A DNA stretch of 64,000 nucleotides from Hydrogenophaga sp. PBL-H3 (lineage in GTDB: Bacteria; Pseudomonadota; Gammaproteobacteria; Burkholderiales; Burkholderiaceae_C). Positions 1-64,000 of this stretch are shown here, piece by piece (the stretch's first letter is position 1; the number at the start of each line of letters is the position of its first letter). The position numbers were made by a program, and so were the translations under genes. Where the stretch lies: contig NZ_CP044973.1 in NCBI RefSeq assembly GCF_010104355.1, forward strand, positions 186,001-250,000, read 5' to 3'. The notes under the pieces were generated by a model. That model had not been told where the DNA came from and searched no databases. It saw only the letters and a program-made list of their open reading frames with translations.

Positions 1-6
1 CTGCGC

Positions 7-708
7 ATGTTCGGTGCACTCAGGAGCAACGACCGATTCGAGGATGCCCTGCTGAGCATGGCCACGCCTGAGGATCGCTGGGCATTCAGCAACATGGTCA
101 CCGACAGGGGCTGGCGCGATCAGATGCTTGCCGCATGTGTGGCCCACAACCCCGACCCGGGTGGCCTGGGGAATGCGCGAATCACCACGACCGAACGGCA
201 GACGCATCACCTTTTGCGAAAGAACCCCAACGGCGCGCGGCAGGAACTGCAGGGGGTGTTGGCCATGTTCCGGGGCAGTGGCGACGCACAACTGGTGCAG
301 GATCTCCACGACATGGCCAGCGAGTCGGAGGTGGGCTTCTACGAGTGCGAGTGGGGCTACATCCTCGACAGCCCCAACCACAAAGTCGTCTTGTGCAGCG
401 CCCTGTCTCAGGCCGACAGCCCCAGCGTGCGCACGCGCATCTACAACGACTGGAAAACCTACGTGCATCCTCTCTCGGTCGCGCCATTCGAAAAGCGCCT
501 TGGGCAGAGCCTGGGCGTGAACCTCACACCCTTTGAGTCCCGCACCCTGGTGCTGCAGGTGGAGTCTCAAGCGGAGATGAAGCACATGGACCTGTTCCAC
601 GAGTGGTTCACGAACGACTTCATCGGCCGGATGCTCCCGCGCATGTGCGCTCGCGTGCTCGATGCGGATTTCGAATACCCGCTTCAATGCTTCCCGGACA
701 AGCCCTGA
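7..708 (+). CDS. hypothetical protein, possibly cut by the window edge
   Basis: The reading frame encodes about 233 residues from an ATG only six bases inside the window, so the true start may lie upstream. The protein is soluble-looking and of mixed composition, with no membrane segment, signal peptide or motif I recognise. It ends TGA at 706-708 and is followed within 20 bases by a strong bidirectional terminator, so it is probably the last gene of its transcript. Function unknown. It is called real because its codon use and length are consistent and the terminator follows it directly. Confidence 0.7.
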   Translation: MFGALRSNDRFEDALLSMATPEDRWAFSNMVTDRGWRDQMLAACVAHNPDPGGLGNARITTTERQTHHLLRKNPNGARQELQGVLAMFRGSGDAQLVQDLHDMASESEVGFYECEWGYILDSPNHKVVLCSALSQADSPSVRTRIYNDWKTYVHPLSVAPFEKRLGQSLGVNLTPFESRTLVLQVESQAEMKHMDLFHEWFTNDFIGRMLPRMCARVLDADFEYPLQCFPDKP

Positions 709-725
709 CCACAGGCCCCCAGCAA

Positions 726-749
726 AAAGGCCCGCATTTGCGGGCCTTT
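726..749. terminator. bidirectional intrinsic terminator
   Basis: A perfect 10-bp stem (AAAGGCCCGC, loop ATTT, GCGGGCCTTT) is followed on the + strand by TTTCTTCTTC. Read on the - strand it is followed by TTTTT. It lies between the convergent genes ending at 708 (+) and 791 (-), so it can terminate both. Confidence 0.9.
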
Positions 750-790
750 CTTCTTCACGCGGCGCCCGGGAGCCCCTACGTTGCCTCGAA

Positions 791-1825
791 CTATTGAACG
801 CTGAGGGCAGAGTGGTTCTGCACCACGCCGGAGAGGCCTTGTGCGATGCCCGAGGACACAGCACCAGTCAGCTGCCCCACCAGGCCCTTGCGCTCGCGGG
901 GGCTGAAGTCCACCACCTTCAGATCGGGGTGAGCGGCAGCAACGCTCTCCAGCGTGCCGGTGGCGTCGACCAGCCCCAGTGCCAGCGCCTGCTCCCCGTT
1001 CCAGACCTCTCCGCTGGTGTAGGTGCCGATGTCACGCTTGAGTTTGTCGCCGCGGCGGTCCTTGACCAGTTGCGCGAACTGACCGCCCAGCGTGTCGACC
1101 AGTTCTTGCGCTTTGGCAGCAGCTTTGGCGCTGGGGGGCTCGTAGGGGTTCAGCAGGGTCTTGAGCTCGCCAGATGCAAAGCTCTTGGCGCGCACGTCCA
1201 GCTTGTCCAGCAGACCAGTCAACTGCCAGGACTGGATGACCGCACCGATGGAGCCCACCAACGAGTAGCGCCCGCTCACGATCTCATCGGCCGACAGCGC
1301 GACCATGTAGCCAGCTGAGGCACCGAGGTTGCCGATCACGGCCGTGATGGGCTTCTTGTAGGTGGCGCGGGCGTTGTCCACCGCCTGCATGATGCGCTCG
1401 GCCTCGACCGGCGCACCGCCCGGCGACTCAACATACAGCACGATGCGCTTCACGTTGGGATCCTTGGCCGCCTTGGTAATGGCCGCTCCAACAACCTCGC
1501 CAGATGCGAGCGCGCTGTCCGGCATGATCGCGCCGCGCACGTCGACAACAGCCATGGTGGGGCCGTCGGTCTTGCCAGCACCTGGACCCACCAGACCCTT
1601 GAAGAAGCTGTAGTAGCCCACCAAGCTTGCGCCCACCAGGAGACCAATGGACACGCGACGAAACCACACGTCGCGGCGCAAGGACTTTTCGCGGCGGCGG
1701 CTGTCGTCGACCAGTAGGCCAAGGATGTTGTGCAACACAGCGGTGGAGTCCTTCTCCTGATGGTTGTGGGCGCCGGTGCGGGTGAGCGTTTCGCTGTCTG
1801 GTGGTTGGATGTCGGTGGTGCTCAT
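791..1825 (-). CDS. S49 family (SppA-like) signal peptide peptidase
   Basis: A 344-residue membrane-anchored serine protease. A cytosolic N-terminus of about 55 residues precedes one membrane segment at about residues 57-77, and the S49 (ClpP-fold) domain fills about 90-300. The nucleophile is Ser170 in the GASAGY motif; the matching general base is Lys222 in SGELK, followed by NPYEP, so both halves of the Ser/Lys dyad are present. The length fits the short single-domain SppA type rather than the ~618-residue E. coli enzyme. In the family this protein degrades cleaved signal peptides or membrane proteins in the periplasm. It is transcribed away from the small genes at 1891-3035. On an accessory replicon it could process an exported protein, but no substrate is evident. 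Confidence 0.92.
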   Translation of the reverse strand: MSTTDIQPPDSETLTRTGAHNHQEKDSTAVLHNILGLLVDDSRRREKSLRRDVWFRRVSIGLLVGASLVGYYSFFKGLVGPGAGKTDGPTMAVVDVRGAIMPDSALASGEVVGAAITKAAKDPNVKRIVLYVESPGGAPVEAERIMQAVDNARATYKKPITAVIGNLGASAGYMVALSADEIVSGRYSLVGSIGAVIQSWQLTGLLDKLDVRAKSFASGELKTLLNPYEPPSAKAAAKAQELVDTLGGQFAQLVKDRRGDKLKRDIGTYTSGEVWNGEQALALGLVDATGTLESVAAAHPDLKVVDFSPRERKGLVGQLTGAVSSGIAQGLSGVVQNHSALSVQ

Positions 1826-1890
1826 AGGGTGCTCTTGGATGCTGTGGTTTCAGGGTTCATCGGATGCATGCGGGCCGTCAAAGGGCCGCT

Positions 1891-2790
1891 TCAAACAATC
1901 GACTGCGCAAGCGGGACATTGGTGTCGGGAAACCCGCTCGCGCGCGTTGAAGGCTCGTGGGTCTGCGCTGCCCTCGCTGCCTCGACAAGGGGAGCGCGGT
2001 CATCGCATCGATCAGCGAGCAGACCGTGCTTGAAACTTGCGGAGCGCACGAAGCCGTCCTTCAGGGCAATGGCCAGCCGGTCGTTGCCTTTGCACAGCGC
2101 ATCGAGAGTCGTGTATGGCCACTCCCAGACCTCGGCAACGTCTGCAGTGACCACCACATCACACGGCGAGGCGTTGAACATCTCTTCACCCAGCACCCAG
2201 GTGAGTTCGCCCCACAGCGCGCCCATGCGCCGCCGCAGAGGCAACTGGTCCTTGCGCTGCTCGCGCGCGGTACCGAACACCAGCATTTGCAGACTGTCGG
2301 TGGCTGCGCCGGTGGCCAACAGCACGTGGCCTTTGGGGAAGGTCTTCTTGGTGGCAGATTCGCTCAAAGCCGCCCAATCCCGGGAATGCATGCGCGGGAA
2401 GGCGCTGGCCTGGATGAGTCGTTCATGGGCCGGGATCGTGATTTCCAACGAGCGGTTGACCTCGCGCACGCTGTTGATCACGTTCTGAACCAGGAAAACG
2501 CCCATCCAGAGCAGCACCGGCCAGAGGTTCTGACCCTCGGCCATGTTCATGTGCACATAGGTGTTGTAGACCAGGCCCACGACCAAGCTGGCCACAGCGA
2601 TCAGACGAAGGCGAATCAGGTTGCTTTGGGCATAGGCCAGAAAGGTGATGGCGAAGGACAGGTGACCGAGCAGGTAGAAGAAGTCCTGCTGAGGCAGCGT
2701 CAAGGCCGTCATGCACAGCAAAAACACGCCGGCCCCGGCGTACATCCCGTTGCGCATCGCAGGGGAGAGGGTGGAGAACGGGGCTTTCAC
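1891..2790 (-). CDS. multi-spanning membrane protein with Popeye/CRP-like domain
   Basis: About 300 residues. Several hydrophobic helices occupy the first ~120 residues (segments around GMYAGAGVFLLC, LLGHLSFAITFLAYAQ, LIAVASLVVGLVY and VLLWMGVFLVQNV). A soluble half follows that reads like a cyclic-nucleotide-binding fold (FPKGHVLLATGAATDSL, then a GALWGELTWVLGEE stretch). This layout resembles Popeye-domain proteins: membrane helices then a divergent cNMP-binding barrel. I chose the GTG at 2790 because it overlaps the upstream stop as GTGA and has GGAGG seven bases before it; an ATG at 2817 is possible but lacks that spacing. A sensor role is inferred from the fold only. Confidence 0.65.
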   Translation of the reverse strand: MKAPFSTLSPAMRNGMYAGAGVFLLCMTALTLPQQDFFYLLGHLSFAITFLAYAQSNLIRLRLIAVASLVVGLVYNTYVHMNMAEGQNLWPVLLWMGVFLVQNVINSVREVNRSLEITIPAHERLIQASAFPRMHSRDWAALSESATKKTFPKGHVLLATGAATDSLQMLVFGTAREQRKDQLPLRRRMGALWGELTWVLGEEMFNASPCDVVVTADVAEVWEWPYTTLDALCKGNDRLAIALKDGFVRSASFKHGLLADRCDDRAPLVEAARAAQTHEPSTRASGFPDTNVPLAQSIV

Positions 2791-3035
2791 TGCGCACCTC
2801 CGGTGGAGGATGGGCAAATGTGGGTGGTGATCGTCTCCTTCCAGTAGCGCCTCCAGGCACCGGCGGCAATCACCTCGTTCAGGCTTCCGTATGTGGAGAT
2901 ATTCAGCGCGCCATCCACAACGCAGCAGCTGGTAGCTCCTACCCGTGAGTCAGTACGGCCCTGGCCATCTTCAATGCGCAGGCGTTCCTTTTGCGAGTCG
3001 ATCTGCAGAAATAGCGGTCGTTGATGCTGGTCCAA
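2787..3035 (-). CDS. small hypothetical protein, TTG start
   Basis: About 82 residues, overlapping the start of the Popeye-like gene by GTGA, so the two are probably translationally coupled. I chose the TTG at 3035 because GGAGG lies about five bases upstream; an in-frame ATG further upstream would add a low-complexity, Cys/Arg-rich extension that looks non-coding. The C-terminal part (YGSLNEVIAAGAWRRYWKE) is amphipathic. No family is recognised. Its position suggests it works with the membrane protein. Confidence 0.5.
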   Translation of the reverse strand: MDQHQRPLFLQIDSQKERLRIEDGQGRTDSRVGATSCCVVDGALNISTYGSLNEVIAAGAWRRYWKETITTHICPSSTGGAQ

Positions 3036-3564
3036 GAAAACCTCCAGATTGATGTACGCGTGCGCGTTCGCAGCAGCGAATGAAGCAGCAAAGGAATTTT
3101 CGAGGGCGCATGCAGCGATGCGCCTCGGCCAACAGGGGCAAAACCTGTCGATAGCGCCCAAAACCAGCCCGAGTGAGCGCGATCGGCCCGCACCAAGGGT
3201 CATCAGGGGCCGCAGGGCGATGGCACGCGTGAGATTTGTCGCACTGCACGCGCGACGGCGTAACCGGCTGTGCCCAGCGGCTGCACAAAAAACCAACTTT
3301 TGATGCGGGGTGTAGGGCGAATGGCTGCATCAACCGACCCAGATGGCCAGACAAAAACCGACACCCTGAAATCCAATACAGACAGCAACAAAGCGGCCCG
3401 CGGAGCGACTTGTTTTGAGAAACGCAATGTGGGCCGAACCCATCGCTTGAGTCGAGAAAAGTTGCTTTTGGGGGCTTGAATGTCCGCGCTTGTTCGGTAG
3501 CTTGTATTGGGCGGAACGCTGCAAAGCGCCAACCGCGTGTCCTGAAAACCCATCGATTGAAAAC
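3036..3564. other. gene-free stretch between divergent transcripts
   Basis: About 530 bases separate the leftward pair from the rightward gene starting at 3565. Several overlapping frames are open on both strands, but none has a ribosome-binding site plus protein-like composition. It is presumably a divergent promoter region; I could not assign specific promoter hexamers with confidence. Confidence 0.45.
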
Positions 3565-4263
3565 ATGACCATCACCATGAACCACCGGCAAGCCCAGGAG
3601 CTTGTGGACTTCTTTGGCGGCGAGGAGGCCCATGTGACCCTGGCCGACCACGAGGGCGGGCTGCGCGCCTGGTGCACGGACTACCCGGAAGAGGGTGCCG
3701 TCGACCTCGGCAGTCTGGATGACGAACTCAAACCGGGGCAAGACACCAACCTGCGGGTCAGCACGGCGTCCGGCCCCGATGACCTCGAAGCGATGAACGA
3801 CGACGCCGCGGTGCGCAGTTTCGCCCACGCCATGGCCGTGAAGCTTCAAGCCACCCGTGCCAAGGGCCGCAGCGGCTGGCGCGAGTGCTCGGGGGAAGAC
3901 CTCAGCAGGATGCTTCGCGATCTGATCGAGCGCGGCGACCCGCTGGACGTGGCCAACCTTTGCATGTTCCTGTGGTCGCTGCGCAAACCCATCTCTCCGG
4001 TGACCCCTCAGGCCTCCGTTGCGGACAAGCCAGCGCCGCGCGCGGAAAAGCCCCAGCCCGCCGATGTCGCATCGCCCGGCCCCATGGAGCCCCTGACGGT
4101 GCAAGTCGCTCGCGTCGAGTCCCAAGGCATGACGCTCACCATTCCCGCGAACTGGATGACGCGCGCGGGGCTGGAGTATGACGAGGCGGCGAGCTACACG
4201 ATCACCTTCAAGACCATGCCGGCCGCCGCGTTCGAGGCGATGGAGGAATTCGATGGCTTCTGA
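3565..4263 (+). CDS. hypothetical protein with a phage-type helical domain
   Basis: About 232 residues from the ATG at 3565. The central part (about residues 75-145) carries a pattern I remember from many phage and island proteins: an alanine-rich helix, then KGRSGW, then LSRMLRDLIERGDPLDVANL and CMFLW. A proline-rich linker follows, and the last ~50 residues look like a small beta domain. The stop overlaps the next gene's start by about 11 bases, so the two are likely co-translated. Molecular function unknown. Confidence 0.75.
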   Translation: MTITMNHRQAQELVDFFGGEEAHVTLADHEGGLRAWCTDYPEEGAVDLGSLDDELKPGQDTNLRVSTASGPDDLEAMNDDAAVRSFAHAMAVKLQATRAKGRSGWRECSGEDLSRMLRDLIERGDPLDVANLCMFLWSLRKPISPVTPQASVADKPAPRAEKPQPADVASPGPMEPLTVQVARVESQGMTLTIPANWMTRAGLEYDEAASYTITFKTMPAAAFEAMEEFDGF

Positions 4264-4876
4264 GCACACCCAGGTCAAAACCATCACCACCAGCTACGGC
4301 GCGGTGGTCGAACTGCACTTGATCGCAGGTGACGTCTACAGCTTCAACGAGTCCAACGGTGTCGTGATCGATCGGGGCTACGGCCCGCGCGTGCACCTGC
4401 AGACCGATGCCCTGGGAACACAGCCGAAGATGGGGGATTTTCTGAGTCTCATCTACAGCCTGCACCGAGACGGCTCCACGTTGGTCCTGTGCGCGGTGAA
4501 CGCGAGCAACGGACTGGTGGGCTTTGACCGAGAAAGCGCCATCGCAACACTGCAGCATGGCGCAACGGTCGAGCACAGCCGCGTGGCCATCGGGTACACG
4601 GGCGCTGGCCTCTTGACCGGCTTGCTGGGCGTCATGCTGACTGGGCTGGCAGCCGCCCTGCATCCGCCCGCCGCACTTCCATTGGCCATCTGCATGGGAC
4701 TCACCTGCGCTGCCAGCCTTACCTGGGGCTGGATCAAGCGCAAACGCGACGTGCAGGACGCAGCGCGCGACGAACTGCTGCCCCTTGTGCGCTCGATGAT
4801 CGCGCGCGCTTGCCCGCGGCCCCACGTGGCCCCCTATGGCGCCACATGCGCCGGAAACTCGCCGTCCCACGCCTGA
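4253..4876 (+). CDS. hypothetical membrane-associated protein
   Basis: About 207 residues. The ATG at 4253 has GGAGG eight bases upstream, inside the end of the preceding gene. The first ~110 residues are soluble beta-rich sequence; two hydrophobic helices follow at about residues 122-165 (GAGLLTGLLGVMLTGLAAAL and LPLAICMGLTCAASLTWGW) and then a basic, probably cytosolic tail. This looks like a bitopic hairpin anchor. No family recognised. It is co-transcribed with the gene starting at 3565 and precedes the ParB-domain gene. Confidence 0.7.
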   Translation: MASEHTQVKTITTSYGAVVELHLIAGDVYSFNESNGVVIDRGYGPRVHLQTDALGTQPKMGDFLSLIYSLHRDGSTLVLCAVNASNGLVGFDRESAIATLQHGATVEHSRVAIGYTGAGLLTGLLGVMLTGLAAALHPPAALPLAICMGLTCAASLTWGWIKRKRDVQDAARDELLPLVRSMIARACPRPHVAPYGATCAGNSPSHA

Positions 4877-4917
4877 GCAGCCCAAGCCAGCCCCGAACCA
4901 CCCTGAGACCACCACAA

Positions 4918-6233
4918 TGACCAACAAGAAAACCAACACCGCCACCACCACAACCAACACCGTCGGCGAAACCGAACTGAGCGCCGCGCCTGCAGCAACT
5001 GACCCCACCGAGGGCATGAGCGAGGAACAAAAGCAGGCACTGGCCTTGTCGCAGATGCCCGGCGTGACGCTGGTTGCGGGCTCCATTGAAAAAGCTATGG
5101 CCGACTCCGGCGCGACCCCCAGCCCACTGTGGATGGTGCCGCGCCGTCACATCCGCGTGATCGAGGGATTCAATGTGCGCATTCAGAACGCAGCACTGCA
5201 AGCCCACATCGCAAGCCTTGCCGACAGCATGCTCAGCGAGGGCTTCAAGCTCGAACACCCACTCTCGGGCTACGTGGCCCGCGAGGGCGACGAATCGATC
5301 ATCTACATCTCCGATGGGCACTGCCGCCTTCAAGGGTTCGACAAGGCCGTGGCCGAGGGCGCCGACCTTGACCGGCTGCCGGTCGTGGTCAACACACAGC
5401 AGCACGACATCGCAGAACTCTCGGTGGTGGTGGTGCGCAGCGCCACGAGCAAGCCTCTTGAGGCACTGGAGAAGGCGGCGCTGGTCAAGCGCCTGAAGCT
5501 CTACGGTTGGGACGAGAAACGCATTTCGGCGCGCTGCGGCTTCACCACCACCTACGTGCGCGACCTCCTGGCGCTGATCGAGGCCCCGGTGCAGGTGCGC
5601 GAGCTGGTCCAGGACAACAAGATCTCCGCGACCGCCGCGCTGCAGGCCATGGCCAAGCACGGCGAGAAGGCAGCCGAGAAGATCACCGAAGGGCTGCAGG
5701 CGGCGGAGGCCCGGGGCAAGACCCGCGTGACCTCCAAGTTCATGCAGGACCCCGGCGAGAAGATCATCGAGCGCTCGGGCACCGCGCTGTATGGCGTGGC
5801 GCAGGAAATCAAGGCCGACCCGGCGTTCGCCTCGTTGGAAGGCGGCCTGCGCAAGAAGCTCGAAGACCTGATCGCACAGATCGAGGACAAGCGCCAGCGT
5901 GCCCTGCAGCGCGCGAAAGACAAGGAAGATGCCACGGCCAAGGGGGCACAAACCCCAGCTGGGCAACGAAGAGGAACTGAGGGTGAGGGCGAGGGCGCCC
6001 AGGAGCAGGCGGGTGAGCCGCAAAGCGTCACGCCATCGGTGGCCACTGGCACAGAAACGGCGGACAACATGGTGGCGATTGAAGACGCGGACAAGCCAAC
6101 CGACACTGGCGATCAGCCAACCGCAGAAAACACGTCAACAGAAGGTCGTGGTGCTTCCGATGACGATGGTGAACCAGACAGCGCGTGGGTCCGGGTGCGC
6201 GGCGATGAAGAGATCGTCGAGTCGCCCTTCTGA
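4918..6233 (+). CDS. ParB/sulfiredoxin-domain protein
   Basis: About 438 residues from the ATG at 4918. After a Thr/Asn-rich N-terminus, residues about 65-170 form a ParB/Srx domain (IRVIEGFNVR, then the box ISDGHCRLQGF where classical ParB has GERRxRA). A helix-turn-helix follows (LYGWDEKRISARCGFTTTYV, about residues 195-220), then a long helical region and an acidic, low-complexity tail. No parA lies next to it, so this is more likely a ParB-related regulator or nuclease-like protein than half of a partition pair. It is distinct from the ParB-like protein inside the ICE at 20667. Confidence 0.82.
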
Positions 6234-6309
6234 GCCGCGTCCAGGTTGCTGACTTTCGGCATCAATCGGATAGCATCTCTTCAATCAGAATCTCTTGCAA
6301 ACGAGTCCC

Positions 6310-6537
6310 ATGAACTACCTTCGCATCGCCATTACAGTTGCTCTATCCGCCTGCGTCCTTGTTTTCTTCCAGCGCTGGTACTTGACGGATTTCGATACGA
6401 GTTGGATCTCGGAGCCGTTTTTCAATTGGCCCTGGTGGGCGATGCTCATAGTGATTTCGCCGGTCATCACTGGCGTAGTTTCGAGCGTGGCAATGTGGGT
6501 CACGCGCGAGTCTCCCAGCCCATCGCTTGAAAAGTGA
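6310..6537 (+). CDS. small two-helix membrane protein
   Basis: 75 residues with a hydrophobic segment near the N-terminus (IAITVALSACVLVFF) and another in the middle (WAMLIVISPVITGVVSSVAM). The stop codon overlaps the following GTG start as GTGA, a sign of translational coupling. No family recognised. Confidence 0.6.
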   Translation: MNYLRIAITVALSACVLVFFQRWYLTDFDTSWISEPFFNWPWWAMLIVISPVITGVVSSVAMWVTRESPSPSLEK

Positions 6538-6848
6538 TTACCAGCACATCGACCGCCTTGTTGGAGGTTGAGGCAGAAGATCAGATCCAGGTGTCTGAGG
6601 ACGGTGGGACCGTCTGGATCCACGCGCTAGACGGGAGCACGGTGGGTCGGTTCTCCAAGAGATTCGGGGTCGATGTGCATCGCACGATGACAGCACAAAT
6701 GTCGGGAGAGGAGCAGTGCCTGAGTTGCACCCACGAGCCCGCGTGCCCTGAAGACTGGCGAAGCTTTGTTGATCTCATGAAGCAGCATCATGACATCACG
6801 GTTCCACTCGATCTCATCAGTTTTCCTGCGGTGACATCGCCCATTTGA
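6534..6848 (+). CDS. small hypothetical protein with Cys cluster, GTG start
   Basis: 104 residues beginning at a GTG that overlaps the previous stop (GTGA). It contains CLSCTHEPAC, a short Cys cluster that could bind metal or form a disulfide. No transmembrane segment. The coupling suggests it acts with the small membrane protein encoded just upstream. Function unknown. Confidence 0.6.
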   Translation: MITSTSTALLEVEAEDQIQVSEDGGTVWIHALDGSTVGRFSKRFGVDVHRTMTAQMSGEEQCLSCTHEPACPEDWRSFVDLMKQHHDITVPLDLISFPAVTSPI

Positions 6849-7129
6849 CGAAGTGCTCGGGGTGGAGCCCGTTGTCATCGCATTGATGGCAGCCAGGAAA
6901 GGCGATCTGCCATCTAAGGCCCGCGGGTTTGACTCTGGTTGTTGAACCAAAGCCATCACGAACTGGTGTGGATGCGAGGTTCGGACCCCGCGCTAACAGT
7001 GGCCCGATTCGCTTGCCCACCTCCGCGTCCACCCTGAGAATCACAACCTGATTTCGCACCACCGCGAATCCGGCATGCCCGTTCAGACCTCACGGTCTGG
7101 GCGTGCATAGCATTCAACACCACCCCTGA

Positions 7130-7174
7130 GCCCGGGCAAGCATTTTCCCGATCAGGGGGAAGGCTTGTCCGGGC
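7130..7174 (+). promoter_or_regulatory. long leader hairpin, attenuator-like
   Basis: Outer arms GCCCGGGCAAGC (7130-7141) and GCTTGTCCGGGC (7163-7174) pair with one G-U. The inner part (TTTTCCC against GGGGGAA) extends the stem to about 20 pairs. The 3' arm is followed by TTTGTCCTTTT and then, 24 bases on, the ATG at 7199. A smaller hairpin (CAGACC/GGTCTG, 7084-7099) precedes it. It resembles a terminator placed inside a leader. The rest of 6849-7198 holds no convincing gene. Confidence 0.6.
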
Positions 7175-7198
7175 TTTGTCCTTTTAAAGGCAATACCC

Positions 7199-8488
7199 AT
7201 GACAACCAGAGCCTTCATCCCCGCCTACTTCGAGTCACGCCTGCACCAGATGGTCCAGGTTCAAGAAGACCCGGCCTTCAACGCCCAGAACATGCGCAAC
7301 CTGCAGGACCTCCTGCACAGCAAGTTCGACGCTCAGCCGGATTTCGCCGGCATCAACGGCCCCGAGAACGCCACACTGGTTCTGATCCGCTCGCCCCACC
7401 TGGCGGGCCATGTCGGTACCGAGGTGATGGAACTCGTGCAGTTGCCCCTGTACTTTCAGGAGGTGCGCAACTACACGCCTCTCAGCAGCCAAGCAATGGC
7501 ACAGCGCCTGCAGTTCGCCCGCGAGAGCGGGTTCCTGCTCTTTGGGCGCGACGAGACGGTTGCCGTGATCCACGGCGCACCACTGGGGCACCTGTTCTGC
7601 GCCGCCTACGAGGTCAACACCGATGGCGTGCCGCGCGAACTGTCAGGCGTCTATGCCGACAGCATCAGCTACCACGCACGCCTGCGTCACATCGACAAAC
7701 TCAATGTGACCGAGACGGAAAAGGCCATCTCCGAAACCCTGGGCACCATGTACTGGTGGTCTGGGCAACAACTGGCCTTCAACCCCGTGCAGATCGAGCG
7801 CATGCGCGCCACGATCGCCATGCTCGAGCAACACCGCAAGGTGGCGCCACCCGAGCGCACGGCCAGCGGCGCAGTGATCGAACGGTCGTTCATCGAGAAC
7901 GGTTCGACAGCATCGCTCAACCCCATCCTGCGCGCAAACGCGGGCTGGAAGCGCTACAGCACGCCGCAAGATGCGTGGTACTACGGCACGTTTTTCAACG
8001 AAGACCTGATGCAGACCATCACCTACTGCGAGCAGGATGTGAGTCATGTCAAATGCGACAACCGGGAACAGTTCATGGCCGAACTCAAGGGCATGGCCAC
8101 GTTCCACGGCAACTCTCGCATGCCCAGCGCCATGGGCTACGGCGAGGACGGCACCACAGCTTTCTTCGAGTCGCTCTACCTCATGAAGGGAGAGGCTCGC
8201 ACCATGCGTTTCGACACCGGAAAGCCGGTGAAAGACGCAGACGGCAACTGGAACGCCCCGCTGTTTGCGGCCCTGAGCATTGAGCACCCTGCGGTGCTGG
8301 CGCTGACCAAAGATGCCTACAGCGTGCTGCCGGAGGGGACGGTGGAGATCGACCGCCTGAACCCCTTGGCGTTTGAGCTCAACCAGGCGCTGGCCAAGCT
8401 CACCGATCGCGGCTACCTGGTCAAGATCGCGCTGCACGATGGCACGGTCTACGAGACCGAGCTGGAGCTGCAGCCCGAGGAAGCCTGA
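7199..8488 (+). CDS. large hypothetical protein
   Basis: 429 residues, preceded by AAAGG about ten bases upstream of the ATG and by the long leader hairpin. Composition is that of a soluble, mixed alpha/beta protein with no signal peptide or membrane helix. I see no catalytic motif I can name. A terminator sits 45 bases after the stop, so the gene appears monocistronic. It seems typical of the conserved but unstudied genes of large proteobacterial plasmids; that comparison is inference. Confidence 0.8.
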   Translation: MTTRAFIPAYFESRLHQMVQVQEDPAFNAQNMRNLQDLLHSKFDAQPDFAGINGPENATLVLIRSPHLAGHVGTEVMELVQLPLYFQEVRNYTPLSSQAMAQRLQFARESGFLLFGRDETVAVIHGAPLGHLFCAAYEVNTDGVPRELSGVYADSISYHARLRHIDKLNVTETEKAISETLGTMYWWSGQQLAFNPVQIERMRATIAMLEQHRKVAPPERTASGAVIERSFIENGSTASLNPILRANAGWKRYSTPQDAWYYGTFFNEDLMQTITYCEQDVSHVKCDNREQFMAELKGMATFHGNSRMPSAMGYGEDGTTAFFESLYLMKGEARTMRFDTGKPVKDADGNWNAPLFAALSIEHPAVLALTKDAYSVLPEGTVEIDRLNPLAFELNQALAKLTDRGYLVKIALHDGTVYETELELQPEEA

Positions 8489-8533
8489 CGAGACAAGCGT
8501 GCGCCTTCACCGGGACGCCTAGAAACACAGACC

Positions 8534-8558
8534 AGCCCTTCGCCACAAGCGGAGGGCT
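8534..8558 (+). terminator. intrinsic terminator
   Basis: Arms AGCCCTTCGC and GCGGAGGGCT (one mismatch) around the loop CACAA, followed by TTTTC. It ends the transcript of the gene at 7199-8488. Confidence 0.8.
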
Positions 8559-8598
8559 TTTCTGCTTTCATGGCCCCGCGAAGCAAGCGAGTCCAGGG

Positions 8599-8630
8599 GT
8601 GTGCGAGTTTCGGGGCCATAACTCGCACAC
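8599..8630 (+). promoter_or_regulatory. perfect 11-bp leader hairpin
   Basis: GTGTGCGAGTT (8599-8609) pairs perfectly with AACTCGCACAC (8620-8630) around a 10-base GC-rich loop. It lies about 80 bases before the ATG at 8712 and is not followed by a clean T-run. It belongs to the set of structured leaders seen before several flank genes. Confidence 0.55.
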
Positions 8631-8711
8631 TATTTCTTTGGGGTTCCTGCTCCGGCAGGCATGTTGAGCAATAGGGTTGGGGCTTTTTTCGGATCAAGAG
8701 AGGTACCCTGC

Positions 8712-9455
8712 ATGAACACGCTCGAAGAATTCCAACAATCGTTTGGCCCACTGATGGCCTCGCGAGACGTACAGCAGGTGCTGCGATTTCGCACGCCAGA
8801 AGGACTGCGGGCCGCGCGCAGCCATGGAAGGTTGAATCTTGAGATGTTCAGGGTCAAGGGTCGCCGGGGCGTTTTTGCTCGAACTCCCGACGTAGTTCGC
8901 CTCGTAGAGGGTTTAGTCGGCATCCAAGGGAATGCGGGCCATGTCGATCAAGTTGCAAAGGCACGCAGAGGCTGTATCGTGATGGGCATGAACACAGAAC
9001 CCAAACCGACCCCTCCCACGTCGTCTGCACATTCCGCCGCCGGCGCGCCTGCGGATCTGACCGAGTTTGAAGCCGAGTTGCAGAAGTGGAACGACAACCC
9101 TGAAGACGTGTATCTGGAGAACGAGGTGCACGCGCACTTTGAGCGCGCCAACTACACCAGCTACCCGCCTGCCAGCAGGGATGGGCTGCACATGTTCAAC
9201 CGGGTGATGGATTGGAAGGGAGCCGAGGAAGCTCAAGAATCGTCTGCCATAGGGGCGGTGATCGGCGGCGTGGCCGCTGCTGGCTTTGGGGCCGCCCTGC
9301 GCGCGCTGTCGCTTGCCCTCAATGTGAATGAGCACTCTATCGCTGAAGTGCTGGAGGATTACACCGAGGGTGGGGAGACACTTCCCATGGGCATGGACGA
9401 ATTCGCTCGCCGGCTCACTGAGGCAGACGACAAGAGAAAGCACCGGGTCTTGTAG
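8712..9455 (+). CDS. hypothetical protein, possible two-part gene
   Basis: About 247 residues from the ATG at 8712. The first ~75 residues end in a short basic, wing-like stretch (RVKGRRGVFARTPDVVRLVE). After a join near residue 91 there are two ATGs (8982, 8988) starting a Pro/Ser/Thr-rich linker and a second, acidic domain with an Ala/Gly-rich helix. The frame is open throughout, so this may be one protein or a fusion or overlap of two genes. An upstream in-frame ATG at 8661 is less likely because it lacks a ribosome-binding site. Function unknown. Confidence 0.6.
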   Translation: MNTLEEFQQSFGPLMASRDVQQVLRFRTPEGLRAARSHGRLNLEMFRVKGRRGVFARTPDVVRLVEGLVGIQGNAGHVDQVAKARRGCIVMGMNTEPKPTPPTSSAHSAAGAPADLTEFEAELQKWNDNPEDVYLENEVHAHFERANYTSYPPASRDGLHMFNRVMDWKGAEEAQESSAIGAVIGGVAAAGFGAALRALSLALNVNEHSIAEVLEDYTEGGETLPMGMDEFARRLTEADDKRKHRVL

Positions 9456-9509
9456 ACCATTGCCCCACGTGACTCCATATCCCATTTCTTCGTCCACGCA
9501 GACGGCCAC

Positions 9510-10205
9510 ATGAACCTTCCCTCCGTCCCGGAGCACGCACCAACCATCGTCGTCGATTCGCGCGAGACCAACAGCCGCATCCCGACGCACCTGCGCGACC
9601 TCGGTGTGGACTTCGTCATGCAGGAGATGCCTGCGGGAGACTACCGCGTGGGGGCCTTCTTGATCGAGCGCAAGAGCATTGCCGACTTGGCCAACTCCAT
9701 CCTGGACGCGCGCCTCTTCGCCCAGGCCGAAGCCATCGCTCTGGCCTCCGAGCGACCGGCGTTGCTGATCGAAGGAAATATCCAGGATTTGCCCAACGAC
9801 ATGCACCCCGACTCGCTGCCTGGCGCGCTCTCCGCGCTCTCGGTCTTTTGGGGGCTCTCGGTCTTCACCGCACCCAACCAGATGGGCACCGCCCGCCTGC
9901 TGGCGCGTCTGCACCACCACCAGGTCAACGGACTGGGCTACGAGGTCGCAACGCGTGTGGCCAAGCCCAGGGACAACCCCGACGGAGCACTGGCCCAATA
10001 CCTCGTTTGTGGACTTCCAGGCGTGGGGCCCGAGGTGGCCAGAAAACTCATCGCTCACTTTGGAAGCGCCCGCGCGGTGTTTACCGCGTCCGCCGCTGAG
10101 CTCGTGCTGTGCAAGGGGATCGGGCCCAAGACGGCCGCTGCGATCGTCGCATCGCTCGACCAGAAGCCGACCAGCTTTCGCTCTACAAAAATCGGAACGC
10201 TGTAG
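9510..10205 (+). CDS. XPF/ERCC4-type structure-specific endonuclease
   Basis: 231 residues. The ERCC4 nuclease core is complete: VDSRE at residues 15-19, GDY at 43-45 and ERKSIAD at 53-59, matching the canonical GDX(n)ERKX3D metal-binding site. The C-terminal ~70 residues carry tandem helix-hairpin-helix motifs (LPGVGPEVARKLIAHFG and CKGIGPKTAAAIVASL) that bind DNA. There is no helicase domain, as in short archaeal XPF/Mus81-like nucleases. Expected role: cutting branched or flapped DNA, perhaps in replicon recombination or repair. Such nucleases are mainly archaeal and eukaryotic, so a bacterial mobile-replicon version is notable. Confidence 0.9.
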   Translation: MNLPSVPEHAPTIVVDSRETNSRIPTHLRDLGVDFVMQEMPAGDYRVGAFLIERKSIADLANSILDARLFAQAEAIALASERPALLIEGNIQDLPNDMHPDSLPGALSALSVFWGLSVFTAPNQMGTARLLARLHHHQVNGLGYEVATRVAKPRDNPDGALAQYLVCGLPGVGPEVARKLIAHFGSARAVFTASAAELVLCKGIGPKTAAAIVASLDQKPTSFRSTKIGTL

Positions 10206-10263
10206 CCAGCCCTGCGCTTTCACGTGACCTGCCGCCCACTCTTTGAGCCGGAAAGACCAAAAC

Positions 10264-10479
10264 ATGAACATCACAACGAAACGCGCGGCTGTGCTGGCCG
10301 CCTTCCTTGGGCTTGAGGTCATCGGTCTGGTGGCGTGGTCTGCCACGGCCAGTACGCTGGTGAATGTGATCGCCGGTGCTGCTCTGGGGCTCGTATGCAT
10401 GATGGGGGGCTTCATCTTGCTGGTGGCCAGCCTCATCAAAATCAACACGCCGGCGTTTTCTGAGAGTTCAAACGGGTAG
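10264..10479 (+). CDS. small two-helix membrane protein
   Basis: 71 residues from the ATG at 10264. Two hydrophobic segments (AAVLAAFLGLEVIGLVAW and LGLVCMMGGFILLVASLI) leave only short loops outside the membrane. It follows the XPF-like gene by about 60 bases and may be in its transcript. No family recognised. Confidence 0.55.
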   Translation: MNITTKRAAVLAAFLGLEVIGLVAWSATASTLVNVIAGAALGLVCMMGGFILLVASLIKINTPAFSESSNG

Positions 10480-10554
10480 GGTGGCCACGGAAGGAAAGTA
10501 CGCGCTGCTGCGCGGACCCGCGCGTTTCAAGGATCCAAGCAAAGGGAGCATTCG

Positions 10555-10824
10555 ATGGCGAAGAACTGGGGTGTCGCAAGGTTCTACGGTGGAGGCTCGA
10601 TGGAGTACCAGCTGGAGTCAGGGCGGTGGTTGACCGACGGCAAGCTCTTCGATGGAGCGCCGATCCGCCTGTACGAAACCATGGCCGAAGCCGACCAGGC
10701 CGCCGGGCAGTTGCCGCAGGACGGGCAACCTCATGGCGTGCAGTTCACGCTCGATGCCCAAGGCAGGGTGGCCACAGCCCGTAAAACGGCGCCCAAGACA
10801 CTGAAGCCACGCGCACGCGGCTAG
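10555..10824 (+). CDS. small hypothetical protein
   Basis: 89 residues, with AGGGAG about six bases before the ATG. The first half contains a Gly/Tyr-rich region (ARFYGGGSMEYQLESGRW) and the tail is basic (TARKTAPKTLKPRARG). Nothing diagnostic is visible. It is the last rightward gene before the convergent leftward pair at 10867-12074. Confidence 0.55.
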   Translation: MAKNWGVARFYGGGSMEYQLESGRWLTDGKLFDGAPIRLYETMAEADQAAGQLPQDGQPHGVQFTLDAQGRVATARKTAPKTLKPRARG

Positions 10825-10866
10825 GAGCCCCCGCCGTGGCCGAGCAACCGTGGGTGGGCAATCTAC

Positions 10867-11400
10867 TCAGATCGCACTGCCAGCCCACCTACGAATGGTT
10901 GCACGCAGACGTCGCTGCGCTTCTTGATCTATCGGCATCTGCGCAACCATGTCGATGGCTCTCTTTGGATCCACGTGCCCGAACTCGATGAGTGCGGTAC
11001 AGAACTCGCGGTCCTTGTCGCGCCCCGCCACAGCCTTCGACAGGAACAGATCGACGACGTCCAGGCAGTACCCGACGCGGTCGTTTGTGTTGCTGTTTTG
11101 GACGCGGTGAACCCGCGTGATCCAGTCCCGCGGAAGGACCGCTGTCTCTGGTGCTACGCCTTGCGCGTAGTAGCCGTTGGTCTCGTGAAACTGTGATCCC
11201 TCACCAATGGCACCGTCAATCTCGTCGGCCTTCTGCGGCGCCTGGTACGGATAGATGTCGGCCTCGGCCGACGCCTTGAACACATCTTCGGGGTAGGGGA
11301 TCGGGCCCAGGATCGACTGGCTTCCAATGATGATGAACTCGTACTCATTCGTCACGTCGCTGCTGGCCCGAATGATGTGCTCCAGGTCTTCACGGTTCAT
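10867..11400 (-). CDS. nucleotidyltransferase-like protein (DUF6036-like), candidate toxin
   Basis: About 177 residues. An N-terminal helix is followed by IIIGSQSILG, which has the Gly-Ser loop of minimal nucleotidyltransferases, and then EADIYP, where an acidic pair expected for metal binding falls. The rest is helical with a conserved-looking block VGYCLDVVDLFLSKAVAGRDKD, a pattern I associate with DUF6036/AbiEii-like proteins. Its ATG overlaps the end of the upstream Xre gene by four bases. In this arrangement the nucleotidyltransferase often acts as the effector of a toxin-antitoxin or defence pair; toxicity here is inferred, not shown. Confidence 0.7.
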   Translation of the reverse strand: MNREDLEHIIRASSDVTNEYEFIIIGSQSILGPIPYPEDVFKASAEADIYPYQAPQKADEIDGAIGEGSQFHETNGYYAQGVAPETAVLPRDWITRVHRVQNSNTNDRVGYCLDVVDLFLSKAVAGRDKDREFCTALIEFGHVDPKRAIDMVAQMPIDQEAQRRLRATIRRWAGSAI

Positions 11401-12074
11401 CGCACGTCCTCTTCCACTGCATCTCTGATCACCACGCCCTTTTTGAGCGCCCCGATCTGTGCAAGGACGCTCTTGCGTGTGTCCTCCGGCAAGAGGGTGA
11501 CCAACGGTGAACTCTGGCGAAGCTCCTGCGCGCGCCGGCTGCGGCCAAGGATCTTGCGCCACTGCCGTTTGCTGAGGACTTCCTCCCATTCGGTCCAAAG
11601 ACTGGTTGATCGAGAAGGCCCAGACCCCAGCCATCGCGCGAGGGTTGCCTGTGCCCTTGCCAGCTGCGCTGGATCCACTTTGACAAGATCAACGGCCGCC
11701 TGGTGAAGGGCCAAGCTCTGCAAATCCTGAATCTCATGGCGAGAGGTGTCCGCCGTGACAGTCACCTGAATGCTTGGCTTCTCGCGCCGGGACCTTGCGC
11801 CTGCCGTTCCTTGCGGCGCTGGGATCATGCTGTCGCCAGCCAGAAGTGCAAGTTCTCCAACCACCCCCAGAGCCGACATGACTCGGAGGTAGGAGCCCAT
11901 GGAGGGCGCTGGATCGCCGTTTTCGATGGCTCTGAGCGTATTGCGCGCAATGCCTACCCGCGCCGCCATATCGATCGTGCCGATCCCCTGTGACTTGCGC
12001 AGCTGCCGAAGCCGGTCACCCAGCTGAAGCAGCAGCTGTCGCTCGAGCACAGCGGACATAGGGGCGTTGGTCAT
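11397..12074 (-). CDS. Xre-family regulator, candidate antitoxin
   Basis: About 225 residues from the ATG at 12074. An N-terminal helix-turn-helix (about residues 14-70: LGDRLRQLRKSQGIGTIDMA, then ARVGIARNTLRAIENG) is followed by a linker and a second helical domain with a Trp-rich segment (LWTEWEEVLSKRQWRKILG). The ATG lies six bases past a perfect TATAAT and directly beside an operator dyad, so the mRNA may be leaderless. A second ATG at 12059 also lacks a ribosome-binding site. It is coupled to the nucleotidyltransferase-like gene downstream and probably autorepresses the pair. Confidence 0.82.
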   Translation of the reverse strand: MTNAPMSAVLERQLLLQLGDRLRQLRKSQGIGTIDMAARVGIARNTLRAIENGDPAPSMGSYLRVMSALGVVGELALLAGDSMIPAPQGTAGARSRREKPSIQVTVTADTSRHEIQDLQSLALHQAAVDLVKVDPAQLARAQATLARWLGSGPSRSTSLWTEWEEVLSKRQWRKILGRSRRAQELRQSSPLVTLLPEDTRKSVLAQIGALKKGVVIRDAVEEDVR

Positions 12075-12124
12075 TTGGTCATTATAGTGACCAATAAAGA
12101 ACGCGTGGTCAAGATAGCGACCAA
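12075..12124 (-). promoter_or_regulatory. duplicated operator overlapping the Xre promoter
   Basis: Dyad 1 (12075-12094) is TTGGTCA, 6-bp spacer, TGACCAA, a perfect inverted repeat. Dyad 2 (12105-12124) is GTGGTCA, 6-bp spacer, CGACCAA. They are 30 bp apart, about three helical turns, on the same face of the DNA. The -10 TATAAT of the leftward promoter (12081-12086) lies inside dyad 1. The natural reading is autoregulation by the Xre protein. Confidence 0.75.
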
Positions 12125-12360
12125 TTTGCCAGGGGCCTGTACACCGCTGAAGCGTCGAAATGCTGTGTCGATGAGGAAAACCCGCCCGCGAAGGGGACTG
12201 GCCGGATCGGTTTGACGGCATTGTCCGGCGCTTCTACTCTTCAGGGGCACTCTGGTCACCATGACCTTTGCGTCGGCCCCTGCCGACATTCACCCCACCG
12301 GGACGTCCTCACTCCCGGTTCGGGATGTGGGCGTTCCTCACCCTCCTTTGGAGAGAGAAC

Positions 12361-13146
12361 ATGACCACTTCCCAACTTGACATCAGCCCCGTCCCCCCCG
12401 GCGTGAGCATCAACCCCAAACAGCGCCTGTTCGTCATCAACCACGGTGATGGCGTCACCTGCATGGGCTTTGACCACTGCTTCGAGACGGCCACCCAGAT
12501 CGCACGTGCCCTCAGAGTGCAGGGCCCGAGCGAGACCAAGCGCGGCACCATCGACTGCTACCAGCAGTACCTGTCACTCGTGGGCCAGTACGGCAAAAGC
12601 CCGGTTTCCAAAATGACCTGGTACCCCGATGGCACAGCCCCGAAAGTGCGCTCGGTTCTCGAAGCCGCGCGGGCCAGCTATACCGACTACCACGCCCAAG
12701 GCACTGTGCTTCGCCTGTTCTACGGCGATCCAGAAACTGGCCGCGACTGGGCCGAGCAAAACGATGTGATCGGCTTCATCGGTCGCAGCAGCGGCATGAT
12801 GAAAGTGCCTCTGGTGCTGGAGCCTTTGCTCGACGAAGAACGCAACATCGTCTCAAGCGGCTTTGGCGGCTCGATCATGACCCGTTCCATTGTGCGCATC
12901 ATCAACGTGACCAGCGGCTACGAGGTGTACCGCCACAAGAACTACGTCATGCCCGAGCTGCACGTTGAAGAGCGCGATTGCCCGGACGGTTATCGGTTCG
13001 TGGTCCAGCGTGTCGGCGAAGGCATCGTGGCCACGGCAAAAACGCGTGAAGAAGCTGAAAGCCACGTGGCCTTCCTGAAGGGCTACCGCTTGGTCAACGC
13101 CTACAAGACGGTGCGCGAGCACAACGAAGAGCTGCAGGTCGCCTGA
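12361..13146 (+). CDS. hypothetical protein
   Basis: 261 residues with GGAGAG before the ATG. The protein is soluble, with a Tyr-rich second half (SGYEVYRHKNYVMPELHVEE). No family recognised. The leader between the divergent Xre gene and this ATG contains short hairpins (for example CCGGGA/TCCCGG at 12298-12318). Two hairpins follow the stop, and the ICE is inserted in the tail of the second, just after this gene. Confidence 0.75.
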   Translation: MTTSQLDISPVPPGVSINPKQRLFVINHGDGVTCMGFDHCFETATQIARALRVQGPSETKRGTIDCYQQYLSLVGQYGKSPVSKMTWYPDGTAPKVRSVLEAARASYTDYHAQGTVLRLFYGDPETGRDWAEQNDVIGFIGRSSGMMKVPLVLEPLLDEERNIVSSGFGGSIMTRSIVRIINVTSGYEVYRHKNYVMPELHVEERDCPDGYRFVVQRVGEGIVATAKTREEAESHVAFLKGYRLVNAYKTVREHNEELQVA

Positions 13147-13160
13147 GGCTCACAACAAAG

Positions 13161-13189
13161 CAGGGTGCACTCTCCACTGGTGCACCCTG
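13161..13189 (+). terminator. hairpin after the last left-flank gene
   Basis: CAGGGTGCAC (13161-13170) pairs perfectly with GTGCACCCTG (13180-13189). There is no T-run after it, so on its own it is a weak terminator candidate. Confidence 0.5.
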
Positions 13190-13199
13190 TGTGGACATG

Positions 13200-13243
13200 A
13201 AAAAGGCCCTTATGCAGTTTGAGAACTGCATAAGGGCCTTTTT
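13200..13243. terminator. 20-bp perfect terminator carrying attL in its T-tail
   Basis: AAAAAGGCCCTTATGCAGTT (13200-13219) and AACTGCATAAGGGCCTTTTT (13224-13243) are perfect complements around the loop TGAG, and the + strand continues as a T-run to 13245. Its style matches other flank terminators, such as the one at 726, so it is probably flank DNA that the ICE used as its target. Confidence 0.88.
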
Positions 13244-13247
13244 TTGT
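13240..13247 (+). repeat. attL core (TTTTTTGT)
   Basis: Eight bases identical to the right-end copy at 55268-55275. It falls in the T-tail of the terminator at 13200-13243. It is assigned as attL from the match to the family consensus and its position just left of int. Confidence 0.75.
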
Positions 13248-13360
13248 TTCACGATGACTCCAGCCCGGTAGTTCGCTGGACTGCGCCGTAGCTAGATACA
13301 GCAGGTTTATCAATAACTTACGCGCGTCCATCATATGCCGGTGCTTTCTGAAACTTGACC

Positions 13361-13394
13361 CGGTTTTCCCTCGCGCCGCTCCTATCTGGCTCCT
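13361..13394 (+). repeat. left subterminal repeat, possible integrase arm site
   Basis: 34 bp matching 55125-55158 at 28 of 34 positions; the best part is CGCTCCTATCTGGCTCCT against CGCTCTTATGTGGCTCCT. It starts 113 bp inside attL and just before int, consistent with an arm-type integrase or excisionase binding site. Confidence 0.6.
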
Positions 13395-13422
13395 GGAATC
13401 CGGGTTGTTCCGAGGAGTCATC

Positions 13423-14622
13423 ATGGCAAAGATCAAGCTCACCAAGACCGCCGTGGAGTCGGCCCAACCCCAGGCCAAGGATGTTGAACTGCGGGATACC
13501 GTGGTGCCCGGCTTCCTGTGCAAGATTACCCCGACCGGCCGCCGGGTGTTCATGCTCCAGTACCGCACGAACTCCGGCCAGCCCCGCAAGCCCTCGCTGG
13601 GGCTGTACGGGGAGCTGACCGTCGAACAGGCACGAGTCAAGGCACAGGACTGGCTGGCCGAGGTTCGCCGGGGCGGCGACCCCGGCGGCGCCAAGGCCGA
13701 GGCGCGCAAGGCGCCCACGATGGCCGAGTTGTGCAAGAAGTTCATGGAGGACTACTCCAAGAAGCGCAACAAGCCCAGCACGCAGGACGGCTATCAGGGC
13801 GTCATAGACCGCAACATCATCCCGCTGCTGGGCCGCAAGAAGGTGCATGACGTGAAGCGGCCCGACATTGCCGGGCTGATGGAGAAACTGGCCTACAAGC
13901 CGACCGAGGCGAACAAGACCTTCGGCGTGCTGCGCAAGATGTTCAACCTGGCCGAAGTGTGGGGCTACCGCCCGGACGGCACGAACCCGTGCCGCCACGT
14001 CCCCATGTACCCGCCGGGCAAGGAAACCCGGCTCATCGTGGACGAGGAAATGGTGCGGATCTTCCGCCAGTTGGAGAAGCTGGAGGCGGAGGGGCTGGAG
14101 AACTACGTCATCCCGCTGGCGATCCGGCTGCAATTCGAGTTCGCCGCCCGGCGCTCCGAAATCTGCCCGCTCGAATGGAGCTGGCTGGACTTCGAGAACC
14201 GGCGCGTGGTGTGGCCCGACAGCAAGGTCGGCGGCATTTCCAAGCCCATGAGCGAGGAAGCCTATCGGCTGCTTTCGACGGCGCCGCGCCGGGAGGGCTG
14301 CCCCTACGTCCTGCCATCGCCGAACGACCCGGCCAAGCACCTGACCTTTGGCGAGCACTATGGCGGCTGGTGCCGGGTGCTCAAGGCCGCCGGCGTCCCG
14401 CACGTCGGCACGCACGGCATCCGCCATCGCTCGACGACCGACATTGCCAATTCGGGCGTGCCGACCAAAGTGGGCATGAAGCTGACGGGCCACAAGACCG
14501 TAGCGATGTTCATGCACTACGTCCACACCGAGGACAAGCCGGTGCGCGATGCGGCCGAACTGGTGGCCAGCCGGCGCCAGGCCATCACGGGCGCACGCCA
14601 GCTTGCGGAGGCGGCGGCATGA
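13423..14622 (+). CDS. int: ICE tyrosine recombinase (integrase)
   Basis: 399 residues. An N-terminal arm-binding domain (MAKIKLTKTAVESAQPQ) is followed by a core-binding domain (about 98-185) and the catalytic domain. The catalytic set is present: Arg243 (RRSE), a lysine near 268 in DSKVGG, His331 and Arg334 (HGIRHR), His357 (TGHKT) and the nucleophile Tyr366 (MHYVH). GGAG precedes the ATG at 13423. It catalyses site-specific insertion and excision at the TTTTTYRT-like core. Its stop overlaps the next ATG by four bases, so the nuclease gene is co-translated. The start closely matches Tn4371-type integrases. Confidence 0.97.
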   Translation: MAKIKLTKTAVESAQPQAKDVELRDTVVPGFLCKITPTGRRVFMLQYRTNSGQPRKPSLGLYGELTVEQARVKAQDWLAEVRRGGDPGGAKAEARKAPTMAELCKKFMEDYSKKRNKPSTQDGYQGVIDRNIIPLLGRKKVHDVKRPDIAGLMEKLAYKPTEANKTFGVLRKMFNLAEVWGYRPDGTNPCRHVPMYPPGKETRLIVDEEMVRIFRQLEKLEAEGLENYVIPLAIRLQFEFAARRSEICPLEWSWLDFENRRVVWPDSKVGGISKPMSEEAYRLLSTAPRREGCPYVLPSPNDPAKHLTFGEHYGGWCRVLKAAGVPHVGTHGIRHRSTTDIANSGVPTKVGMKLTGHKTVAMFMHYVHTEDKPVRDAAELVASRRQAITGARQLAEAAA

Positions 14623-15683
14623 ACACGCGCCGGTCATCCGCAGCATCGTCCACAGCGCCTTCGGCGCTGCTGGGCGACATTCGGGCACTGATCGAGGCGG
14701 CGCGCAAGCGCGCCGCCTCGACGGTGAATAGCGAGCTGACGATGCTCTATTGGCGCATCGGCCAGCGCATCCGCACGCAGGTCTTGGACGGGCGCCGGGG
14801 CGCTTATGGCAAGGAAGTCCTGCCCACCCTGGCGGCGCAGTTGGTGAAGGAGTACGGCGGCAGCTTTGCCGAGCAGAACCTGCGCCGCATGGTGCAGTTC
14901 GCGGCCACCTTCCCCGACGAGCAGATTCTCGTATCACTGATACGAGAATTGAGCTGGACGCACTTCATCGCCCTGATCCCGCTGAAAGACCCGCTCCAGC
15001 GGGACTACTACGCACAGATGGCGAGCACCGAACGCTGGAGCGTGCGGACGCTGCGCGAGCGCATCGACTCGATGTTGTACGAGCGCACGGCGCTGTCTCA
15101 AAAGCCGGGCGAGACGATCGCACAGGAGTTGGCGAAGATGCGCGATGCGCAGCGAATGTCGCCCGCCCTGGTCATGCGCGACCCCTACATCCTCGACTTC
15201 CTGGGGCTGCGGGACACTTGGCAAGAAGGCGACTTGGAGGCGGCGATCATCCGCGAAATGGAGTCGTTCTTGTTGGAGCTGGGCGCGGGTTTCAGCTTCG
15301 TGGCCCGGCAGAAGCGCATCCAGATCGACGGCGAGGATTTCCACCTCGACCTGCTGTTTTACAACCGCAAGCTGCGGCGGCTGGTGGCAGTGGAGTTGAA
15401 GGTCGGCGAGTTCAAGGCAGCTTTCAAGGGACAGATGGAGCTTTATCTTCGCTGGCTGGACAAGCACGAACGGGAGCCGGAGGAAGCCTCGCCGCTGGGG
15501 ATCATCCTTTGCACCGGCAAGAAGCGCGAGCAGATCGAATTGCTGGAGTTGGACAAGTCGGGCATCCACGTCGCCGAGTACCTGACCGCCTTGCCGCCGA
15601 GGGGCGTGCTGGTGGAGCGGCTGCAACAAGCAACGCAACGGGCGCGGTTGCAGATCGAGCAGCGCAAGACCGACAACGAGTAG
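14619..15683 (+). CDS. DUF1016/YhcG-type PDDEXK nuclease
   Basis: 354 residues. The N-terminal half is the DUF1016 helical domain (LYWRIGQRIRTQV, then YGKEVLPTLAAQL, then FAEQNLRRMVQFA). The C-terminal half is a PDDEXK nuclease fold with FHLDLLFYNRKLRRLVAVEL then KVG, giving the catalytic Asp and the E-x-K motif. The length is typical of YhcG-like proteins. It starts at an ATGA overlap with int, so it is expressed with the integrase. YhcG-like nucleases are linked to Holliday-junction or defence functions; here it may help element maintenance or exclude other elements. Confidence 0.9.
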   Translation: MNTRRSSAASSTAPSALLGDIRALIEAARKRAASTVNSELTMLYWRIGQRIRTQVLDGRRGAYGKEVLPTLAAQLVKEYGGSFAEQNLRRMVQFAATFPDEQILVSLIRELSWTHFIALIPLKDPLQRDYYAQMASTERWSVRTLRERIDSMLYERTALSQKPGETIAQELAKMRDAQRMSPALVMRDPYILDFLGLRDTWQEGDLEAAIIREMESFLLELGAGFSFVARQKRIQIDGEDFHLDLLFYNRKLRRLVAVELKVGEFKAAFKGQMELYLRWLDKHEREPEEASPLGIILCTGKKREQIELLELDKSGIHVAEYLTALPPRGVLVERLQQATQRARLQIEQRKTDNE

Positions 15684-15718
15684 TCCTGTCTCAAGCAGTC
15701 GGGCGTCCCGGCGTGCCG

Positions 15719-16035
15719 CCGTCGCGCTGTCGTGCTGCGCATCGAGCCTCGCTGCGCGAGTCTCGCCCCTGTCGGGCTTCCATCACTGACGCCTCCGGCC
15801 CGGCTCGCTGATCCGCGCCTGCGCGCTTCGCTTGCCAAAAACCCGCGTGCGTGGGGTGGTGTGAGGGGGCGGTCTTGCTGTGTCCCTTCACCGTATCACG
15901 GCGTTCTCGCCGTGCAAGGGCTGCGCGCGCCTTGCGCGCTTGCGTCCTGGCGGCCGTCTGCGACCCCTGACTGCTGCGCTGCGCCGTGAGGGCGACGGTT
16001 CCGGGCAATTCCGCCCTTGCAACAGGAGAACTGTC
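15719..16035 (+). repeat. leader repeat, copy A (two-part mosaic)
   Basis: The right ~250 bases (15785-16035) match 18111-18357, and the left ~118 bases (15719-15836) match 19281-19418. Shared blocks include CCTGCGCGCTTCGCTTGCC, GGCGGTCTTGCTGT and CACGGCGTTCTCGCCGT. It ends at the ribosome-binding site of the gene at 16036. No gene is seen in it. Confidence 0.8.
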
Positions 16036-16428
16036 ATGAACGACAAATCACACGTTTCCCTCGAACAGCACGTTTGCCTGGTCTGCGGCACGGCGTTCGA
16101 CACCGGCGCGATCCTGCTGGACAAGCGCCTGCGCGCGAGCATGGAGCGCCACACGGCGACCGGCTGGGGCCTGTGCCCCGAGCATCAGAAGCTGGCCGAC
16201 GATGGCTTTGTCGCGCTGGTCGAATGCGATCCGCAGCGCAGCGGGTCGCAGGCTGGCGGGCGCATGAAGCCCGAGCAGGCATACCGGACCGGCCGGCTGG
16301 CCCATCTGCGGCGCACGGTGTTCGCGCAGGTGTTCAACGTGCCGATCGCGGACGAGCAGGCTTGCGTGTTCGTTGAGCCTGGCGTGATCGAGCAGTTGCA
16401 GTCGATGACAGCGCCGGCGGCGGGCTGA
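16036..16428 (+). CDS. conserved ICE hypothetical protein with Cys pair
   Basis: 130 residues. The N-terminus has CLVCGTAF and, about 35 residues later, GLCPEH, a zinc-ribbon-like spacing. The rest has no signature I can name. AGGAG lies before the ATG. The gene sits between the leader repeat and the nickel-type cargo. I remember similar genes in Tn4371-like elements but not their function. Confidence 0.75.
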   Translation: MNDKSHVSLEQHVCLVCGTAFDTGAILLDKRLRASMERHTATGWGLCPEHQKLADDGFVALVECDPQRSGSQAGGRMKPEQAYRTGRLAHLRRTVFAQVFNVPIADEQACVFVEPGVIEQLQSMTAPAAG

Positions 16429-16482
16429 TTGCGTCGTGCGGCCTTCGGTGCGTCGCTCCTTCGCGGGCGGCGCACATTTTCA

Positions 16483-16501
16483 TATCCCCCCAGGGGGGAT
16501 A
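16483..16501 (+). promoter_or_regulatory. metal-repressor operator (G-tract palindrome)
   Basis: TATCCCCCC, a single A, then GGGGGGATA: a perfect 9-bp inverted repeat ending 10 bases before the nreA ATG. G-tract palindromes are the known targets of CsoR/RcnR-family repressors, so this is the probable NreA operator. Confidence 0.75.
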
Positions 16502-16511
16502 CAATTGCCAC

Positions 16512-16769
16512 ATGAACGCGACACACAAGCACTCAACCCATCCCGATCTCGTGAAGCGGCTGAAACGCGCCGATGGTCATCTTCGGCACGTCATAGGGAT
16601 GATCGAAAGTGGCGAATCCTGTCTCGACATCGCCCGCCAGCTCGCGGCGGTGGAAAGCGCGGTGACGGCCGCAAAGCGCGTCCTGATCCACGACCACATC
16701 GACCATTGCCTGGCCCATGACGAAGACTCCGTTTTGACCGAAATGAAGGCACTGACCAAACTGCTCTGA
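16512..16769 (+). CDS. nreA: CsoR/RcnR (DUF156) family metal-sensing repressor
   Basis: 85 residues, all-helical, the usual length of the family. It contains RLKRADGHLRHVIGMIE, SCLDIARQLAAVESAV and HDHIDHCLAH, so His and Cys ligands are spread over the helices as in Ni/Co-sensing RcnR rather than copper CsoR. It lies ten bases after the G-tract operator and nine before the efflux gene, so a repressor-transporter operon is clear. The name nreA rests on the pairing with an MFS pump that has a His-rich tail; cobalt is also possible. Confidence 0.85.
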   Translation: MNATHKHSTHPDLVKRLKRADGHLRHVIGMIESGESCLDIARQLAAVESAVTAAKRVLIHDHIDHCLAHDEDSVLTEMKALTKLL

Positions 16770-16778
16770 GGCCCGCCG

Positions 16779-18089
16779 ATGCTCTCCGTCCTGAAGAACC
16801 GTACCTATCGTCACCTGTTCGCCGCTCAGGTGATTGCGCTTGTCGGCACCGGCCTGATGACGGTGGCCCTTGGCCTGCTTGCCTACGATCTGGCCGGGGC
16901 GAATGCCGGCGCGGTACTCGGGACGGCACTCGCAATCAAGATGCTGGCCTATGTCGGAGTCGCCCCGGTCGCGCAGGCGTTCGCCGACCGGCTGCCGCGA
17001 CGGTCGTTGCTCGTTGCCCTTGACCTAGTACGAGCATCCGTTGCGCTCTGCCTGCCCTTTGTCAGCGAAATCTGGCAAATCTATCTGCTGATCTTCGTCT
17101 TGCAGGCGGCGTCCGCAGGCTTCACGCCGACCTTTCAAGCCACTATCCCGGACATCCTTCCCGACGAAGACGAGTACACGAAAGCACTGTCGCTTTCCCG
17201 GCTGGCCTACGATTTGGAAAGCCTGATTTCCCCGATGCTGGCCGCCGCGCTACTGACGGTCATCAGCTTCCACAACCTGTTTGCCGGAACGGTTCTCGGC
17301 TTCCTCGTGTCAGCCGCGCTTGTGGTCAGCGTGAGGCTTCCCACAACCGTTCCCGGCCCGCGTCGTGGCATATGGGATCGCACTACGCGGGGCACGCGCA
17401 TTTACCTCGCCACGCCGCGCCTTCGGGGTCTGCTGGCGATCAGCCTCGCGGTGGCAGCAGCGGGGTCAATGGTGATCGTGAACACGGTGGTCATCGTGAA
17501 GGCACGCTTCGGCCTGGGCGAATCCGAGGTAGCGTGGGCGCTGGCGGCCTTCGGAGGCGGGTCGATGGTTGCGGCCTTCGCGCTGCCTCGCCTGCTCGAC
17601 AAGATTGCTGATCGGCCTGTCATGATTGCGGGAGCGACGATGCTGGTTGTGGGAACGGCAGCCGGGGCAATGATTCCGACATATGCCGTTCTGGTGGTGA
17701 TCTGGTTGGTGGTCGGCTTCGGCTACAGCGTGGCGCAAACACCTTCCGGCCGGCTGTTGCGCCGCTCCGCTCACCCCGAGGATCGCCCCGCGGTCTTTGC
17801 CGCGCAATTCGCCCTCTCCCATGCGTGTTGGCTCATTTGCTATCCCTTGGCCGGTCGCTTCGGCGCTGCCTTTGGGCTGCAATCGACCTTCATCATCATG
17901 TCGCTGATTGGTCTTGTCGGAGTGGGACTGGCGCTGTGGCTCTGGCCCGCTAGTGATTCTTCCGACATCGCCCACGATCACCCTGATCTACCGCCAGATC
18001 ATCCTCACTTGCGCGAACATGCAGACCGAGGCGGGCACCGTCATCCCATGATCGTTGACGATCTGCACCGGGACTGGGCGCGCATTTAA
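16779..18089 (+). CDS. nreB: MFS metal efflux pump with His-rich tail
   Basis: 436 residues with about 12 hydrophobic helices and MFS signature elements near the N-terminus (FADRLPRRSL between helices). The C-terminal ~40 residues are rich in His and Asp (HDHPDLPPDHPHLREHADR, then GGHRHP), a metal-binding tail known from NreB-type nickel exporters. With nreA it forms a two-gene resistance operon inducible by Ni(II), or possibly Co(II). It is ICE cargo, inserted between two copies of the leader repeat. Confidence 0.87.
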   Translation: MLSVLKNRTYRHLFAAQVIALVGTGLMTVALGLLAYDLAGANAGAVLGTALAIKMLAYVGVAPVAQAFADRLPRRSLLVALDLVRASVALCLPFVSEIWQIYLLIFVLQAASAGFTPTFQATIPDILPDEDEYTKALSLSRLAYDLESLISPMLAAALLTVISFHNLFAGTVLGFLVSAALVVSVRLPTTVPGPRRGIWDRTTRGTRIYLATPRLRGLLAISLAVAAAGSMVIVNTVVIVKARFGLGESEVAWALAAFGGGSMVAAFALPRLLDKIADRPVMIAGATMLVVGTAAGAMIPTYAVLVVIWLVVGFGYSVAQTPSGRLLRRSAHPEDRPAVFAAQFALSHACWLICYPLAGRFGAAFGLQSTFIIMSLIGLVGVGLALWLWPASDSSDIAHDHPDLPPDHPHLREHADRGGHRHPMIVDDLHRDWARI

Positions 18090-18110
18090 GAACTGCCCGC
18101 CTTTCACATC

Positions 18111-18357
18111 GCTGATGCCTCCGGCCCGGATTGCTATTCGGGCCTGCGCGCTTCGCTTGCCAAAAACCGCGTGCGTGGAGGTGCGAGGGAGGCGGTCTTG
18201 CTGTCCCCTTCATCGTGCCACGGCGTTCTCGCCGTCAAGGGCTGCGCGCCGATGGCGCTTGCGTTCTGGCGGCCGTCGTTGACCCCTGACTGCTTGCGCT
18301 GCGCCGTGCCCCGGAAGGGTCGGGCAATTCCGCCCGGCAACCTTTCAGGAGTTCACC
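18111..18357 (+). repeat. leader repeat, copy B
   Basis: Matches 15785-16035 over almost its whole length, including the stretch GGGCAATTCCGCCC before the ribosome-binding site. It ends just before the ATG at 18358. With copy A it brackets the 16036 gene and nreAB. Confidence 0.8.
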
Positions 18358-18708
18358 ATGAACAACGCACTCATCACTGACGAGCAGCGCATCGTGCTGC
18401 TGGCCAACGGCCGCGAATCCTTGGAGAACCCGGACTTCGATCCGGCACCCGTCGTCAAGCTGTTCACGCCGGATGCCGGCGCGACCTGGCTGCTGACCGA
18501 GATTGATCCCGATGACCACGACCACGCCTTTGGTCTTTGCGACCTGGGCCTGGGGATGCCGGAAATCGGCTGGGTCAGCCTGGGCGAGCTGGCGACCGTG
18601 CGCGGCAGGCTGGGCCTGCCGATCGAGCGCGACCTGTCTTTCCGCGCCGAGAAGCGGTTGAGCGCCTACGCGCGCGATGCCCGGTTGGTCGGGCGTGTCG
18701 TCGTCTGA
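18358..18708 (+). CDS. DUF2958 family protein, copy 1
   Basis: 116 residues. The family core is visible: PVVKLFTPDAGATWLLTEID, then AFGLCDLGLGMPEIGWVSL and a terminal FRAEKRLSAYA. AGGAG precedes the ATG. A second, more divergent member lies at 25017-25367 in the same ICE. DUF2958 proteins are common in conjugative elements; the function is unknown to me. Confidence 0.87.
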   Translation: MNNALITDEQRIVLLANGRESLENPDFDPAPVVKLFTPDAGATWLLTEIDPDDHDHAFGLCDLGLGMPEIGWVSLGELATVRGRLGLPIERDLSFRAEKRLSAYARDARLVGRVVV

Positions 18709-18773
18709 ACCAGCCCTTGGAGCGCCGCAAGGCGCTCCTTGCGCTTTCCCAACCTTCGCAGGAGATCAATGCC

Positions 18774-19052
18774 ATGAGCAGCCATCACGACTACATCATC
18801 GAAATCACGGCGCAACACGATGCGCTCAAGCCGTTCGCGCCGGAGAACGGTCAGCCCTTGCGCTTCAAGATCGGCGACGCGGTGATCTACACCAACGAGT
18901 TTGGCGCGCAGTTCCGGCGCCGCGTCACCGGGTTCTACCAGCCTACCGAGCCTTCGGGGCTGTATGCGCGTGGCAGGCGCTACTACCTGAACTCGACTTC
19001 GCCTTGGATGCCGGTTGCGGAATCCAGCCTGCGTCCTGACGACTCGGCGTGA
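18774..19052 (+). CDS. small conserved ICE hypothetical protein
   Basis: 92 residues starting at the ATG at 18774 with AGGAG upstream. It has a beta-rich look (FKIGDAVIYTNEFGAQFRRR, then VTGFYQP), perhaps a small barrel. It follows the DUF2958 gene by 65 bases and is probably in the same transcript. Function unknown. Confidence 0.75.
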   Translation: MSSHHDYIIEITAQHDALKPFAPENGQPLRFKIGDAVIYTNEFGAQFRRRVTGFYQPTEPSGLYARGRRYYLNSTSPWMPVAESSLRPDDSA

Positions 19053-19088
19053 TGCCTAAGTGCCCCTGACGGGGCGTTGCGCGCTGCG

Positions 19089-19180
19089 CTTGCCTCCAGG
19101 GGAAAGCCCTGCGGGCTATCCCCGCCGCGCGATGCTTGGCGCCCCTCAAAGACCGCCGAACCGGCTGCGCCGGATCGGCC
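19089..19180 (+). repeat. 92-bp repeat, left copy
   Basis: Nearly identical to 23436-23526, sharing AGGGGAAAGCCCTGCG, CTATCCCCGCCGCGCGATGC and CCGAACCGGCTGCGCCGGAT. Same orientation. The two copies bracket the DUF932, ParB-like and small 22780 genes. Confidence 0.8.
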
Positions 19181-19280
19181 AGACCACGGCAGTCGCTGTC
19201 GAACCTGTTTCCCGATGACTGGCGCATGAGCTTGTGCATCGAGCCTTGAAGGCTGTGCGTCCCCGGCCAAGAAACGTGGC

Positions 19281-19418
19281 CGGTCGCGCTGTCGTGCGCG
19301 TTGCGCATCGAGCCGCCTGCGGCGTCTCGCCCCTGATGGGCTTCCATCGTTCCCTCGCTCCGCTCGGCTGACGCCTCCGGCCCGGATTCCTAGATCCGGG
19401 CCTGCGCGCTTCGCTTGC
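19281..19418 (+). repeat. leader repeat, partial copy C
   Basis: Shares the left part of copy A (15719-15836), including GTCGCGCTGTCGTG, GGGCTTCCATC and CCTGCGCGCTTCGCTTGCC, then diverges. Unlike copies A and B it is not next to a start codon. Confidence 0.7.
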
Positions 19419-19763
19419 CGTGCGGTCGGCGTGTTGAGGGGCCGTTGCCATGTCCAGCCGTCTCCCCTGACTTCATCACCTTCACCGCGACTGTAGCCCG
19501 CGCCCGTGTGCCGTCAAGGCGCGCAGGGCCGTGTCCTCGGCTGCGCCTGCGGGCCGCACCAACCCTGCGCTTGCCTCCTTGACGGCACCCGTTCGCGCGC
19601 TCCTGACCGTCGCGGGCGATGAACTCAGGAAAGACGGTGGCAACAGGGCCAACCGGGTTCCTCGTGCCGACCGCACCGAACAGCCGAAAGGCTGGGCTTC
19701 CGAATCTAGGAATCCGGTGTGCGGTGAACAGCAAACCCTTTTTTCTTTGTCAGGAGAAATGCC

Positions 19764-20588
19764 ATGCAACTCGCATCCCGCTTCGCTTCCCGTTCCCCGG
19801 TGCTGCGTTCGGAACGTCCCTTGTCCGATGACCAAATCCGGGCCGTGGCCCCGTCCATCTTCGCGGACGCCCCGCACGAAAGCCGCTCGCAGCGGTACAG
19901 CTACATCCCCACCGCGACCGTGCTGCAAGAACTGCGCGGGGAAGGCTTCGAGCCTTTCATGGTGACGCAAACCCGCGTGCGCCACGACGACCGCCGCGAC
20001 TACACGAAGCACATGATCCGGCTGCGCCACGCCAGCCAGATCAACGGCCGCGAGGCCAACGAAATCATCCTGCTGAACTCCCATGACGGCACTAGCAGCT
20101 ATCAGATGCTGGCCGGGATGTTCCGCTTCGTTTGCAGCAATGGCCTTGTCTGCGGCGACACCGTGGCCAACGTGCGCGTTCCCCACAAGGGCGACGTAGC
20201 GGGGCACGTCATCGAAGGCGCTTACGAAGTCCTGCACGGCTTCGACCGGGCGCAGGAATCCCGCGATGCCATGCGCGCCATCACGCTCGACGCCGGGGAA
20301 TCGGAAGTGTTCGCCCGCGCTGCGCTGGCATTGAAGTACGACGAGGACAAGCCCGCGCCCATCACGGAATCGCAAATCCTGATGCCGCGCCGCCACGACG
20401 ACGACCGCCGCGACCTGTGGAGCGTGTTCAACCGCACGCAGGAGAACTTGACCAAAGGCGGCCTGTCCGCCCGCGCCGCGAATGGCCGCCGCCAGACCAC
20501 CCGGCCCGTGCAGGGCATCGACCAAAGCGTGCGCCTCAATCGCGCCCTGTGGCTGCTGGCCGATGGCCTGCGCCAGTTGAAAGCCTGA
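19764..20588 (+). CDS. DUF932 family protein
   Basis: 274 residues with the family core: SRSQRYSYIPTATVLQEL, RVRHDDRRDYTKHMIRLR, NGREANEIILLNSHDGTSSY, MFRFVCSNGLVCGD. Full length for the family. DUF932 proteins are plasmid/ICE-borne and resemble phage or plasmid anti-restriction-type proteins, but no activity is established to my knowledge. AGGAG precedes the ATG. It is followed by the large ParB-like gene. Confidence 0.9.
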   Translation: MQLASRFASRSPVLRSERPLSDDQIRAVAPSIFADAPHESRSQRYSYIPTATVLQELRGEGFEPFMVTQTRVRHDDRRDYTKHMIRLRHASQINGREANEIILLNSHDGTSSYQMLAGMFRFVCSNGLVCGDTVANVRVPHKGDVAGHVIEGAYEVLHGFDRAQESRDAMRAITLDAGESEVFARAALALKYDEDKPAPITESQILMPRRHDDDRRDLWSVFNRTQENLTKGGLSARAANGRRQTTRPVQGIDQSVRLNRALWLLADGLRQLKA

Positions 20589-20666
20589 ATCCCCACGCGG
20601 CAGGGGCAGGCAGCAGCCCTTGCCGCTTCTCTCGCTGCTGCATCCCAACCGCAAGGAGTCATCACC

Positions 20667-22718
20667 ATGAACGCCGTACTCAAAACCGAAGCCGTCGCCA
20701 TCGAAGCCGCCGCCCCGCTGGAAATGGCCGACCCGTCCAAGAACCTGATTCTGGTTCCGCTCTCGCAGTTGCTGCCGCGCCGCTCCAAGCGCAACGCCCG
20801 CAAGATGCCGCGCCTGTCCATCCCCGAACTGGCCGCGAGCATTGCCCGCATCGGCTTGCTGCAAAACCTCATCGTCATCCTTTCCGCCGATGGCGAGACT
20901 TACGAGGTGGTGGCCGGCGATCGCCGCCTGACCGCCTTGAAGCTGCTGGCGAAGAAGAAGCGCATTCCCGCCGACTACGAAGTGCCGTGCCTGCTGGTGG
21001 CCGACGCTTCCGCCCGCACCGTCAGCCTTGCGGAGAACGTGCAGCGCGAGAACATGCACCCCGCCGACCAGTTCGCGGCCTTCGCCGCGCTGGTCAAGGA
21101 AGGACGCCCCATCGAGGACATTGCTGCCGACTTCGGCGTGTCCCCGCTGGTGGTGCAGCGCCGCTTGAAGCTGGCGAATGTCTCGCCGCGCCTCATGGCC
21201 GACTATCGCGCCAGTGGCGTGACGCTGGAACAGTTGATGGCCCTGACCATCACCGACGACCACGCCGCGCAGGAAGCCGCGTTCTATGGTGCGCCGGAAT
21301 GGCAGCGCAGCCCGTCCAAGCTGCGCGAGCGCCTGACCGAGCGCGAAATCGACGCCGCGCACGCGCTGGTGCGCTTCGTCGGACTGAACACCTACCGGCA
21401 GGCAGGCGGCGGCATCCGCCGCGACCTGTTCGCGGAAGGCGATGCCGGAACCTACCTGACCGATACCGCAGTGCTGGAAACGCTGGTGCGCGACAAGCTG
21501 GCAACGCTGGCCGAGGACGTGCGCGCCGAGGGTTGGGCATGGGTGGAGGCCGTGCCGCATCTGGCCTACGAGGAACGGCAGGCGTTCCAGAACGCCCCGC
21601 GCCACCGCCGTGAGCCGACCAGCCGCGAGGCCCGCCGCATCGCCTCGCTGGAAAGCCGCCTCGAAAAGATCGACGCCGAGCTGGAAGAAGCCTGCGACGC
21701 CGAGGACGAGGCCAAGGCCGAGAAACTGGAACAGCGGCGCGATCAGGTGGTCGGCGAACTACAAGACGCGGAGGACGCCTTGCAAGGTTACGCTCCCGAG
21801 GTGCGCGAGGTGGCCGGTGCCATCGTCACCATCGACCGCAACGGCGAGGCCGTTATTCATCGCGGCCTGCTGCGCGAAGCCGAGGCCAAGGCGCTGCGCA
21901 CGCTGGAAAAGCTGCGGCGCGGTTTCGGCAACACCGAAGGCGAAGCCGCCAACGACGAGCACGAGGACGCCGACGACGCACCCAAGGCCGCGAGCCTGTC
22001 CGATCGGCTGGCGCAGCGGTTGAGTGCCCACCGCACGGCGGCGCTGCAAATCGAAGTCGCGCGGCATCCGCACGTCGCGCTGGCCGCGCTGGTGCATGGC
22101 ATGGTGCAGACTGTCTTGCAGCCCGACGCCTACGGCGATGGCCTGCCGCTCGGCGTGCGCCTCACGGTGCAAGACCGGCTGGAAGGCATGGCCCCGGACT
22201 GGCCGGAATCGCCCGCTGCCGTGGCGCTGCGCGAACTGCAACAGGTGGCAGGTGAAGCCTTGCCGGAGGACAGCGCCGAACTGTTCGCCGCGCTGCTGGC
22301 GAAGTCGCAAGATGAACTGGTGCGGCTGCTGGCCGTGTGCGTGGCTTCCACGGTGGACGTGGTGACGCCCCGCGCCACGGTGCAGCAACCCGGCGAGGAA
22401 CTGGCGCAGGCCGTGGGCCTCGACATGGCCGCATGGTGGAAGCCGACCGCAGAAGGCTACTTCAAGCACGTTTCCAAGGCCGTGATTCTGGATGCCGTGG
22501 GCGAGTACGCACCCGAGCAGGCCAACCGGCTGGCGAAGTTGAAGAAGGCCGACATTGCCAGCGAAGCCGAGCGGCTGGCCGATGGCACGGGCTGGATGCC
22601 CGCCATCTTCGAGGCCGCAGGCCCGCAGGACGCCGCGCAAGAGGCAGGCCCGGAGCAGAACGCCCCGGAGGATGCCGAGGCAATAGCGGATGAACCCGCC
22701 GAGGCGCTGGCCGCTTGA
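20667..22718 (+). CDS. parB: large ParB/RepB-like partition protein
   Basis: 683 residues. The N-terminal ParB/Srx domain (about 25-130) has VVAGDRRLTAL and SLAENVQRENMHPADQ, the two ParB boxes. A helix-turn-helix follows (IEDIAADFGVSPLVVQRRLK). A charged coiled-coil lies around 310-370 (ASLESRLEKIDAELEEACDA), then a long Ala-rich C-terminal region, making it much longer than chromosomal ParB. Expected role: DNA-binding partner in ICE stability together with ParA at 27950, although the genes are separated. Similar large proteins occur in Tn4371-type ICEs. Confidence 0.9.
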   Translation: MNAVLKTEAVAIEAAAPLEMADPSKNLILVPLSQLLPRRSKRNARKMPRLSIPELAASIARIGLLQNLIVILSADGETYEVVAGDRRLTALKLLAKKKRIPADYEVPCLLVADASARTVSLAENVQRENMHPADQFAAFAALVKEGRPIEDIAADFGVSPLVVQRRLKLANVSPRLMADYRASGVTLEQLMALTITDDHAAQEAAFYGAPEWQRSPSKLRERLTEREIDAAHALVRFVGLNTYRQAGGGIRRDLFAEGDAGTYLTDTAVLETLVRDKLATLAEDVRAEGWAWVEAVPHLAYEERQAFQNAPRHRREPTSREARRIASLESRLEKIDAELEEACDAEDEAKAEKLEQRRDQVVGELQDAEDALQGYAPEVREVAGAIVTIDRNGEAVIHRGLLREAEAKALRTLEKLRRGFGNTEGEAANDEHEDADDAPKAASLSDRLAQRLSAHRTAALQIEVARHPHVALAALVHGMVQTVLQPDAYGDGLPLGVRLTVQDRLEGMAPDWPESPAAVALRELQQVAGEALPEDSAELFAALLAKSQDELVRLLAVCVASTVDVVTPRATVQQPGEELAQAVGLDMAAWWKPTAEGYFKHVSKAVILDAVGEYAPEQANRLAKLKKADIASEAERLADGTGWMPAIFEAAGPQDAAQEAGPEQNAPEDAEAIADEPAEALAA

Positions 22719-22779
22719 CCCGCGCCGAAGGCAAGCGCCCCGGCCTCGACCGGGGCGCTTCGCTGGAAGGAGAAGCCCC

Positions 22780-22989
22780 ATGACCCGCACCACCATTAGC
22801 CGCCCGCGCATGGCGGCGATCTACGCCGCTGGCACGGTACGCGCCCGCCGTTGGAACGGCGATGGCGACGTGCGCGGCTACCGCCCGCCCTCGGGCTGGA
22901 CGGCCTGCGCCGACCTCACCGACATTCACCCCATCACGGGCCGCGCCTTGCCGCGTGCCGTGTGGTGGCTCATCGAGACGAAGGAATAA
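22780..22989 (+). CDS. small conserved ICE hypothetical protein
   Basis: 69 residues from the ATG at 22780 with AAGGAG upstream. It is basic, with two Trp-containing segments (RARRWNGDGDVRGYRPPSGW and VWWLIE). It follows the ParB-like gene by about 60 bases and is probably co-transcribed. No function known. Confidence 0.65.
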   Translation: MTRTTISRPRMAAIYAAGTVRARRWNGDGDVRGYRPPSGWTACADLTDIHPITGRALPRAVWWLIETKE

Positions 22990-23045
22990 CCGCGATCAGC
23001 ACCGCGCCCAGGCCGTTCCGTCCTGGGCACGGTGGACGCAAAAAT

Positions 23046-23183
23046 CCGGGCGCGGCAGTGGCCGCGCCCGGTGTTCAAGGCCACCAGCCGAATCGGCACG
23101 CCGCCGCCCTCGCGGCAGCTCAGACGGCGGCGTTGACGTGACCGGGCTTCCCGCCCGGTAATGGCAGGCCCGTATGGGCCTGC
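23046..23183 (+). other. three-hairpin array, possible structured RNA
   Basis: Hairpin 1: CCGGGCGCGGC (23046-23056) with GCCGCGCCCGG (23061-23071), loop AGTG. Hairpin 2: ACCGGGC (23141-23147) with GCCCGGT (23153-23159). Hairpin 3: GCAGGCCC (23164-23171) with GGGCCTGC (23176-23183), loop GTAT. All are perfect and none is followed by a T-run, so they are not ordinary terminators. Confidence 0.55.
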
Positions 23184-23435
23184 AAGCCGTAGCGCCCGCC
23201 GTGCGCGGGAATCACCAGCGGTTTTCGGCTTGCCGCGTGCATACCTCGCAGCGTAGGGCCGCGCCCATTTCATCAGAGGCATGTCCGCGTTTCCTGCTTA
23301 GAAATCTGGAACGGCCTGGGCGTGTCGGCGCATAGCGCCGCCGGGCTTTCGGGCTACGCCCCGTGCCGTCTTTGCCGTCACGGCCATTCGGCTTCAATCC
23401 CTCACGCCTTCGCGCCTGCGGCGCTGCGCGCTTCG

Positions 23436-23526
23436 CTTGCCTCCAGGGGAAAGCCCTGCGAGCTATCCCCGCCGCGCGATGCTTGGCGCCCCTCGATGCT
23501 GCCGAACCGGCTGCGCCGGATCGGCC
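23436..23526 (+). repeat. 92-bp repeat, right copy
   Basis: Direct copy of 19089-19180 with a few substitutions and a one-base deletion. Confidence 0.8.
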
Positions 23527-24092
23527 CGCCCAACGTCCCGCCGCGATGGACGGGACGCTGGCGAACACGCTGGCGCTTGCTGCGGCAGGTTGTGCAGGTG
23601 CGTGCCGTCCTCAACGCTGGCGGTTCCTGCCCATCACGTCACGAAGGACGGTTCACGGACAACCCGCCCGGTATCGCTATGGAGCTTCCACGCCACGCCT
23701 CAAGACCGGCGCCGCAAGGTATGGCGGGGGCGTTCTCGCCTGTCGTTGCGGGGTTGACCTGGCCCGCGTCAGCGGGCGAGCCGGAGAAGCCTTCGGGCGG
23801 GGATGCCGAGTCGGCCCCATCTCCTTTCGGAGCGGTTCGGCCCAAGGCGTCCTTGTCTCGTTGTGAATCCTGGCGGGGGCGCGGCTGCGCCTCGGGCTTC
23901 ATGGCTGCAACCGTCCGGCGAAAACAATTTCCCCGCCGCTGCGCGGCTTCCTCGCGCAGCAAATTCTTTTCGCCTCCCGGCTCTCCACTGCGTTTCGACC
24001 GCAAGCGGTGCAGCCAGCCCGTCCCCCGCCGGCCGGATCACAACAAGGACGCGATGGGCGCGAACCTTGTTCAACCGAAAGGAGAAATCATC

Positions 24093-24407
24093 ATGGCCAA
24101 CATCGGCACCTTCACCGCAGACAAAGACGGCTTCACCGGCACGCTGCGCACCCTGACGCTCAACGTCAAGGTCAAGCTGGTTCCCAACGACAAGGGCAGC
24201 AGCGAGAACGCCCCCGACTTCCGCCTCCAGGCCGCCGGCCACGACATCGGCGCGGCGTGGAACAAGACCAGCGAGGCCGGGCGGGAATACAAGTCCGTGA
24301 CCCTCGACGATCCTTCGTTCCCGGCTCCGGTCTATGCCCGCCTGATCGAAGGCGAGGACGGTACGCACGACCTGATCTGGTCGCGCAGCAAGCCCCAGGC
24401 GGCGTGA
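24093..24407 (+). CDS. DUF736 family protein
   Basis: 104 residues. It opens [20 protein letters not shown] and contains [17 protein letters not shown] and [20 protein letters not shown], the typical DUF736 pattern, full length. GGAG precedes the ATG. The family is nearly restricted to plasmids and ICEs; its role is unknown. Confidence 0.93.
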
Positions 24408-24470
24408 CCGCCGCAGCGCCCCGCCCATCGCGGCGGGGCGCTGTGCTGCTGTTCGCAGCACATCACCACG

Positions 24471-24776
24471 TCACGCGCGCGGCTTCGCCGCGCCGCGCTC
24501 CTTCAGCACCGCCTCCAGCTCCCGGCGCACCTGCGCCAGCAGCTCGTCGGCCTTGTGCGTGCTGTCGCCCGCGTAGGCCAGCGTCAGCAGCGTGAGCGGG
24601 TGGATCTCCATCACCTCGCACAGCTCGGCCAGCTTATGCAGGGTCGGGCTTTTCAGGTCGCGTTCGAGGGTGCTCATATAGGTGCGGCTGGACACGTCAG
24701 AGAAGGCTTCCTGGCTCAAGCCACGCGCCTTCCTGACTGTCTTCAACGCCTTCGCCAATGAGTTCCCAGCCGCCAC
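24471..24776 (-). CDS. Xre-family transcriptional regulator
   Basis: 101 residues, read leftward from the GTG at 24776. A single helix-turn-helix domain (about 8-65: LKTVRKARGLSQEAFSDVSS, then RTYMSTLERDLKSPTLHKLA) is followed by a helical tail. It is divergent from the DUF2958 gene at 25017, with an AT-richer intergenic region holding a 12-bp palindrome. It probably regulates itself and the neighbouring maintenance genes. Confidence 0.9.
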   Translation of the reverse strand: MAAGNSLAKALKTVRKARGLSQEAFSDVSSRTYMSTLERDLKSPTLHKLAELCEVMEIHPLTLLTLAYAGDSTHKADELLAQVRRELEAVLKERGAAKPRA

Positions 24777-24816
24777 CTATGGTTTCCCTCGAAAAACCAA
24801 GATGACAGCCCATTGC

Positions 24817-24828
24817 GCCCTATAGGGC
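24817..24828. promoter_or_regulatory. candidate operator palindrome
   Basis: GCCCTATAGGGC, a perfect palindrome 40 bases upstream of the leftward Xre gene, with a second CTATAG at 24834-24839. It is a reasonable binding site for the Xre regulator; the assignment is positional. Confidence 0.45.
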
Positions 24829-25016
24829 TACAATCTATAGTGTTCATTTGGTGTTCTACGTTTTCGTGCCTTTACGGAAATCCGCATTTGCTGGTTCCAG
24901 CAAAGCCACGCAAGCGCATCCGTGCTTGCACACGAAGGCGTAAATCCGGTTTGGCGGTTCTGCGCTTGGGCGTGAAACCGCATCCGTGCATCATTGGATT
25001 TGTGGGATTGCCAACC

Positions 25017-25367
25017 ATGCCCCAGCCACTCGCCACCGTCCCGGAGCGCGCGCAACTGCTCGCCAACGGCGAGGCTCGTGCCGCTGGCCAGGCCATCGAC
25101 CCGGTGCCCGTGGTGCGGCTGTTCACGCCGGACGCGCATGTGACCTGGCTGCTGGCCGCACTCGATCCCGCCGATGGCGACACCGCCTGGGGCCTCATCG
25201 ACCTGGGAATCGGAATGCCGGCGCAAGGAACCGTCAAGCTGTCCGAGCTGGCTGGCATCGTCGGGCCGCATCAGCAGCCCGTGATGCGCGACCGCTACTT
25301 CCGGCCCACGCGCACGCTGTCGGAATACACCCGGCTGGCCGAGCGCGACGGGGCTATCCCGGACTGA
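25017..25367 (+). CDS. DUF2958 family protein, copy 2
   Basis: 116 residues from the ATG at 25017. It shares VVRLFTPDA, TWLLAALDP, AWGLIDLGIGMP and a terminal RTLSEYTRLA with the protein at 18358, so the two are clear paralogues within one ICE. A longer in-frame start at 24813 is unlikely because the added residues look non-coding. Function unknown. Confidence 0.85.
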   Translation: MPQPLATVPERAQLLANGEARAAGQAIDPVPVVRLFTPDAHVTWLLAALDPADGDTAWGLIDLGIGMPAQGTVKLSELAGIVGPHQQPVMRDRYFRPTRTLSEYTRLAERDGAIPD

Positions 25368-25676
25368 ACACAGCCTACTGTGACTTTTTCAGTCTGGTGT
25401 CATACCGGGCAGGTCTCAATCGAGATTCTTGCGGCGTAGCCGCGCCAGTCTGATCCAAACGGACATGATGCCTGACGCGGACTGCGGCAGGCTGGCCTGT
25501 ACGGCGTCCCACGGGAGGGACGCTGCCGCCGCAGCATTGAGACGAATACCGCAACGCATCGGAGCCAGTCGGACTTGACAGCCCAACTATTCCCTTAACC
25601 CATTTCGTTCTGATGACACCGATGTAGCACGTAGTTCTTCCGTCGCGGCCAGTCCTGTTCGCAGGGAGGTTGCGTC
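25368..25676. other. gene-free intergenic stretch
   Basis: About 310 bases with no gene. One perfect hairpin (GCGTCCC 25504-25510 with GGGACGC 25517-25523) is present. It probably contains the promoter for the DUF2285-repA transcript; no convincing hexamer pair could be fixed. Confidence 0.4.
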
Positions 25677-26447
25677 ATGGTCGATCGCAGCGCCGAGCAC
25701 TGGTATCCGACTGCCGCGTATCTGTACGTGCTGCACTTGGACGACCTTGGGACGGCCTGGGAATATCTGCGCAGAAACCCCGATTACCGGCTCGACTGGC
25801 TGCGCCATCATCGCCGGCCGAAAGCCGCGCAGCAGGCGGCGCATCGCTGGGGCTTGCGCCTGCTGGAAGATCCGGCGTTGGATGCGCGCGACGCGCATCC
25901 AGCCTGGTTGCCCGGCCATGTGGCCGTGGTGCAGCTCTATCCCGACGCCGATCCGCCGCAGTATGCTCCCGCGTTCACGTTTTGGCGCATTGCCGGGCAC
26001 AAGCAACTGCTCCATGACGGCAAAGGGCTGGCGCTGATGGCGCACAGCCCAGGTCATTGCCTGCGCTTCGCGCTGGCGCCCGGCCTGGAAGACGGGATGG
26101 CTGTCGCCTATGCCCGCCGCGGCGGCGCCGCCGCACCTGCGCGCAACCATGCGCTCGGCGCGGCCCTGGCTTCTGCGAAGCCCAGGCCGGCACCCGCCGC
26201 GCTGCTTGAGCTACACACCTTGCAGGCGCTCGACGCAACCCTAGCGGGTGCGTCCTTGCGCGAGGTGGCCGAAGGCTTGTTCGGCGGCGATGCCGCAGCC
26301 GATTGGTACAGCGACGGCGGCCTGCGCTCCAAGGTACGCCGCTTGATACGGCGCGGCGATGCGCTGATGCGCGGCGGCTATCGCCGCCTAGCACAGCTTC
26401 CGCCGCTTGAGAAGGGTCGTTTTGAGGACGACGCAAAACGGCCCTGA
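25677..26447 (+). CDS. DUF2285-domain protein with DUF6499-like N-terminus
   Basis: 256 residues. The N-terminus (YVLHLDDLGTAWEYLRRNPD, YRLDWL) resembles the short DUF6499 module, and the C-terminal half the DUF2285 module (LHTLQALDATLAGASLREVA, then EGLFGG and SKVRRLIRRGDALMRGGYRR). The C-terminal part looks like a DNA-binding fold. Such proteins sit just before repA in many ICEs of this type and may act in replication control. The ATG at 25677 has GGAGG upstream. Confidence 0.85.
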   Translation: MVDRSAEHWYPTAAYLYVLHLDDLGTAWEYLRRNPDYRLDWLRHHRRPKAAQQAAHRWGLRLLEDPALDARDAHPAWLPGHVAVVQLYPDADPPQYAPAFTFWRIAGHKQLLHDGKGLALMAHSPGHCLRFALAPGLEDGMAVAYARRGGAAAPARNHALGAALASAKPRPAPAALLELHTLQALDATLAGASLREVAEGLFGGDAAADWYSDGGLRSKVRRLIRRGDALMRGGYRRLAQLPPLEKGRFEDDAKRP

Positions 26448-26530
26448 GCAGGACAGCTTGGTTTTCTGAGACTGCCTCCATCCGGTTGCGCTGTGTGGCC
26501 GGAGCTTTGAAAGCTATGGAGGTTCACACC

Positions 26531-26812
26531 ATGCGTCCCGCTCCTTTGCGGCCTGCCGCCACTGTCTCGACCGCTGCCGCGCAGCCCCAACGCTATCTCA
26601 CCAACGACGAAGCCGCCGAATACCTGCGCCTGTCGCCGCGCACGCTGGAAAAGCAGCGCGTGATCGGTGGTGGTCCGCGCTTTCGCAAGTTCGGCCGGCG
26701 CGTCATGTACGCCGTGGCCGACCTCGATGCCTGGGCCGCCGACCGCAGCTTCGAGACGACTTCCGATCCCGAGTACGCCGAGCACCACTCGGCCGACAGC
26801 CGTGCGCGCTGA
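26531..26812 (+). CDS. AlpA/excisionase-like helix-turn-helix protein
   Basis: 93 residues from the ATG at 26531, which has GGAGG ten bases upstream. The winged-helix motif YLTNDEAAEYLRLSPRTLEK, then FRKFGRRVMYAVADLDAW, is the AlpA/MerR-like DNA-binding pattern. The position just before repA, rather than next to int, suggests a regulator; a role as the excision directionality factor is possible but unproven. Confidence 0.85.
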   Translation: MRPAPLRPAATVSTAAAQPQRYLTNDEAAEYLRLSPRTLEKQRVIGGGPRFRKFGRRVMYAVADLDAWAADRSFETTSDPEYAEHHSADSRAR

Positions 26813-26838
26813 TCGGCGGCGCGCGGCAGGCCATCACC

Positions 26839-27696
26839 ATGTCCAGCTCCGCGCTGCCGTTCCGGCAGCGGTCGTTGCAGGAGCGCGAACAGCTCGACCT
26901 GTTCCGCGCCTTGCCCGGCGACATGGCGCCGCGCGACAGCCAGGACTTGATGGCCTATCCGTTCTTCTCGCTCGGCAAGTCCAAGCGGGTCAAACCCATC
27001 GACTTCCGCGCGGGCAACGTGACGATCCGCGTAGAGGGCACGCAGGAGCACGGCATCGCCACGATTTGGGATGCGGACGTGCTGATATGGGCGGCCTCGC
27101 AGATCGTGGAAGCGAAGGACGCGGGCCTGCGCCCGTCGCGGCTGATGCGCGCGACGCCCTACGAGATCCTGCGCTTCATCGGGCGCGGCAAGTCGCTGCG
27201 CGACTACCAGCGCCTCAAGGCCGCGCTGGATCGCCTGCAATCGACCACGGTGGCCACGTCCATCCGCGAGACAACAGGCCGGCGCCTGCACCGCTTTTCG
27301 TGGATCAACGAATGGAAGGAACTGGCCGATGCCAGCGGCACGCCGCTGGGCATCGAGCTGATCCTGCCGGACTGGTTCTTTGCCGGCGTGCTCGACGCCG
27401 CGCTGGTGCTGACCATCGACCCGGCGTATTTCCGGCTCACCGGCGGCATCGAGCGGTGGCTGTACCGCCTGGTGCGCAAGCACGGCGGCAAGCAGGCATA
27501 CGGCTGGCAGTTCGACTTTCGCTATCTGCACCAGAAGTCCGGCAGCACCGCGAAGCCCTACGACTTCGCCTGCGATCTGCGCGCGCTCGTCGCGCGGCAG
27601 TCGCTGCCCGGTTACGTCCTGGGCATCGAGCGGATGCCCGACAACGGCATGGAACTGCTGACGTTCCGGCCCGTGCCGCAGACGGCACGGGGATAA
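26839..27696 (+). CDS. repA: replication initiator protein A
   Basis: 285 residues of the RepA-type initiator found in Tn4371-like ICEs and broad-host plasmids. Recognisable blocks: MAYPFFSLGKSKRVKPIDFR, LMRATPYEILRFIGRGKSLR, YQRLKAALDRLQSTTVATSI, then WINEWKEL and WLYRLVRKHGGKQ. It is immediately followed by three iterons, its probable binding sites, giving a self-contained oriV. This suggests the excised ICE can replicate as a plasmid before or during transfer. Confidence 0.92.
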   Translation: MSSSALPFRQRSLQEREQLDLFRALPGDMAPRDSQDLMAYPFFSLGKSKRVKPIDFRAGNVTIRVEGTQEHGIATIWDADVLIWAASQIVEAKDAGLRPSRLMRATPYEILRFIGRGKSLRDYQRLKAALDRLQSTTVATSIRETTGRRLHRFSWINEWKELADASGTPLGIELILPDWFFAGVLDAALVLTIDPAYFRLTGGIERWLYRLVRKHGGKQAYGWQFDFRYLHQKSGSTAKPYDFACDLRALVARQSLPGYVLGIERMPDNGMELLTFRPVPQTARG

Positions 27697-27720
27697 CTCC
27701 GGGAAAGCCTGTGAATGGTG

Positions 27721-27858
27721 TCGTGCTATCAGGCGTGCGGGGTATCGTGCTATCAGGCGTGGGACTATCGTGCTATCAGGCGTGCCGATCGGCCGCAAAC
27801 CCGCGCCAGCACTGGGTTTGCGCGTCCTCTAACTTCCCTAACTTAGTTTCTCTAACTT
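27721..27858 (+). other. oriV: three 17-bp iterons plus CTAACTT repeats
   Basis: TCGTGCTATCAGGCGTG occurs exactly three times (27721-27737, 27745-27761, 27768-27784), spaced 24 and 23 bp, about two helical turns. A more AT-rich stretch follows with CTAACTT three times (27829, 27838, 27852), a plausible unwinding element. It lies between repA and parA, the classical place for an iteron origin. Confidence 0.85.
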
Positions 27859-27949
27859 TTAGTAGGGAAACGCCGCTGCGGTGGACAACCACCCCGCGGC
27901 CACAAACGCAGCAGCAAAAGCCCGGCTTTCCAACACGGAGGGCCGCGCC

Positions 27950-28588
27950 ATGATCGTCGCTCTGCTCAACCAGAAAGGCGGCGTGGGCAAGACCACGCTC
28001 GCCACGCACATCGCCGGCGAGCTGGCGATGCGCGGTCAGCACGTCGTCCTGCTGGACGCCGACCCGCAGGGTTCATCGCTGGACTGGACACAGCGCAGAA
28101 GCCAGCAAGGCTTGCCACGGCTGTTCAGCGCCGTGGGCCTTGCACGCGAAACGCTGCACCAAGAAGCGCCAGAACTCGCCAGGCGGGCCGATCACGTCGT
28201 CATCGACGGCCTGCCCAGGATCGCCGCCTTGGCGCGCTCCGCGCTGCTGGCGGCCGAGCGCGTGCTGATCCCCGTGCAGCCCAGCCCCTACGATCTGTGG
28301 GCCAGCGCCGAGATGGTGGCGCTGATCCGCGAGGCGCAAGTCTTTCGGCCCGCGCTGCGCGCGGCCTTCGTCATCAATCGGCGCGTCAGCACCACCATCA
28401 TCGGGCGCGAAGCGCGCCAGGCGCTCGCCGACCAGCCACTTCCTGCGCTGCGCGCGGAAGTGCATCAGCGCATCGTGTTCGCCGACAGCGTAGCCGCTGG
28501 CCGGCTTGCACGCGAAACGGCGCCCGACAGCACCGCCGCCCGCGAAATGACCGCGCTGGTGGATGAACTGTTGCGGTGGCCGACATGA
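27950..28588 (+). CDS. parA: ParA-family partition ATPase
   Basis: 212 residues from the ATG at 27950. The deviant Walker A is NQKGGVGKTTLATHIA, the switch region LLDADPQGSSLDW, and the Walker B-like strand DHVVIDGLPR. The short form lacks an N-terminal DNA-binding domain, like ParA/Soj type Ib proteins. It lies just after the iteron origin and overlaps the next gene by four bases. With the ParB-like protein at 20667 it probably stabilises the circular ICE. Confidence 0.93.
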   Translation: MIVALLNQKGGVGKTTLATHIAGELAMRGQHVVLLDADPQGSSLDWTQRRSQQGLPRLFSAVGLARETLHQEAPELARRADHVVIDGLPRIAALARSALLAAERVLIPVQPSPYDLWASAEMVALIREAQVFRPALRAAFVINRRVSTTIIGREARQALADQPLPALRAEVHQRIVFADSVAAGRLARETAPDSTAAREMTALVDELLRWPT

Positions 28589-28869
28589 CAGCGAAGCCGC
28601 CACCGAACAGCAAACGCACGGTCAAGCGCGTCGGCATCGGTGCGCGTCCGCCCGCGAATCCGCACGTCGAGGCGTGGATTCGCCAGGGCGACGCCGATGC
28701 GCTCAACAAGGGCGACCTCTACACCGCCCGCCTGACCCTCGACGTGACGCCCGCGCTACGCGCTCGCATCAAGATCGCCGCCTTCGGTCAAGGCGTGACG
28801 GTGGCCGATCTGCTGCGTGGCCTGTTGGAGCGCGAGTTTCCAGAGCAACGCAGGGAGAACACCCCATGA
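28585..28869 (+). CDS. small conserved protein downstream of ParA
   Basis: 94 residues. The ATG at 28585 overlaps the parA stop (ATGA); a GTG at 28576 is also possible. A basic N-terminus (PPPNSKRTVKRVGIGARPP) is followed by a ribbon-helix-helix-like segment (YTARLTLDVTPALRARIKIA, then VTVADLLRGLLEREF). It could be a small DNA-binding centromere or regulator protein of the par locus. Its stop overlaps the DUF2840 start. Confidence 0.8.
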   Translation: MTAKPPPNSKRTVKRVGIGARPPANPHVEAWIRQGDADALNKGDLYTARLTLDVTPALRARIKIAAFGQGVTVADLLRGLLEREFPEQRRENTP

Positions 28870-29399
28870 CTGCATCCGCTTCGCCTGCCGCTGGTGCGGC
28901 CACGGCTGCGCTCGCAGCACCTTCCGGCCAGCCTGCCAGCGTACCGCTGACGCGCGTGGCGCTGGCCTATATCGAACCGCGCTTCAAGCTCTACCTGCGC
29001 TTTGGCGAACCCGCGCGCACGCTCCAGCTCGACCGCTGGAGGCGCTGCGCGGTGTTCCTGCCGGGCGCCATGTTCTGCCGCATCCGCTGGCAGGCCAACG
29101 ACTACGGCACGATCCGCTGGCAGCTCATCGTCATGCAGGCTTGCACGCCGCTCGATGCGGCGCAGCGCATCCCCGGCGTGCAGCCGGGCGCACGCCTGCT
29201 GCTGCACGCCGAGGGAGAGAACCAAGTCCGCGCTGTGCTGGATCGCATCGACGCCATCGAGGCGCTGGGCATCGCACCTGTCGGTGCCTCGCCCGCGTAC
29301 TGGCGCACGCTCGCCAACCGGCTCGCTGCGCGCTTGCCGCTGCCCGAATATACCGCCGAGCGGCACGCCGCCTGGCTGACCGGGAGGGCGTTGCCATGA
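28866..29399 (+). CDS. DUF2840 family protein
   Basis: 177 residues with an Ala-rich start, then the family core (LAYIEPRFKLYLRFGEPART, CAVFLPGAMFCRIRWQANDY, GTIRWQLIVMQAC). Full length. It is coupled by ATGA overlaps on both sides to the parA-linked gene and to traF. DUF2840 proteins accompany TraF in this ICE family; the role in transfer is unknown. Confidence 0.9.
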   Translation: MTASASPAAGAATAALAAPSGQPASVPLTRVALAYIEPRFKLYLRFGEPARTLQLDRWRRCAVFLPGAMFCRIRWQANDYGTIRWQLIVMQACTPLDAAQRIPGVQPGARLLLHAEGENQVRAVLDRIDAIEALGIAPVGASPAYWRTLANRLAARLPLPEYTAERHAAWLTGRALP

Positions 29400-29995
29400 C
29401 GCTTCCATCCGCCGCTGCCGGTGCAACCGGCATTCCGCCGCATCCTCGCTCGCGCCTGCGCGCTCGCCTCGTGCTGGCGGGCCTGTCCGTCTGCGGCCTC
29501 GCTGCGCTCGCTTGGACGTTCCTCGTGCAGCCGCTGCCGCGCTTGATCTACAACCCATCCGACAGCGTGGCGGTTGGTTGGTATCGCGTCGATCCACTGG
29601 GCAACGGTACCGACTCGCTGCCACGTCCTTTGTCCGTGGACAGCATCGTCCTGACCGCGCTGCCGCCAGATGCCGCCGCGCTGGCTGCGCAGCGCGGCTA
29701 CCTGCCGGCGCGTGTGCCGCTGCTCAAGCGCGTGGGCGCCGTCGCGCCGCAGGAGGTGTGCATCACTGGCCGCGTCGTCCGCATCGACGGCGTGCCTTCG
29801 GCCGCCGTGTTGCCGGCTGACCGCTGGGGCCGCCCGCTGCCATCCTGGCAGCAATGCCGTCACCTCGAACCCGGCGAACTGTTCCTGCTCAGTGCGACCA
29901 ACCCGGCATCGTTCGACAGCAGGTATTTCGGGCCGGTCAGCGCATCCGCCGTGATCGGCGTCGCGCATCCGGTCTGGCTGGAGTCCCGTCCATGA
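29396..29995 (+). CDS. traF: TraF-type S26 signal peptidase
   Basis: 199 residues. One membrane segment (LVLAGLSVCGLAALAWTFL) is followed by the S26 peptidase domain. The catalytic Ser lies in YNPSDSVAVGWYRV and the catalytic Lys in PLLKRVGAV, the Ser/Lys dyad of TraF/LepB. In RP4-like systems TraF processes and circularises the TrbC pilin, and trbC is present in this ICE. It closes the par-DUF2840-traF gene string. Confidence 0.93.
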   Translation: MTLPSAAAGATGIPPHPRSRLRARLVLAGLSVCGLAALAWTFLVQPLPRLIYNPSDSVAVGWYRVDPLGNGTDSLPRPLSVDSIVLTALPPDAAALAAQRGYLPARVPLLKRVGAVAPQEVCITGRVVRIDGVPSAAVLPADRWGRPLPSWQQCRHLEPGELFLLSATNPASFDSRYFGPVSASAVIGVAHPVWLESRP

Positions 29996-30443
29996 TGGCC
30001 GCCGACTTGCTGCACGTTGCCGTGCATCTTGTCGTGCCATCGGGCGTGTCGTTCTGTTGGTCGTCGCCGCGTCGTCGCGCGTGCAGTGCGGGTGCATTCG
30101 CACCGCACTTCGCGCTGCCTCGGGCACAGCCATCCCATGTGCAGGCGTCTTGCCTCGAACGCGCCCGGCCTGCGGCCGTGTCCGCGTTCGCCGGCGGGCT
30201 GGCTGCTCGCAGCACAGCGCCGCCGGGCCGCCGCTGCCCGGAGCGTCAGCGAGGGGCAAAGGCGGAAGGCAAGACAAAAGGACGCGGCACCGGGCCGCGT
30301 CGAAAGCCTGTCTGCACATGGGGGTGGCGCGGCACGCAGCGGCTTCGCCGCCGTGCCGCGTGGGGCGCGAAGCCCGCGCCAATCCAGGCATGTCCGCGTG
30401 CTTCGCACGACCGGACACGCTGGCGCTTGCAGGGAGCACAGCC
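29996..30443. other. candidate oriT region before the relaxase
   Basis: About 450 bases without a gene, directly upstream of the relaxase. It contains an inverted repeat (CGCGGCACG 30328-30336 with CGTGCCGCG 30352-30360) and a bulged hairpin (AGTGCGGGTGC 30085-30095 with GCACCGCACT 30100-30109). An origin of transfer here is inferred from position; no nick consensus was identified. Confidence 0.4.
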
Positions 30444-32426
30444 ATGACCGACCGCCGCGATGACGATTTCCGCATCCGCCCCAGCGCCCCGAAGAACCGG
30501 GGCCAGGGCTTCATCTCCAAGGTGCTCAAGCAGGCGGGCAAGGCCAGCAGCGGCAAGTCCTCGGTGCGCCGTCCCGCAGCCAGCGGCAGCGGCGCACGCG
30601 CTGGCCAGCGCCCCGGCTCGCGCCTGGGACGCGGCCACACGGCGGCGCGCTTCGCGGGCGCGAAGCTGACGCCCATGTCGCGGCGCGTGACCATCAAGAC
30701 GCTGCTGGTCAACCAGCGCCAGGCCAGCCCGCAGTCGCTCGCCAAGCACCTGCGCTACATCGAGCGCGATGGCGTGGGCCGCGATGGCGAGCCGGGCCAA
30801 GCCTACGGGACGCAGACCGACGAAGCCGACCTCGATGCGTTCAAGGAACGCTGCGCCGACGATCGGCACCATTTTCGCTTCATCCTCTCGCCCGAGGATG
30901 GCGAGGAGCTGGAAGACCTGCGCACCTACACCCGGCACCTGATGGGCCGCATGGAGGCCGACCTGGGCACGCGCCTGGATTGGGTGGCGGTGGATCACTG
31001 GAACACCGATAACCCGCACACTCACCTGATCGTGCGCGGGCGTGACGACACCGGCAAAGACCTCATCATCGCCGGCGACTACATCGCGCACGGCTTTCGC
31101 CATCGCGCCGCCGAGCTGGCGACCGAATGGCTGGGGCCGCGCACCGAGTTGGAGATACAGCAGACCTTGCAGCGCGAGGTAGAGCAAGAGCGGTGGACGA
31201 GCTTGGATCGCACCCTGCAACGCGAGGCCGGCGAGGACGGCCGAGTGCAGATCGAACGCTTCAACGAACCGAAGCTGCAACGCCAACGCCTGCTATTGGT
31301 CGGCCGACTGCAACGCTTGCAGCGCATGGGCCTGGCCGACGAAATGCAGCCCGGAACCTGGGCCATTCATACAGATGCAGAGAAGACCTTGCGCGCCCTG
31401 GGCGAGCGCGGCGACATCATCCGCACGATGCAGCGGGCCATGCGCGGCGAGCTGCGCGAGCTGGCGGTGTTCGAGCCGAGCGACGATGGCCGTACCGTCA
31501 TCGGCCGCGTGGCCGCGAAGGGGCTGGCCGACGAGCTGCGTGATCGGGGCTATCTGGTCATCGACGGGGTGGACGGCAAGGCCCACTACGTCGCGCTCAA
31601 CGTCCGCGACGAGCTGGCGAACTACCAGACCGGCGCCGTGGTGGAGGTGAAGGGATCGGCCGACGTGCGCGCGGCCGACCGCAACATCGCTGCGCTGGCG
31701 AGCGATGGCCTGTACCGCACCGATCACCACCTCGCCATCGCGCAAGGTCAGGCCGTTCCCGGCCGAGATCCGCAGGAAGTCGTCGCGGCCCACGTCCGCC
31801 GGCTCGAAGCCCTGCGTCGGGCCGGCATCGTGGAGCGCGTGGCTGAGGGGCTATGGAAAGTGCCGGACAACCTGGCCGAGCGCGGTCGCCTGTACGACGC
31901 ACAGCGCCTCGGCGGCGTGGCTGTGGAGCTGAAATCGCACCTGCCCATCGAGCGGCAGGCCCGCGTGATCGGCGCGACCTGGCTGGATCAGCAGTTGATC
32001 GGCGGCGGCAAGGGCCTGGGCGAGCTGGGCTTCGGCGGCGAAGCCCGACAGGCGCTGCAACAGCGCGCCGACTTCCTCGCCGAACAGGGATTGGCCGAGA
32101 AGCGCGGCCCGCGCGTGATCCTGGCGCGCAATCTGCTGGCGACTCTGCGCAATCGGGAACTGGCCCAGGCCGCAAAGGACATTGCCACGGAAACCGGGTT
32201 GGAGCATCGCCCCGTAGGCGACGGGCAGCGCGTGGCCGGCATCTACCGGCGCAACGTCATGCTCGCCAGCGGGCGCTACGCGATGCTCGATGACGGCAAG
32301 GGGTTCAGCCTGGTGCCGTGGAAGCCAGTGATCGAGCAACGGCTGGGGCAGCAGATTGCAGCGACTGTGCGCGGCGGCAGTGTTTCATGGGAGATCGGGC
32401 GACAACGAGGGCAATCCTTGAGCTGA
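30444..32426 (+). CDS. VirD2/DUF3363-type relaxase
   Basis: 660 residues from the ATG at 30444 (AGGGAG upstream). After a basic, Ser/Gly-rich N-terminus comes the relaxase core: RVTIKTLLVNQRQASPQSLA, HHFRFILSPEDG, RLDWVAVDHWNTDNPHTHLI. HTH in the last block is the histidine motif that binds the metal, and a Tyr in the preceding LRYIERDG region is a candidate nucleophile. The C-terminal two thirds is the DUF3363 region. It nicks the ICE at oriT and pilots the strand to the TraG coupling protein. Length is usual for Tn4371-type relaxases. Confidence 0.92.
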   Translation: MTDRRDDDFRIRPSAPKNRGQGFISKVLKQAGKASSGKSSVRRPAASGSGARAGQRPGSRLGRGHTAARFAGAKLTPMSRRVTIKTLLVNQRQASPQSLAKHLRYIERDGVGRDGEPGQAYGTQTDEADLDAFKERCADDRHHFRFILSPEDGEELEDLRTYTRHLMGRMEADLGTRLDWVAVDHWNTDNPHTHLIVRGRDDTGKDLIIAGDYIAHGFRHRAAELATEWLGPRTELEIQQTLQREVEQERWTSLDRTLQREAGEDGRVQIERFNEPKLQRQRLLLVGRLQRLQRMGLADEMQPGTWAIHTDAEKTLRALGERGDIIRTMQRAMRGELRELAVFEPSDDGRTVIGRVAAKGLADELRDRGYLVIDGVDGKAHYVALNVRDELANYQTGAVVEVKGSADVRAADRNIAALASDGLYRTDHHLAIAQGQAVPGRDPQEVVAAHVRRLEALRRAGIVERVAEGLWKVPDNLAERGRLYDAQRLGGVAVELKSHLPIERQARVIGATWLDQQLIGGGKGLGELGFGGEARQALQQRADFLAEQGLAEKRGPRVILARNLLATLRNRELAQAAKDIATETGLEHRPVGDGQRVAGIYRRNVMLASGRYAMLDDGKGFSLVPWKPVIEQRLGQQIAATVRGGSVSWEIGRQRGQSLS

Positions 32427-32468
32427 CAGTCGCATCCCTGCGGTAGACGAAGCACGCGCCGCCCACAC

Positions 32469-33173
32469 TCACGTCTCGCTAGCCCTGCGTCGCTTCGAGG
32501 GTGATTTGCGCCCCTTCGGCGTACTCTCAGCATATTCCCGGCCAATCGCCTCCAGCCCTGCAAGAGCGAACTTGTGCAGGTGTGACGTCAGTTCTTGCCT
32601 TGGCATCCGTAGCACCTGCTGCGGGGGGCCTGGTAGTCCGCCGTTGCCTGCGACCAGCAGCATCAAGCAGGGAGCCGCAATGCTGATCATGCAGCGAAGC
32701 AATGCTGGGTCGCTTTCAGGAATGCCAGTGACCTCGCCGATGACGCGCCTGATGAAGGTGAACTTCGGTTCCAGATCCTCTTGGTATAGAACCTGAAGAT
32801 TCGACGACGGCGCTAGCAACTCGCGTGCAAAGAGCCGTGCGTGCCAGCCGTCGTTTCCTATCGTGGCTTCGGTCAGTCTGTCGATGCACCATTTCAGCTT
32901 CTCACGCGCGGGCAGCGCGCCTTCGACGACTTGTTGCAGATCGTCGAAGCTGATGATCCGCCGGTGACCTTCGACAAGAACGGCCTGATAGAGGCCGCGG
33001 CGACTGCCAAAGTGATAGTTGATCGAAGCGAGGTCCACGCCGGCTTTCGCAGTGATGGCTTTGCTGGTGGTTTCAGCGTACCCGGTGGCCGCGAACAACG
33101 ATCCTGCGGCTTCCATGATGCGGGTACGGGTCAGCTCGCCATCGGTACGGGGGCTGCGGCGCGGTTTGGTCAT
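32469..33173 (-). CDS. TetR-family repressor (CecR-like)
   Basis: 234 residues from the ATG at 33173. The N-terminal helix-turn-helix (RTRIMEAAGSLFAATGYAET, TSKAITAKAGVDLASINYHF, GSRRGLYQAV) is standard TetR. The C-terminal half (FARELLAPSS, ALLRCMISIAAPCLMLL) resembles the ligand domain of CecR/YbiH. It is divergent from the lpxR-like gene across a promoter/operator, and the same operator lies before the efflux operon, so it probably represses both. In E. coli, CecR controls ybhGFSR; the downstream genes here are homologous in arrangement. Ligand unknown. Confidence 0.9.
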   Translation of the reverse strand: MTKPRRSPRTDGELTRTRIMEAAGSLFAATGYAETTSKAITAKAGVDLASINYHFGSRRGLYQAVLVEGHRRIISFDDLQQVVEGALPAREKLKWCIDRLTEATIGNDGWHARLFARELLAPSSNLQVLYQEDLEPKFTFIRRVIGEVTGIPESDPALLRCMISIAAPCLMLLVAGNGGLPGPPQQVLRMPRQELTSHLHKFALAGLEAIGREYAESTPKGRKSPSKRRRASET

Positions 33174-33223
33174 AGCTAGTTCTGTGATCGGGGTGGGCGG
33201 GCTGATTGTGCTTGAACTTAACG

Positions 33224-33252
33224 TTAAATTCAATTTAACTTTAGTGTATGCT
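33224..33252 (+). promoter_or_regulatory. TetR operator and promoter of the lpxR-like gene
   Basis: TTAAATTCAATTTAA (33224-33238) is a perfect palindrome about a central C. Its first six bases serve as the -35, and TATGCT (33247-33252) is the -10 at 17-bp spacing. A second overlapping palindrome, TTAACGTTAA, lies just upstream. Repressor binding would block RNA polymerase directly. Confidence 0.8.
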
Positions 33253-33314
33253 CGCGCTCATACCAAGCGGGCGCAGGCCAGCGCGCCCTTACACGCCCCC
33301 TTTCGAGAGACACC

Positions 33315-34469
33315 ATGTTTACGAAACGGCTGGTTCCACCCGACGGCAGCGCCATTGCCGACTTGGCCTTGGGTCGCCCTGGCGCTCCGGCGCGTGCTGG
33401 CCGTCGGCACCTCGCCTCACGCATGGCCGCTGTCGCCGCGTTGCTCGGATTGCTGTGCGTAGTGCCCAGTAGGGTGGCACAGGCGCAGTCGTGCCCTGAC
33501 GGGAAGACACCTCTGTTGTCGTCCGGGACGATCAACCTGCGCATTGACAACGATCTGTTCGGAAGGCTGGGCCAGGATCAAGGCTACTCGAACGGCTTTT
33601 TGGTCAGTTGGGTATCGCCCAACCTGGTCGATTACTCCCATGATCCGTGTCTGCCATTCCTCGCCCGCCGGCTGAACCAACGCTTGGCCTGGCTACAGCC
33701 GGACGGGTTCGACGAGCAGAACATGACGATCGGGATCGGGCAGATGATGTATACCCCGACCGACAAGGTGCCTTCTCACCTCATCGAGGATGATCGTCCA
33801 TTCGCCGGCGCGTTGATGCTGAGTTTTGGCTACAACGCCCGTCGCGGCGATTCTCTGCGTACTTCGCAAATCCGCGTTGGCGTCGTCGGGCCTGCTTCGC
33901 GGGCCGAGCAGGTGCAGAACTGGTGGCATGGTGTCATCGGCGTGGATCGCTTCAACGGCTGGGATCACCAGTTGCGTGATGAGCCAGTCGTGCAGTTGAT
34001 CCATGAGCGCCGCAAGCGCGTAGCGCGGCACGTAGGCACAAGTGGCTGGGGTTGGGACTACACGCGCCACTGGGGCATGAGCCTGGGAAATTTTGCGACC
34101 TATGCCAATGCCGGCGGCGAGTTGCGCTTCGGCCTGCGCCTCCCGGATGATTTCGGCACCGCGCCGCTGCGGCCGGCTGGCGAGAACACCGCGCCGGTGA
34201 AGGTGGCCGCCGGCCAACCCTGGAACTGGCACTTGTTCGTGGCCGCAGACGCCCGCTGGGTACTGCACGACATCACACTCGACGGCAACACCTTCAAGTC
34301 CAGCCACAGCGTCGATAAGCGCCCGTTCGTGGCCGACCTCGGCTATGGCGCTGCGATCTACCGCGGCCACTGGCGATTCGCATTCGCGCGCTACTTCCGC
34401 ACGCGCGAATTCCACGGCCAGAAGGAAACCCCGGTCTACGGCACGTTGACCATCGGCAGGCGATTCTGA
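33315..34469 (+). CDS. LpxR-like lipid A 3'-O-deacylase (DUF2219)
   Basis: 384 residues as an outer-membrane beta-barrel. The family residues are conserved: IDNDLF (Asn79, Asp80), GYSNG (Ser92), EDDRPFAG (159-164) and the catalytic-type His205 in QNWWHG. LpxR in Salmonella removes the 3'-acyloxyacyl chain from lipid A in a calcium-dependent reaction, changing immune recognition and envelope charge and packing. The first ~36 residues are unusual; an internal ATG at 33423 would start directly with a clean signal peptide (MAAVAALLGLLCVVPSRVAQ) and may be the true start. It is the first gene after the TetR-controlled promoter. Confidence 0.87.
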   Translation: MFTKRLVPPDGSAIADLALGRPGAPARAGRRHLASRMAAVAALLGLLCVVPSRVAQAQSCPDGKTPLLSSGTINLRIDNDLFGRLGQDQGYSNGFLVSWVSPNLVDYSHDPCLPFLARRLNQRLAWLQPDGFDEQNMTIGIGQMMYTPTDKVPSHLIEDDRPFAGALMLSFGYNARRGDSLRTSQIRVGVVGPASRAEQVQNWWHGVIGVDRFNGWDHQLRDEPVVQLIHERRKRVARHVGTSGWGWDYTRHWGMSLGNFATYANAGGELRFGLRLPDDFGTAPLRPAGENTAPVKVAAGQPWNWHLFVAADARWVLHDITLDGNTFKSSHSVDKRPFVADLGYGAAIYRGHWRFAFARYFRTREFHGQKETPVYGTLTIGRRF

Positions 34470-34511
34470 CCACGGATGGCGGGCGCCTGCGGATGTGCTT
34501 GCGCCTAAACA

Positions 34512-34540
34512 TTAAATTGCATTTAATCTTAGAGTATGCT
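34512..34540 (+). promoter_or_regulatory. TetR operator and promoter of the efflux operon
   Basis: TTAAATTGCATTTAA (34512-34526) then TATGCT (34535-34540), 17 bp apart, with the same layout and nearly the same bases as 33224-33252; CTTTAGTGTATGCTC there corresponds to TCTTAGAGTATGCTC here. It precedes the HlyD-like gene by 40 bases. Confidence 0.8.
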
Positions 34541-34579
34541 CACAGCCCGAGTTGCCACTAAGCCCACGGAACACCGTCC

Positions 34580-35581
34580 ATGAAGAAGCCTCTCATCCTC
34601 CTTGCAGCCATCGCGGCAGTGGTTCTCGTAGCCTGGGCCTGGTGGCATTTCAGCCACCGTGATGGCGACGGCGCGCTGGTGCTGTACGGCAACGTGGACA
34701 TTCGGCAGATTTCGCTGGCGTTCGACGGCAGCGGCCGGGTGGCGGAACTGCACGCCGAGGAAGGCGACCGCGTAACGTCGGGAACTGTGCTGGGTGTGCT
34801 GGATACCCGCACGCTGGCGTTGCAGGCCGAGCAAGCGCAAGCACAGATCGGCGTCCAGCAGCAGACGCTCCTGCGCCTGCGCAACGGCTCACGGCCGCAG
34901 GAGGTCGCGCAAGCCCGCAGCCGTGTGACCGCAGCACAGGCTGACGCCTCGCAAGCCGAACAAGACCTCAAGCGCCTGCAAGGCATTGCGGCCAATACCC
35001 AAGGGCGCGCCGTGAGCGCGCAGGATCTGGACCGCGCCCGAAGCCATCTACAGGTCGCGCAGGCGAAGGTCGCGGAGCAACGCGAAGCATTGCGCTTGAC
35101 CGAACTTGGACCGCGTGCGGAAGACGTGGCGGGGGCGGAGGCACAGCTCAAGGCGGCGCAGGCGCAACTGGCCTTGTTGCAGCACCAGATCGCCCAGGGC
35201 GAACTCAAGGCGCCCGCCGACGCGATCGTGCGTTCGCGGCTTCTTGAGCCGGGCGACATGGCCACGCCCCAGCGGCCGGTTTTCGCCTTGGCGTTGACGC
35301 AGCCGAAGTGGGTTCGCGTCTATGTCGGCGAACCCGACCTGGGCCGGGTCAGGCCCGGCATGGAGGCCCGCGTCGTCACTGATGGCCGCCCCGGCCAGTC
35401 CATCACTGGCAAGGTCGGCTACATCTCATCGGTTGCCGAGTTCACGCCCAAGTCGGTCCAGACCGAGGAACTGCGCACCAGCCTGGTTTACGAGGTACGG
35501 GTGCTGGTCGATGACCCGCAGGACGTGCTGCGCCTTGGACAGCCGGCAACCGTTCACCTGACGACCGGCACCGCGCAATGA
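34580..35581 (+). CDS. HlyD-family periplasmic adaptor (YbhG-like)
   Basis: 333 residues. An N-terminal membrane anchor (LILLAAIAAVVLVAWAWW) precedes a lipoyl-like half-domain (YGNVDIRQISLAFDGSGRVA, ELHAEEGDRV), a long coiled-coil hairpin (about 80-200) and the second half (GELKAPADAIVRSRLLEPGD). The length and pattern match YbhG/MacA-like adaptors. It links the inner-membrane ABC exporter to an outer-membrane factor. Its stop overlaps the ATPase start (ATGA). Confidence 0.93.
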   Translation: MKKPLILLAAIAAVVLVAWAWWHFSHRDGDGALVLYGNVDIRQISLAFDGSGRVAELHAEEGDRVTSGTVLGVLDTRTLALQAEQAQAQIGVQQQTLLRLRNGSRPQEVAQARSRVTAAQADASQAEQDLKRLQGIAANTQGRAVSAQDLDRARSHLQVAQAKVAEQREALRLTELGPRAEDVAGAEAQLKAAQAQLALLQHQIAQGELKAPADAIVRSRLLEPGDMATPQRPVFALALTQPKWVRVYVGEPDLGRVRPGMEARVVTDGRPGQSITGKVGYISSVAEFTPKSVQTEELRTSLVYEVRVLVDDPQDVLRLGQPATVHLTTGTAQ

Positions 35582-37353
35582 ACGACAGCGACACAACGGT
35601 CATTGCCGAGGGCCTGCGCAAGACCTTCGAGGCGCCGGGCGGCGGCCCGTTGCTTGCGGTGAACGATGTGTCGATGACGATACGCGCGGGCGAGCTGACC
35701 GCCCTCGTCGGGCCGGACGGCGCAGGCAAGACAACCTTGCTGCGCATGATGGCCGGGCTGCTTAAGCCCGACGCCGGGCGCCTTGAGGTGCTGGGCATCG
35801 ACGTGGCGGCCAATCCGCAGGCGGTGCAAGACCGCATCAGCTACATGCCACAGCGCTTCGGGCTGTACGAAGACCTGAGCGTGCAGGAAAACCTGGACTT
35901 GTACGCCGACCTGCACGGGGTGCCGCCTGCCGAGCGCAGCAGACGCTTCGCCCGGATGCTGGAGATGACCGACCTCGTGCGCTTCACCGCACGCCCGGCC
36001 GGCAAGCTGTCCGGCGGCATGAAACAGAAGCTGGGCCTGGCCTGCACGCTGGTGCGCTCACCCGATCTGCTGCTGCTCGACGAACCCAGCGTCGGTGTCG
36101 ATCCGCTGTCGCGGCGCGACCTGTGGAAGATCGTGCAGCAATTGGTCGATGACGAGAACCTGAGCGTGATCGTCAGCACCGCGTACATGGACGAGGCCGA
36201 GCGATGCGCGCAGGTGTTCGTGATGAACGCGGGCCGGTTGCTGGACGAAGGCACGCCGGCCGCGTTGAGTGAGCGCGCTCGCGGCTTGACCTTCACCACG
36301 TCGCCTCCAGCGGGGATGCCTGCCCGCGATCTACAGGCGCGATTGATCGACGCCACCGAACTGATCGTCGATGCGGTTCCCCAGGGCGGCGCGGTTGACT
36401 TCATCCGCCAACCGCAGGCCACCACCGACGAGGTGAACAAGCTGCTTGGCGATGCCGGCTGCGAGCCACGCCCGGCGGAACTCGAAGACGCTTTCATGAT
36501 GATGCTGCGCAAGCAGCAGCAGGACGAGGGCCAGGCGCCGGAACTGCGAGCAGCGTCGCACGCGCAGGTCATGAATGGCGATGCCGATGGGCCGGTGATC
36601 GTGGTCCGCGATCTGGTACGCAAGTTCGGCGACTTCACCGCCGTTGCCAGCACATCGTTCGAGGTGAGCCGCGGCGAGATATTCGGTTTGCTCGGCCCCA
36701 ATGGCGCGGGCAAGACCACGACATTCCGCATGTTGTGCGGGTTGCTGCCAGCCACCAGCGGCCATCTGGAGGTCGCTGGACTCAACCTGCGCACGGCGCG
36801 CGCGCAGGCGCGTGGGCGCATCGGCTACGTGGCGCAGAAATTCGCGCTGTACGGCAACTTGACCGTGCGCGAGAACTTGGAGTTCTTCGGTGGCGCCTAC
36901 GGGCTGCGCGGACAGGTGCTGCGCGAGCGCGTTAACGGCACTATCGAGGAATTCGGGCTGGAACCGATGGCGGTCAGCGGCCTGCTCCCCGGCGGCTACA
37001 AGCAACGCCTGGCAATGGCCGCTGGCCTGCTGCACCAGCCGGAAATCCTGTTCCTCGACGAACCGACCAGCGGCATCGACCCGCTGGCACGGCGTGCCTT
37101 CTGGCGGACGATCACCGCGCTGGCGCAGAGTGGCGTCACTGTCATCGTCACCACCCACTTCATGGAGGAAGCGGAATACTGCGACCGCATCGCTATCCAG
37201 GACGCCGGGAAGATGCTGGCACTGGGCACGCCGCAGGAGGTCCGCGAACAGGCCGGGGGCGACGGCAGCACTGACATGAACAGTGCGTTCATCGCCATCG
37301 TTGAACGCGGTCGCACCGAAAGCCAGCGCGCGATAGTGGGAGCCGCTGCATGA
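35578..37353 (+). CDS. tandem ABC exporter ATPase (YbhF-like)
   Basis: 591 residues with two nucleotide-binding domains. NBD1: Walker A GPDGAGKTT (Lys51), signature LSGGMKQ (144-150), Walker B LLLLDEP; but its H-loop is STAYMDEA, where Ala stands for the switch His. NBD2: GPNGAGKTT, signature LPGGYKQ and a normal TTHFMEEAE H-loop. One impaired and one normal site is a known feature of asymmetric exporters, and YbhF has a similar NBD1. It is coupled by ATGA overlaps to the adaptor and the first permease. Confidence 0.94.
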   Translation: MNDSDTTVIAEGLRKTFEAPGGGPLLAVNDVSMTIRAGELTALVGPDGAGKTTLLRMMAGLLKPDAGRLEVLGIDVAANPQAVQDRISYMPQRFGLYEDLSVQENLDLYADLHGVPPAERSRRFARMLEMTDLVRFTARPAGKLSGGMKQKLGLACTLVRSPDLLLLDEPSVGVDPLSRRDLWKIVQQLVDDENLSVIVSTAYMDEAERCAQVFVMNAGRLLDEGTPAALSERARGLTFTTSPPAGMPARDLQARLIDATELIVDAVPQGGAVDFIRQPQATTDEVNKLLGDAGCEPRPAELEDAFMMMLRKQQQDEGQAPELRAASHAQVMNGDADGPVIVVRDLVRKFGDFTAVASTSFEVSRGEIFGLLGPNGAGKTTTFRMLCGLLPATSGHLEVAGLNLRTARAQARGRIGYVAQKFALYGNLTVRENLEFFGGAYGLRGQVLRERVNGTIEEFGLEPMAVSGLLPGGYKQRLAMAAGLLHQPEILFLDEPTSGIDPLARRAFWRTITALAQSGVTVIVTTHFMEEAEYCDRIAIQDAGKMLALGTPQEVREQAGGDGSTDMNSAFIAIVERGRTESQRAIVGAAA

Positions 37354-38477
37354 ATACCTCGGGATTCATCAGGCGATTCTCCGCGCTGCTGCGCAAGGAA
37401 GTGCGCCAGATGCTGCGCGACAGGAGCACGCTGGCGGTCGGCCTGATGCTGCCGGCTGTGCTGATCCTGCTGTTCGGCTATGGCCTGTCATTCGACGTGA
37501 AAAACGCGCCGGTGGCCGTAGTGCTGGAGGACAGTTCGCCGTCCGCGCGCGAGGTGCTTGCCGGCCTGGAGGGATCGCCCTATCTGGCGCCCGTGTGGAC
37601 GACCAATATGACGGAGGCCGAGCGCCGGATGCGCGACGGGGAAGTGCGCGCCATCGTGCGGGTTCCGGCGGACTTCTCGCGCAGACTAGCAGCGGGGCAA
37701 GCCCAGGTGCAGTTGCTGCTGAACGGTGTCGATTCCAACACGGCCGCTGCCGTTGACGGCTATGTCGGTGGAGCCATCGCAACCTGGGCGCAACAGAAGG
37801 CCGACCGCGCTGGCAGCAAATCCGGTGCCGGTGGCGTGGAGCTGGTGCAGCGCATGTGGTTCAACGAAGCCTCAACCAGCACCTGGTATCTGGTGCCGGG
37901 CTTGATTGCGCTGGTAATGACGCTGATCGGCGCCTTCCTGACTTCGCTGCTGATCGCGCGCGAGTGGGAACGCGGCACGCTGGAATCGCTGTTTGTCACG
38001 CCGGTACGGCCGCTGGAAATCGTGCTGGCCAAGCTCGCGCCCTACCTGTTGGTCGGTGCCATTGACCTGGCGCTGTGCCTGCTCGCGGCCAAGTTCCTGT
38101 TCCACGTGCCGATGCGCGGGTCGCTGTGGGTGATCGTGTTTGCCTCGCTCTTGTACCTGACGGTATCGCTGCTGCTGGGCCTGTTCATCTCCGGCAAGAC
38201 GCGCAACCAGTTCCAGGCGAGTCAGGTAGCCCTGCTGGTCAGCTTCATGCCGGCATTGATGCTGTCGGGTTTCATCTTCGACTTGCGCAACGTGCCCGTG
38301 GTGGTTCAGGCGGTCAGCCAGCTACTACCGGCAACGCACTTCGTCGGGCTGATCAAAACGCTGTTTCTGGCCGGTGACAACTGGCCGATGATTCTGCGCG
38401 ACTGCGCGATTCTGAGCCTTTACGCGCTCGTGCTGACCGGCGCCGTGCGCCGCACGTTGCGCAAGACGCTGGACTGA
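37350..38477 (+). CDS. ABC-2 type permease (YbhS-like)
   Basis: 375 residues. One N-terminal helix (LAVGLMLPAVLILLFGYGLS), a ~140-residue periplasmic domain (SPSAREVLAGLEGSPYLAPV etc.), then five C-terminal helices ending near 370. This is the ABC-2/DrrB-like plan with a large extracytoplasmic loop that contacts the HlyD adaptor. It pairs with the following gene as a heterodimeric membrane part. Confidence 0.92.
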   Translation: MNTSGFIRRFSALLRKEVRQMLRDRSTLAVGLMLPAVLILLFGYGLSFDVKNAPVAVVLEDSSPSAREVLAGLEGSPYLAPVWTTNMTEAERRMRDGEVRAIVRVPADFSRRLAAGQAQVQLLLNGVDSNTAAAVDGYVGGAIATWAQQKADRAGSKSGAGGVELVQRMWFNEASTSTWYLVPGLIALVMTLIGAFLTSLLIAREWERGTLESLFVTPVRPLEIVLAKLAPYLLVGAIDLALCLLAAKFLFHVPMRGSLWVIVFASLLYLTVSLLLGLFISGKTRNQFQASQVALLVSFMPALMLSGFIFDLRNVPVVVQAVSQLLPATHFVGLIKTLFLAGDNWPMILRDCAILSLYALVLTGAVRRTLRKTLD

Positions 38478-38481
38478 CGCC

Positions 38482-39594
38482 ATGCACGCATTTCTCACTC
38501 AACTGGCGTCGATCGGCTTCCTCTGCCGCAAGGAGTTTCTGGCGCTGTTCAAGGAGCGGTCCAGCCGGGCAATTCTGTTCGTACCCGTTCTGATGCAAGC
38601 CCTGCTGTACGGCTACGGCGCGACCTACGATCTCAGCTATGCACCCTATGCGGTGCTGGACCAGAGCCGGGGCGCGGCCTCGACCGAGTTGCTGGCGCGT
38701 GTGGATGGCACCGGCGTGTTCAAGCGCGAAGCCTCGCTGAATACGCCGCAGCAGATCGCTCAAGTCGTCGATCGGGGCCATGTGCTGCTGGTGCTGCACT
38801 TCCCCGCAGACTTCGACGCCCGGCTGGCTGGTGGTCAGCAAGCTCCGTTGCAGATGATCCTTGACGGCCGCAATTCCACGACCGCCGGGGCGGCGGCAGC
38901 CCAGGTCAGTGCCATCGTCGCCGCTTACAACCGATCGCGCACCGGCACGCCTGCGGTCAGCGTGGAGCGACGTGCTTGGTACAACCTCAACCTGGAGTCG
39001 CGCTGGAACTTGATGCCGGCACTGATTGCCGCGTTGAGCCTGATCCAGACTTTGCTGCTGTCGTCGCTGTCGGTCGCCCGCGAACGCGAGCAGGGCACCT
39101 TCGACCAGTTGCTGGTGACGCCGCTGACGCCCATGCAGATTCTGGTCGGCAAGGCCGTGCCGCCGATGCTCGTGGGCGTGGCGCAAGCGACCATCATTTT
39201 GCTGATCATCCGCTTCTGGTTCCAGATACCGATGAACGGCTCCCCGTGGCTGCTCTACCTGGGGCTGGTCGTTTTCACCTGTGCCACCGTGGGACTCGGC
39301 CTGTCGATTTCCGCGCTGTCGCTGAACATGCAGCAGGCCATGCTCTACACCTTCCTGCTGATCATGCCGATGATGCTGCTGTCGGGCTTGCTCACGCCGG
39401 TGAGCAACATGCCTGAACCCCTACAGATCGTCACCTATGCCAATCCGCTGCGCTTTGGCATGGACCTCGTGCGCCGCGTCTATCTCGAAGGCGCCGGGTT
39501 GCGCGAGGTCGCCTTCGACTTCGTTCCCATGCTGGTGATGGCAATCGTCACGCTGCCGCTGGCGGCCTGGCTGTTCCGCAACCGCCTCTCCTGA
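38482..39594 (+). CDS. ABC-2 type permease (YbhR-like)
   Basis: 370 residues, paralogous to the preceding permease with the same topology (helix, large loop, five helices; for example TVGLGLSISALSLNMQQAML and YTFLLIMPMMLLSGLLTPV). It begins four bases after the previous stop. With YbhS-, YbhF- and YbhG-like partners it should complete a tripartite exporter; the substrate cannot be read from sequence. Confidence 0.92.
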   Translation: MHAFLTQLASIGFLCRKEFLALFKERSSRAILFVPVLMQALLYGYGATYDLSYAPYAVLDQSRGAASTELLARVDGTGVFKREASLNTPQQIAQVVDRGHVLLVLHFPADFDARLAGGQQAPLQMILDGRNSTTAGAAAAQVSAIVAAYNRSRTGTPAVSVERRAWYNLNLESRWNLMPALIAALSLIQTLLLSSLSVAREREQGTFDQLLVTPLTPMQILVGKAVPPMLVGVAQATIILLIIRFWFQIPMNGSPWLLYLGLVVFTCATVGLGLSISALSLNMQQAMLYTFLLIMPMMLLSGLLTPVSNMPEPLQIVTYANPLRFGMDLVRRVYLEGAGLREVAFDFVPMLVMAIVTLPLAAWLFRNRLS

Positions 39595-39609
39595 TCCGGG
39601 GTATTGGCT

Positions 39610-41118
39610 ATGTCCGACTTTCGCATTCTTCGTGGTCAACCGTCGCGCTTGGCGGTGTGCCTGCTCGCCCTCGCAATGGCTGGCTGCGCGGTGGGGCCGG
39701 ATTTCGTCAAACCCACGCCGTCGGCCCCGGATGACTGGACAAGTTGGCGCAGCGCCGACGATGCGTTGCGTACCCCTGTCGGCAACGAGCAGGCGTTGCC
39801 GGCGGACTGGTGGCGGGCGTTCGGCGATCCGACGCTGGACCGCCTTGCGCAACGGGCTTTCGAGGCAAGCCCGGACTTGCAAACGGCCGCGCTGCACTTC
39901 GCCCAGGCGCGTGCGCAGCGCAGCACCGTCGAGGCTCAACGCGGGCCGCAGGTCAACGCCAACGGCGGCGCGATCCGCCAGCGCCAGAGTGAGTATGGCG
40001 CCAGCACACGCATGATCGACGCCATCGGCGGCGACCGATCGACGCTGGCACAAGTGCTGAGTGAGCCTTTCACGCTCTACCAGATCGGCTTCGACGCCTC
40101 CTGGGAGCTGGACCTGTGGGGCCGCGTGCGCCGCTCGATCGAGGCAGCCGACGCCGAAGTGTCCGGCCAGGCGGCGCTGCTGGATCTGGCCCGGTTGAGC
40201 CTCATCAGCGATGTGGTGCGCAACTACTTCGAGCTGCGCACCACACAGCGCCAGATCCGCCTGGCGCGCGAGGACATCGCCGCGCTGGAGGAGCGCGTGG
40301 GCCTGCTGGAAGCGCGCGTGCAGGGTGGCATCGTCGATCACCTGGACCTGGAGCGCCAGCGCGCCGAATTGGCGGCGGTGAAAGCGCAATTGCCGGGGCT
40401 GCTGGCGCAGGAAGGCGCCAGCGCCAACCAGATCGCGCTGCTCCTGGGCGAGCGGCCCGGTGCCTTGCGCAACGAGCTGGCTGCCGTCGCCGACGACGGC
40501 AGGACGGCGTTGCCGGACTTGGCGCTGGGGCTGCCGTCGGAAGTTGCCCTGCGCCGGCCCGACATTCGCGCCGCCGAGGCTCGCCTGCATCGGGCCACGG
40601 CCAGCATCGGCGTTGCGCAAGCCGAGCTGTACCCAAGCATCCGCCTGGGTGCGCGGTTCGGGTACGAGTCCTATCTGAGCGGCGAATTCTCAGCCTGGGG
40701 CAGCCGCACATGGTCGATAGGACCGACTCTGAGCCTGCCGCTGTTCGACCGTGGCCGCCGCAAGAGCGTGGTGCAGTTGCGCGAGCTGGAGCAGCAAGAA
40801 GCGGCAGTGAACTACCAGAGGACCGTGCTCAAAGCCTGGCAGGAGATCGACGACGCGCTCAGCGGATACACCGCAGAGCAGCAGCAGGAACGTGAACTGC
40901 AAGCCCGAATGCACAGCGCCGGCCAAGCCTACGAACTGGCCCAGGCACGCTACGACGGCGGCATGGCCGATTTCCTCTCCGTGCTCGACAGCCAGCGTAG
41001 CTATTTGCAGGCGCGCCGCGAATTGGCAGCGAGCGAAGGGCGCGTGGGCACCCGCTACGTGATGGTCAACAAGGCCATTGGCAATACACAACTATCGGAA
41101 GGCGGCGTGACGAAATGA
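39610..41118 (+). CDS. NodT-family outer-membrane efflux lipoprotein
   Basis: 502 residues from the ATG at 39610. A signal peptide ends in a lipobox (LALAMAGCAV, Cys about 26), followed by the duplicated TolC-like helical repeats (for example LDRLAQRAFEASPDLQTAAL and ELAQARYDGGMADFLSVLDS). Motifs SWELDLWGRVRRSIEAADAE and LPSEVALRRPDIRAAEARLH are typical of NodT/OprM factors. E. coli ybhGFSR lacks its own outer-membrane gene, so adding one makes this block self-sufficient. Confidence 0.94.
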   Translation: MSDFRILRGQPSRLAVCLLALAMAGCAVGPDFVKPTPSAPDDWTSWRSADDALRTPVGNEQALPADWWRAFGDPTLDRLAQRAFEASPDLQTAALHFAQARAQRSTVEAQRGPQVNANGGAIRQRQSEYGASTRMIDAIGGDRSTLAQVLSEPFTLYQIGFDASWELDLWGRVRRSIEAADAEVSGQAALLDLARLSLISDVVRNYFELRTTQRQIRLAREDIAALEERVGLLEARVQGGIVDHLDLERQRAELAAVKAQLPGLLAQEGASANQIALLLGERPGALRNELAAVADDGRTALPDLALGLPSEVALRRPDIRAAEARLHRATASIGVAQAELYPSIRLGARFGYESYLSGEFSAWGSRTWSIGPTLSLPLFDRGRRKSVVQLRELEQQEAAVNYQRTVLKAWQEIDDALSGYTAEQQQERELQARMHSAGQAYELAQARYDGGMADFLSVLDSQRSYLQARRELAASEGRVGTRYVMVNKAIGNTQLSEGGVTK

Positions 41119-41238
41119 CGAGCTTCGTTAGCGCGTACTCCGAGCGCACAGATCAACTGTTGTTGGTTGTGGAATTGGTCTGCTCGCATGATCGGGAACA
41201 CTGCGGCGATTCGTCCTACCGGATACGGGAGGGGTGAA

Positions 41239-42183
41239 ATGGAACTTCGGCATCTGCGCTGTTTCCTGGCCGTGGCCGAAGAACTCCACTTCGCCCGCGC
41301 GGCGGAAAAGCTGCACATCGAACAATCGCCACTGTCGCGTGCGATCAAGGAGCTAGAAGAAGAACTTGGCGTTGTGCTGTTCGCCCGCACCACGCGCAGC
41401 ACGCGACTGACCCGTGCTGGAAAGCTGTTCTTGGAACACGTGCGCCGCGTGTTCACAGTCTTGGAACAAGCACGCGATAGCGTGAAAGCGGCGGCCCACG
41501 GCTTCCACGGACAATTGCGCGTGGCGTTGTCGGACGGCATCACACCGTCGCGCTTACCGGCTTTACTGGCGCTATGCCGACAGGAAGAACCGGAAGTTGA
41601 ACTCCGATTCTTCGAGGTGCCGCTGTCACAGCAGATCAAGGGGCTGCATGACGATCTGTACGACGTGGGGTTTGCGCAGTCCGATGAAGTGGGCGATGGC
41701 ATCACCACCATGCCTGTCTGGAGAGACACGCTCATCGTGACGGTGCCAGCGCGACATCCGCTGCTGGCACACAAGCGCATCCCTTTGGAGGAACTGCTGC
41801 GCTATCCGCTGGTTCTATGCGATCCACAAGTGTGCGAAGGCCATGCCAAATTCGTCGATCGGGTGCTACGTCGGGCCGACATGGAGCCGCTGGTCGCAGA
41901 ACGGGTCGCTACGTGTGATTTGATGATGGCCTTGGTATCGGCCGGTTTCGCACTTGGGTTTACGGGTGCCGCGCGCATTGCCGCGAACCCTGACTCCGGC
42001 GTAGTGGCCCGACCGCTGGCGTTGCGCGTGCCGCCGCTGACAACCTACCTGCTTTACCCCGCCGGCGAGCCGTCCGATGTGCTGGCGCGGTTCATTGAGC
42101 GCGTGCAGGCCATCGAGTCACCGGAACCCCCAAGGCCCAAGTCGGGCCGTCATTCCGATTCCCTGGAGGAACCTGAGCCATGA
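41239..42183 (+). CDS. traR: LysR-type regulator of the transfer region
   Basis: 314 residues from the ATG at 41239 (GGAGGGG upstream). The N-terminal winged helix (MELRHLRCFLAVAEELHFAR, AAEKLHIEQSPLSRAIKELE) and the C-terminal effector domain are intact, with an added Pro-rich tail. In Tn4371-like ICEs a LysR gene (traR) sits before traG, so I count it as backbone rather than cargo. It overlaps the next lipoprotein start by four bases and probably controls the conjugation genes. Confidence 0.85.
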   Translation: MELRHLRCFLAVAEELHFARAAEKLHIEQSPLSRAIKELEEELGVVLFARTTRSTRLTRAGKLFLEHVRRVFTVLEQARDSVKAAAHGFHGQLRVALSDGITPSRLPALLALCRQEEPEVELRFFEVPLSQQIKGLHDDLYDVGFAQSDEVGDGITTMPVWRDTLIVTVPARHPLLAHKRIPLEELLRYPLVLCDPQVCEGHAKFVDRVLRRADMEPLVAERVATCDLMMALVSAGFALGFTGAARIAANPDSGVVARPLALRVPPLTTYLLYPAGEPSDVLARFIERVQAIESPEPPRPKSGRHSDSLEEPEP

Positions 42184-42458
42184 AAAAGATCATCCCGTTC
42201 TTACTGGCGGCCGCGTTGACTGCTTGCGGCCAGTCCGAAACGCCTCCGAAGGCCAACACGTCGGAAGCGAATATCCCGACGGTGGAAGAACTGGCGTCCA
42301 ACCCCGAACGGTTGAAGGAACTGCGCCAGCAATGCAAGACGGATCGCCCCAAGCTAGGCGACGTGCTGTGCAACCGGGTGGCCGAAGCCACGCGCAAGCG
42401 ATTCTATGGCGACGGCGAGACGCCCTACACGCCGCCGAAAGAATCGCCGAAGTTCTGA
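42180..42458 (+). CDS. EexN-family lipoprotein, copy 1
   Basis: 92 residues with a clear lipobox (LLAAALTACGQ, Cys about 17). The mature part has VEELASNPERLKELRQQCKT and EATRKRFYGDGETPYTPP, typical of EexN-like entry-exclusion lipoproteins. A paralogue lies in the trb operon at 50055. It may block redundant transfer into cells that already hold the ICE. Confidence 0.83.
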   Translation: MKKIIPFLLAAALTACGQSETPPKANTSEANIPTVEELASNPERLKELRQQCKTDRPKLGDVLCNRVAEATRKRFYGDGETPYTPPKESPKF

Positions 42459-42694
42459 CCGTTGGCGGCTCGCCGCCTCGCCTTCATATTTCTGTTCGAC
42501 ACGCCGCAATGCGCCTTCGCTTGCGGCATTTTTCTTTGGCCTGCCGCTGCATTCATTCTGTCTTTTTGCTCGACCTTTCTGCTTGAAACGGTCTTTGACC
42601 AGCACTGATCCGGCACCGATCCTGACGCTTGCGGCACGTCCCTGTGCCGCGCTTTCCATGAGGAACCAGCGCAGGAGAAAGCGGAGGCCAGGTC

Positions 42695-44698
42695 ATGCAA
42701 GGGACGAACGTGCTGTTCGGTCAGATCGCCGTGGTATTCGGCATCGTGATCGCCGGTGTGTGGGGTGCCACACAATGGACAGCGGCGGCCCTTGGCTATC
42801 AAGTACGCCTTGGCTCGCCCTGGTTCGACTTTCTTGGCACGTCGATCTACCACCCGTGGAAGCTGTTTGAGTGGTGGTTCTTCTTCGGCGCCTATGCGCC
42901 GGAGGTCTTCGACACCGGCGGTGCCATTGCCGGCGCCAGCGGCATGGTCGCCGTGGTCGTTGCCATCGCCATGTCGGTCTGGCGCTCGCGCCAGGCACGC
43001 ATGGTCACGACCTACGGCTCGGCGCGATGGGCGAATGCGCACGACATTCGCAAGGCCGGCCTCACACAGCCTGCCGGCGTGTTCCTCGGTCAGCACGATC
43101 ACCAGTACCTACGTCATGAAGGACCGGAACACGTCCTGACCTTCGCGCCCACGCGCTCGGGTAAAGGCGTGGGCCTAGTCATTCCCACACTCTTGAGTTG
43201 GCCGGCATCCGCCGTCATCCATGACATCAAGGGCGAGAACTGGAGCATCACCGCCGGCTGGCGTTCGCGTTTCTCGCACTGCCTGCTGTTCAACCCGACC
43301 GATGCGAAGTCGGCAGCCTACAACCCACTGCTGGAGGTGCGGCGCGGCGCGCATGAAGTGCGCGACGTTCAGAACATCGCGGACATTCTGGTCGATCCCG
43401 AAGGCGCGCTGGAGAAGCGCAACCATTGGGAAAAGACTTCGCACGCGCTGCTGGTCGGGGCCATCCTGCATGTGCTCTACGCGGGCGAAGACAAGACGCT
43501 GCGCGGCGTTGCCAACTTCCTGTCCGATCCGGCCAGCCCTTTCGAGCTGACCTTGCACCGGATGATGACCACGCCCCACCTGGGCGATGGCCCGCATCCG
43601 GTAGTCGCATCGGCTGCGCGCGAAGTGCTCAACAAGTCGGATAACGAGCGCTCCGGCGTGTTGAGCACCGCCATGTCGTTCCTCGGCCTGTACCGCGATC
43701 CCACGGTGGCCGAAGTCACTTCGCGCTGCGACTGGCGCATTGCCGACCTGATCGCGGCCGAACATCCGGTGTCGCTGTATCTGGTGGTGCCGCCTTCGGA
43801 CATTTCGCGGACGAAACCGCTGATTCGCCTGATCCTCAACCAGATCGGGCGGCGCCTAACCGAATCGCTTGATGGCTCCGACGGCATCGCGCGCCGCCAC
43901 AAGCTGCTGCTGATGCTCGACGAGTTCCCGGCGCTGGGCAGGCTCGATTTTTTCGAGACGGCGCTGGCCTTCATGGCGGGCTACGGCATCCGCAGCTTCC
44001 TCATCGCGCAGTCGCTCAACCAGATCGACAAAGCCTACGGCCAGAACCATTCGATTCTGGATAACTGCCATGTGCGCGTGACGTTCGCCACGAACGACGA
44101 ACGCACGGCGAAGCGCATTTCCGAGACGCTGGGCACGGCCACCGAGCTGCGCGCGCAGCGCAACTACGCGGGCCACCGGCTCGCGCCGTGGCTGGGCCAC
44201 TTGATGGTGTCGCGCCAGGAGACGGCCCGGCCGCTGCTGACGCCGGGCGAAGTCATGCAGCTTCCGCCCGACGAGGCGGTGGTCATGGTGTCCAGCGTGG
44301 CGCCGATCAAGGCGAAGAAGCTGCGCTACTACGCGGACGCCAATTTCAAGCGCCGCGTGCTGCCGCCGCCTGCACTGGCGAACGGGCAGTACGCGGACGC
44401 GCCGCCGTCGCGCTCGGATGATTGGAGCGGCCTGGCTATTCCCGCCATGCCCGTCGCGCCTGCGTCCGATACCGCTGAGGGCTTCGCTGCCTCTGCCGAT
44501 GACGGTGGCCCACGCCGTCAACCCGAACTCTCCGAAACCGTCGCCTACGCCCCCGAGCTGGCCGTGCCGGCTGCCGACCTCGCGCTGCTCGATGACGACG
44601 ACGACCTGCCGCTTCCCCTTCCTCGCCAGCTTGACCCGGCCATGCAGCGCACGGCGCGGCTGGCTTCCCTCGACCCCAACGACGGAATCGAGCTATGA
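42695..44698 (+). CDS. traG: TraG/VirD4 coupling protein
   Basis: 667 residues. Two N-terminal membrane segments (VFGIVIAGVWGATQW and AGASGMVAVVVAIAM), then Walker A APTRSGKGVG and Walker B LLLMLDEFPALG. It ends in an acidic, Pro-rich tail. This ATPase hands the relaxase-DNA complex to the Trb channel. It overlaps the CopG gene by ATGA. Length and order match Tn4371-type TraG. Confidence 0.96.
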   Translation: MQGTNVLFGQIAVVFGIVIAGVWGATQWTAAALGYQVRLGSPWFDFLGTSIYHPWKLFEWWFFFGAYAPEVFDTGGAIAGASGMVAVVVAIAMSVWRSRQARMVTTYGSARWANAHDIRKAGLTQPAGVFLGQHDHQYLRHEGPEHVLTFAPTRSGKGVGLVIPTLLSWPASAVIHDIKGENWSITAGWRSRFSHCLLFNPTDAKSAAYNPLLEVRRGAHEVRDVQNIADILVDPEGALEKRNHWEKTSHALLVGAILHVLYAGEDKTLRGVANFLSDPASPFELTLHRMMTTPHLGDGPHPVVASAAREVLNKSDNERSGVLSTAMSFLGLYRDPTVAEVTSRCDWRIADLIAAEHPVSLYLVVPPSDISRTKPLIRLILNQIGRRLTESLDGSDGIARRHKLLLMLDEFPALGRLDFFETALAFMAGYGIRSFLIAQSLNQIDKAYGQNHSILDNCHVRVTFATNDERTAKRISETLGTATELRAQRNYAGHRLAPWLGHLMVSRQETARPLLTPGEVMQLPPDEAVVMVSSVAPIKAKKLRYYADANFKRRVLPPPALANGQYADAPPSRSDDWSGLAIPAMPVAPASDTAEGFAASADDGGPRRQPELSETVAYAPELAVPAADLALLDDDDDLPLPLPRQLDPAMQRTARLASLDPNDGIEL

Positions 44699-45159
44699 GC
44701 CACTACCGCCTCAACCTGTTCATCCAGCCGGAGCACGCCAAGCGCCTGGACGAGCTGGCCGCCAAGAAAGGCGTGTCCAAGTCGTCCATCGTCGCGGCGG
44801 CGCTCGCATCGTGGTTGTCGCCTGATGCCGCCGACCAGCGCGAGGCGGCCATCGCCAAGCGGCTTGATCGCCTGTCGCGGCAGGCGGAGCGCATGGAGCG
44901 CGACCAGAACATCGCCATCGAAACGCTGGCGCTGTTCATCCGCTACTACCTGACCGTGAGCACGCCCGTTCCCGAGGCGCACCAAGACGCGGCTCGCGCC
45001 CAGGGCAAAGCACGCTTCGAGCAGTTCGTGGAGCAGCTTGGGCGCCACCTGCTACGCGGACGCAGCCTGGTGCGCGACGTGGTGGAGGAACTGCACCCCG
45101 ATCCGATGCGGATGGAGGACGCGGCGGCAGTCGCCCAAGCACAGGAGCGTGCGTCATGA
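44695..45159 (+). CDS. CopG/ribbon-helix-helix protein of the trb cluster
   Basis: 154 residues. The N-terminal ~45 residues form an RHH domain (YRLNLFIQPEHAKRLDELAA, KKGVSKSSIVAAALASWL); the rest is helical. It lies between traG and trbB with four-base overlaps on both sides, the place where Tn4371-like ICEs carry a CopG gene. It probably regulates the trb operon or assists transfer. Confidence 0.9.
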   Translation: MSHYRLNLFIQPEHAKRLDELAAKKGVSKSSIVAAALASWLSPDAADQREAAIAKRLDRLSRQAERMERDQNIAIETLALFIRYYLTVSTPVPEAHQDAARAQGKARFEQFVEQLGRHLLRGRSLVRDVVEELHPDPMRMEDAAAVAQAQERAS

Positions 45160-46193
45160 GCGCCGTTCCGCAATCCATGACCGCCACGTCGCTCGACCGG
45201 CGCATCCAGATGTTGCGCACGGCGATGGGGCCGCTGATCGCCGCCGCGCTCGAAGACCCGGACGTGGTGGAAGTCATGCTGAATCCCGACCGCACCCTTT
45301 GGGTGGATCGGCTTTCATCGGGGCGTGCGCCGATGGGCGTGGAGCTGTCCGAAGCGGACGGCGAGCGAATCATCCGTCTTGTGGCGGCCCACGTCGGCGC
45401 GGAAGTGCATCGCGGCCAGCCGCTGCTGTCGGCCGAGCTGCCCGAGACCGGCGAACGCTTCGAGGGCATCTTGCCGCCCGCCGCGCCGGGGCCAGCCTTC
45501 GCGCTGCGTAAGCGCGCCATCGGCGTGATCCCGCTGGAGCGGTACGTCATCGACGGGATGATGACCAGCGCGCAGGCGGGCTTTCTGGTACGGGCCGTGC
45601 GCGAGCGGCAGAACATCCTGATCGCCGGTGCCACCAGCAGCGGCAAGACGACCTTGGCCAATGCTCTCCTGGCCGAGATCGCCGCCACGGGCGACCGCGT
45701 TCTCGTGCTCGAAGACACGGTGGAACTGCAATGCGCGGCCCGCGACCACGTTCCGCTGCGCACGCGCGCAGGCGTGGTGTCCATGACCGAGCTGGTGCGT
45801 TCATCCATGCGCCTGCGACCTGATCGCGTCGTCGTCGGCGAGGTGCGCGGCGCCGAAGCACTGGATCTCATCAAGGTGTGGGGAACGGGCCACCCCGGCG
45901 GCATCGCCACGATCCACGCCGGTTCCGCGCTCGGCGCGCTGCTGCGCTTGGAGCAACTGATTCTCGAAGTGGCCGTGAACCCGCCGCGTGCGCTGATCGC
46001 TGAGGCGGTCAACGTGGTGATCTACATCGCCGGGCGTGGGCGCAAGCGCCGCATCGAGAGCATCGCCCGCGTCGTCGGCTTCGACGGCGTGGGCTACCAA
46101 CTGGCGGACGCGATGGATGCGCCATTTCCCGAGCTGCCATCGCAGTCCGACCTTTCTTCCCCGTCCCTCAACCACCCTGGAGAACTGCCATGA
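45156..46193 (+). CDS. trbB: TrbB, VirB11-type secretion ATPase
   Basis: 345 residues. Walker A GATSSGKTTLANALL, Asp box and Walker B region (LVLEDTVELQC), and the His box GTGHPGGIATIHA. Full-length hexameric ATPase that powers pilus assembly and DNA transfer in the Trb system. The ATG overlaps the preceding stop. Confidence 0.96.
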   Translation: MSAVPQSMTATSLDRRIQMLRTAMGPLIAAALEDPDVVEVMLNPDRTLWVDRLSSGRAPMGVELSEADGERIIRLVAAHVGAEVHRGQPLLSAELPETGERFEGILPPAAPGPAFALRKRAIGVIPLERYVIDGMMTSAQAGFLVRAVRERQNILIAGATSSGKTTLANALLAEIAATGDRVLVLEDTVELQCAARDHVPLRTRAGVVSMTELVRSSMRLRPDRVVVGEVRGAEALDLIKVWGTGHPGGIATIHAGSALGALLRLEQLILEVAVNPPRALIAEAVNVVIYIAGRGRKRRIESIARVVGFDGVGYQLADAMDAPFPELPSQSDLSSPSLNHPGELP

Positions 46194-46582
46194 CGCAGAT
46201 GCACGTTCCTGCTTTCCGTATTTTCGTAGATCCGCTTCCTCACCTGACCGGCTTGGCACGGCTGCGCAGCCTGGCACGCCCTGCGGGGCAAGGACTGCTG
46301 CTGGCCGCGCTGCTGCTGTTCATGGCCGGAACCGCGCAGGCCGCCGGTTCCTCGATGCCGTGGGAAGGCCCGCTGCAATCCATCCTCGAATCCATCCAGG
46401 GGCCGGTGGCGCGCATCGTCGCGGTCATCATCATCATCGCCACGGGCCTCGCGCTCGCCTTCGGCGACACGTCGGGCGGCTTTCGCAAGCTGATCCAGAT
46501 CGTCTTCGGCCTGACCATCGCCTTCGCGGCTTCGAGCTTCTTCCTGTCGTTCTTCAGCTTCTCCGGCGGGGCCGTCGTATGA
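46190..46582 (+). CDS. trbC: TrbC, conjugative pilin precursor
   Basis: 130 residues. A long N-terminal signal region ends near FMAGTAQAAG, then two hydrophobic segments (ARIVAVIIIIATGLALAFGD and KLIQIVFGLTIAFAASSFFL). This is the VirB2/TrbC pilin plan; maturation and cyclisation would need the TraF protease at 29396. Coupled to trbB and trbD. Confidence 0.93.
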   Translation: MTQMHVPAFRIFVDPLPHLTGLARLRSLARPAGQGLLLAALLLFMAGTAQAAGSSMPWEGPLQSILESIQGPVARIVAVIIIIATGLALAFGDTSGGFRKLIQIVFGLTIAFAASSFFLSFFSFSGGAVV

Positions 46583-46851
46583 GTGCCCCGGATGCCTTTG
46601 CGGCCGGGTTTGAAGTGCCGCTGCATCGCTCGCTGACCGAGCCGATCCTGCTGGGCGGTGCGCCGCGCACGGTGGCGATCGCCAACGGCACGCTGGCCGC
46701 CGCTGTCGGCCTGGGCCTGCAACTGTGGATTCCGGGCGTGGTGCTCTGGGTTGTCGGCCATTCGCTGGCGGTATGGGGCGCGCGCGTCGATCCGCAGTTC
46801 ATGCAGGTCTTCGCCCGGCACATCAAGCACCGCCCGCTACTGGACGTGTGA
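46579..46851 (+). CDS. trbD: TrbD, VirB3-like inner-membrane protein
   Basis: 90 residues with two close membrane helices (VAIANGTLAAAVGLGLQLW and IPGVVLWVVGHSLAVWGARV). The N-terminal VPLHRSLTEPILLGGAPR is typical of TrbD/VirB3. Starts at an ATGA overlap with trbC. Confidence 0.93.
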   Translation: MSAPDAFAAGFEVPLHRSLTEPILLGGAPRTVAIANGTLAAAVGLGLQLWIPGVVLWVVGHSLAVWGARVDPQFMQVFARHIKHRPLLDV

Positions 46852-46866
46852 GGGGAGGACGCCGCG

Positions 46867-49320
46867 ATGCTGAACCTCGCCGAATACCGCCAGCGCCCGG
46901 CCTTGCTTGCCGACTGGCTGCCCTGGGCCGGGCTGGTCGCACCGGGCGTCGTCTTGAACAAGGACGGCAGTTTCCAGCGCACGGCCCGGTTTCGCGGGCC
47001 TGACCTCGACAGCGCGACGCAAGGCGAGCTAATCGCCACGTCGGCGCGGTTGAACAACGCGCTGCGTCGCATGGGATCGGGCTGGGCGCTGTTCATCGAG
47101 GCCGAGCGCCGCGCCGCCGCCGACTATCCGCGCTCGGAGTTTCCCGAGCCGCTTTCGTGGCTGGTGGAGGAAGAACGCCGGGCCGCCTTCGAGGAATCGG
47201 GCAATCACTTCGAGAGCGGCTATCACCTGACGCTGCTTTACCTGCCGCCGGAAGAATCCCGCGCCCGTGCAGCCAAGATGCTCTACGAGAACACGCCGAC
47301 GACCGGCGTGGACTGGCGCGAGCGGCTGCAAGCCTTCGTCGCGGAAACGGATCGCGTCTTTGACCTGCTCGACGGCGTGATGCCGGAGATCGCCTGGCTC
47401 GATGACAGCCAGACGCTGACCTACCTGCACGCGACCATCTCGACGCGGCGCTATCGCGTGGGCGTGCCCGAAGTGCCGTTCCACATCGACGCGCTGCTGA
47501 CCGACTCGCCGCTGGTCGGTGGCCTGGCGCCCATGCTGGGCAACCAGCACCTGCGCGTGGTGTCGGTGCGAGGTTTCCCGACCTCGACCTGGCCGGGGAT
47601 TCTGGATGACCTCAACCGCCTTGGCTTTGCGTACCGCTGGAGCACGCGCTTTCTCTGCCTCGACAAAGCCGAGGCGGAGAAAGAACTTTCCCGCCTGCGC
47701 CGCCAGTGGTTCGCCAAGCGCAAGAACGTCATCGCGCTGCTGCGCGAAACGATCTTCCAGCAGGAAAGCCCGCTGGTCGATACCGACGCCAACAACAAGG
47801 CCGCCGATGCGGACGCTGCCTTGCAGGAGTTGGGCAGCGATCAAGTCGCCTTCGGCTACCTGACGGCGACCGTCACCGTCATGGACGAGGACGCCGCCGT
47901 GGCGGACGAGAAGCTGCGCATGGTGGAGCGCGTCATCCAGGGCCGGGGCTTCGTGACCATTCCCGAAGCGCTCAACGCCGTGGATGCGTGGCTGTCGTCC
48001 ATTCCGGGCAACGCCTACGCCAACGTGCGCCAGCCCATCGTCTCGACGCTGAATCTTGCGCACCTGATGCCGGTGTCGGCGGTGTGGGCAGGGCCGGAGA
48101 AGAACTACCACCTCGACGGCCCGCCGCTGATCGTCACGCGCACCGAGGGCGCGACGCCGTTCCGGCTGGTGACGCACATCGGCGATGTGGGGCATACGCT
48201 GGTGGCTGGCCCGACCGGCATGGGCAAGTCGGTTCTGCTCGCCACGCTGGCGATGCAGTTCCGCCGCTATCGCGGTTCGCGCATCTTCGCCTTCGACATG
48301 GGCCGCTCGATGCGGGCCACGATCCTGGGCCTGGGCGGCGAGCACTACGACCTGGGCACGGATGGCGAAATCGCCTTCCAGCCACTGGCACGCATCGACC
48401 GCGAGGGCTACCGCACCTGGGCCGCCGAATGGATCGAAGGCCGCTTGCTGCACGAAGGCGTGGCGGTCGGCCCCGACGAGAAGGCGGCTATCTGGTCGGC
48501 GCTGGGAAGTCTCGCCGGGGCGCCGGTGGAGCAGCGCACGATGACGGGGCTTTCCGTGCTGTTGCAATCGAACACGCTGCGGCAGGCGCTGTCGCCTTAT
48601 GTGCTCGGCGGTGCCCACGGCAAGCTGCTGGACGCCGACCACGACCGGCTGGGCACGGCCGACGTGCAGTGCTTCGAGATGGAGGAGCTGATGCACAGCA
48701 AGGCCGCCGTCATGGCCGTGCTGCATTACCTCTTTGCGCGTTTTGATGAACGCTTCGACGGGGCGCCCACGCTGCTGATCCTCGACGAAGCATGGCTGTT
48801 CCTCGATGACCCGGTGTTTGCCGCGCGTATCCGCCAGTGGCTCAAGACACTGCGCAAGAAGAACGTCAGCGTCATATTCGCCACGCAGAGCCTTGCCGAC
48901 ATCAAGGATTCGAGCATCGCACCCGCGATCATCGAAAGCTGCGCGAGTCGGATTTTCTTGCCCAACCCGCAGGCGACCGAGCCGCAGATTCGCACGATCT
49001 ACGAGGGCTTCGGCCTCAACAGGCGGCAGATCGAAATCGTCGCCACCGCGCAGCCCAAGCGCGACTACTACTACCAATCCCGCCTCGGCAACCGCCTGTT
49101 CGACCTCGACCTGGGGCCGGCGGCGCTGGCCTTCGCGGGCGCTTCCACGCCGCAAGACCAGCGCGACATAGACCGCGTGCTGCTGGACGCCGGCGTGCCC
49201 GGTTTCGCGGGTGCCTGGCTTCGCCACCGCGGCCTCGATTGGGCGGCCGACCTGCTGCCCTCGTTCCCCGGCCTCGCGCCGGGTTCCCTCGCTGACCAAC
49301 CCCTGGAGAACCTGCCATGA
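46867..49320 (+). CDS. trbE: TrbE, VirB4-type secretion ATPase
   Basis: 817 residues. The C-terminal ATPase has Walker A AGPTGMGKSVLLAT and Walker B PTLLILDEAWLFLDDP; the N-terminal CagE/VirB4 domain precedes it (for example WALFIEAERRAAADYPRSEF). It drives pilus assembly at the inner membrane. The ATG at 46867 lies 15 bases after trbD and the stop overlaps trbJ. Confidence 0.96.
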   Translation: MLNLAEYRQRPALLADWLPWAGLVAPGVVLNKDGSFQRTARFRGPDLDSATQGELIATSARLNNALRRMGSGWALFIEAERRAAADYPRSEFPEPLSWLVEEERRAAFEESGNHFESGYHLTLLYLPPEESRARAAKMLYENTPTTGVDWRERLQAFVAETDRVFDLLDGVMPEIAWLDDSQTLTYLHATISTRRYRVGVPEVPFHIDALLTDSPLVGGLAPMLGNQHLRVVSVRGFPTSTWPGILDDLNRLGFAYRWSTRFLCLDKAEAEKELSRLRRQWFAKRKNVIALLRETIFQQESPLVDTDANNKAADADAALQELGSDQVAFGYLTATVTVMDEDAAVADEKLRMVERVIQGRGFVTIPEALNAVDAWLSSIPGNAYANVRQPIVSTLNLAHLMPVSAVWAGPEKNYHLDGPPLIVTRTEGATPFRLVTHIGDVGHTLVAGPTGMGKSVLLATLAMQFRRYRGSRIFAFDMGRSMRATILGLGGEHYDLGTDGEIAFQPLARIDREGYRTWAAEWIEGRLLHEGVAVGPDEKAAIWSALGSLAGAPVEQRTMTGLSVLLQSNTLRQALSPYVLGGAHGKLLDADHDRLGTADVQCFEMEELMHSKAAVMAVLHYLFARFDERFDGAPTLLILDEAWLFLDDPVFAARIRQWLKTLRKKNVSVIFATQSLADIKDSSIAPAIIESCASRIFLPNPQATEPQIRTIYEGFGLNRRQIEIVATAQPKRDYYYQSRLGNRLFDLDLGPAALAFAGASTPQDQRDIDRVLLDAGVPGFAGAWLRHRGLDWAADLLPSFPGLAPGSLADQPLENLP

Positions 49321-50042
49321 AAAAGCGTCTTATTGCCGCCGCCATCGCGGCCATGCTTTGCACCGCCACCGCCCATGCGCAATGGGTCGTGGTCGATCCC
49401 ACGAACCTCGTGCAGAACACGCTGACCGCGATCCGCACGCTGGAGCAGATCAACAACCAAATCCAGCAGCTTCAGAACGAAGCGCAGATGCTGATGAACC
49501 AGGCGCGCAACCTCGCCAGCCTGCCGTCCAGCGTGGTGAACCAGTTGCGCGCCAATCTGGCGACCACCGAGCGGCTGATCGCCCAGGCCAGGGGCTTGGC
49601 CTACGACGTGACGAATCTGGATCGGGAGTTCGCGCGCCTGTATCCCGAGCAGTACGCCGCCACCGTCAGCGGCGACCAGATGTACCGCGACGCGCAGGAG
49701 CGTTGGCGGAACACGCTCAACGGCTTGCAGACCACCATGCAGATGCAGGCGCAGGTGTCGCAGAACCTGGGCGAAGACGAAAGCGTGCTGGCCGATCTTG
49801 TGGGCAAGAGCCAGTCGGCCGAAGGTGCGTTGCAGGCGATGCAGGCCATGAATCAATTGCTGGCCTTGCAGGCCAAGCAGTCGATCCAGTCGCAGCGACT
49901 CCAGATCACGCAAGACCGGGCGGCATCGCTGGAGCTGGCGCGGCAGGCGGCAGCCACGGAGCGCGCCCGCGAGGTGCGGCGGCGCTTCCTCGGCGACGGC
50001 ACGCCGTACACGCCGCAGTCCGTGAACTTCTACGGCAACTGA
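49317..50042 (+). CDS. trbJ: TrbJ, VirB5-like pilus-tip protein
   Basis: 241 residues with a signal peptide (MKKRLIAAAIAAMLCTATAH, AQ) and a long amphipathic helical body (QINNQIQQLQNEAQMLMNQA). It ends with YTPQSVNFYGN. Periplasmic, helical, as expected for TrbJ. Overlaps trbE by ATGA. Confidence 0.95.
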   Translation: MKKRLIAAAIAAMLCTATAHAQWVVVDPTNLVQNTLTAIRTLEQINNQIQQLQNEAQMLMNQARNLASLPSSVVNQLRANLATTERLIAQARGLAYDVTNLDREFARLYPEQYAATVSGDQMYRDAQERWRNTLNGLQTTMQMQAQVSQNLGEDESVLADLVGKSQSAEGALQAMQAMNQLLALQAKQSIQSQRLQITQDRAASLELARQAAATERAREVRRRFLGDGTPYTPQSVNFYGN

Positions 50043-50054
50043 CGGGAGGCCGCC

Positions 50055-50375
50055 ATGCGATGCGTCCTCGCCCTTGGTGTCGTGCTGCTGGCCGCTTGCG
50101 GCGAGCAGCCGGCCGACGACCTTGCCGATGCCTTGGCCGCCGATCCCGTGCGGCTGAAGGCATTGCGCGCGCAATGCGCGGCCGACCGGCAGGCCACGGG
50201 CGAGGACGCTTGCCGCGCCGCCGCCGAAGCCTTCCGGCGGCGTTTCTTCTCCGGCCAGGCCGGGCCGGATGAATACCAGACGCTGGCCGACCTGCCGCCG
50301 ATCCCGCCGAGCTTCGAGGAGCCGGCCGATGGCATGGCGCCGGCCGATCCCGCCGAACCGGAGGACACGCCATGA
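50055..50375 (+). CDS. trbK: TrbK/EexN-like lipoprotein, copy 2
   Basis: 106 residues with a lipobox (VVLLAACGE). The body has LAADPVRLKALRAQCAADRQ and AAEAFRRRFFSG, clearly related to the protein at 42180. Between trbJ and trbL this is the position of the RP4 entry-exclusion gene trbK. The C-terminus is acidic and Pro-rich. Confidence 0.85.
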   Translation: MRCVLALGVVLLAACGEQPADDLADALAADPVRLKALRAQCAADRQATGEDACRAAAEAFRRRFFSGQAGPDEYQTLADLPPIPPSFEEPADGMAPADPAEPEDTP

Positions 50376-51757
50376 ATGACGTGACCATCATCGACCAGTT
50401 CCTCAACACCTTTGCCGCTTATATCGACTCGGGTTTCGGGCTGCTGCGGGGCGAAGTGGCGTTCCTCACGGCCACGCTGATCGTCATCGACATGACGATC
50501 GCCGGCCTGTATTGGGCCATGAGCCACGCCACCGGCCAGGGCGAGGACGTGATCGCCAAGCTGCTGCGCAAGGTGCTCTACGTCGGTGCCTTCGCCTACA
50601 TCATCAATAACTTCAACTGGCTGGCCAGCATCGTGTTCCGCTCGTTTGCGGGATTGGGCATCACCGCCACCGGCTCGGCCATCACGATGGAGAACTTCTT
50701 GCAGCCGGGCCGGCTGGCGAAAACCGGCATCGACGCCGGGGCGCCGATTCTGGAGCAGATCGGCGAGATGGCGGGCTTTCCCGAAGTGTTCGTGAACCTC
50801 GACCCCATCGTGGTGATGTTCCTCGCGTGGCTGGTCGTGGTCTTGTGCTTCTTCGTGCTGGCGATCCAACTGTTCATCACGCTGATCGAGTTCAAGCTGA
50901 CCACGCTCGCCGGATTCGTGCTGGTGCCATTCGCGCTCTGGAACAAGACCGCGTTCCTCGCCGAAAAGGTCTTGGGCAACGTGGTGGCCTCCGGCGTCAA
51001 GGTTCTGGTGCTGGCCGTGATCGTCGGTATCGGCTCGGGCTTGTTCGCTCAGTTCCAAGTCCATCCCGCCGAGCCGTCTATTGACCACGCGCTGGTCATC
51101 ATGCTGGCCTCGCTCACCTTGCTGGCGCTCGGGATTTTCGGCCCTGGCATCGCCACGGGCCTCGTCTCCGGTGCGCCGCAGCTCGGCGCTGGCGCAATGG
51201 CCGGTGCTGCTGTCGGCGCTGCCGGCACGGCCGTCGCCATCGGCGCCGCCGCGACGGGCGTGGGTGGCGCCGTGGCTGCTGGTGCGCGCATGGCCCCGGC
51301 TGCCGCCAAGCTGGCCGGTAGCGGTGCGCGCGCCGCCACGTCGGCGGCCAGCAGTGCGAAGTCGGCGTTCCAGGCCGGTTCCGCCGCCGCTGGCGGCGGC
51401 GCAAAGGGCGCGATGGCGGGCCTGGGCAACGTCGCCAAGACCGGCGCGCAGGCAGCCGGGCGAGGTGCTGCATCCCGCGCTTCCGCTGCCGGGCAACGCA
51501 TGGCCGCTCCCTTCCGCGCTGGCTGGAATGGCGCTGCTGCCGATGGCGGCGCGGGTGCGGCATCCGGTCAGGGTGCCGCAGGCGAGGCCGCATCCGGCGC
51601 CGCTACGGCGCAGACACAGGAACAGCCCGCTTGGGCCAAGCGCCTGCATCGCCGCCAGCAACTCACCCACGCCGCGACCACCACCGCCCACGCGCTGCGC
51701 GGTGGCGATGGCGGCGGCTCCGGCCAGGGGCCGAGCCTGCGCGATTCCGATTCATAA
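50372..51757 (+). CDS. trbL: TrbL, VirB6-type membrane protein
   Basis: 461 residues. About six hydrophobic segments in the first 270 residues (for example VVMFLAWLVVVLCFFVLAIQ and ALVIMLASLTLLALGIFGPG), then a long Ala/Gly-rich tail of low complexity. This is the usual TrbL plan: a polytopic channel component with a flexible tail. Overlaps the trbK-like gene by ATGA. Confidence 0.95.
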   Translation: MNDVTIIDQFLNTFAAYIDSGFGLLRGEVAFLTATLIVIDMTIAGLYWAMSHATGQGEDVIAKLLRKVLYVGAFAYIINNFNWLASIVFRSFAGLGITATGSAITMENFLQPGRLAKTGIDAGAPILEQIGEMAGFPEVFVNLDPIVVMFLAWLVVVLCFFVLAIQLFITLIEFKLTTLAGFVLVPFALWNKTAFLAEKVLGNVVASGVKVLVLAVIVGIGSGLFAQFQVHPAEPSIDHALVIMLASLTLLALGIFGPGIATGLVSGAPQLGAGAMAGAAVGAAGTAVAIGAAATGVGGAVAAGARMAPAAAKLAGSGARAATSAASSAKSAFQAGSAAAGGGAKGAMAGLGNVAKTGAQAAGRGAASRASAAGQRMAAPFRAGWNGAAADGGAGAASGQGAAGEAASGAATAQTQEQPAWAKRLHRRQQLTHAATTTAHALRGGDGGGSGQGPSLRDSDS

Positions 51758-51769
51758 GGAGAACTGACC

Positions 51770-52474
51770 ATGCGATTCAAGAAACCGCAGGTGCGCTACG
51801 CCGACACGCCGCAGCCTGCCACGCCGTACCAAGCTGCCGGCCAGGTGTGGGACAAGCGCATCGGCTCGCCGCGCGTCCAGGCGAAGAACTGGCGCCTGAT
51901 GGCCTTCGGCTGCCTGACGCTTGCACTGCTGATGGCCGGCGGCTTGGTGTGGCGCTCGGCGCAATCCATCGTGACGCCCTACGTCGTGGAGGTGGACAAC
52001 ACGGGCCAGGTACGCGCCGTGGGCGAAGCCGCCACGCCATACCGGCCCAACGATGCGCAGACCGCGCACCACATCGCGCGCTTCGTGACGCTGGTGCGCT
52101 CGCTGTCCATCGACCCCATCGTCGTCCGCCAGAACTGGCTGGACGCCTACGACTACACGACCGACAAGGGCGCGGCCGTGCTCAACGACTACGCACGGGT
52201 CAACGACCCGTTCGCGCGCATCGGCAAGGAGTCGGTGACGGTGCAGATCACCAGCGTCGTGCGCGCCAGCGACACGTCTTTCAACGTGCGCTGGACGGAA
52301 CGCCGCTACGTCAACGGCGCCGCGGCGGGCTTGGAGCGGTGGACGGCCGTGGTGTCCATCGTGCTCCAGCCGCCGCGCACCGAAGAACGCCTGCGCAAGA
52401 ACCCCCTGGGCATCTACGTCAACGGCCTGTCGTGGAGCCGCGAACTGGATTCTTCCGAAGGAGCCAAGCCATGA
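51770..52474 (+). CDS. trbF: TrbF, VirB8-type channel protein
   Basis: 234 residues, one N-terminal membrane segment (LMAFGCLTLALLMAGGLVW), then the VirB8 periplasmic domain (for example YVVEVDNTGQVRAVGEA and FNVRWTERRYVNGAAAGLER). AAGGAG precedes the ATG. It bridges inner-membrane parts to the TrbG/TrbI core complex. Confidence 0.95.
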   Translation: MRFKKPQVRYADTPQPATPYQAAGQVWDKRIGSPRVQAKNWRLMAFGCLTLALLMAGGLVWRSAQSIVTPYVVEVDNTGQVRAVGEAATPYRPNDAQTAHHIARFVTLVRSLSIDPIVVRQNWLDAYDYTTDKGAAVLNDYARVNDPFARIGKESVTVQITSVVRASDTSFNVRWTERRYVNGAAAGLERWTAVVSIVLQPPRTEERLRKNPLGIYVNGLSWSRELDSSEGAKP

Positions 52475-53463
52475 ATGATCTTTTCCGTAAATCCGCCTTG
52501 CCGGTGATCTTGCTTGCCCTGGCGGGCTGCGCCACGCAGGGCAAGCCACCGCCGACCATCTCGCTCGATGAGCCGGTGCAGGCCCAGCCGCTGCCCGAAC
52601 CGCCCGCGCCGGTGGAGGTGGTGGCCGTGCCCGAGGTGCTGCCGATGCCGGCGCAGTTGAAGCCATTGCCCGAAGCCGAGGACGCCAAGCCCACGCCGGA
52701 GCCGGCCGACGAGACGGTGCGCGTCTCGCGCGCCAATGCCGAGGCCCGCGTCGCGCCCACGCGCGAGGGCTACGTCAACGCGATTCAGGTGTGGCCCTTC
52801 ACCGATGGCGCGCTGTATCAGGTCTATGCGGCCGTGGGCCGCGTGACCGTCGTTTCGCTCCAGCCGGGCGAGGAACTGGTGACGGTGGCCGCCGGCGATA
52901 CCGTGCGCTGGATCGTGGGCGACACGTCCAGCGGCAGCGGTGCCGATCTGCGCGTGAACGTGCTGGTCAAGCCGATTCGCTCGGGCCTCAAGACCAATCT
53001 CGTCATCACCACCAGCCGCAGGACGTACCTGCTGGAGCTGGCTTCGACGGAAAAGACGTGGATGGCATCGGTGTCCTGGGAGTACCCGCGCGACCGGATG
53101 CTGGCCTTGCAGCGCCAGGCACAGGCCGCTAGCGCCGCTGCGCCGGTGGACTCCGGCTTGTCGCTGGAGAACCTGCGCTTCCGCTACGCGATCAGCGGCA
53201 GCAATCCGCCGTGGAAGCCGTTGCGCGCCTTCGACGACGGGCAGAAGGTCTATATCCAGTTCCCCGCCGGCATCGCGCAAGGCGAGCTGCCGCCGCTTTT
53301 TGTCATCGGTGCGCAGGGCGATGGGCAACTGGTGAACTACCGCTTCCGCTCGCCGTACTACATCGTGGATCGGCTGTTCGGCGCGGCCGAACTGCGCTTG
53401 GGCGGTGACAAGGGCGACGTGGTGCGAATCGAGCGCACGGACGGCGTGGCGCGGAGGGACTGA
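52471..53463 (+). CDS. trbG: TrbG, VirB9-type outer-membrane core protein
   Basis: 330 residues. I start it at the ATG at 52471, giving a lipoprotein signal (LPVILLALAGCAT); the open frame extends much further upstream but that part is a shadow of trbF. The VirB9 beta-sandwich is seen in YQVYAAVGRVTVVSLQPGEE and DLRVNVLVKPIRSGLKTNL. Together with TrbI it builds the outer-membrane core. Confidence 0.94.
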   Translation: MNDLFRKSALPVILLALAGCATQGKPPPTISLDEPVQAQPLPEPPAPVEVVAVPEVLPMPAQLKPLPEAEDAKPTPEPADETVRVSRANAEARVAPTREGYVNAIQVWPFTDGALYQVYAAVGRVTVVSLQPGEELVTVAAGDTVRWIVGDTSSGSGADLRVNVLVKPIRSGLKTNLVITTSRRTYLLELASTEKTWMASVSWEYPRDRMLALQRQAQAASAAAPVDSGLSLENLRFRYAISGSNPPWKPLRAFDDGQKVYIQFPAGIAQGELPPLFVIGAQGDGQLVNYRFRSPYYIVDRLFGAAELRLGGDKGDVVRIERTDGVARRD

Positions 53464-53465
53464 CC

Positions 53466-54740
53466 ATGAGCCAGGACGACACCCCCGACCTCGACACGCC
53501 ACAGGCGGGCAAGGTCGCGCCCGAGTCGGTGACGCTGCGCGCCCAGCCGCGTCCGGTCACGCGCCTGAACCGGCGCACGCTGGCCGTCCTTGTCGGCGGC
53601 CTGTCGGTCGCCGTGCTCGGGGCCACGATCTGGTCGCTGCAACCGCAGCGGCGCAGCGCAGGCGAACAGACCGAGCTATACAACGTCGATCGCGTCTCGA
53701 AGTCCGAAGGGCTGGACGGTCTGCCGGCCGACTACTCGAAGCTGCCGCCGAAGGTGCCCGAGCTGGGGCCGCCGCTGCCGGGCGACCTCGGCCCTGCCAT
53801 CGTGAACTCGCAGCAGCCGGCCGTGGCCGCTTACGCGGCCCCCGGCCACGACCCCAACGATGCCTTGCGCAAAGAGGCGGAAGCCGCTGCGGCTTCGTCG
53901 GTGTTCTTCCGCTCGGGCGGCCAAGGCCAAGCCGCCGCGACCGTGGCGCAGGCGACACCGGGTGCGCCTGGTGGTGCAAGCGCGCTCGCGGCCTTCGACC
54001 CACTCGCGGCCGGGCCGGCATCGGTGGCGACGCAGCCTGCCGACCCGACCGCCGTACAGAACCGGCAAGACCAGAAAGAGGCGTTCCTGAAAGCCGGCTC
54101 TACGGAAACCCGCAATTCCGGCAATCTGGCGCTGCCGGCGTCGCCCTATCAGGTGATGGCCGGAACCGTGATCGCGGGCGCGCTGGTGACTGGCATGAAG
54201 TCGGACTTGCCGGGCGACGTGATCGCCACTGTCACGGAGCCGGTCTATGACACGGCCACGGGCAAGTTCCTGCTGATCCCGCAGGGCTCGCGCATCCTGG
54301 GCAAGTACAACAGCCAGGTCAGCTATGGGCAGAGCCGCGTGCAGATAGTGTGGAACCGGGTCATCCTGCCGGATACCTCATCGCTGACGCTCGACAACCT
54401 TGTGGGCACCGATTCAGCGGGCTACGCCGGCCTGGAGGACGACGTGGACTGGCATTGGAAGCGCATCGTCTCGGGCGCGGTGCTGACGACGCTGCTGGGC
54501 GTAGGCGCCGAGCTGGCCGCGCCGGAGAATCGCCAGGATGGCAACCGCATCGTGATCGCCGGGCGCGATAGCGCGCAAGACAGCATCAACCAGGTCGGCC
54601 AGGAGATCACCCGCCGCAACATGAACATCCAGCCGACACTGACGGCGCGGCCAGGGTTGCCGGTGCGGATCATCGTCAACCGGGATCTGGTGCTGCGGCC
54701 GTACCAGCCCCTGTTCTTTAACCGGGGAGCTTCGCAATGA
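53466..54740 (+). CDS. trbI: TrbI, VirB10-type core protein
   Basis: 424 residues. One membrane segment (LAVLVGGLSVAVLGATIWSL), a Pro/Ala-rich linker, then the VirB10 C-terminal domain (VMAGTVIAGALVTGMKSDLP, GDVIATVTEPVYDTATGKFL, LIPQGSRILGKYNSQVSYGQ). It spans both membranes in the Trb channel. The DUF2274 gene overlaps its stop. Confidence 0.96.
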   Translation: MSQDDTPDLDTPQAGKVAPESVTLRAQPRPVTRLNRRTLAVLVGGLSVAVLGATIWSLQPQRRSAGEQTELYNVDRVSKSEGLDGLPADYSKLPPKVPELGPPLPGDLGPAIVNSQQPAVAAYAAPGHDPNDALRKEAEAAAASSVFFRSGGQGQAAATVAQATPGAPGGASALAAFDPLAAGPASVATQPADPTAVQNRQDQKEAFLKAGSTETRNSGNLALPASPYQVMAGTVIAGALVTGMKSDLPGDVIATVTEPVYDTATGKFLLIPQGSRILGKYNSQVSYGQSRVQIVWNRVILPDTSSLTLDNLVGTDSAGYAGLEDDVDWHWKRIVSGAVLTTLLGVGAELAAPENRQDGNRIVIAGRDSAQDSINQVGQEITRRNMNIQPTLTARPGLPVRIIVNRDLVLRPYQPLFFNRGASQ

Positions 54741-54982
54741 CCACGACCAAGAAGCTGCGGCTCGGGCCTCTGCCCAAGACCGAGAGTGTCAAGCTGACCT
54801 TCGCCTGCCCGGCAAGCCTGAAAGCCGACCTCGACCGCTACGCCTCGCTGCACGCGCAGGCGTATGGCGAGGCGGTCGATGCAGAGAAATTGATCCCGCA
54901 CATGCTGGAGGCGTTCATGGCGGGGGATCGGGGATTCAGGAAGGGCACGGCGACCCGGAGCGCGCCATCGAAGCCGACATGA
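54737..54982 (+). CDS. DUF2274 family protein
   Basis: 81 residues opening MTTTKKLRLGPLPKTESVKL, then LTFACPASLKADLDRYASLH, a ribbon-helix-helix-like layout. It closes the trb operon in this ICE family. Perhaps a small regulator; function not established to my knowledge. Confidence 0.93.
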   Translation: MTTTKKLRLGPLPKTESVKLTFACPASLKADLDRYASLHAQAYGEAVDAEKLIPHMLEAFMAGDRGFRKGTATRSAPSKPT

Positions 54983-55009
54983 TGGCGTCACATACCAACG
55001 GCATCCATC

Positions 55010-55036
55010 GAACGCGCAGCCACCGGCTGCGCGTTC
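55010..55036 (+). terminator. terminator of the trb operon
   Basis: Perfect 12-bp stem: GAACGCGCAGCC (55010-55021), loop ACC, GGCTGCGCGTTC (55025-55036), followed by TTCATTCT. It lies 27 bases after the DUF2274 stop. The remaining bases to attR (55037-55267) contain the right subterminal repeat and no gene. Confidence 0.8.
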
Positions 55037-55124
55037 TTCATTCTGGATGCCGCCAAGCCTCTTGGGCTATGATGACGCGACAGGCCCGCCGTTCCTCGGC
55101 AATCCAGCACGACACGGTGCGATG

Positions 55125-55158
55125 CGGCTTTCTCTCCCGACGCTCTTATGTGGCTCCT
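55125..55158 (+). repeat. right subterminal repeat, possible integrase arm site
   Basis: Direct-orientation partner of 13361-13394 (28/34 identical). It ends 109 bp before attR, nearly the same distance as on the left. In a circular ICE the two copies would flank the joined core symmetrically. Confidence 0.6.
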
Positions 55159-55267
55159 AGCCGACGAAGCCGCGGTTCTGCAAAGCGGCCCCGAAAAGAG
55201 CTAACCTACTGTCCCATATACGGTTTCAAGCCCTGCGTGATTTGCGCGAAAGACTTGACACCGGCAC

Positions 55268-55275
55268 TTTTTTGT
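55268..55275 (+). repeat. attR core (TTTTTTGT)
   Basis: Direct copy of the attL core, about 290 bases after the last ICE gene. The sequence beyond it leads into a leftward gene of the recipient flank. Confidence 0.75.
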
Positions 55276-55374
55276 CTGTTGGCTCAGCACAGCAGGGCCG
55301 ACGAAGCCTCAGCGATCAAGCCAGTTGCAGCGGCTAATTTCCCCGGGGAAACTTTCCCGACCTGTTGGTAAGCG

Positions 55375-55848
55375 TTAAATGGTTGCCTGCTTGAAGAACT
55401 CGTACTCGGGAATACCGCGCGACACCTTCAGCCAAAAATCCGAACGGGTCTCCTTCGTCAGCGCAGTGAGGGGCACGCCGGCGAAACGCCGGGCGGCAGC
55501 CTCCGGACTCAAACCGGCGGTGAAGCCCGCAACCCCTTGCGTGAAGTAGACGCTGCCCATCTGAACTGCAACATCCAGAATGTCACGGACTTCGCTGCCG
55601 CGAGGGTAGCGCGCGGCGCTGAGCAACGTCGAGTCGAAGATGTGGACATTGTCACCAACGCGAATGGCGGCCGAGAAGTAGGGCCAATTGGTCTCGGGGC
55701 CGTCTGCAGGCTTCTCCGTGCCATCGGCGCTGTCCGGCGATGTTGAGAAAACCGCGAACTTGAAATCGTCATGCTGGAGCAAAGCGATGGCTTGGGAACT
55801 AGCTTGGGTGGTGTTGCCTTCAAAACGGGCATAGTCAATGAAAAACAT
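55375..55848 (-). CDS. hypothetical protein of the right flank
   Basis: 157 residues read leftward from the ATG at 55848, with AGGAG upstream. Soluble, mixed composition, with a Gly-rich segment (QGVAGFTAGLSPEAAARRFA). It is the first gene beyond attR, so it belongs to the recipient replicon. Its second to fourth codons contain TTTTTCAT on the - strand, the same bases as the original Tn4371 core, but this is probably coincidence. Function unknown. Confidence 0.7.
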   Translation of the reverse strand: MFFIDYARFEGNTTQASSQAIALLQHDDFKFAVFSTSPDSADGTEKPADGPETNWPYFSAAIRVGDNVHIFDSTLLSAARYPRGSEVRDILDVAVQMGSVYFTQGVAGFTAGLSPEAAARRFAGVPLTALTKETRSDFWLKVSRGIPEYEFFKQATI

Positions 55849-56216
55849 GGAAGCTCCTGAGATGGGTTGTGGAACGTTTAAACGATGAGACGACATGTGT
55901 AGCAACCTGCATCTCGCTCACGCCACACTGATAGATGCGGCGAACCAGAGTTATTCAACTCTGTGTTTATATACAGCTTAGCCTCTGACCGGGCGGCTGT
56001 CCAATCCTGACTTGAGCGCAGATGAAACTGACCCAGATGGCCTGACAGGTCCATGAAGCCCCCCTATCCTCGGAACCACTGAAGTCACCCTGCGTGACCT
56101 CTGGTGCTGTCCGCCGCCCCCACCGGGCACCCTGCGGGCGCATTGCACCCATCAACGACTGCAAAGTCACTTTTCACCTTCAGCCCTCGGGACTTCGCGC
56201 CCGTGGGGTGTGCGGT

Positions 56217-56236
56217 CCTGAACTCACTTTCAGGAA
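56217..56236 (+). promoter_or_regulatory. hairpin enclosing the ribosome-binding site
   Basis: TCCTGAA (56217-56223) pairs perfectly with TTCAGGA (56230-56236). The AGGA in the 3' arm is the only good ribosome-binding site for the ATG at 56243, so the folded leader would hide it. The rest of 55849-56216 shows no gene. Confidence 0.65.
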
Positions 56237-56242
56237 CGACAT

Positions 56243-57214
56243 ATGAACGGCTCATTTATGGGTTTGCCCATCGGGCAGATCAACGCCCATCTCAGCGATG
56301 AGATGGTCATGCGCGTGGGTATCCCCCACCGGGGCGGCAAGCTCGCCTTCAACGCATGCACCAAGGAATATGCGGCAATGGTCTCGGCCAACGCCTTCTG
56401 GTCTCAGACCAAACAGGAATTCAGCTTCCCCGAGTACACCGACCTCAGCGAGCTCGACTTCGCCATGGACTCAGCCGGGTACGTGGCGATGCTCATGTTC
56501 AAGAAGAAGGGCAAGCAAGCTGGCATGGCCGGCATCTTCCCGTGGTCGATGTCGCAGTACGTTGAGTTCGCCACCTCTTGTGGGTCGTCCTGGTGGTCAC
56601 AACCGGACCTCTGCGTCGAGCCCGAACTGGCGGGCAGCGAAGACGAAATCCAGTTCCGCATCAAGGCCACGGCCACGCTGCTGGAAGGCGCTCTGCAGAC
56701 CCTCTATGCCTGGCAAAACGAGTTGGTGAAAACCTGCTCGGCCAGAACAATCGCCAACATGCTCAAACCACCGGTACCGGTGATTCAGGGCTGGGACGCT
56801 GCTCACTACGAGCAGAGCTTGGAACTGATGACACGTGTGTGGGAACGATGGGAGCCCTGGCTGGGCGCTCCCGCACTCATCGGGGTGGGCTCGGTATGCA
56901 GGCGCTCTCTCAAACACCCCACACACGGCCTGTACGCGGTCCTGGAGCGCTTGCGCCCGCTGATCCCTCAGACGTCACGCCTGCACCTGTTCGGGGTCAA
57001 AGGCGACTGCCTTGGAGAGATGGCGTCCAACAGCTGGATGGCATCTGCCGACAGCATGGCGTTTGACCTTGGCGCCCGCATCAAGGCGCACCAGCGCGGT
57101 CACTCTAACAGCATGGTTCATCGTTGCGCCGAGATGGATCGCTGGATGGGTGCCGCGCTCGCGCGGATCGCCACCGGCACTGACGCACGGATCGCCCGGC
57201 CGGTGACCATCTGA
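56243..57214 (+). CDS. queuine-transglycosylase-like protein (DpdA-like)
   Basis: 323 residues, soluble. Key blocks fit the TGT barrel: LDFAMDSAGYV (Asp76, where tRNA-guanine transglycosylases have DSGGF), PVIQGW (180-184), GVGSVCRR (215-221), HLFGVKG (248-254) and ASADSMAFD (268-275) with the second acidic residue. The zinc cluster of bacterial Tgt is not visible. This pattern matches DpdA-type enzymes, which insert 7-deazaguanine bases into DNA rather than tRNA. No preQ0 synthesis genes are in view, so it would depend on the host pathway. Monocistronic, with a terminator after it. Confidence 0.75.
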   Translation: MNGSFMGLPIGQINAHLSDEMVMRVGIPHRGGKLAFNACTKEYAAMVSANAFWSQTKQEFSFPEYTDLSELDFAMDSAGYVAMLMFKKKGKQAGMAGIFPWSMSQYVEFATSCGSSWWSQPDLCVEPELAGSEDEIQFRIKATATLLEGALQTLYAWQNELVKTCSARTIANMLKPPVPVIQGWDAAHYEQSLELMTRVWERWEPWLGAPALIGVGSVCRRSLKHPTHGLYAVLERLRPLIPQTSRLHLFGVKGDCLGEMASNSWMASADSMAFDLGARIKAHQRGHSNSMVHRCAEMDRWMGAALARIATGTDARIARPVTI

Positions 57215-57240
57215 GGATTGCATCGACAGGAGAGGGGCTT

Positions 57241-57307
57241 GCCCCACGCCTGTCTGCCCCGTGGGGCACACCTAGAAAGAAGCGCACGCGTCGAAAGACC
57301 GTGCGCT
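57241..57307 (+). terminator. double hairpin terminator
   Basis: GCCCCAC (57241-57247) pairs with GTGGGGC (57261-57267); then AGCGCACG (57281-57288) pairs with CGTGCGCT (57300-57307), followed by ATTTTGTTT. The second hairpin is the likely terminator of the DpdA-like gene. Confidence 0.8.
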
Positions 57308-57380
57308 ATTTTGTTTGCGGCCACTGAAACGTCAGGCCTCTAGCTTGAGTTACATCGGCATGGTTGCCAGCTCGGCGCCT

Positions 57381-58592
57381 TCACTGCTCAAGCATCTCTT
57401 CAAGAATTGGCGCTGGCCCAACAGGGTCGGTCTCATCTGCGCGGTCGTCGTCATCGTCTCCCCCGTCGCCTGAGTAGTCTTGATCAAGTGGCAACAGGCA
57501 CAAGCGCTCAAACATCGTCGTGTATTCATCGCTGTGCATTGGTGTTTGTTTGAACGGATAGCTGTACAGAGGCAGTGAAGGCTGGTGCTTGTGAGCATGC
57601 GAAAACACGGGCAGGGAACAAGCATTGGAGAAGTTCCAATCGCCACCGAAAAAAGCAGCTTGGAGGGCATCAACGTCCCGATACCAGACGACTTTTGAGA
57701 CGTCGATGACCCCCTTCGCGCGAAGGAAGGCTGCAAAATCTCGGCCCCGCAAGCAGGCGAGTGCACAAAGGTCGGGATCGGATCTGCCATTCAGGTCGGG
57801 TTGCGTCCGTTGAGAAATGACCACCATGGCCTCGGGGGAAGACATGGCGGCAGACTCAAGTGCTGATAGCAGCGATACGCTCGAACTGGGGTGTTTCTTC
57901 CCCAGGTGCCACTCATACTGGAACTTGTCGAGGTGCTGAATGAACGAGTCGGCTGGATACCCTTCTTCCTCGAAGCCCGCAACCGACATGGCAAGAACGT
58001 CGTAGTCGTCTTCAATGTGGTAAAGGCTTGAAGGGCCTCGAAGGTAAATCGGAATGCGCGCGTTGATCTCAGGATGCACAGCGTAGTGCGGGTACCGGCC
58101 CAGGGGGCCCAAGATCACGCCAGGACAGACACGCACAGGCATGTCGACACCCGGGTACTTGGAATCGTGGGCCCACCACATTGCCTTCACATCTTCTTCG
58201 CTGAGTTCACCGCGCTCAAGGCGTTCCAAGGTGTCATTCCAGCGAAAGTACATGGGGATGCCTGACTCTGGGGCCAAGGTCGGATTGCCCGTCAGCCCCC
58301 ACGCGCGCACCCACAGATCTGCTTCGAGTGGCGCAATGCCCAGACCCATGACAACGCCAGCCTGGTGGTAGTACCGACCGACACGAACGGGGAGTCCAGC
58401 CTGTTGGTCCGACAAGCTGGCTTCTCCGCTTGACCCACGATGGATGCATTCGTACCACGACGAATAGCCCAAGGCGCGAGCAGTGGCCTCCTGCGCGACA
58501 GAGAGTTTCAGATGTGGGAAGGCCTTGTAAAGCTGCTTGGCCTTGTGCCGCGGCAGGTTTTCAGACGAAAAAACAAAGGGGGAAATTGCCAT
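57381..58592 (-). CDS. large hypothetical protein
   Basis: 403 residues, read leftward from the ATG at 58592 with GGAG upstream. The N-terminal ~50 residues (LPRHKAKQLYKAFPHLKLSV, AQEATARALGYSSWYECIHR) resemble a short helical module that I have seen at the start of several plasmid proteins. The middle is Trp/Tyr-rich and the tail very acidic (GDGGDDDDDRADETD). No enzyme motif recognised. Convergent with the DpdA-like gene and divergent from the methyltransferase-like gene. Confidence 0.75.
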   Translation of the reverse strand: MAISPFVFSSENLPRHKAKQLYKAFPHLKLSVAQEATARALGYSSWYECIHRGSSGEASLSDQQAGLPVRVGRYYHQAGVVMGLGIAPLEADLWVRAWGLTGNPTLAPESGIPMYFRWNDTLERLERGELSEEDVKAMWWAHDSKYPGVDMPVRVCPGVILGPLGRYPHYAVHPEINARIPIYLRGPSSLYHIEDDYDVLAMSVAGFEEEGYPADSFIQHLDKFQYEWHLGKKHPSSSVSLLSALESAAMSSPEAMVVISQRTQPDLNGRSDPDLCALACLRGRDFAAFLRAKGVIDVSKVVWYRDVDALQAAFFGGDWNFSNACSLPVFSHAHKHQPSLPLYSYPFKQTPMHSDEYTTMFERLCLLPLDQDYSGDGGDDDDDRADETDPVGPAPILEEMLEQ

Positions 58593-59028
58593 GCGATTCT
58601 CCTGTGTTGCTCGTAGTGATGCTGGCTCTCACCGCGAGGAAGGATGAATCGTTGAGACTAGGATTGACTCAAGCTGTCCGGGTTCTTGTCGAGATTCTGC
58701 ACGCCAGCGCAACGGCCCCTTGAGTCCGCAGCGACCCTTTGAGGCCGCTGGATTTATCGTAGCGACAAATTCCTAGAACTGCAAGATGGGGCGAATCCAC
58801 GCCCCTTGATCGGCCTCAAGCAACCGATACGGGCTGAGCGAAGCGCCATGCCCTGGCCGGATTGGTTTGCACCAGGTGCGCGGCCTTCATATGATCGCGC
58901 TGACTCTGGCTTTTGCCTGTCGACTCGGCGTATGCAAAAACATCACGCTCAAGTCATTCAACTAAACCCTCGGGAACCACATTCCCTGAGGGGGTGTGGC
59001 TCCTTCGATCCATTCGGAGCATTCACAC
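58593..59028. promoter_or_regulatory. divergent intergenic region with leader hairpin
   Basis: 435 bases without a convincing gene between divergent transcripts. Near its right end CCCTCGGGAA (58967-58976) pairs with TTCCCTGAGGG (58982-58992, one bulged T). An alternative stem CCACA (58977-58981) with TGTGG (58995-58999) is mutually exclusive with it. The ATG at 59029 follows 37 bases later. Confidence 0.5.
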
Positions 59029-59958
59029 ATGACAAACAAAAACGCAAAGCGCACTGGCATGGCCAGCAGCGTGGTCAGCTATCCCGACCGAGGCCCATGG
59101 GGCAACAGCAAGTGGAGAGGCAACGCCTCTGGCCATCTCTACCGCGAGCTGTTCGAACAGGTCAAACCCAAGGTGTTCGTCGATCCCATGGTGGGCGGCG
59201 GCACCAGCATCGAAGTGGCCCAAGAGATGGGGATCGAGGCGTACGGACTGGACCTGTTCGAGGGCTTCGACGCGGTCTCGGATGACATCCTCACGAAGGT
59301 GGGCAAGCACGCCGATCTGATCGTGTCACACGCCCCTTACTCGGGCATGATTAAGTATGCTGGGCCAGGTGGAATGTGGGGCGACAAGAACGACCCCGCT
59401 GACCTCAGCCAGTGCATTGACGATGCAGACTTCCACGAGAAGATGCAAATGGTCTTGCTCAATCAGCGTAGAGCAACACGACCCGGTGGCTACTACGGGA
59501 CCCTCATCGGTGATTGGAGGCGGGGCGGAAAATACACCTGCTACATGGCCGAGATGTTGGCGCGCATGCCGTCAAACGAACTGGCTGCGGTCATCATCAA
59601 AACGCAGCACAACTGCGTGTCGGACTTCAAGTCCTACGGAGCAATGAAAATGCCCCGGATTCAACATGAGTATCTTTGCCTCTGGGAGAAGCGCTCCGTC
59701 TCAGCGGTCGTGCTTCTCTCCACGATCGTGAAGGAAGGACAGCAGCGCGTGAGTGGCACCTGGAAAAACATCGTGCGACTGGTGCTGCAAGCCCTTGGCG
59801 GTGTGGCACCTCTGGAAAAGCTGTACGCAGCCATCGCAGCGGCCGCACCCGAGCAGCTCAAAACCAACCAGCACTGGCGCGCCAAGGTTCGCCAGACACT
59901 GCAACTGCACGCAGACATCTTCCAGCGCAAGCAAGAGGGCGTCTGGGCTGTTGCCTGA
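59029..59958 (+). CDS. amino-methyltransferase-like protein with SHAPY motif
   Basis: 309 residues. Motif I is FVDPMVGGGTS (50-60), the S-adenosylmethionine site of N4/N6 amino-methyltransferases; the upstream WRGNASGHLYRELF also fits DNA methylases. Motif IV, normally (D/N/S)PP(Y/F), reads SHAPY (100-104): Ala replaces one proline. A C-terminal winged-helix-like part (WKNIVRLVLQALGGVAPLEK, WRAKVRQTLQLHADIF) could bind DNA. It may methylate replicon DNA or be catalytically altered. It follows the structured leader. Confidence 0.77.
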   Translation: MTNKNAKRTGMASSVVSYPDRGPWGNSKWRGNASGHLYRELFEQVKPKVFVDPMVGGGTSIEVAQEMGIEAYGLDLFEGFDAVSDDILTKVGKHADLIVSHAPYSGMIKYAGPGGMWGDKNDPADLSQCIDDADFHEKMQMVLLNQRRATRPGGYYGTLIGDWRRGGKYTCYMAEMLARMPSNELAAVIIKTQHNCVSDFKSYGAMKMPRIQHEYLCLWEKRSVSAVVLLSTIVKEGQQRVSGTWKNIVRLVLQALGGVAPLEKLYAAIAAAAPEQLKTNQHWRAKVRQTLQLHADIFQRKQEGVWAVA

Positions 59959-59985
59959 CAACGAAGATCCATTCAACCCACCGGG

Positions 59986-60012
59986 GCCACCTGCCCCAGT
60001 GGGGCAGGTGGC
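59986..60012 (+). promoter_or_regulatory. perfect 12-bp intergenic hairpin
   Basis: GCCACCTGCCCC (59986-59997), loop AGT, GGGGCAGGTGGC (60001-60012). It has no T-run. It lies 28 bases after the methyltransferase-like gene and 20 before the ATG at 60033, so it may stabilise the upstream mRNA end or control the downstream start. Confidence 0.6.
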
Positions 60013-60032
60013 TCTGGCAACAGAGACACATC

Positions 60033-60602
60033 ATGATCAAAACCAAAACGATCCAGGTCACCACGAACATCCTCGTCCCCATGCGGGTCGTGATGGACGT
60101 GGAAGTGCCCGACGACATCAAGAGCGAGGGCGTGACCCAGTTCGCCAAGTGGGTGCTCAACAACACCAACCTGGAAGACCTCGATGAGGTGCGGGAGCGC
60201 ATCCTTGACGACGTGATCTACGAGACGGTGCCCCACAGCAAGCAGACTCGTCCGATCACCGCCTACATGGACGAAGACGACTTCCGACCGATCCCGGTCT
60301 ACTCGGACTCGCTCAAGCAGGTGCACAGCACGGACTGGCCGCTGGGCAAGTCACTGGTCTACGAGGTCATCCTCGCGGGCCTGCACCCAACGCCGGCAGA
60401 CACCTGGCTCTTCGAGATCCGAAACCCAAGTGGCGACATCCTTGCCCAGCGCATCGTGCATGGGCGCAAAGGCATGAACGACCTCTACGTGGACATCGTC
60501 GGCTATCGGCCTGACGAAGATGAGTTCCAGCCGGACATCCTCAAGTTGCGCGATGGCGTGCTGGAGATGTTCTACAGGTTCGTCACCAACGATCCCAACT
60601 GA
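60033..60602 (+). CDS. hypothetical protein
   Basis: 189 residues from the ATG at 60033. The first part repeats beta-like Val/Ile stretches (KTIQVTTNILVPMRVVMDVE), followed by a mixed, acidic body. No family or motif recognised. It ends at a strong terminator. Confidence 0.75.
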   Translation: MIKTKTIQVTTNILVPMRVVMDVEVPDDIKSEGVTQFAKWVLNNTNLEDLDEVRERILDDVIYETVPHSKQTRPITAYMDEDDFRPIPVYSDSLKQVHSTDWPLGKSLVYEVILAGLHPTPADTWLFEIRNPSGDILAQRIVHGRKGMNDLYVDIVGYRPDEDEFQPDILKLRDGVLEMFYRFVTNDPN

Positions 60603-60625
60603 AGACTGCGCGTCTGACACCCTCA

Positions 60626-60660
60626 ATCCCCCGTGGCCACAAGCTTCGGGGGATTTTTTT
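60626..60660 (+). terminator. intrinsic terminator
   Basis: ATCCCCCG (60626-60633) pairs with CGGGGGAT (60647-60654), then a run of T to 60660. Ends the transcript of the gene at 60033. Confidence 0.9.
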
Positions 60661-60781
60661 GTCATCTGTTGTTGGGTCAACGCCCGGTAAGCGACCCATT
60701 GCCGCCCCCTCGAAGGGGATTTAGAGCGCTAGATTGGCATGTTGAGCCATTGACCCACGCCCTGCACCATAGGACCACACC

Positions 60782-61681
60782 ATGTACCGCCAAATGGACT
60801 TCCGTCTGTTCGCACTCACGTTGAAGACTGTTTTTCCTGGTGCGCAACCCAATGGCACCAACGTGCGAAAACTGTTCTCGCGGTTGAACCAACAACACAA
60901 CATTGGATTGCCACCTCGGTCCATCGGTCAACGCGACGTCAGCAAGCCTGAACAGTTGCGCATTGCCACATGGTTCTCTGAGGGCCGATCCTTGCGCCTT
61001 CTGGCCAGGGGCCCTGCCGCTTGCGCATTGCTCGCTCAGCACGCCACGGCTATCCAGGCTGCACTGAATGCTGAAGCAGGCTTTGAGTTGCCACTCACCG
61101 TTGAGCACGGCGATCACGGAGTGGAACCGGTACTGATTCCGCGCGCCTATGTCATTCCTCGCATGTTGATGGGCCACGCATCGCCCAACAGCACATGGGG
61201 TGCATTTGCCAATCAAGTGGACGCGGGCGCGAAGTGGATGGAGCTTGCGGGCGAACAAGTGGCGAAGAAAATTGCCGAGGGCATCGTCACACAATGCTTC
61301 GATCTGCTGGACGCTGGCGACACGGTCAAAGGGGAACATGCCAAGCTGGTGCAAGTGCACTGGGATCGAATCACGAACAAGCTAGATACGAAAGAACGCG
61401 GTGAGAAGCGACGTGCAGCGTGTGAAGAAATCCTGGAGGCGATGGACCTGCGCGTGACCGCCATTGCCAAGCACTCCACCTACCTGTCGTCTGGTCCGAA
61501 GGGCCTTTGTGTGATGCTTCGAGACATCCGCATCACCACTCCATCGATGTTCCTCGGCGAATGGATGGTGGGGCACGAGCGCGACGCTGGAATCGGGTCG
61601 ATCCTAGAGGATGACCCTACCGCGTCCAACCGGAGCCACCAGCAATCCACGCGCAAGACCGCACGCGCGTCGGTTGGTTGA
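60782..61681 (+). CDS. hypothetical protein of a two-gene unit
   Basis: 299 residues. It has a basic N-terminus (FRLFALTLKTVFPGAQPNGT), a middle segment VEPVLIPRAYVIPRMLMGH and a helical, Lys/Glu-rich second half. I do not recognise it. Its TGA overlaps the next start as TTGA, so it is translated together with the 61678 gene. A small hairpin (CCCCT/AGGGG, 60706-60718) lies in its leader. Confidence 0.65.
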   Translation: MYRQMDFRLFALTLKTVFPGAQPNGTNVRKLFSRLNQQHNIGLPPRSIGQRDVSKPEQLRIATWFSEGRSLRLLARGPAACALLAQHATAIQAALNAEAGFELPLTVEHGDHGVEPVLIPRAYVIPRMLMGHASPNSTWGAFANQVDAGAKWMELAGEQVAKKIAEGIVTQCFDLLDAGDTVKGEHAKLVQVHWDRITNKLDTKERGEKRRAACEEILEAMDLRVTAIAKHSTYLSSGPKGLCVMLRDIRITTPSMFLGEWMVGHERDAGIGSILEDDPTASNRSHQQSTRKTARASVG

Positions 61682-62124
61682 AAGCGAACATCTTGGGCAC
61701 CGCTTTGAGTTCGGATGATCAGAGGCTGTTGGGTGAGGCTCGCAACATTCAGCAATACCTCGACGGTCTGGCGATACCGTCCCGGGGCGAGGATGGGGAG
61801 CCGTTGAGCTTGTTGGCGCGACTCAACGTGATGGCGGCGCGTGGCGTTCAGTCAAAGAAGGAACTGATCGATCCCCAAAACAGGTCTGCCATCGTGCTCG
61901 AAACGAGATTGAACGCAGCCGAGGCTCAGCTGGAAAGGCTGCGCGCGCGCACCATCAACGTTGAAGAGGTGATGCAACGCATTCCCACCGTGGCCAGGCT
62001 CTACTACACAGGCCTGGCGCCCCGACGCTACCGCCGTGCCAGCACGATGTCCGGACCGGGTGATCCGCTGGTGCACCGCAGTCATGTCGAGCGTGAGTTG
62101 CTCCGCATCTGGTCAGGATCGTAA
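61678..62124 (+). CDS. hypothetical protein, TTG start
   Basis: 148 residues beginning at a TTG that overlaps the previous stop. Helical, with a Leu/Arg-rich amphipathic segment (LETRLNAAEAQLERLRARTI). It forms a coupled pair with the upstream gene. Function unknown. Confidence 0.6.
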   Translation: MKANILGTALSSDDQRLLGEARNIQQYLDGLAIPSRGEDGEPLSLLARLNVMAARGVQSKKELIDPQNRSAIVLETRLNAAEAQLERLRARTINVEEVMQRIPTVARLYYTGLAPRRYRRASTMSGPGDPLVHRSHVERELLRIWSGS

Positions 62125-62326
62125 GAAACTCGCACTGGCCCGATTCAGTGGCGCGATCGGCCGATCACCCAGACAATCTTCTTCACACGGCCATGCCATG
62201 TAGGCGTTGCGCGCAAGCGCCATCGCCCATTCCCTTCCGGTAACTCCTCCCTCCCTCTGCAGGTGGACCAACTCCGGCAGGGGTAGGTGCATCTGCGGAC
62301 CCATCCTTTTCCCATAGGACTCCCCA

Positions 62327-62641
62327 ATGCATCTTCTCCTGACACTTCCCATCACCCTGCGCAGCCTGGTCAAGCCCAAAAAGCTGGAATTCAATCCGGT
62401 GGTCATGAACGGTCCGCTGCCCAGCAAGAGCCCCGATCTCTGGCGCCGCTTCCTGAAGCCCGGCGGCAAGACCGTGGCGATTTCCGCGTCCGACAGCGCC
62501 AAGGTACGCGCCTACATGCAGGAACACAGCACCGAAGCCATCAGCGAGGATGGTTTGGTTGCTTTCACCCTGCAAGACGACGGCTTCCTGGTGGAATGCT
62601 TGCCCGACCAGCTGGTCGAAGCTGACGCCATGGCTCTGTAA
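62327..62641 (+). CDS. small hypothetical protein
   Basis: 104 residues, with a basic helix near the N-terminus (LRSLVKPKKLEFNPVV) and an acidic C-terminal half. It is separated from the preceding gene by about 200 bases that contain no gene. The next gene starts ten bases after its stop, so they are probably one transcript. Confidence 0.65.
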   Translation: MHLLLTLPITLRSLVKPKKLEFNPVVMNGPLPSKSPDLWRRFLKPGGKTVAISASDSAKVRAYMQEHSTEAISEDGLVAFTLQDDGFLVECLPDQLVEADAMAL

Positions 62642-62650
62642 GGGGCTGTG

Positions 62651-63085
62651 ATGCAAAAAGCACGCAAAGCGATCTACCTGATGCTCCGCGAGCATGGTCT
62701 GGATTCACGCCGCGCCGGTCACAAGGCACGCCTGATCTGCACCGAACGCCTGTCCAAGCAAATCGGCGAGTTGTTTCACCACTCGACGCTCCTCGGCAGG
62801 GCCCGGTTTCTTGGCCTGCAGATGGAGGAATCGCTGGCCAAGGCCCGCAACAACCGCCGTGAAGCGCTCCGCTTCGCTCGCTATGCCCACGATGGCCTCA
62901 CTCCACATCCCAGGCAGTTCCCGCAACTGCGCGAAGGGGTCGACGGGCGTCAGGTCGCCGCAGGGTTTGGCGATCTGGCGCGCAACTACGGCGCCTGGGC
63001 GCGCGTTCATCTGATGTTCGCCCACCGCTGCAGTCGCAACCTCAACGACCTGAAAAGCCGCAACGGCCTTCGCGTCATTCCTTGA
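62651..63085 (+). CDS. small basic hypothetical protein
   Basis: 144 residues from the ATG at 62651; a GTG at 62648 is directly adjacent. Very basic and helical (ARKAIYLMLREHGLDSRRAG, HKARLICTERLSKQIGELFH), consistent with nucleic-acid binding, but no family is recognised. In the same transcript as the 62327 gene. Confidence 0.65.
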   Translation: MQKARKAIYLMLREHGLDSRRAGHKARLICTERLSKQIGELFHHSTLLGRARFLGLQMEESLAKARNNRREALRFARYAHDGLTPHPRQFPQLREGVDGRQVAAGFGDLARNYGAWARVHLMFAHRCSRNLNDLKSRNGLRVIP

Positions 63086-63092
63086 ACCAAGT

Positions 63093-63123
63093 GCAGAGGC
63101 CGCCTCCTTGAGAGGCGCTCTGC
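63093..63123 (+). promoter_or_regulatory. two-part leader hairpin
   Basis: GCAGAG (63093-63098) pairs with CTCTGC (63118-63123) and CGCCTC (63101-63106) with GAGGCG (63112-63117) around the loop CTTGA; a two-base bulge joins them. The ATG at 63144 follows 20 bases later. Confidence 0.6.
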
Positions 63124-63143
63124 TCATCCATGAGATTCATTTC

Positions 63144-63833
63144 ATGAACACCACAGTTACCACCCATCCCAACGCCCGCCGCCTGATCGTGGACTTCCAG
63201 CCCCAGGAGTGGATTCGCGACATGGCCATCCCTTGCGGGGCGGTCGAACGCGTTGACGCCACGGACTACCTGCACACGCTCAACCTGCTGGAAATCCACA
63301 GCCTGCGCGACCGCCCTGGCAGCAACGACGATTTCGTCGACGCTGTCGAGCGTGGCCACTACGGTCCTTTCGAGGTCCGCGCCACTGACGCAGTGCTTGA
63401 GTACTTCGGCGTCGAGATCCTGAGCGACATCACCCAGCAGATGTTGGACGATGCCAAGGCAGGCAAGCCGCTTTTCGTGGACTTCCCAGCCCTCGAAGAA
63501 GCCACCGCGCCACGGAAGGCAGCGGTCGAACTCCTCGATGCAGGCTACGCAGCTGGTGATCCCAGCTTGCAAGACTGGATCGTGATGTACGGGTTTGCCG
63601 ACGGCGCGATGTACTTCAGCTGCAGGGCCGAAGACATCCACCACGCGATCGAACAGTGCTCGGATGCCAATCCTGACATGAAGATCTTCTCGGCCTTCGA
63701 GCTGCCCCAGGGCACTGGAGCCACCGAGAACCTCAACGAGTTGACCTCGGGGCCCATGTCCGGTGCGTCGCACTCCTTGCTGACGATGATCGATCTGATG
63801 AGCCTGAACTCACCGACGATGCATGCCGCCTGA
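63144..63833 (+). CDS. hypothetical protein
   Basis: 229 residues from the ATG at 63144. Soluble and acidic; the middle (DFVDAVERGHYGPFEVRATD) and the segment DWIVMYGFADGAMYFSCRAE look like a compact globular domain. No family recognised. A terminator follows about 36 bases after the stop. Confidence 0.72.
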   Translation: MNTTVTTHPNARRLIVDFQPQEWIRDMAIPCGAVERVDATDYLHTLNLLEIHSLRDRPGSNDDFVDAVERGHYGPFEVRATDAVLEYFGVEILSDITQQMLDDAKAGKPLFVDFPALEEATAPRKAAVELLDAGYAAGDPSLQDWIVMYGFADGAMYFSCRAEDIHHAIEQCSDANPDMKIFSAFELPQGTGATENLNELTSGPMSGASHSLLTMIDLMSLNSPTMHAA

Positions 63834-63869
63834 GCGGTGTTGTCCTCTGGGACTCAAAGCAACTTTGCA

Positions 63870-63904
63870 AAGCCCGCGCGCCACATTGGTTCGCGGGCTT
63901 TTCT
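63870..63904 (+). terminator. intrinsic terminator
   Basis: AAGCCCGCG (63870-63878) pairs with CGCGGGCTT (63892-63900), followed by TTCTC. Ends the gene at 63144. Confidence 0.82.
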
Positions 63905-63956
63905 CATTGGTTTGTCGTGGTCTCGAAAATTGAGAAAATTGCCACAGACAGTGAGA

Positions 63957-64000
63957 ATGCCTACGCGAGGAATGATTCCCAGTGCCCTCCAGCCCACTGG
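63957..64000 (+). CDS. possible start of a gene cut by the window end
   Basis: An ATG at 63957 opens a frame (MPTRGMIPSALQPT) that runs off the window. It follows a terminator, as expected for a new gene, but only 14 residues are visible, so nothing can be said of its product. Confidence 0.3.
   Translation, partial: MPTRGMIPSALQPT

Follow-up and report, generated by a model that had tools for sequence, protein, structure and literature searches.

Base exchange of the TGT type proceeds by a covalent mechanism. Among phages, experiments have connected the DpdA proteins of 9g, CAjan and Rosebush with dG+ or dPreQ0 in DNA, and Ares is a Rosebush-like phage that was itself untried in the 2019 survey (PMC6884629). 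The dpdA gene of phage 9g alone in E. coli gave dPreQ0 in plasmid DNA at 0.03-0.3% of G, and 9g dpdA together with gat-queC made dG+ and gave partial EcoRI resistance, which the authors have credited to dG+ and not to preQ0 (PMC6884629). In addition, CAjan DNA with dPreQ0 was uncut by HaeIII and only partly cut by BamHI (PMC6884629).

The largest group in the same survey, with 76 phages, is that of DpdA without preQ0 genes, and whether its DpdA is functionally divergent was left open there (PMC6884629). Among the phages with DpdA only, Mycobacterium phage Orion showed no 7-deazaguanine in its DNA, for which the authors invoke a host without preQ0, and Salmonella phage 7-11 showed a slight dADG modification (PMC6884629). 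The B1 phage group carries the singleton DpdA subfamily, and the report on a B1 phage found no preQ0 genes either (PMC9584339). In the open-access literature examined, we have found no report of DNA modification by any member of the singleton subfamily, and no earlier report of a plasmid-borne DpdA. Orion and Vista, the latter being compared below, are presumably both B1 phages.

A dpdA-like gene on a conjugative plasmid

The window, that is, the whole stretch of 64,000 nucleotides that we have analysed, lies on plasmid NZ_CP044976.1 (pPBL-H3_B2-1; 319,548 bp) of the soil bacterium Hydrogenophaga sp. PBL-H3, and this plasmid is typed as conjugative MOBP/MPF_T. In the strain paper, pPBL-H3-1 is an unclassified plasmid and is termed a megaplasmid (PMC7039861). 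The dpdA-like gene (Table 1) starts with ATG, and its flanking genes are both on the minus strand. A trb gene cluster, made up of trbB to trbI together with a gene of the DUF2274 type, ends 1.3 kb before it. The original prediction, made from the sequence alone, had placed a DpdA/TGT-like base-exchange enzyme on a mobile replicon with no other dpd cluster gene adjacent. The conjugative typing and the nearby trb cluster bear out the mobility, and among 14 neighbours no dpd gene was matched by NCBIfam, which may not model every dpd gene. No other gene is annotated as dpd in the 50 kb read around dpdA, where many genes are named 'hypothetical protein'; the further dpd genes that stand beside dpdA in a bacterial dpd island are thus not found at the plasmid locus.

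Upstream of dpdA, the window gene at 55375-55905 (minus strand) matches PHROG 11274, a family of unknown function, with E 4.4e-15, and a gene of this type (96%) is near dpdA in a Hydrogenophaga MAG as well.

Table 1 Features of the dpdA-like gene and its surroundings, in window positions.
Feature	Position	Strand	Basis
dpdA-like gene, 323 aa	56243..57214	+	ORF; equals RefSeq CDS WP_236574422.1 'hypothetical protein'
AGGA, ribosome-binding-site-like, 7 nt upstream of ATG	56232..56235	+	sequence
DSAGY: D76, first catalytic-type aspartate (TGT motif DSGGF)	56468..56482	+	residue 76; invariant in A1 and A2
PDLCVEPE: D122 and E126, putative base-recognition aspartate region	56603..56626	+	correspondence to TGT LDE by eye
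VIQGW: Q182 G183, putative base-binding strand (TGT motif VQGG)	56780..56794	+	residue 180
GVGSVCRR: subfamily motif	56882..56905	+	not in 9g, CAjan, Ares or Bipper DpdA or host TGT
LHLFGVKG: H248, aligned with phage 9g DpdA H196	56981..57004	+	residue 247
SADSMAFD: D270, second catalytic-type aspartate	57044..57067	+	residue 268; invariant in A1 and A2
DNA-methyltransferase-like gene	58996..59958	+	PADLOC MTase_II, E 1.1e-11

Family membership and predicted fold

The profile search that the original prediction had proposed gave a match to Pfam DpdA (PF23859) with E 3.1e-10 and 40 bits, above the cut-off of 27, and PHROG 1279 (queuine tRNA-ribosyltransferase) was matched with E 4e-13. Judged by these profiles and by its motif GVGS[VM]CRR, the protein belongs to the PF23859/PHROG 1279 'singleton' DpdA subfamily. 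PF23859 is the only Pfam family reported for it, with no match to Pfam TGT (PF01702) at E up to 1, and the NCBIfam DpdA equivalog of the bacterial dpd island (NF041059) reaches 13.6 bits against a cut-off of 200. In the host genome this is the single PF23859 match, and a separate canonical TGT is on the chromosome.

We have used two alignments, namely A1 with 27 selected sequences, from which duplicates as well as incomplete, split and weakly matching ones (L009, L012, L029, L021-L025, L027) were excluded, and A2 with 37 rows, which are the window protein and 36 of 84 related loci. Against the sequences of the PDB, the A1 profile has a sole significant match, 7ui4 'DNA-guanine transglycosylase', at E 2.3e-4, with the next at E 0.4; phmmer with the single window protein found nothing real there. 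The A2 profile compared with the host's single TGT sequence gave a probability of 2.4% in what is a low-power comparison, and the kinship to TGT therefore rests on structure.

The AlphaFold (AF2) model from the 37-row alignment has a mean pLDDT of 91.1 and a pTM of 0.89. In Foldseek against the PDB, rank 1 is 7ui4, 'DNA preQ0 insertase DpdA' (E 4.2e-7, TMq 0.47), and the other 49 of the best 50 of 183 matches at E 0.001 are TGTs with TMq 0.56-0.65; against viral models, the best match is a mycobacteriophage queuine tRNA-ribosyltransferase (E 1.2e-10). That is, the model has a TGT-like fold ranked nearest to DpdA, and not the unrelated fold on which the original prediction would have fallen. 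The enzyme 7ui4 is the DpdA of the Salmonella Montevideo dpd genomic island and is the best PDB match by both fold and profile, but its chain has 436 aa against 323 aa here, the identity is 15%, and the window plasmid has no dpd island. Canonical bacterial TGT (PF01702) shares the fold and the DSGGF/VQGG-type motifs with the window protein, while it differs by its zinc cluster and its Pfam TGT match, and the profile similarity between the two is weak. In our judgement, guanine exchange of the TGT/DpdA type is very probably what the protein carries out.

The TM-scores are higher to TGTs (about 0.6) than to 7ui4, which we have counted against a reading with DNA and preQ0. Since the fold is the same and PHROG 1279 bears the name of a tRNA-ribosyltransferase, the enzyme could be of the TGT type and act on RNA (tRNA or other), not on DNA. 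We consider this improbable, because the only significant PDB profile match is a DNA enzyme (the host TGT comparison being of low power), the histidine H248 that corresponds to H196 of phage 9g is present, and the neighbours of the relatives include DNA-modification and anti-restriction genes. A role on tRNA only was set aside as first choice since the host chromosome already has its own TGT with a zinc motif.

Overall, the earlier claim that the enzyme belongs to those placing 7-deazaguanine in DNA is largely supported by the fold, the Pfam match and the aspartates, and has to be qualified as regards the Pfam name, which rests on mycobacteriophage singletons. Both PF23859 and PHROG 1279 are centred on these singletons: Beezoo scores 615 bits with PF23859, and the DpdA proteins of phages 9g and Ares have no match to it at E 0.001. 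Because these two are unmatched, the Pfam name DpdA is no proof of DNA modification.

Conserved residues and putative active site

All the motifs named in the original prediction, that is, DSAGY, VIQG, FGVKG and a second acidic motif, are present, at residues 76, 180, 247 and 268. D76, H248 and D270 are invariant in 27/27 sequences of A1 and 37/37 of A2, so that the loss of the two aspartates in homologues, which would have spoken against the prediction, is not seen. By analogy, D76 and D270 may be the two catalytic aspartates expected of a DpdA. E126 is found in all 37 rows of A2 and in 26/27 of A1, and G183, C219, R220, R221 and K253 are invariant in A2 (K253 in 25/27 of A1). Likewise, D122 and Q182 are present in 37/37 rows of A2, and in A1 the former occurs in 25/27 (L028 has G, and 9g has a gap) and the latter in 26/27 (9g has H). 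We take D122 and Q182 to be counterparts of the base-holding residues of TGT, and they likely form the pocket for guanine or 7-deazaguanine. This pocket is not fully common with the proven enzymes, because Ares is without HxFG by pattern and 9g is without equivalents of Q182 and D122 in A1. In the alignment of A1 with 7ui4, the positions of D76, D122 and D270 hold Asp in 7ui4, and those of H248 and Q182 hold His.

Hutinet et al. describe residue 196 of DpdA as a conserved histidine, which DpdA2 lacks (PMC6884629). In phage 9g, H196 opens the sequence HGFG and is aligned with H248, and thus the window protein has the DpdA histidine.

The absence of a visible zinc cluster, also part of the original prediction, holds, since the window protein contains neither CxCxxC nor CxxC; the host tRNA TGT has CTCHAC, and the CxCxxC cluster of a canonical tRNA TGT is therefore lacking here. 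A zinc-like CxxC, mostly [CH]xHxxCxNC, is present in 14/15 rows of the phage branch and in 0/23 plasmid and genome rows (the window included), and of the 13 remaining viral rows a single one has a CxxC, at another place in the protein. As the plasmid and genome rows are without CxxC and the phage branch has it, the missing zinc cluster is a feature of the plasmid side.

The singleton subfamily and its relatives

G[VIL]GS[VMF]CRR is found in 51/51 rows from the plasmids, bacterial genomes, phages and viral contigs of the group, of which 24 were found with the CRR pattern and 27 were not chosen that way. For the viral set, we have taken the best 80 of 217 relatives (217 of the 231 viral stretches matched by pattern encode one), and since these 80 loci were picked by the pattern [IV]G[VIL]GS[VM]CRR, their conservation of CRR follows from the selection itself. 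The motif is absent from all seven others compared, which are the DpdA proteins of 9g, CAjan, Ares and Bipper, the host TGT, and the PF23859 relatives G643 and G585 from bacterial genomes. The tree groups 9g, CAjan, Ares and Bipper with support in a single branch, which is long and unsure in position. It fails to part the CRR and non-CRR kinds cleanly, because G643 and G585, which are long rows and lack CRR, are placed between rows that have it.

The mycobacteriophage singleton DpdA proteins (Beezoo gp40, Vista gp20) are like the window protein in Pfam and PHROG family, and have GVGSVCRR, HxFG and the paired aspartates in common with it, but the identity is only about 25% over the aligned part, and they have the zinc-like site that the window protein is without. 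Their hosts are said to lack preQ0 (PMC6884629), whereas the Hydrogenophaga host has queC. The DpdA proteins of the 9g/CAjan/Rosebush type share with the window protein a DSGA-type motif and a second DS motif, and 9g and CAjan, but not Ares by pattern, share also the HxFG histidine. On the other hand, 9g, CAjan and Ares are without GVGS[VM]CRR and lie on a separate branch, and 9g and Ares are outside PF23859. Furthermore, 9g and Ares have preQ0 genes in their own genomes (queC-like in Ares), while in the host of the window plasmid queC is chromosomal.

Distribution and selection

Relatives were found in 89 of 72,556 plasmid records at E 1e-3 (our own included), mostly from Proteobacteria, and in 65 the match extends over at least 80% of the query. 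The leading hosts are Sphingobium (20), Sphingomonas (12) and Paraburkholderia (8), followed by Cupriavidus, Roseomonas and Streptomyces (5 each), and on some plasmids of actinobacteria the match is weak and covers the query only in part. The plasmid relatives H2 to H19 show 51-63% identity over 93-98% of the query. At the level of the order, 7 of 399 genomes match at E 0.001, with our own, G158 and G387 strong and four weak (18.8-23.2 bits), and at the level of the phylum 4 of 398 are above the Pfam cut-off, our own included. Among phage records, 94 match the window protein and 400 match the Beezoo relative, 391 of the latter being Mycobacterium phages. One viral contig (L059:7755-10529) has a 925-aa ORF in which the DpdA domain comes first and is followed by a long, partly acidic extension.

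Between the window copy and its nearest relative, that of the Hydrogenophaga MAG, dN/dS is 0.066 (210 codons), and it is 0.06-0.24 in five other pairs, with dS above 1 in four of the five. These values show purifying selection and are relevant to whether the gene is a decayed or inactive relative that is kept by hitch-hiking. Two relatives do have a split dpdA, in Cupriavidus campinensis and Paraburkholderia terrae, and the window protein is without the zinc-like CxxC that the phage branch has; yet the window copy, with dN/dS of about 0.07, has all the invariant residues, and decay would be very improbable. It was rejected as first choice on the ground of the dN/dS. The Cupriavidus campinensis plasmid copy (L029:7001-7959) lies in two reading frames.

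The link to preQ0

The host has QueC on the chromosome (E 3.3e-66), with no other QueC match in its genome, and QueC was found in none of 19 records of related plasmids. Of eight other carrier genomes, seven pass the QueC cut-off, one of them weakly (22.7 bits against 22), and one has no match; the MAGs among the carriers may be incomplete. For the six carriers with a CRR protein, QueC is clear in five and weak in one; the other two are PF23859 carriers without CRR, and QueC is present in only one of them.

In viral records, QueC was found in 2 of the 50 searched (of the 80 loci), and both times at dpdA. At L049:1470-2899, dpdA runs to 2312 and the QueC match begins at 2258, so that they overlap, and at L067:5239-6703 dpdA runs to 5985 and the match begins at 5990, adjoining it. 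Both pass the QueC equivalog TIGR00364 (175.5 and 178.7 bits, cut-off 150.3), and the order dpdA-queC is the same in the Rosebush-like phage Ares. In the tree, L049 is the sister of the window's clade, with support of 91/84, below the mark of 95/80, and L067 is among the phage rows. Searches with 9g queries, which are divergent, did not find folE, queD or queE in the loci retrieved. Through these two phage contigs, in which dpdA has a true queC as its immediate neighbour, the subfamily is tied to preQ0. We have counted against the reading with DNA and preQ0 the QueC frequencies themselves (only 2/50 viral records and 0/19 plasmids) and the 391 mycobacteriophage relatives, though mycobacteria are said to lack the pathway. 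Taken together, DNA as the substrate and preQ0 as the incoming base appear reasonably likely to us.

The same observations bear on an exchange for a base other than preQ0, or on a reverse action in which a modified guanine is removed so as to escape modification-dependent restriction. Such a role would accord with the CRR motif being absent from the DpdA proteins of 9g, CAjan, Ares and Bipper, with the relatives in mycobacteriophages, for whose hosts a lack of preQ0 is stated, as well as the matches on two mycobacterial plasmids, and with the DndC-like ATP-pyrophosphatase genes that cluster near dpdA on some plasmids. It is rather unlikely in our view, considering queC directly at dpdA in the two phage contigs and clear QueC in five of the six other CRR carrier genomes, the sixth being weak.

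Since 9g DpdA alone modifies little, a DpdA that is fed by host preQ0 may modify sparsely, and sparse modification weakens the anti-restriction reading, unless the plasmid branch is more efficient.

Neighbouring genes

No partner gene is common to the 37 loci compared; the largest groups comprise 4 loci, and a 160-aa sphingomonad gene occurs in 5. The latter was missed in the partner search because ORFs overlapping dpdA were left out. Its product of ~160 aa is conserved, and the gene lies next to dpdA, on the minus strand, in 5/5 sphingomonad plasmids read, upstream of dpdA in L036, L039, L042 and L043 and downstream in L035, and the one scanned has no Pfam match. Zincin (ArdC-type) genes are upstream of dpdA in 4/5 sphingomonad loci read, with an ArdC N-terminal domain in the one scanned (Pfam, E 1.4e-35), and a staphylococcal-nuclease-like gene is upstream in 3 sphingomonad loci. 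Plasmid leading regions are described to carry orphan methyltransferases together with anti-restriction genes, and the words transglycosylase, queuine and deazaguanine are absent from the main text of that paper (PMC11541004).

The methyltransferase-like gene in the window reaches only 11.6 bits with Pfam N6_N4_Mtase, below the cut-off of 26.7. A gene of this kind is beside dpdA also in L010 (75% identity) and L032 (54%), which with the window makes 3/37 loci.

For two further families we have compared the neighbourhood of dpdA with rotation in 20 plasmids, hand-picked from the 89 records, in which related plasmids are not independent. PAPS-reductase/DndC-like genes were within 5 kb of dpdA in 5/20 against 0.85 expected (p 0.001), and a C5 DNA methyltransferase in 3/20 against 0.45 expected (p 0.007), these p-values being optimistic because both families were chosen after having been seen near dpdA; the distances tried were 2, 3, 5 and 8 kb for the former and 2, 5 and 8.5 kb for the latter. 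On the window plasmid itself, C5 methyltransferase was not matched at all, and PAPS-reductase not within 27 kb of dpdA.

PAPS-reductase/DndC-like ATP-pyrophosphatases near plasmid dpdA genes are located at L034:5131-6915, L014:13082-14218, and L032:1540-2730 and 3948-5627. The one of L034 is DndC-like and scores 117.5 bits, where the DndC cut-off is 290. It is possible that these enzymes are partners of DpdA.

A Gabija pair is located ~7 kb downstream of the dpdA-like gene (plasmid 250157-253295, minus strand; L003:157-3295), with profile scores of 639 bits for GajB and 774 bits for GajA over nearly the full profile length. An orphan type IV Cas6 (Csf5)-like protein is encoded at window 60782-61681 (plus strand; PADLOC typeIV_Cas6, E 4.3e-8); NCBIfam csf5 gives it E 1.5e-6 and 28 bits, far below the cut-off of 150, and no CRISPR-like repeat array was found near this gene in three stretches checked.

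Bacterial Dpd systems mark self with DpdA (PMC12839542). The plasmid enzyme could accordingly mark self DNA for a plasmid-encoded defence, in the manner of a dpd-like restriction system, rather than counter restriction, and the Gabija pair and the nuclease-like gene recurring in the three sphingomonad loci would fit this. Considering that even the most recurrent neighbour of dpdA occurs in no more than 5 of the 37 loci, and that NCBIfam matched no dpd gene among the 14 neighbours, we hold such a marking function to be distinctly improbable.

Proposed function

Our preferred reading, which we favour with moderate confidence, is a stand-alone DNA-guanine transglycosylase of the DpdA type that uses host preQ0 and is probably anti-restriction. 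The enzyme would cut guanine from DNA via a covalent enzyme-DNA intermediate and would then insert preQ0 (7-cyano-7-deazaguanine), made by the chromosomal queC pathway of the host. The modified DNA would be poorly recognised by restriction enzymes, and the conjugative plasmid may thereby be helped to establish in new hosts. We give the anti-restriction benefit, which we infer from the neighbours in relatives and from phages, an even chance.

A bolder extension is that the zinc-free GVGS[VM]CRR branch of DpdA could be the writer of a small DNA-hypermodification module on plasmids of preQ0-making Proteobacteria, where a partner on some of the plasmids would alter the inserted host preQ0 and the new base would hide conjugating DNA from restriction. 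The partner may be, for instance, the methyltransferase-like gene beside dpdA or a DndC-like ATP-pyrophosphatase. This extension is speculative, and we regard it as unlikely.

The gene can be seen as a plasmid variant of the DpdA-type enzyme, and its interest is that the function of singleton DpdA is made testable. As the plasmid branch is mostly in queC hosts, where tested, this function can be addressed directly. PBL-H3 has been sequenced with PacBio (PMC7039861), and the existing reads are perhaps enough for such a test. If the preferred reading is true, conjugative plasmids would join phages and dpd islands in the use of 7-deazaguanine in DNA, which in the plasmids would serve as an anti-restriction device.
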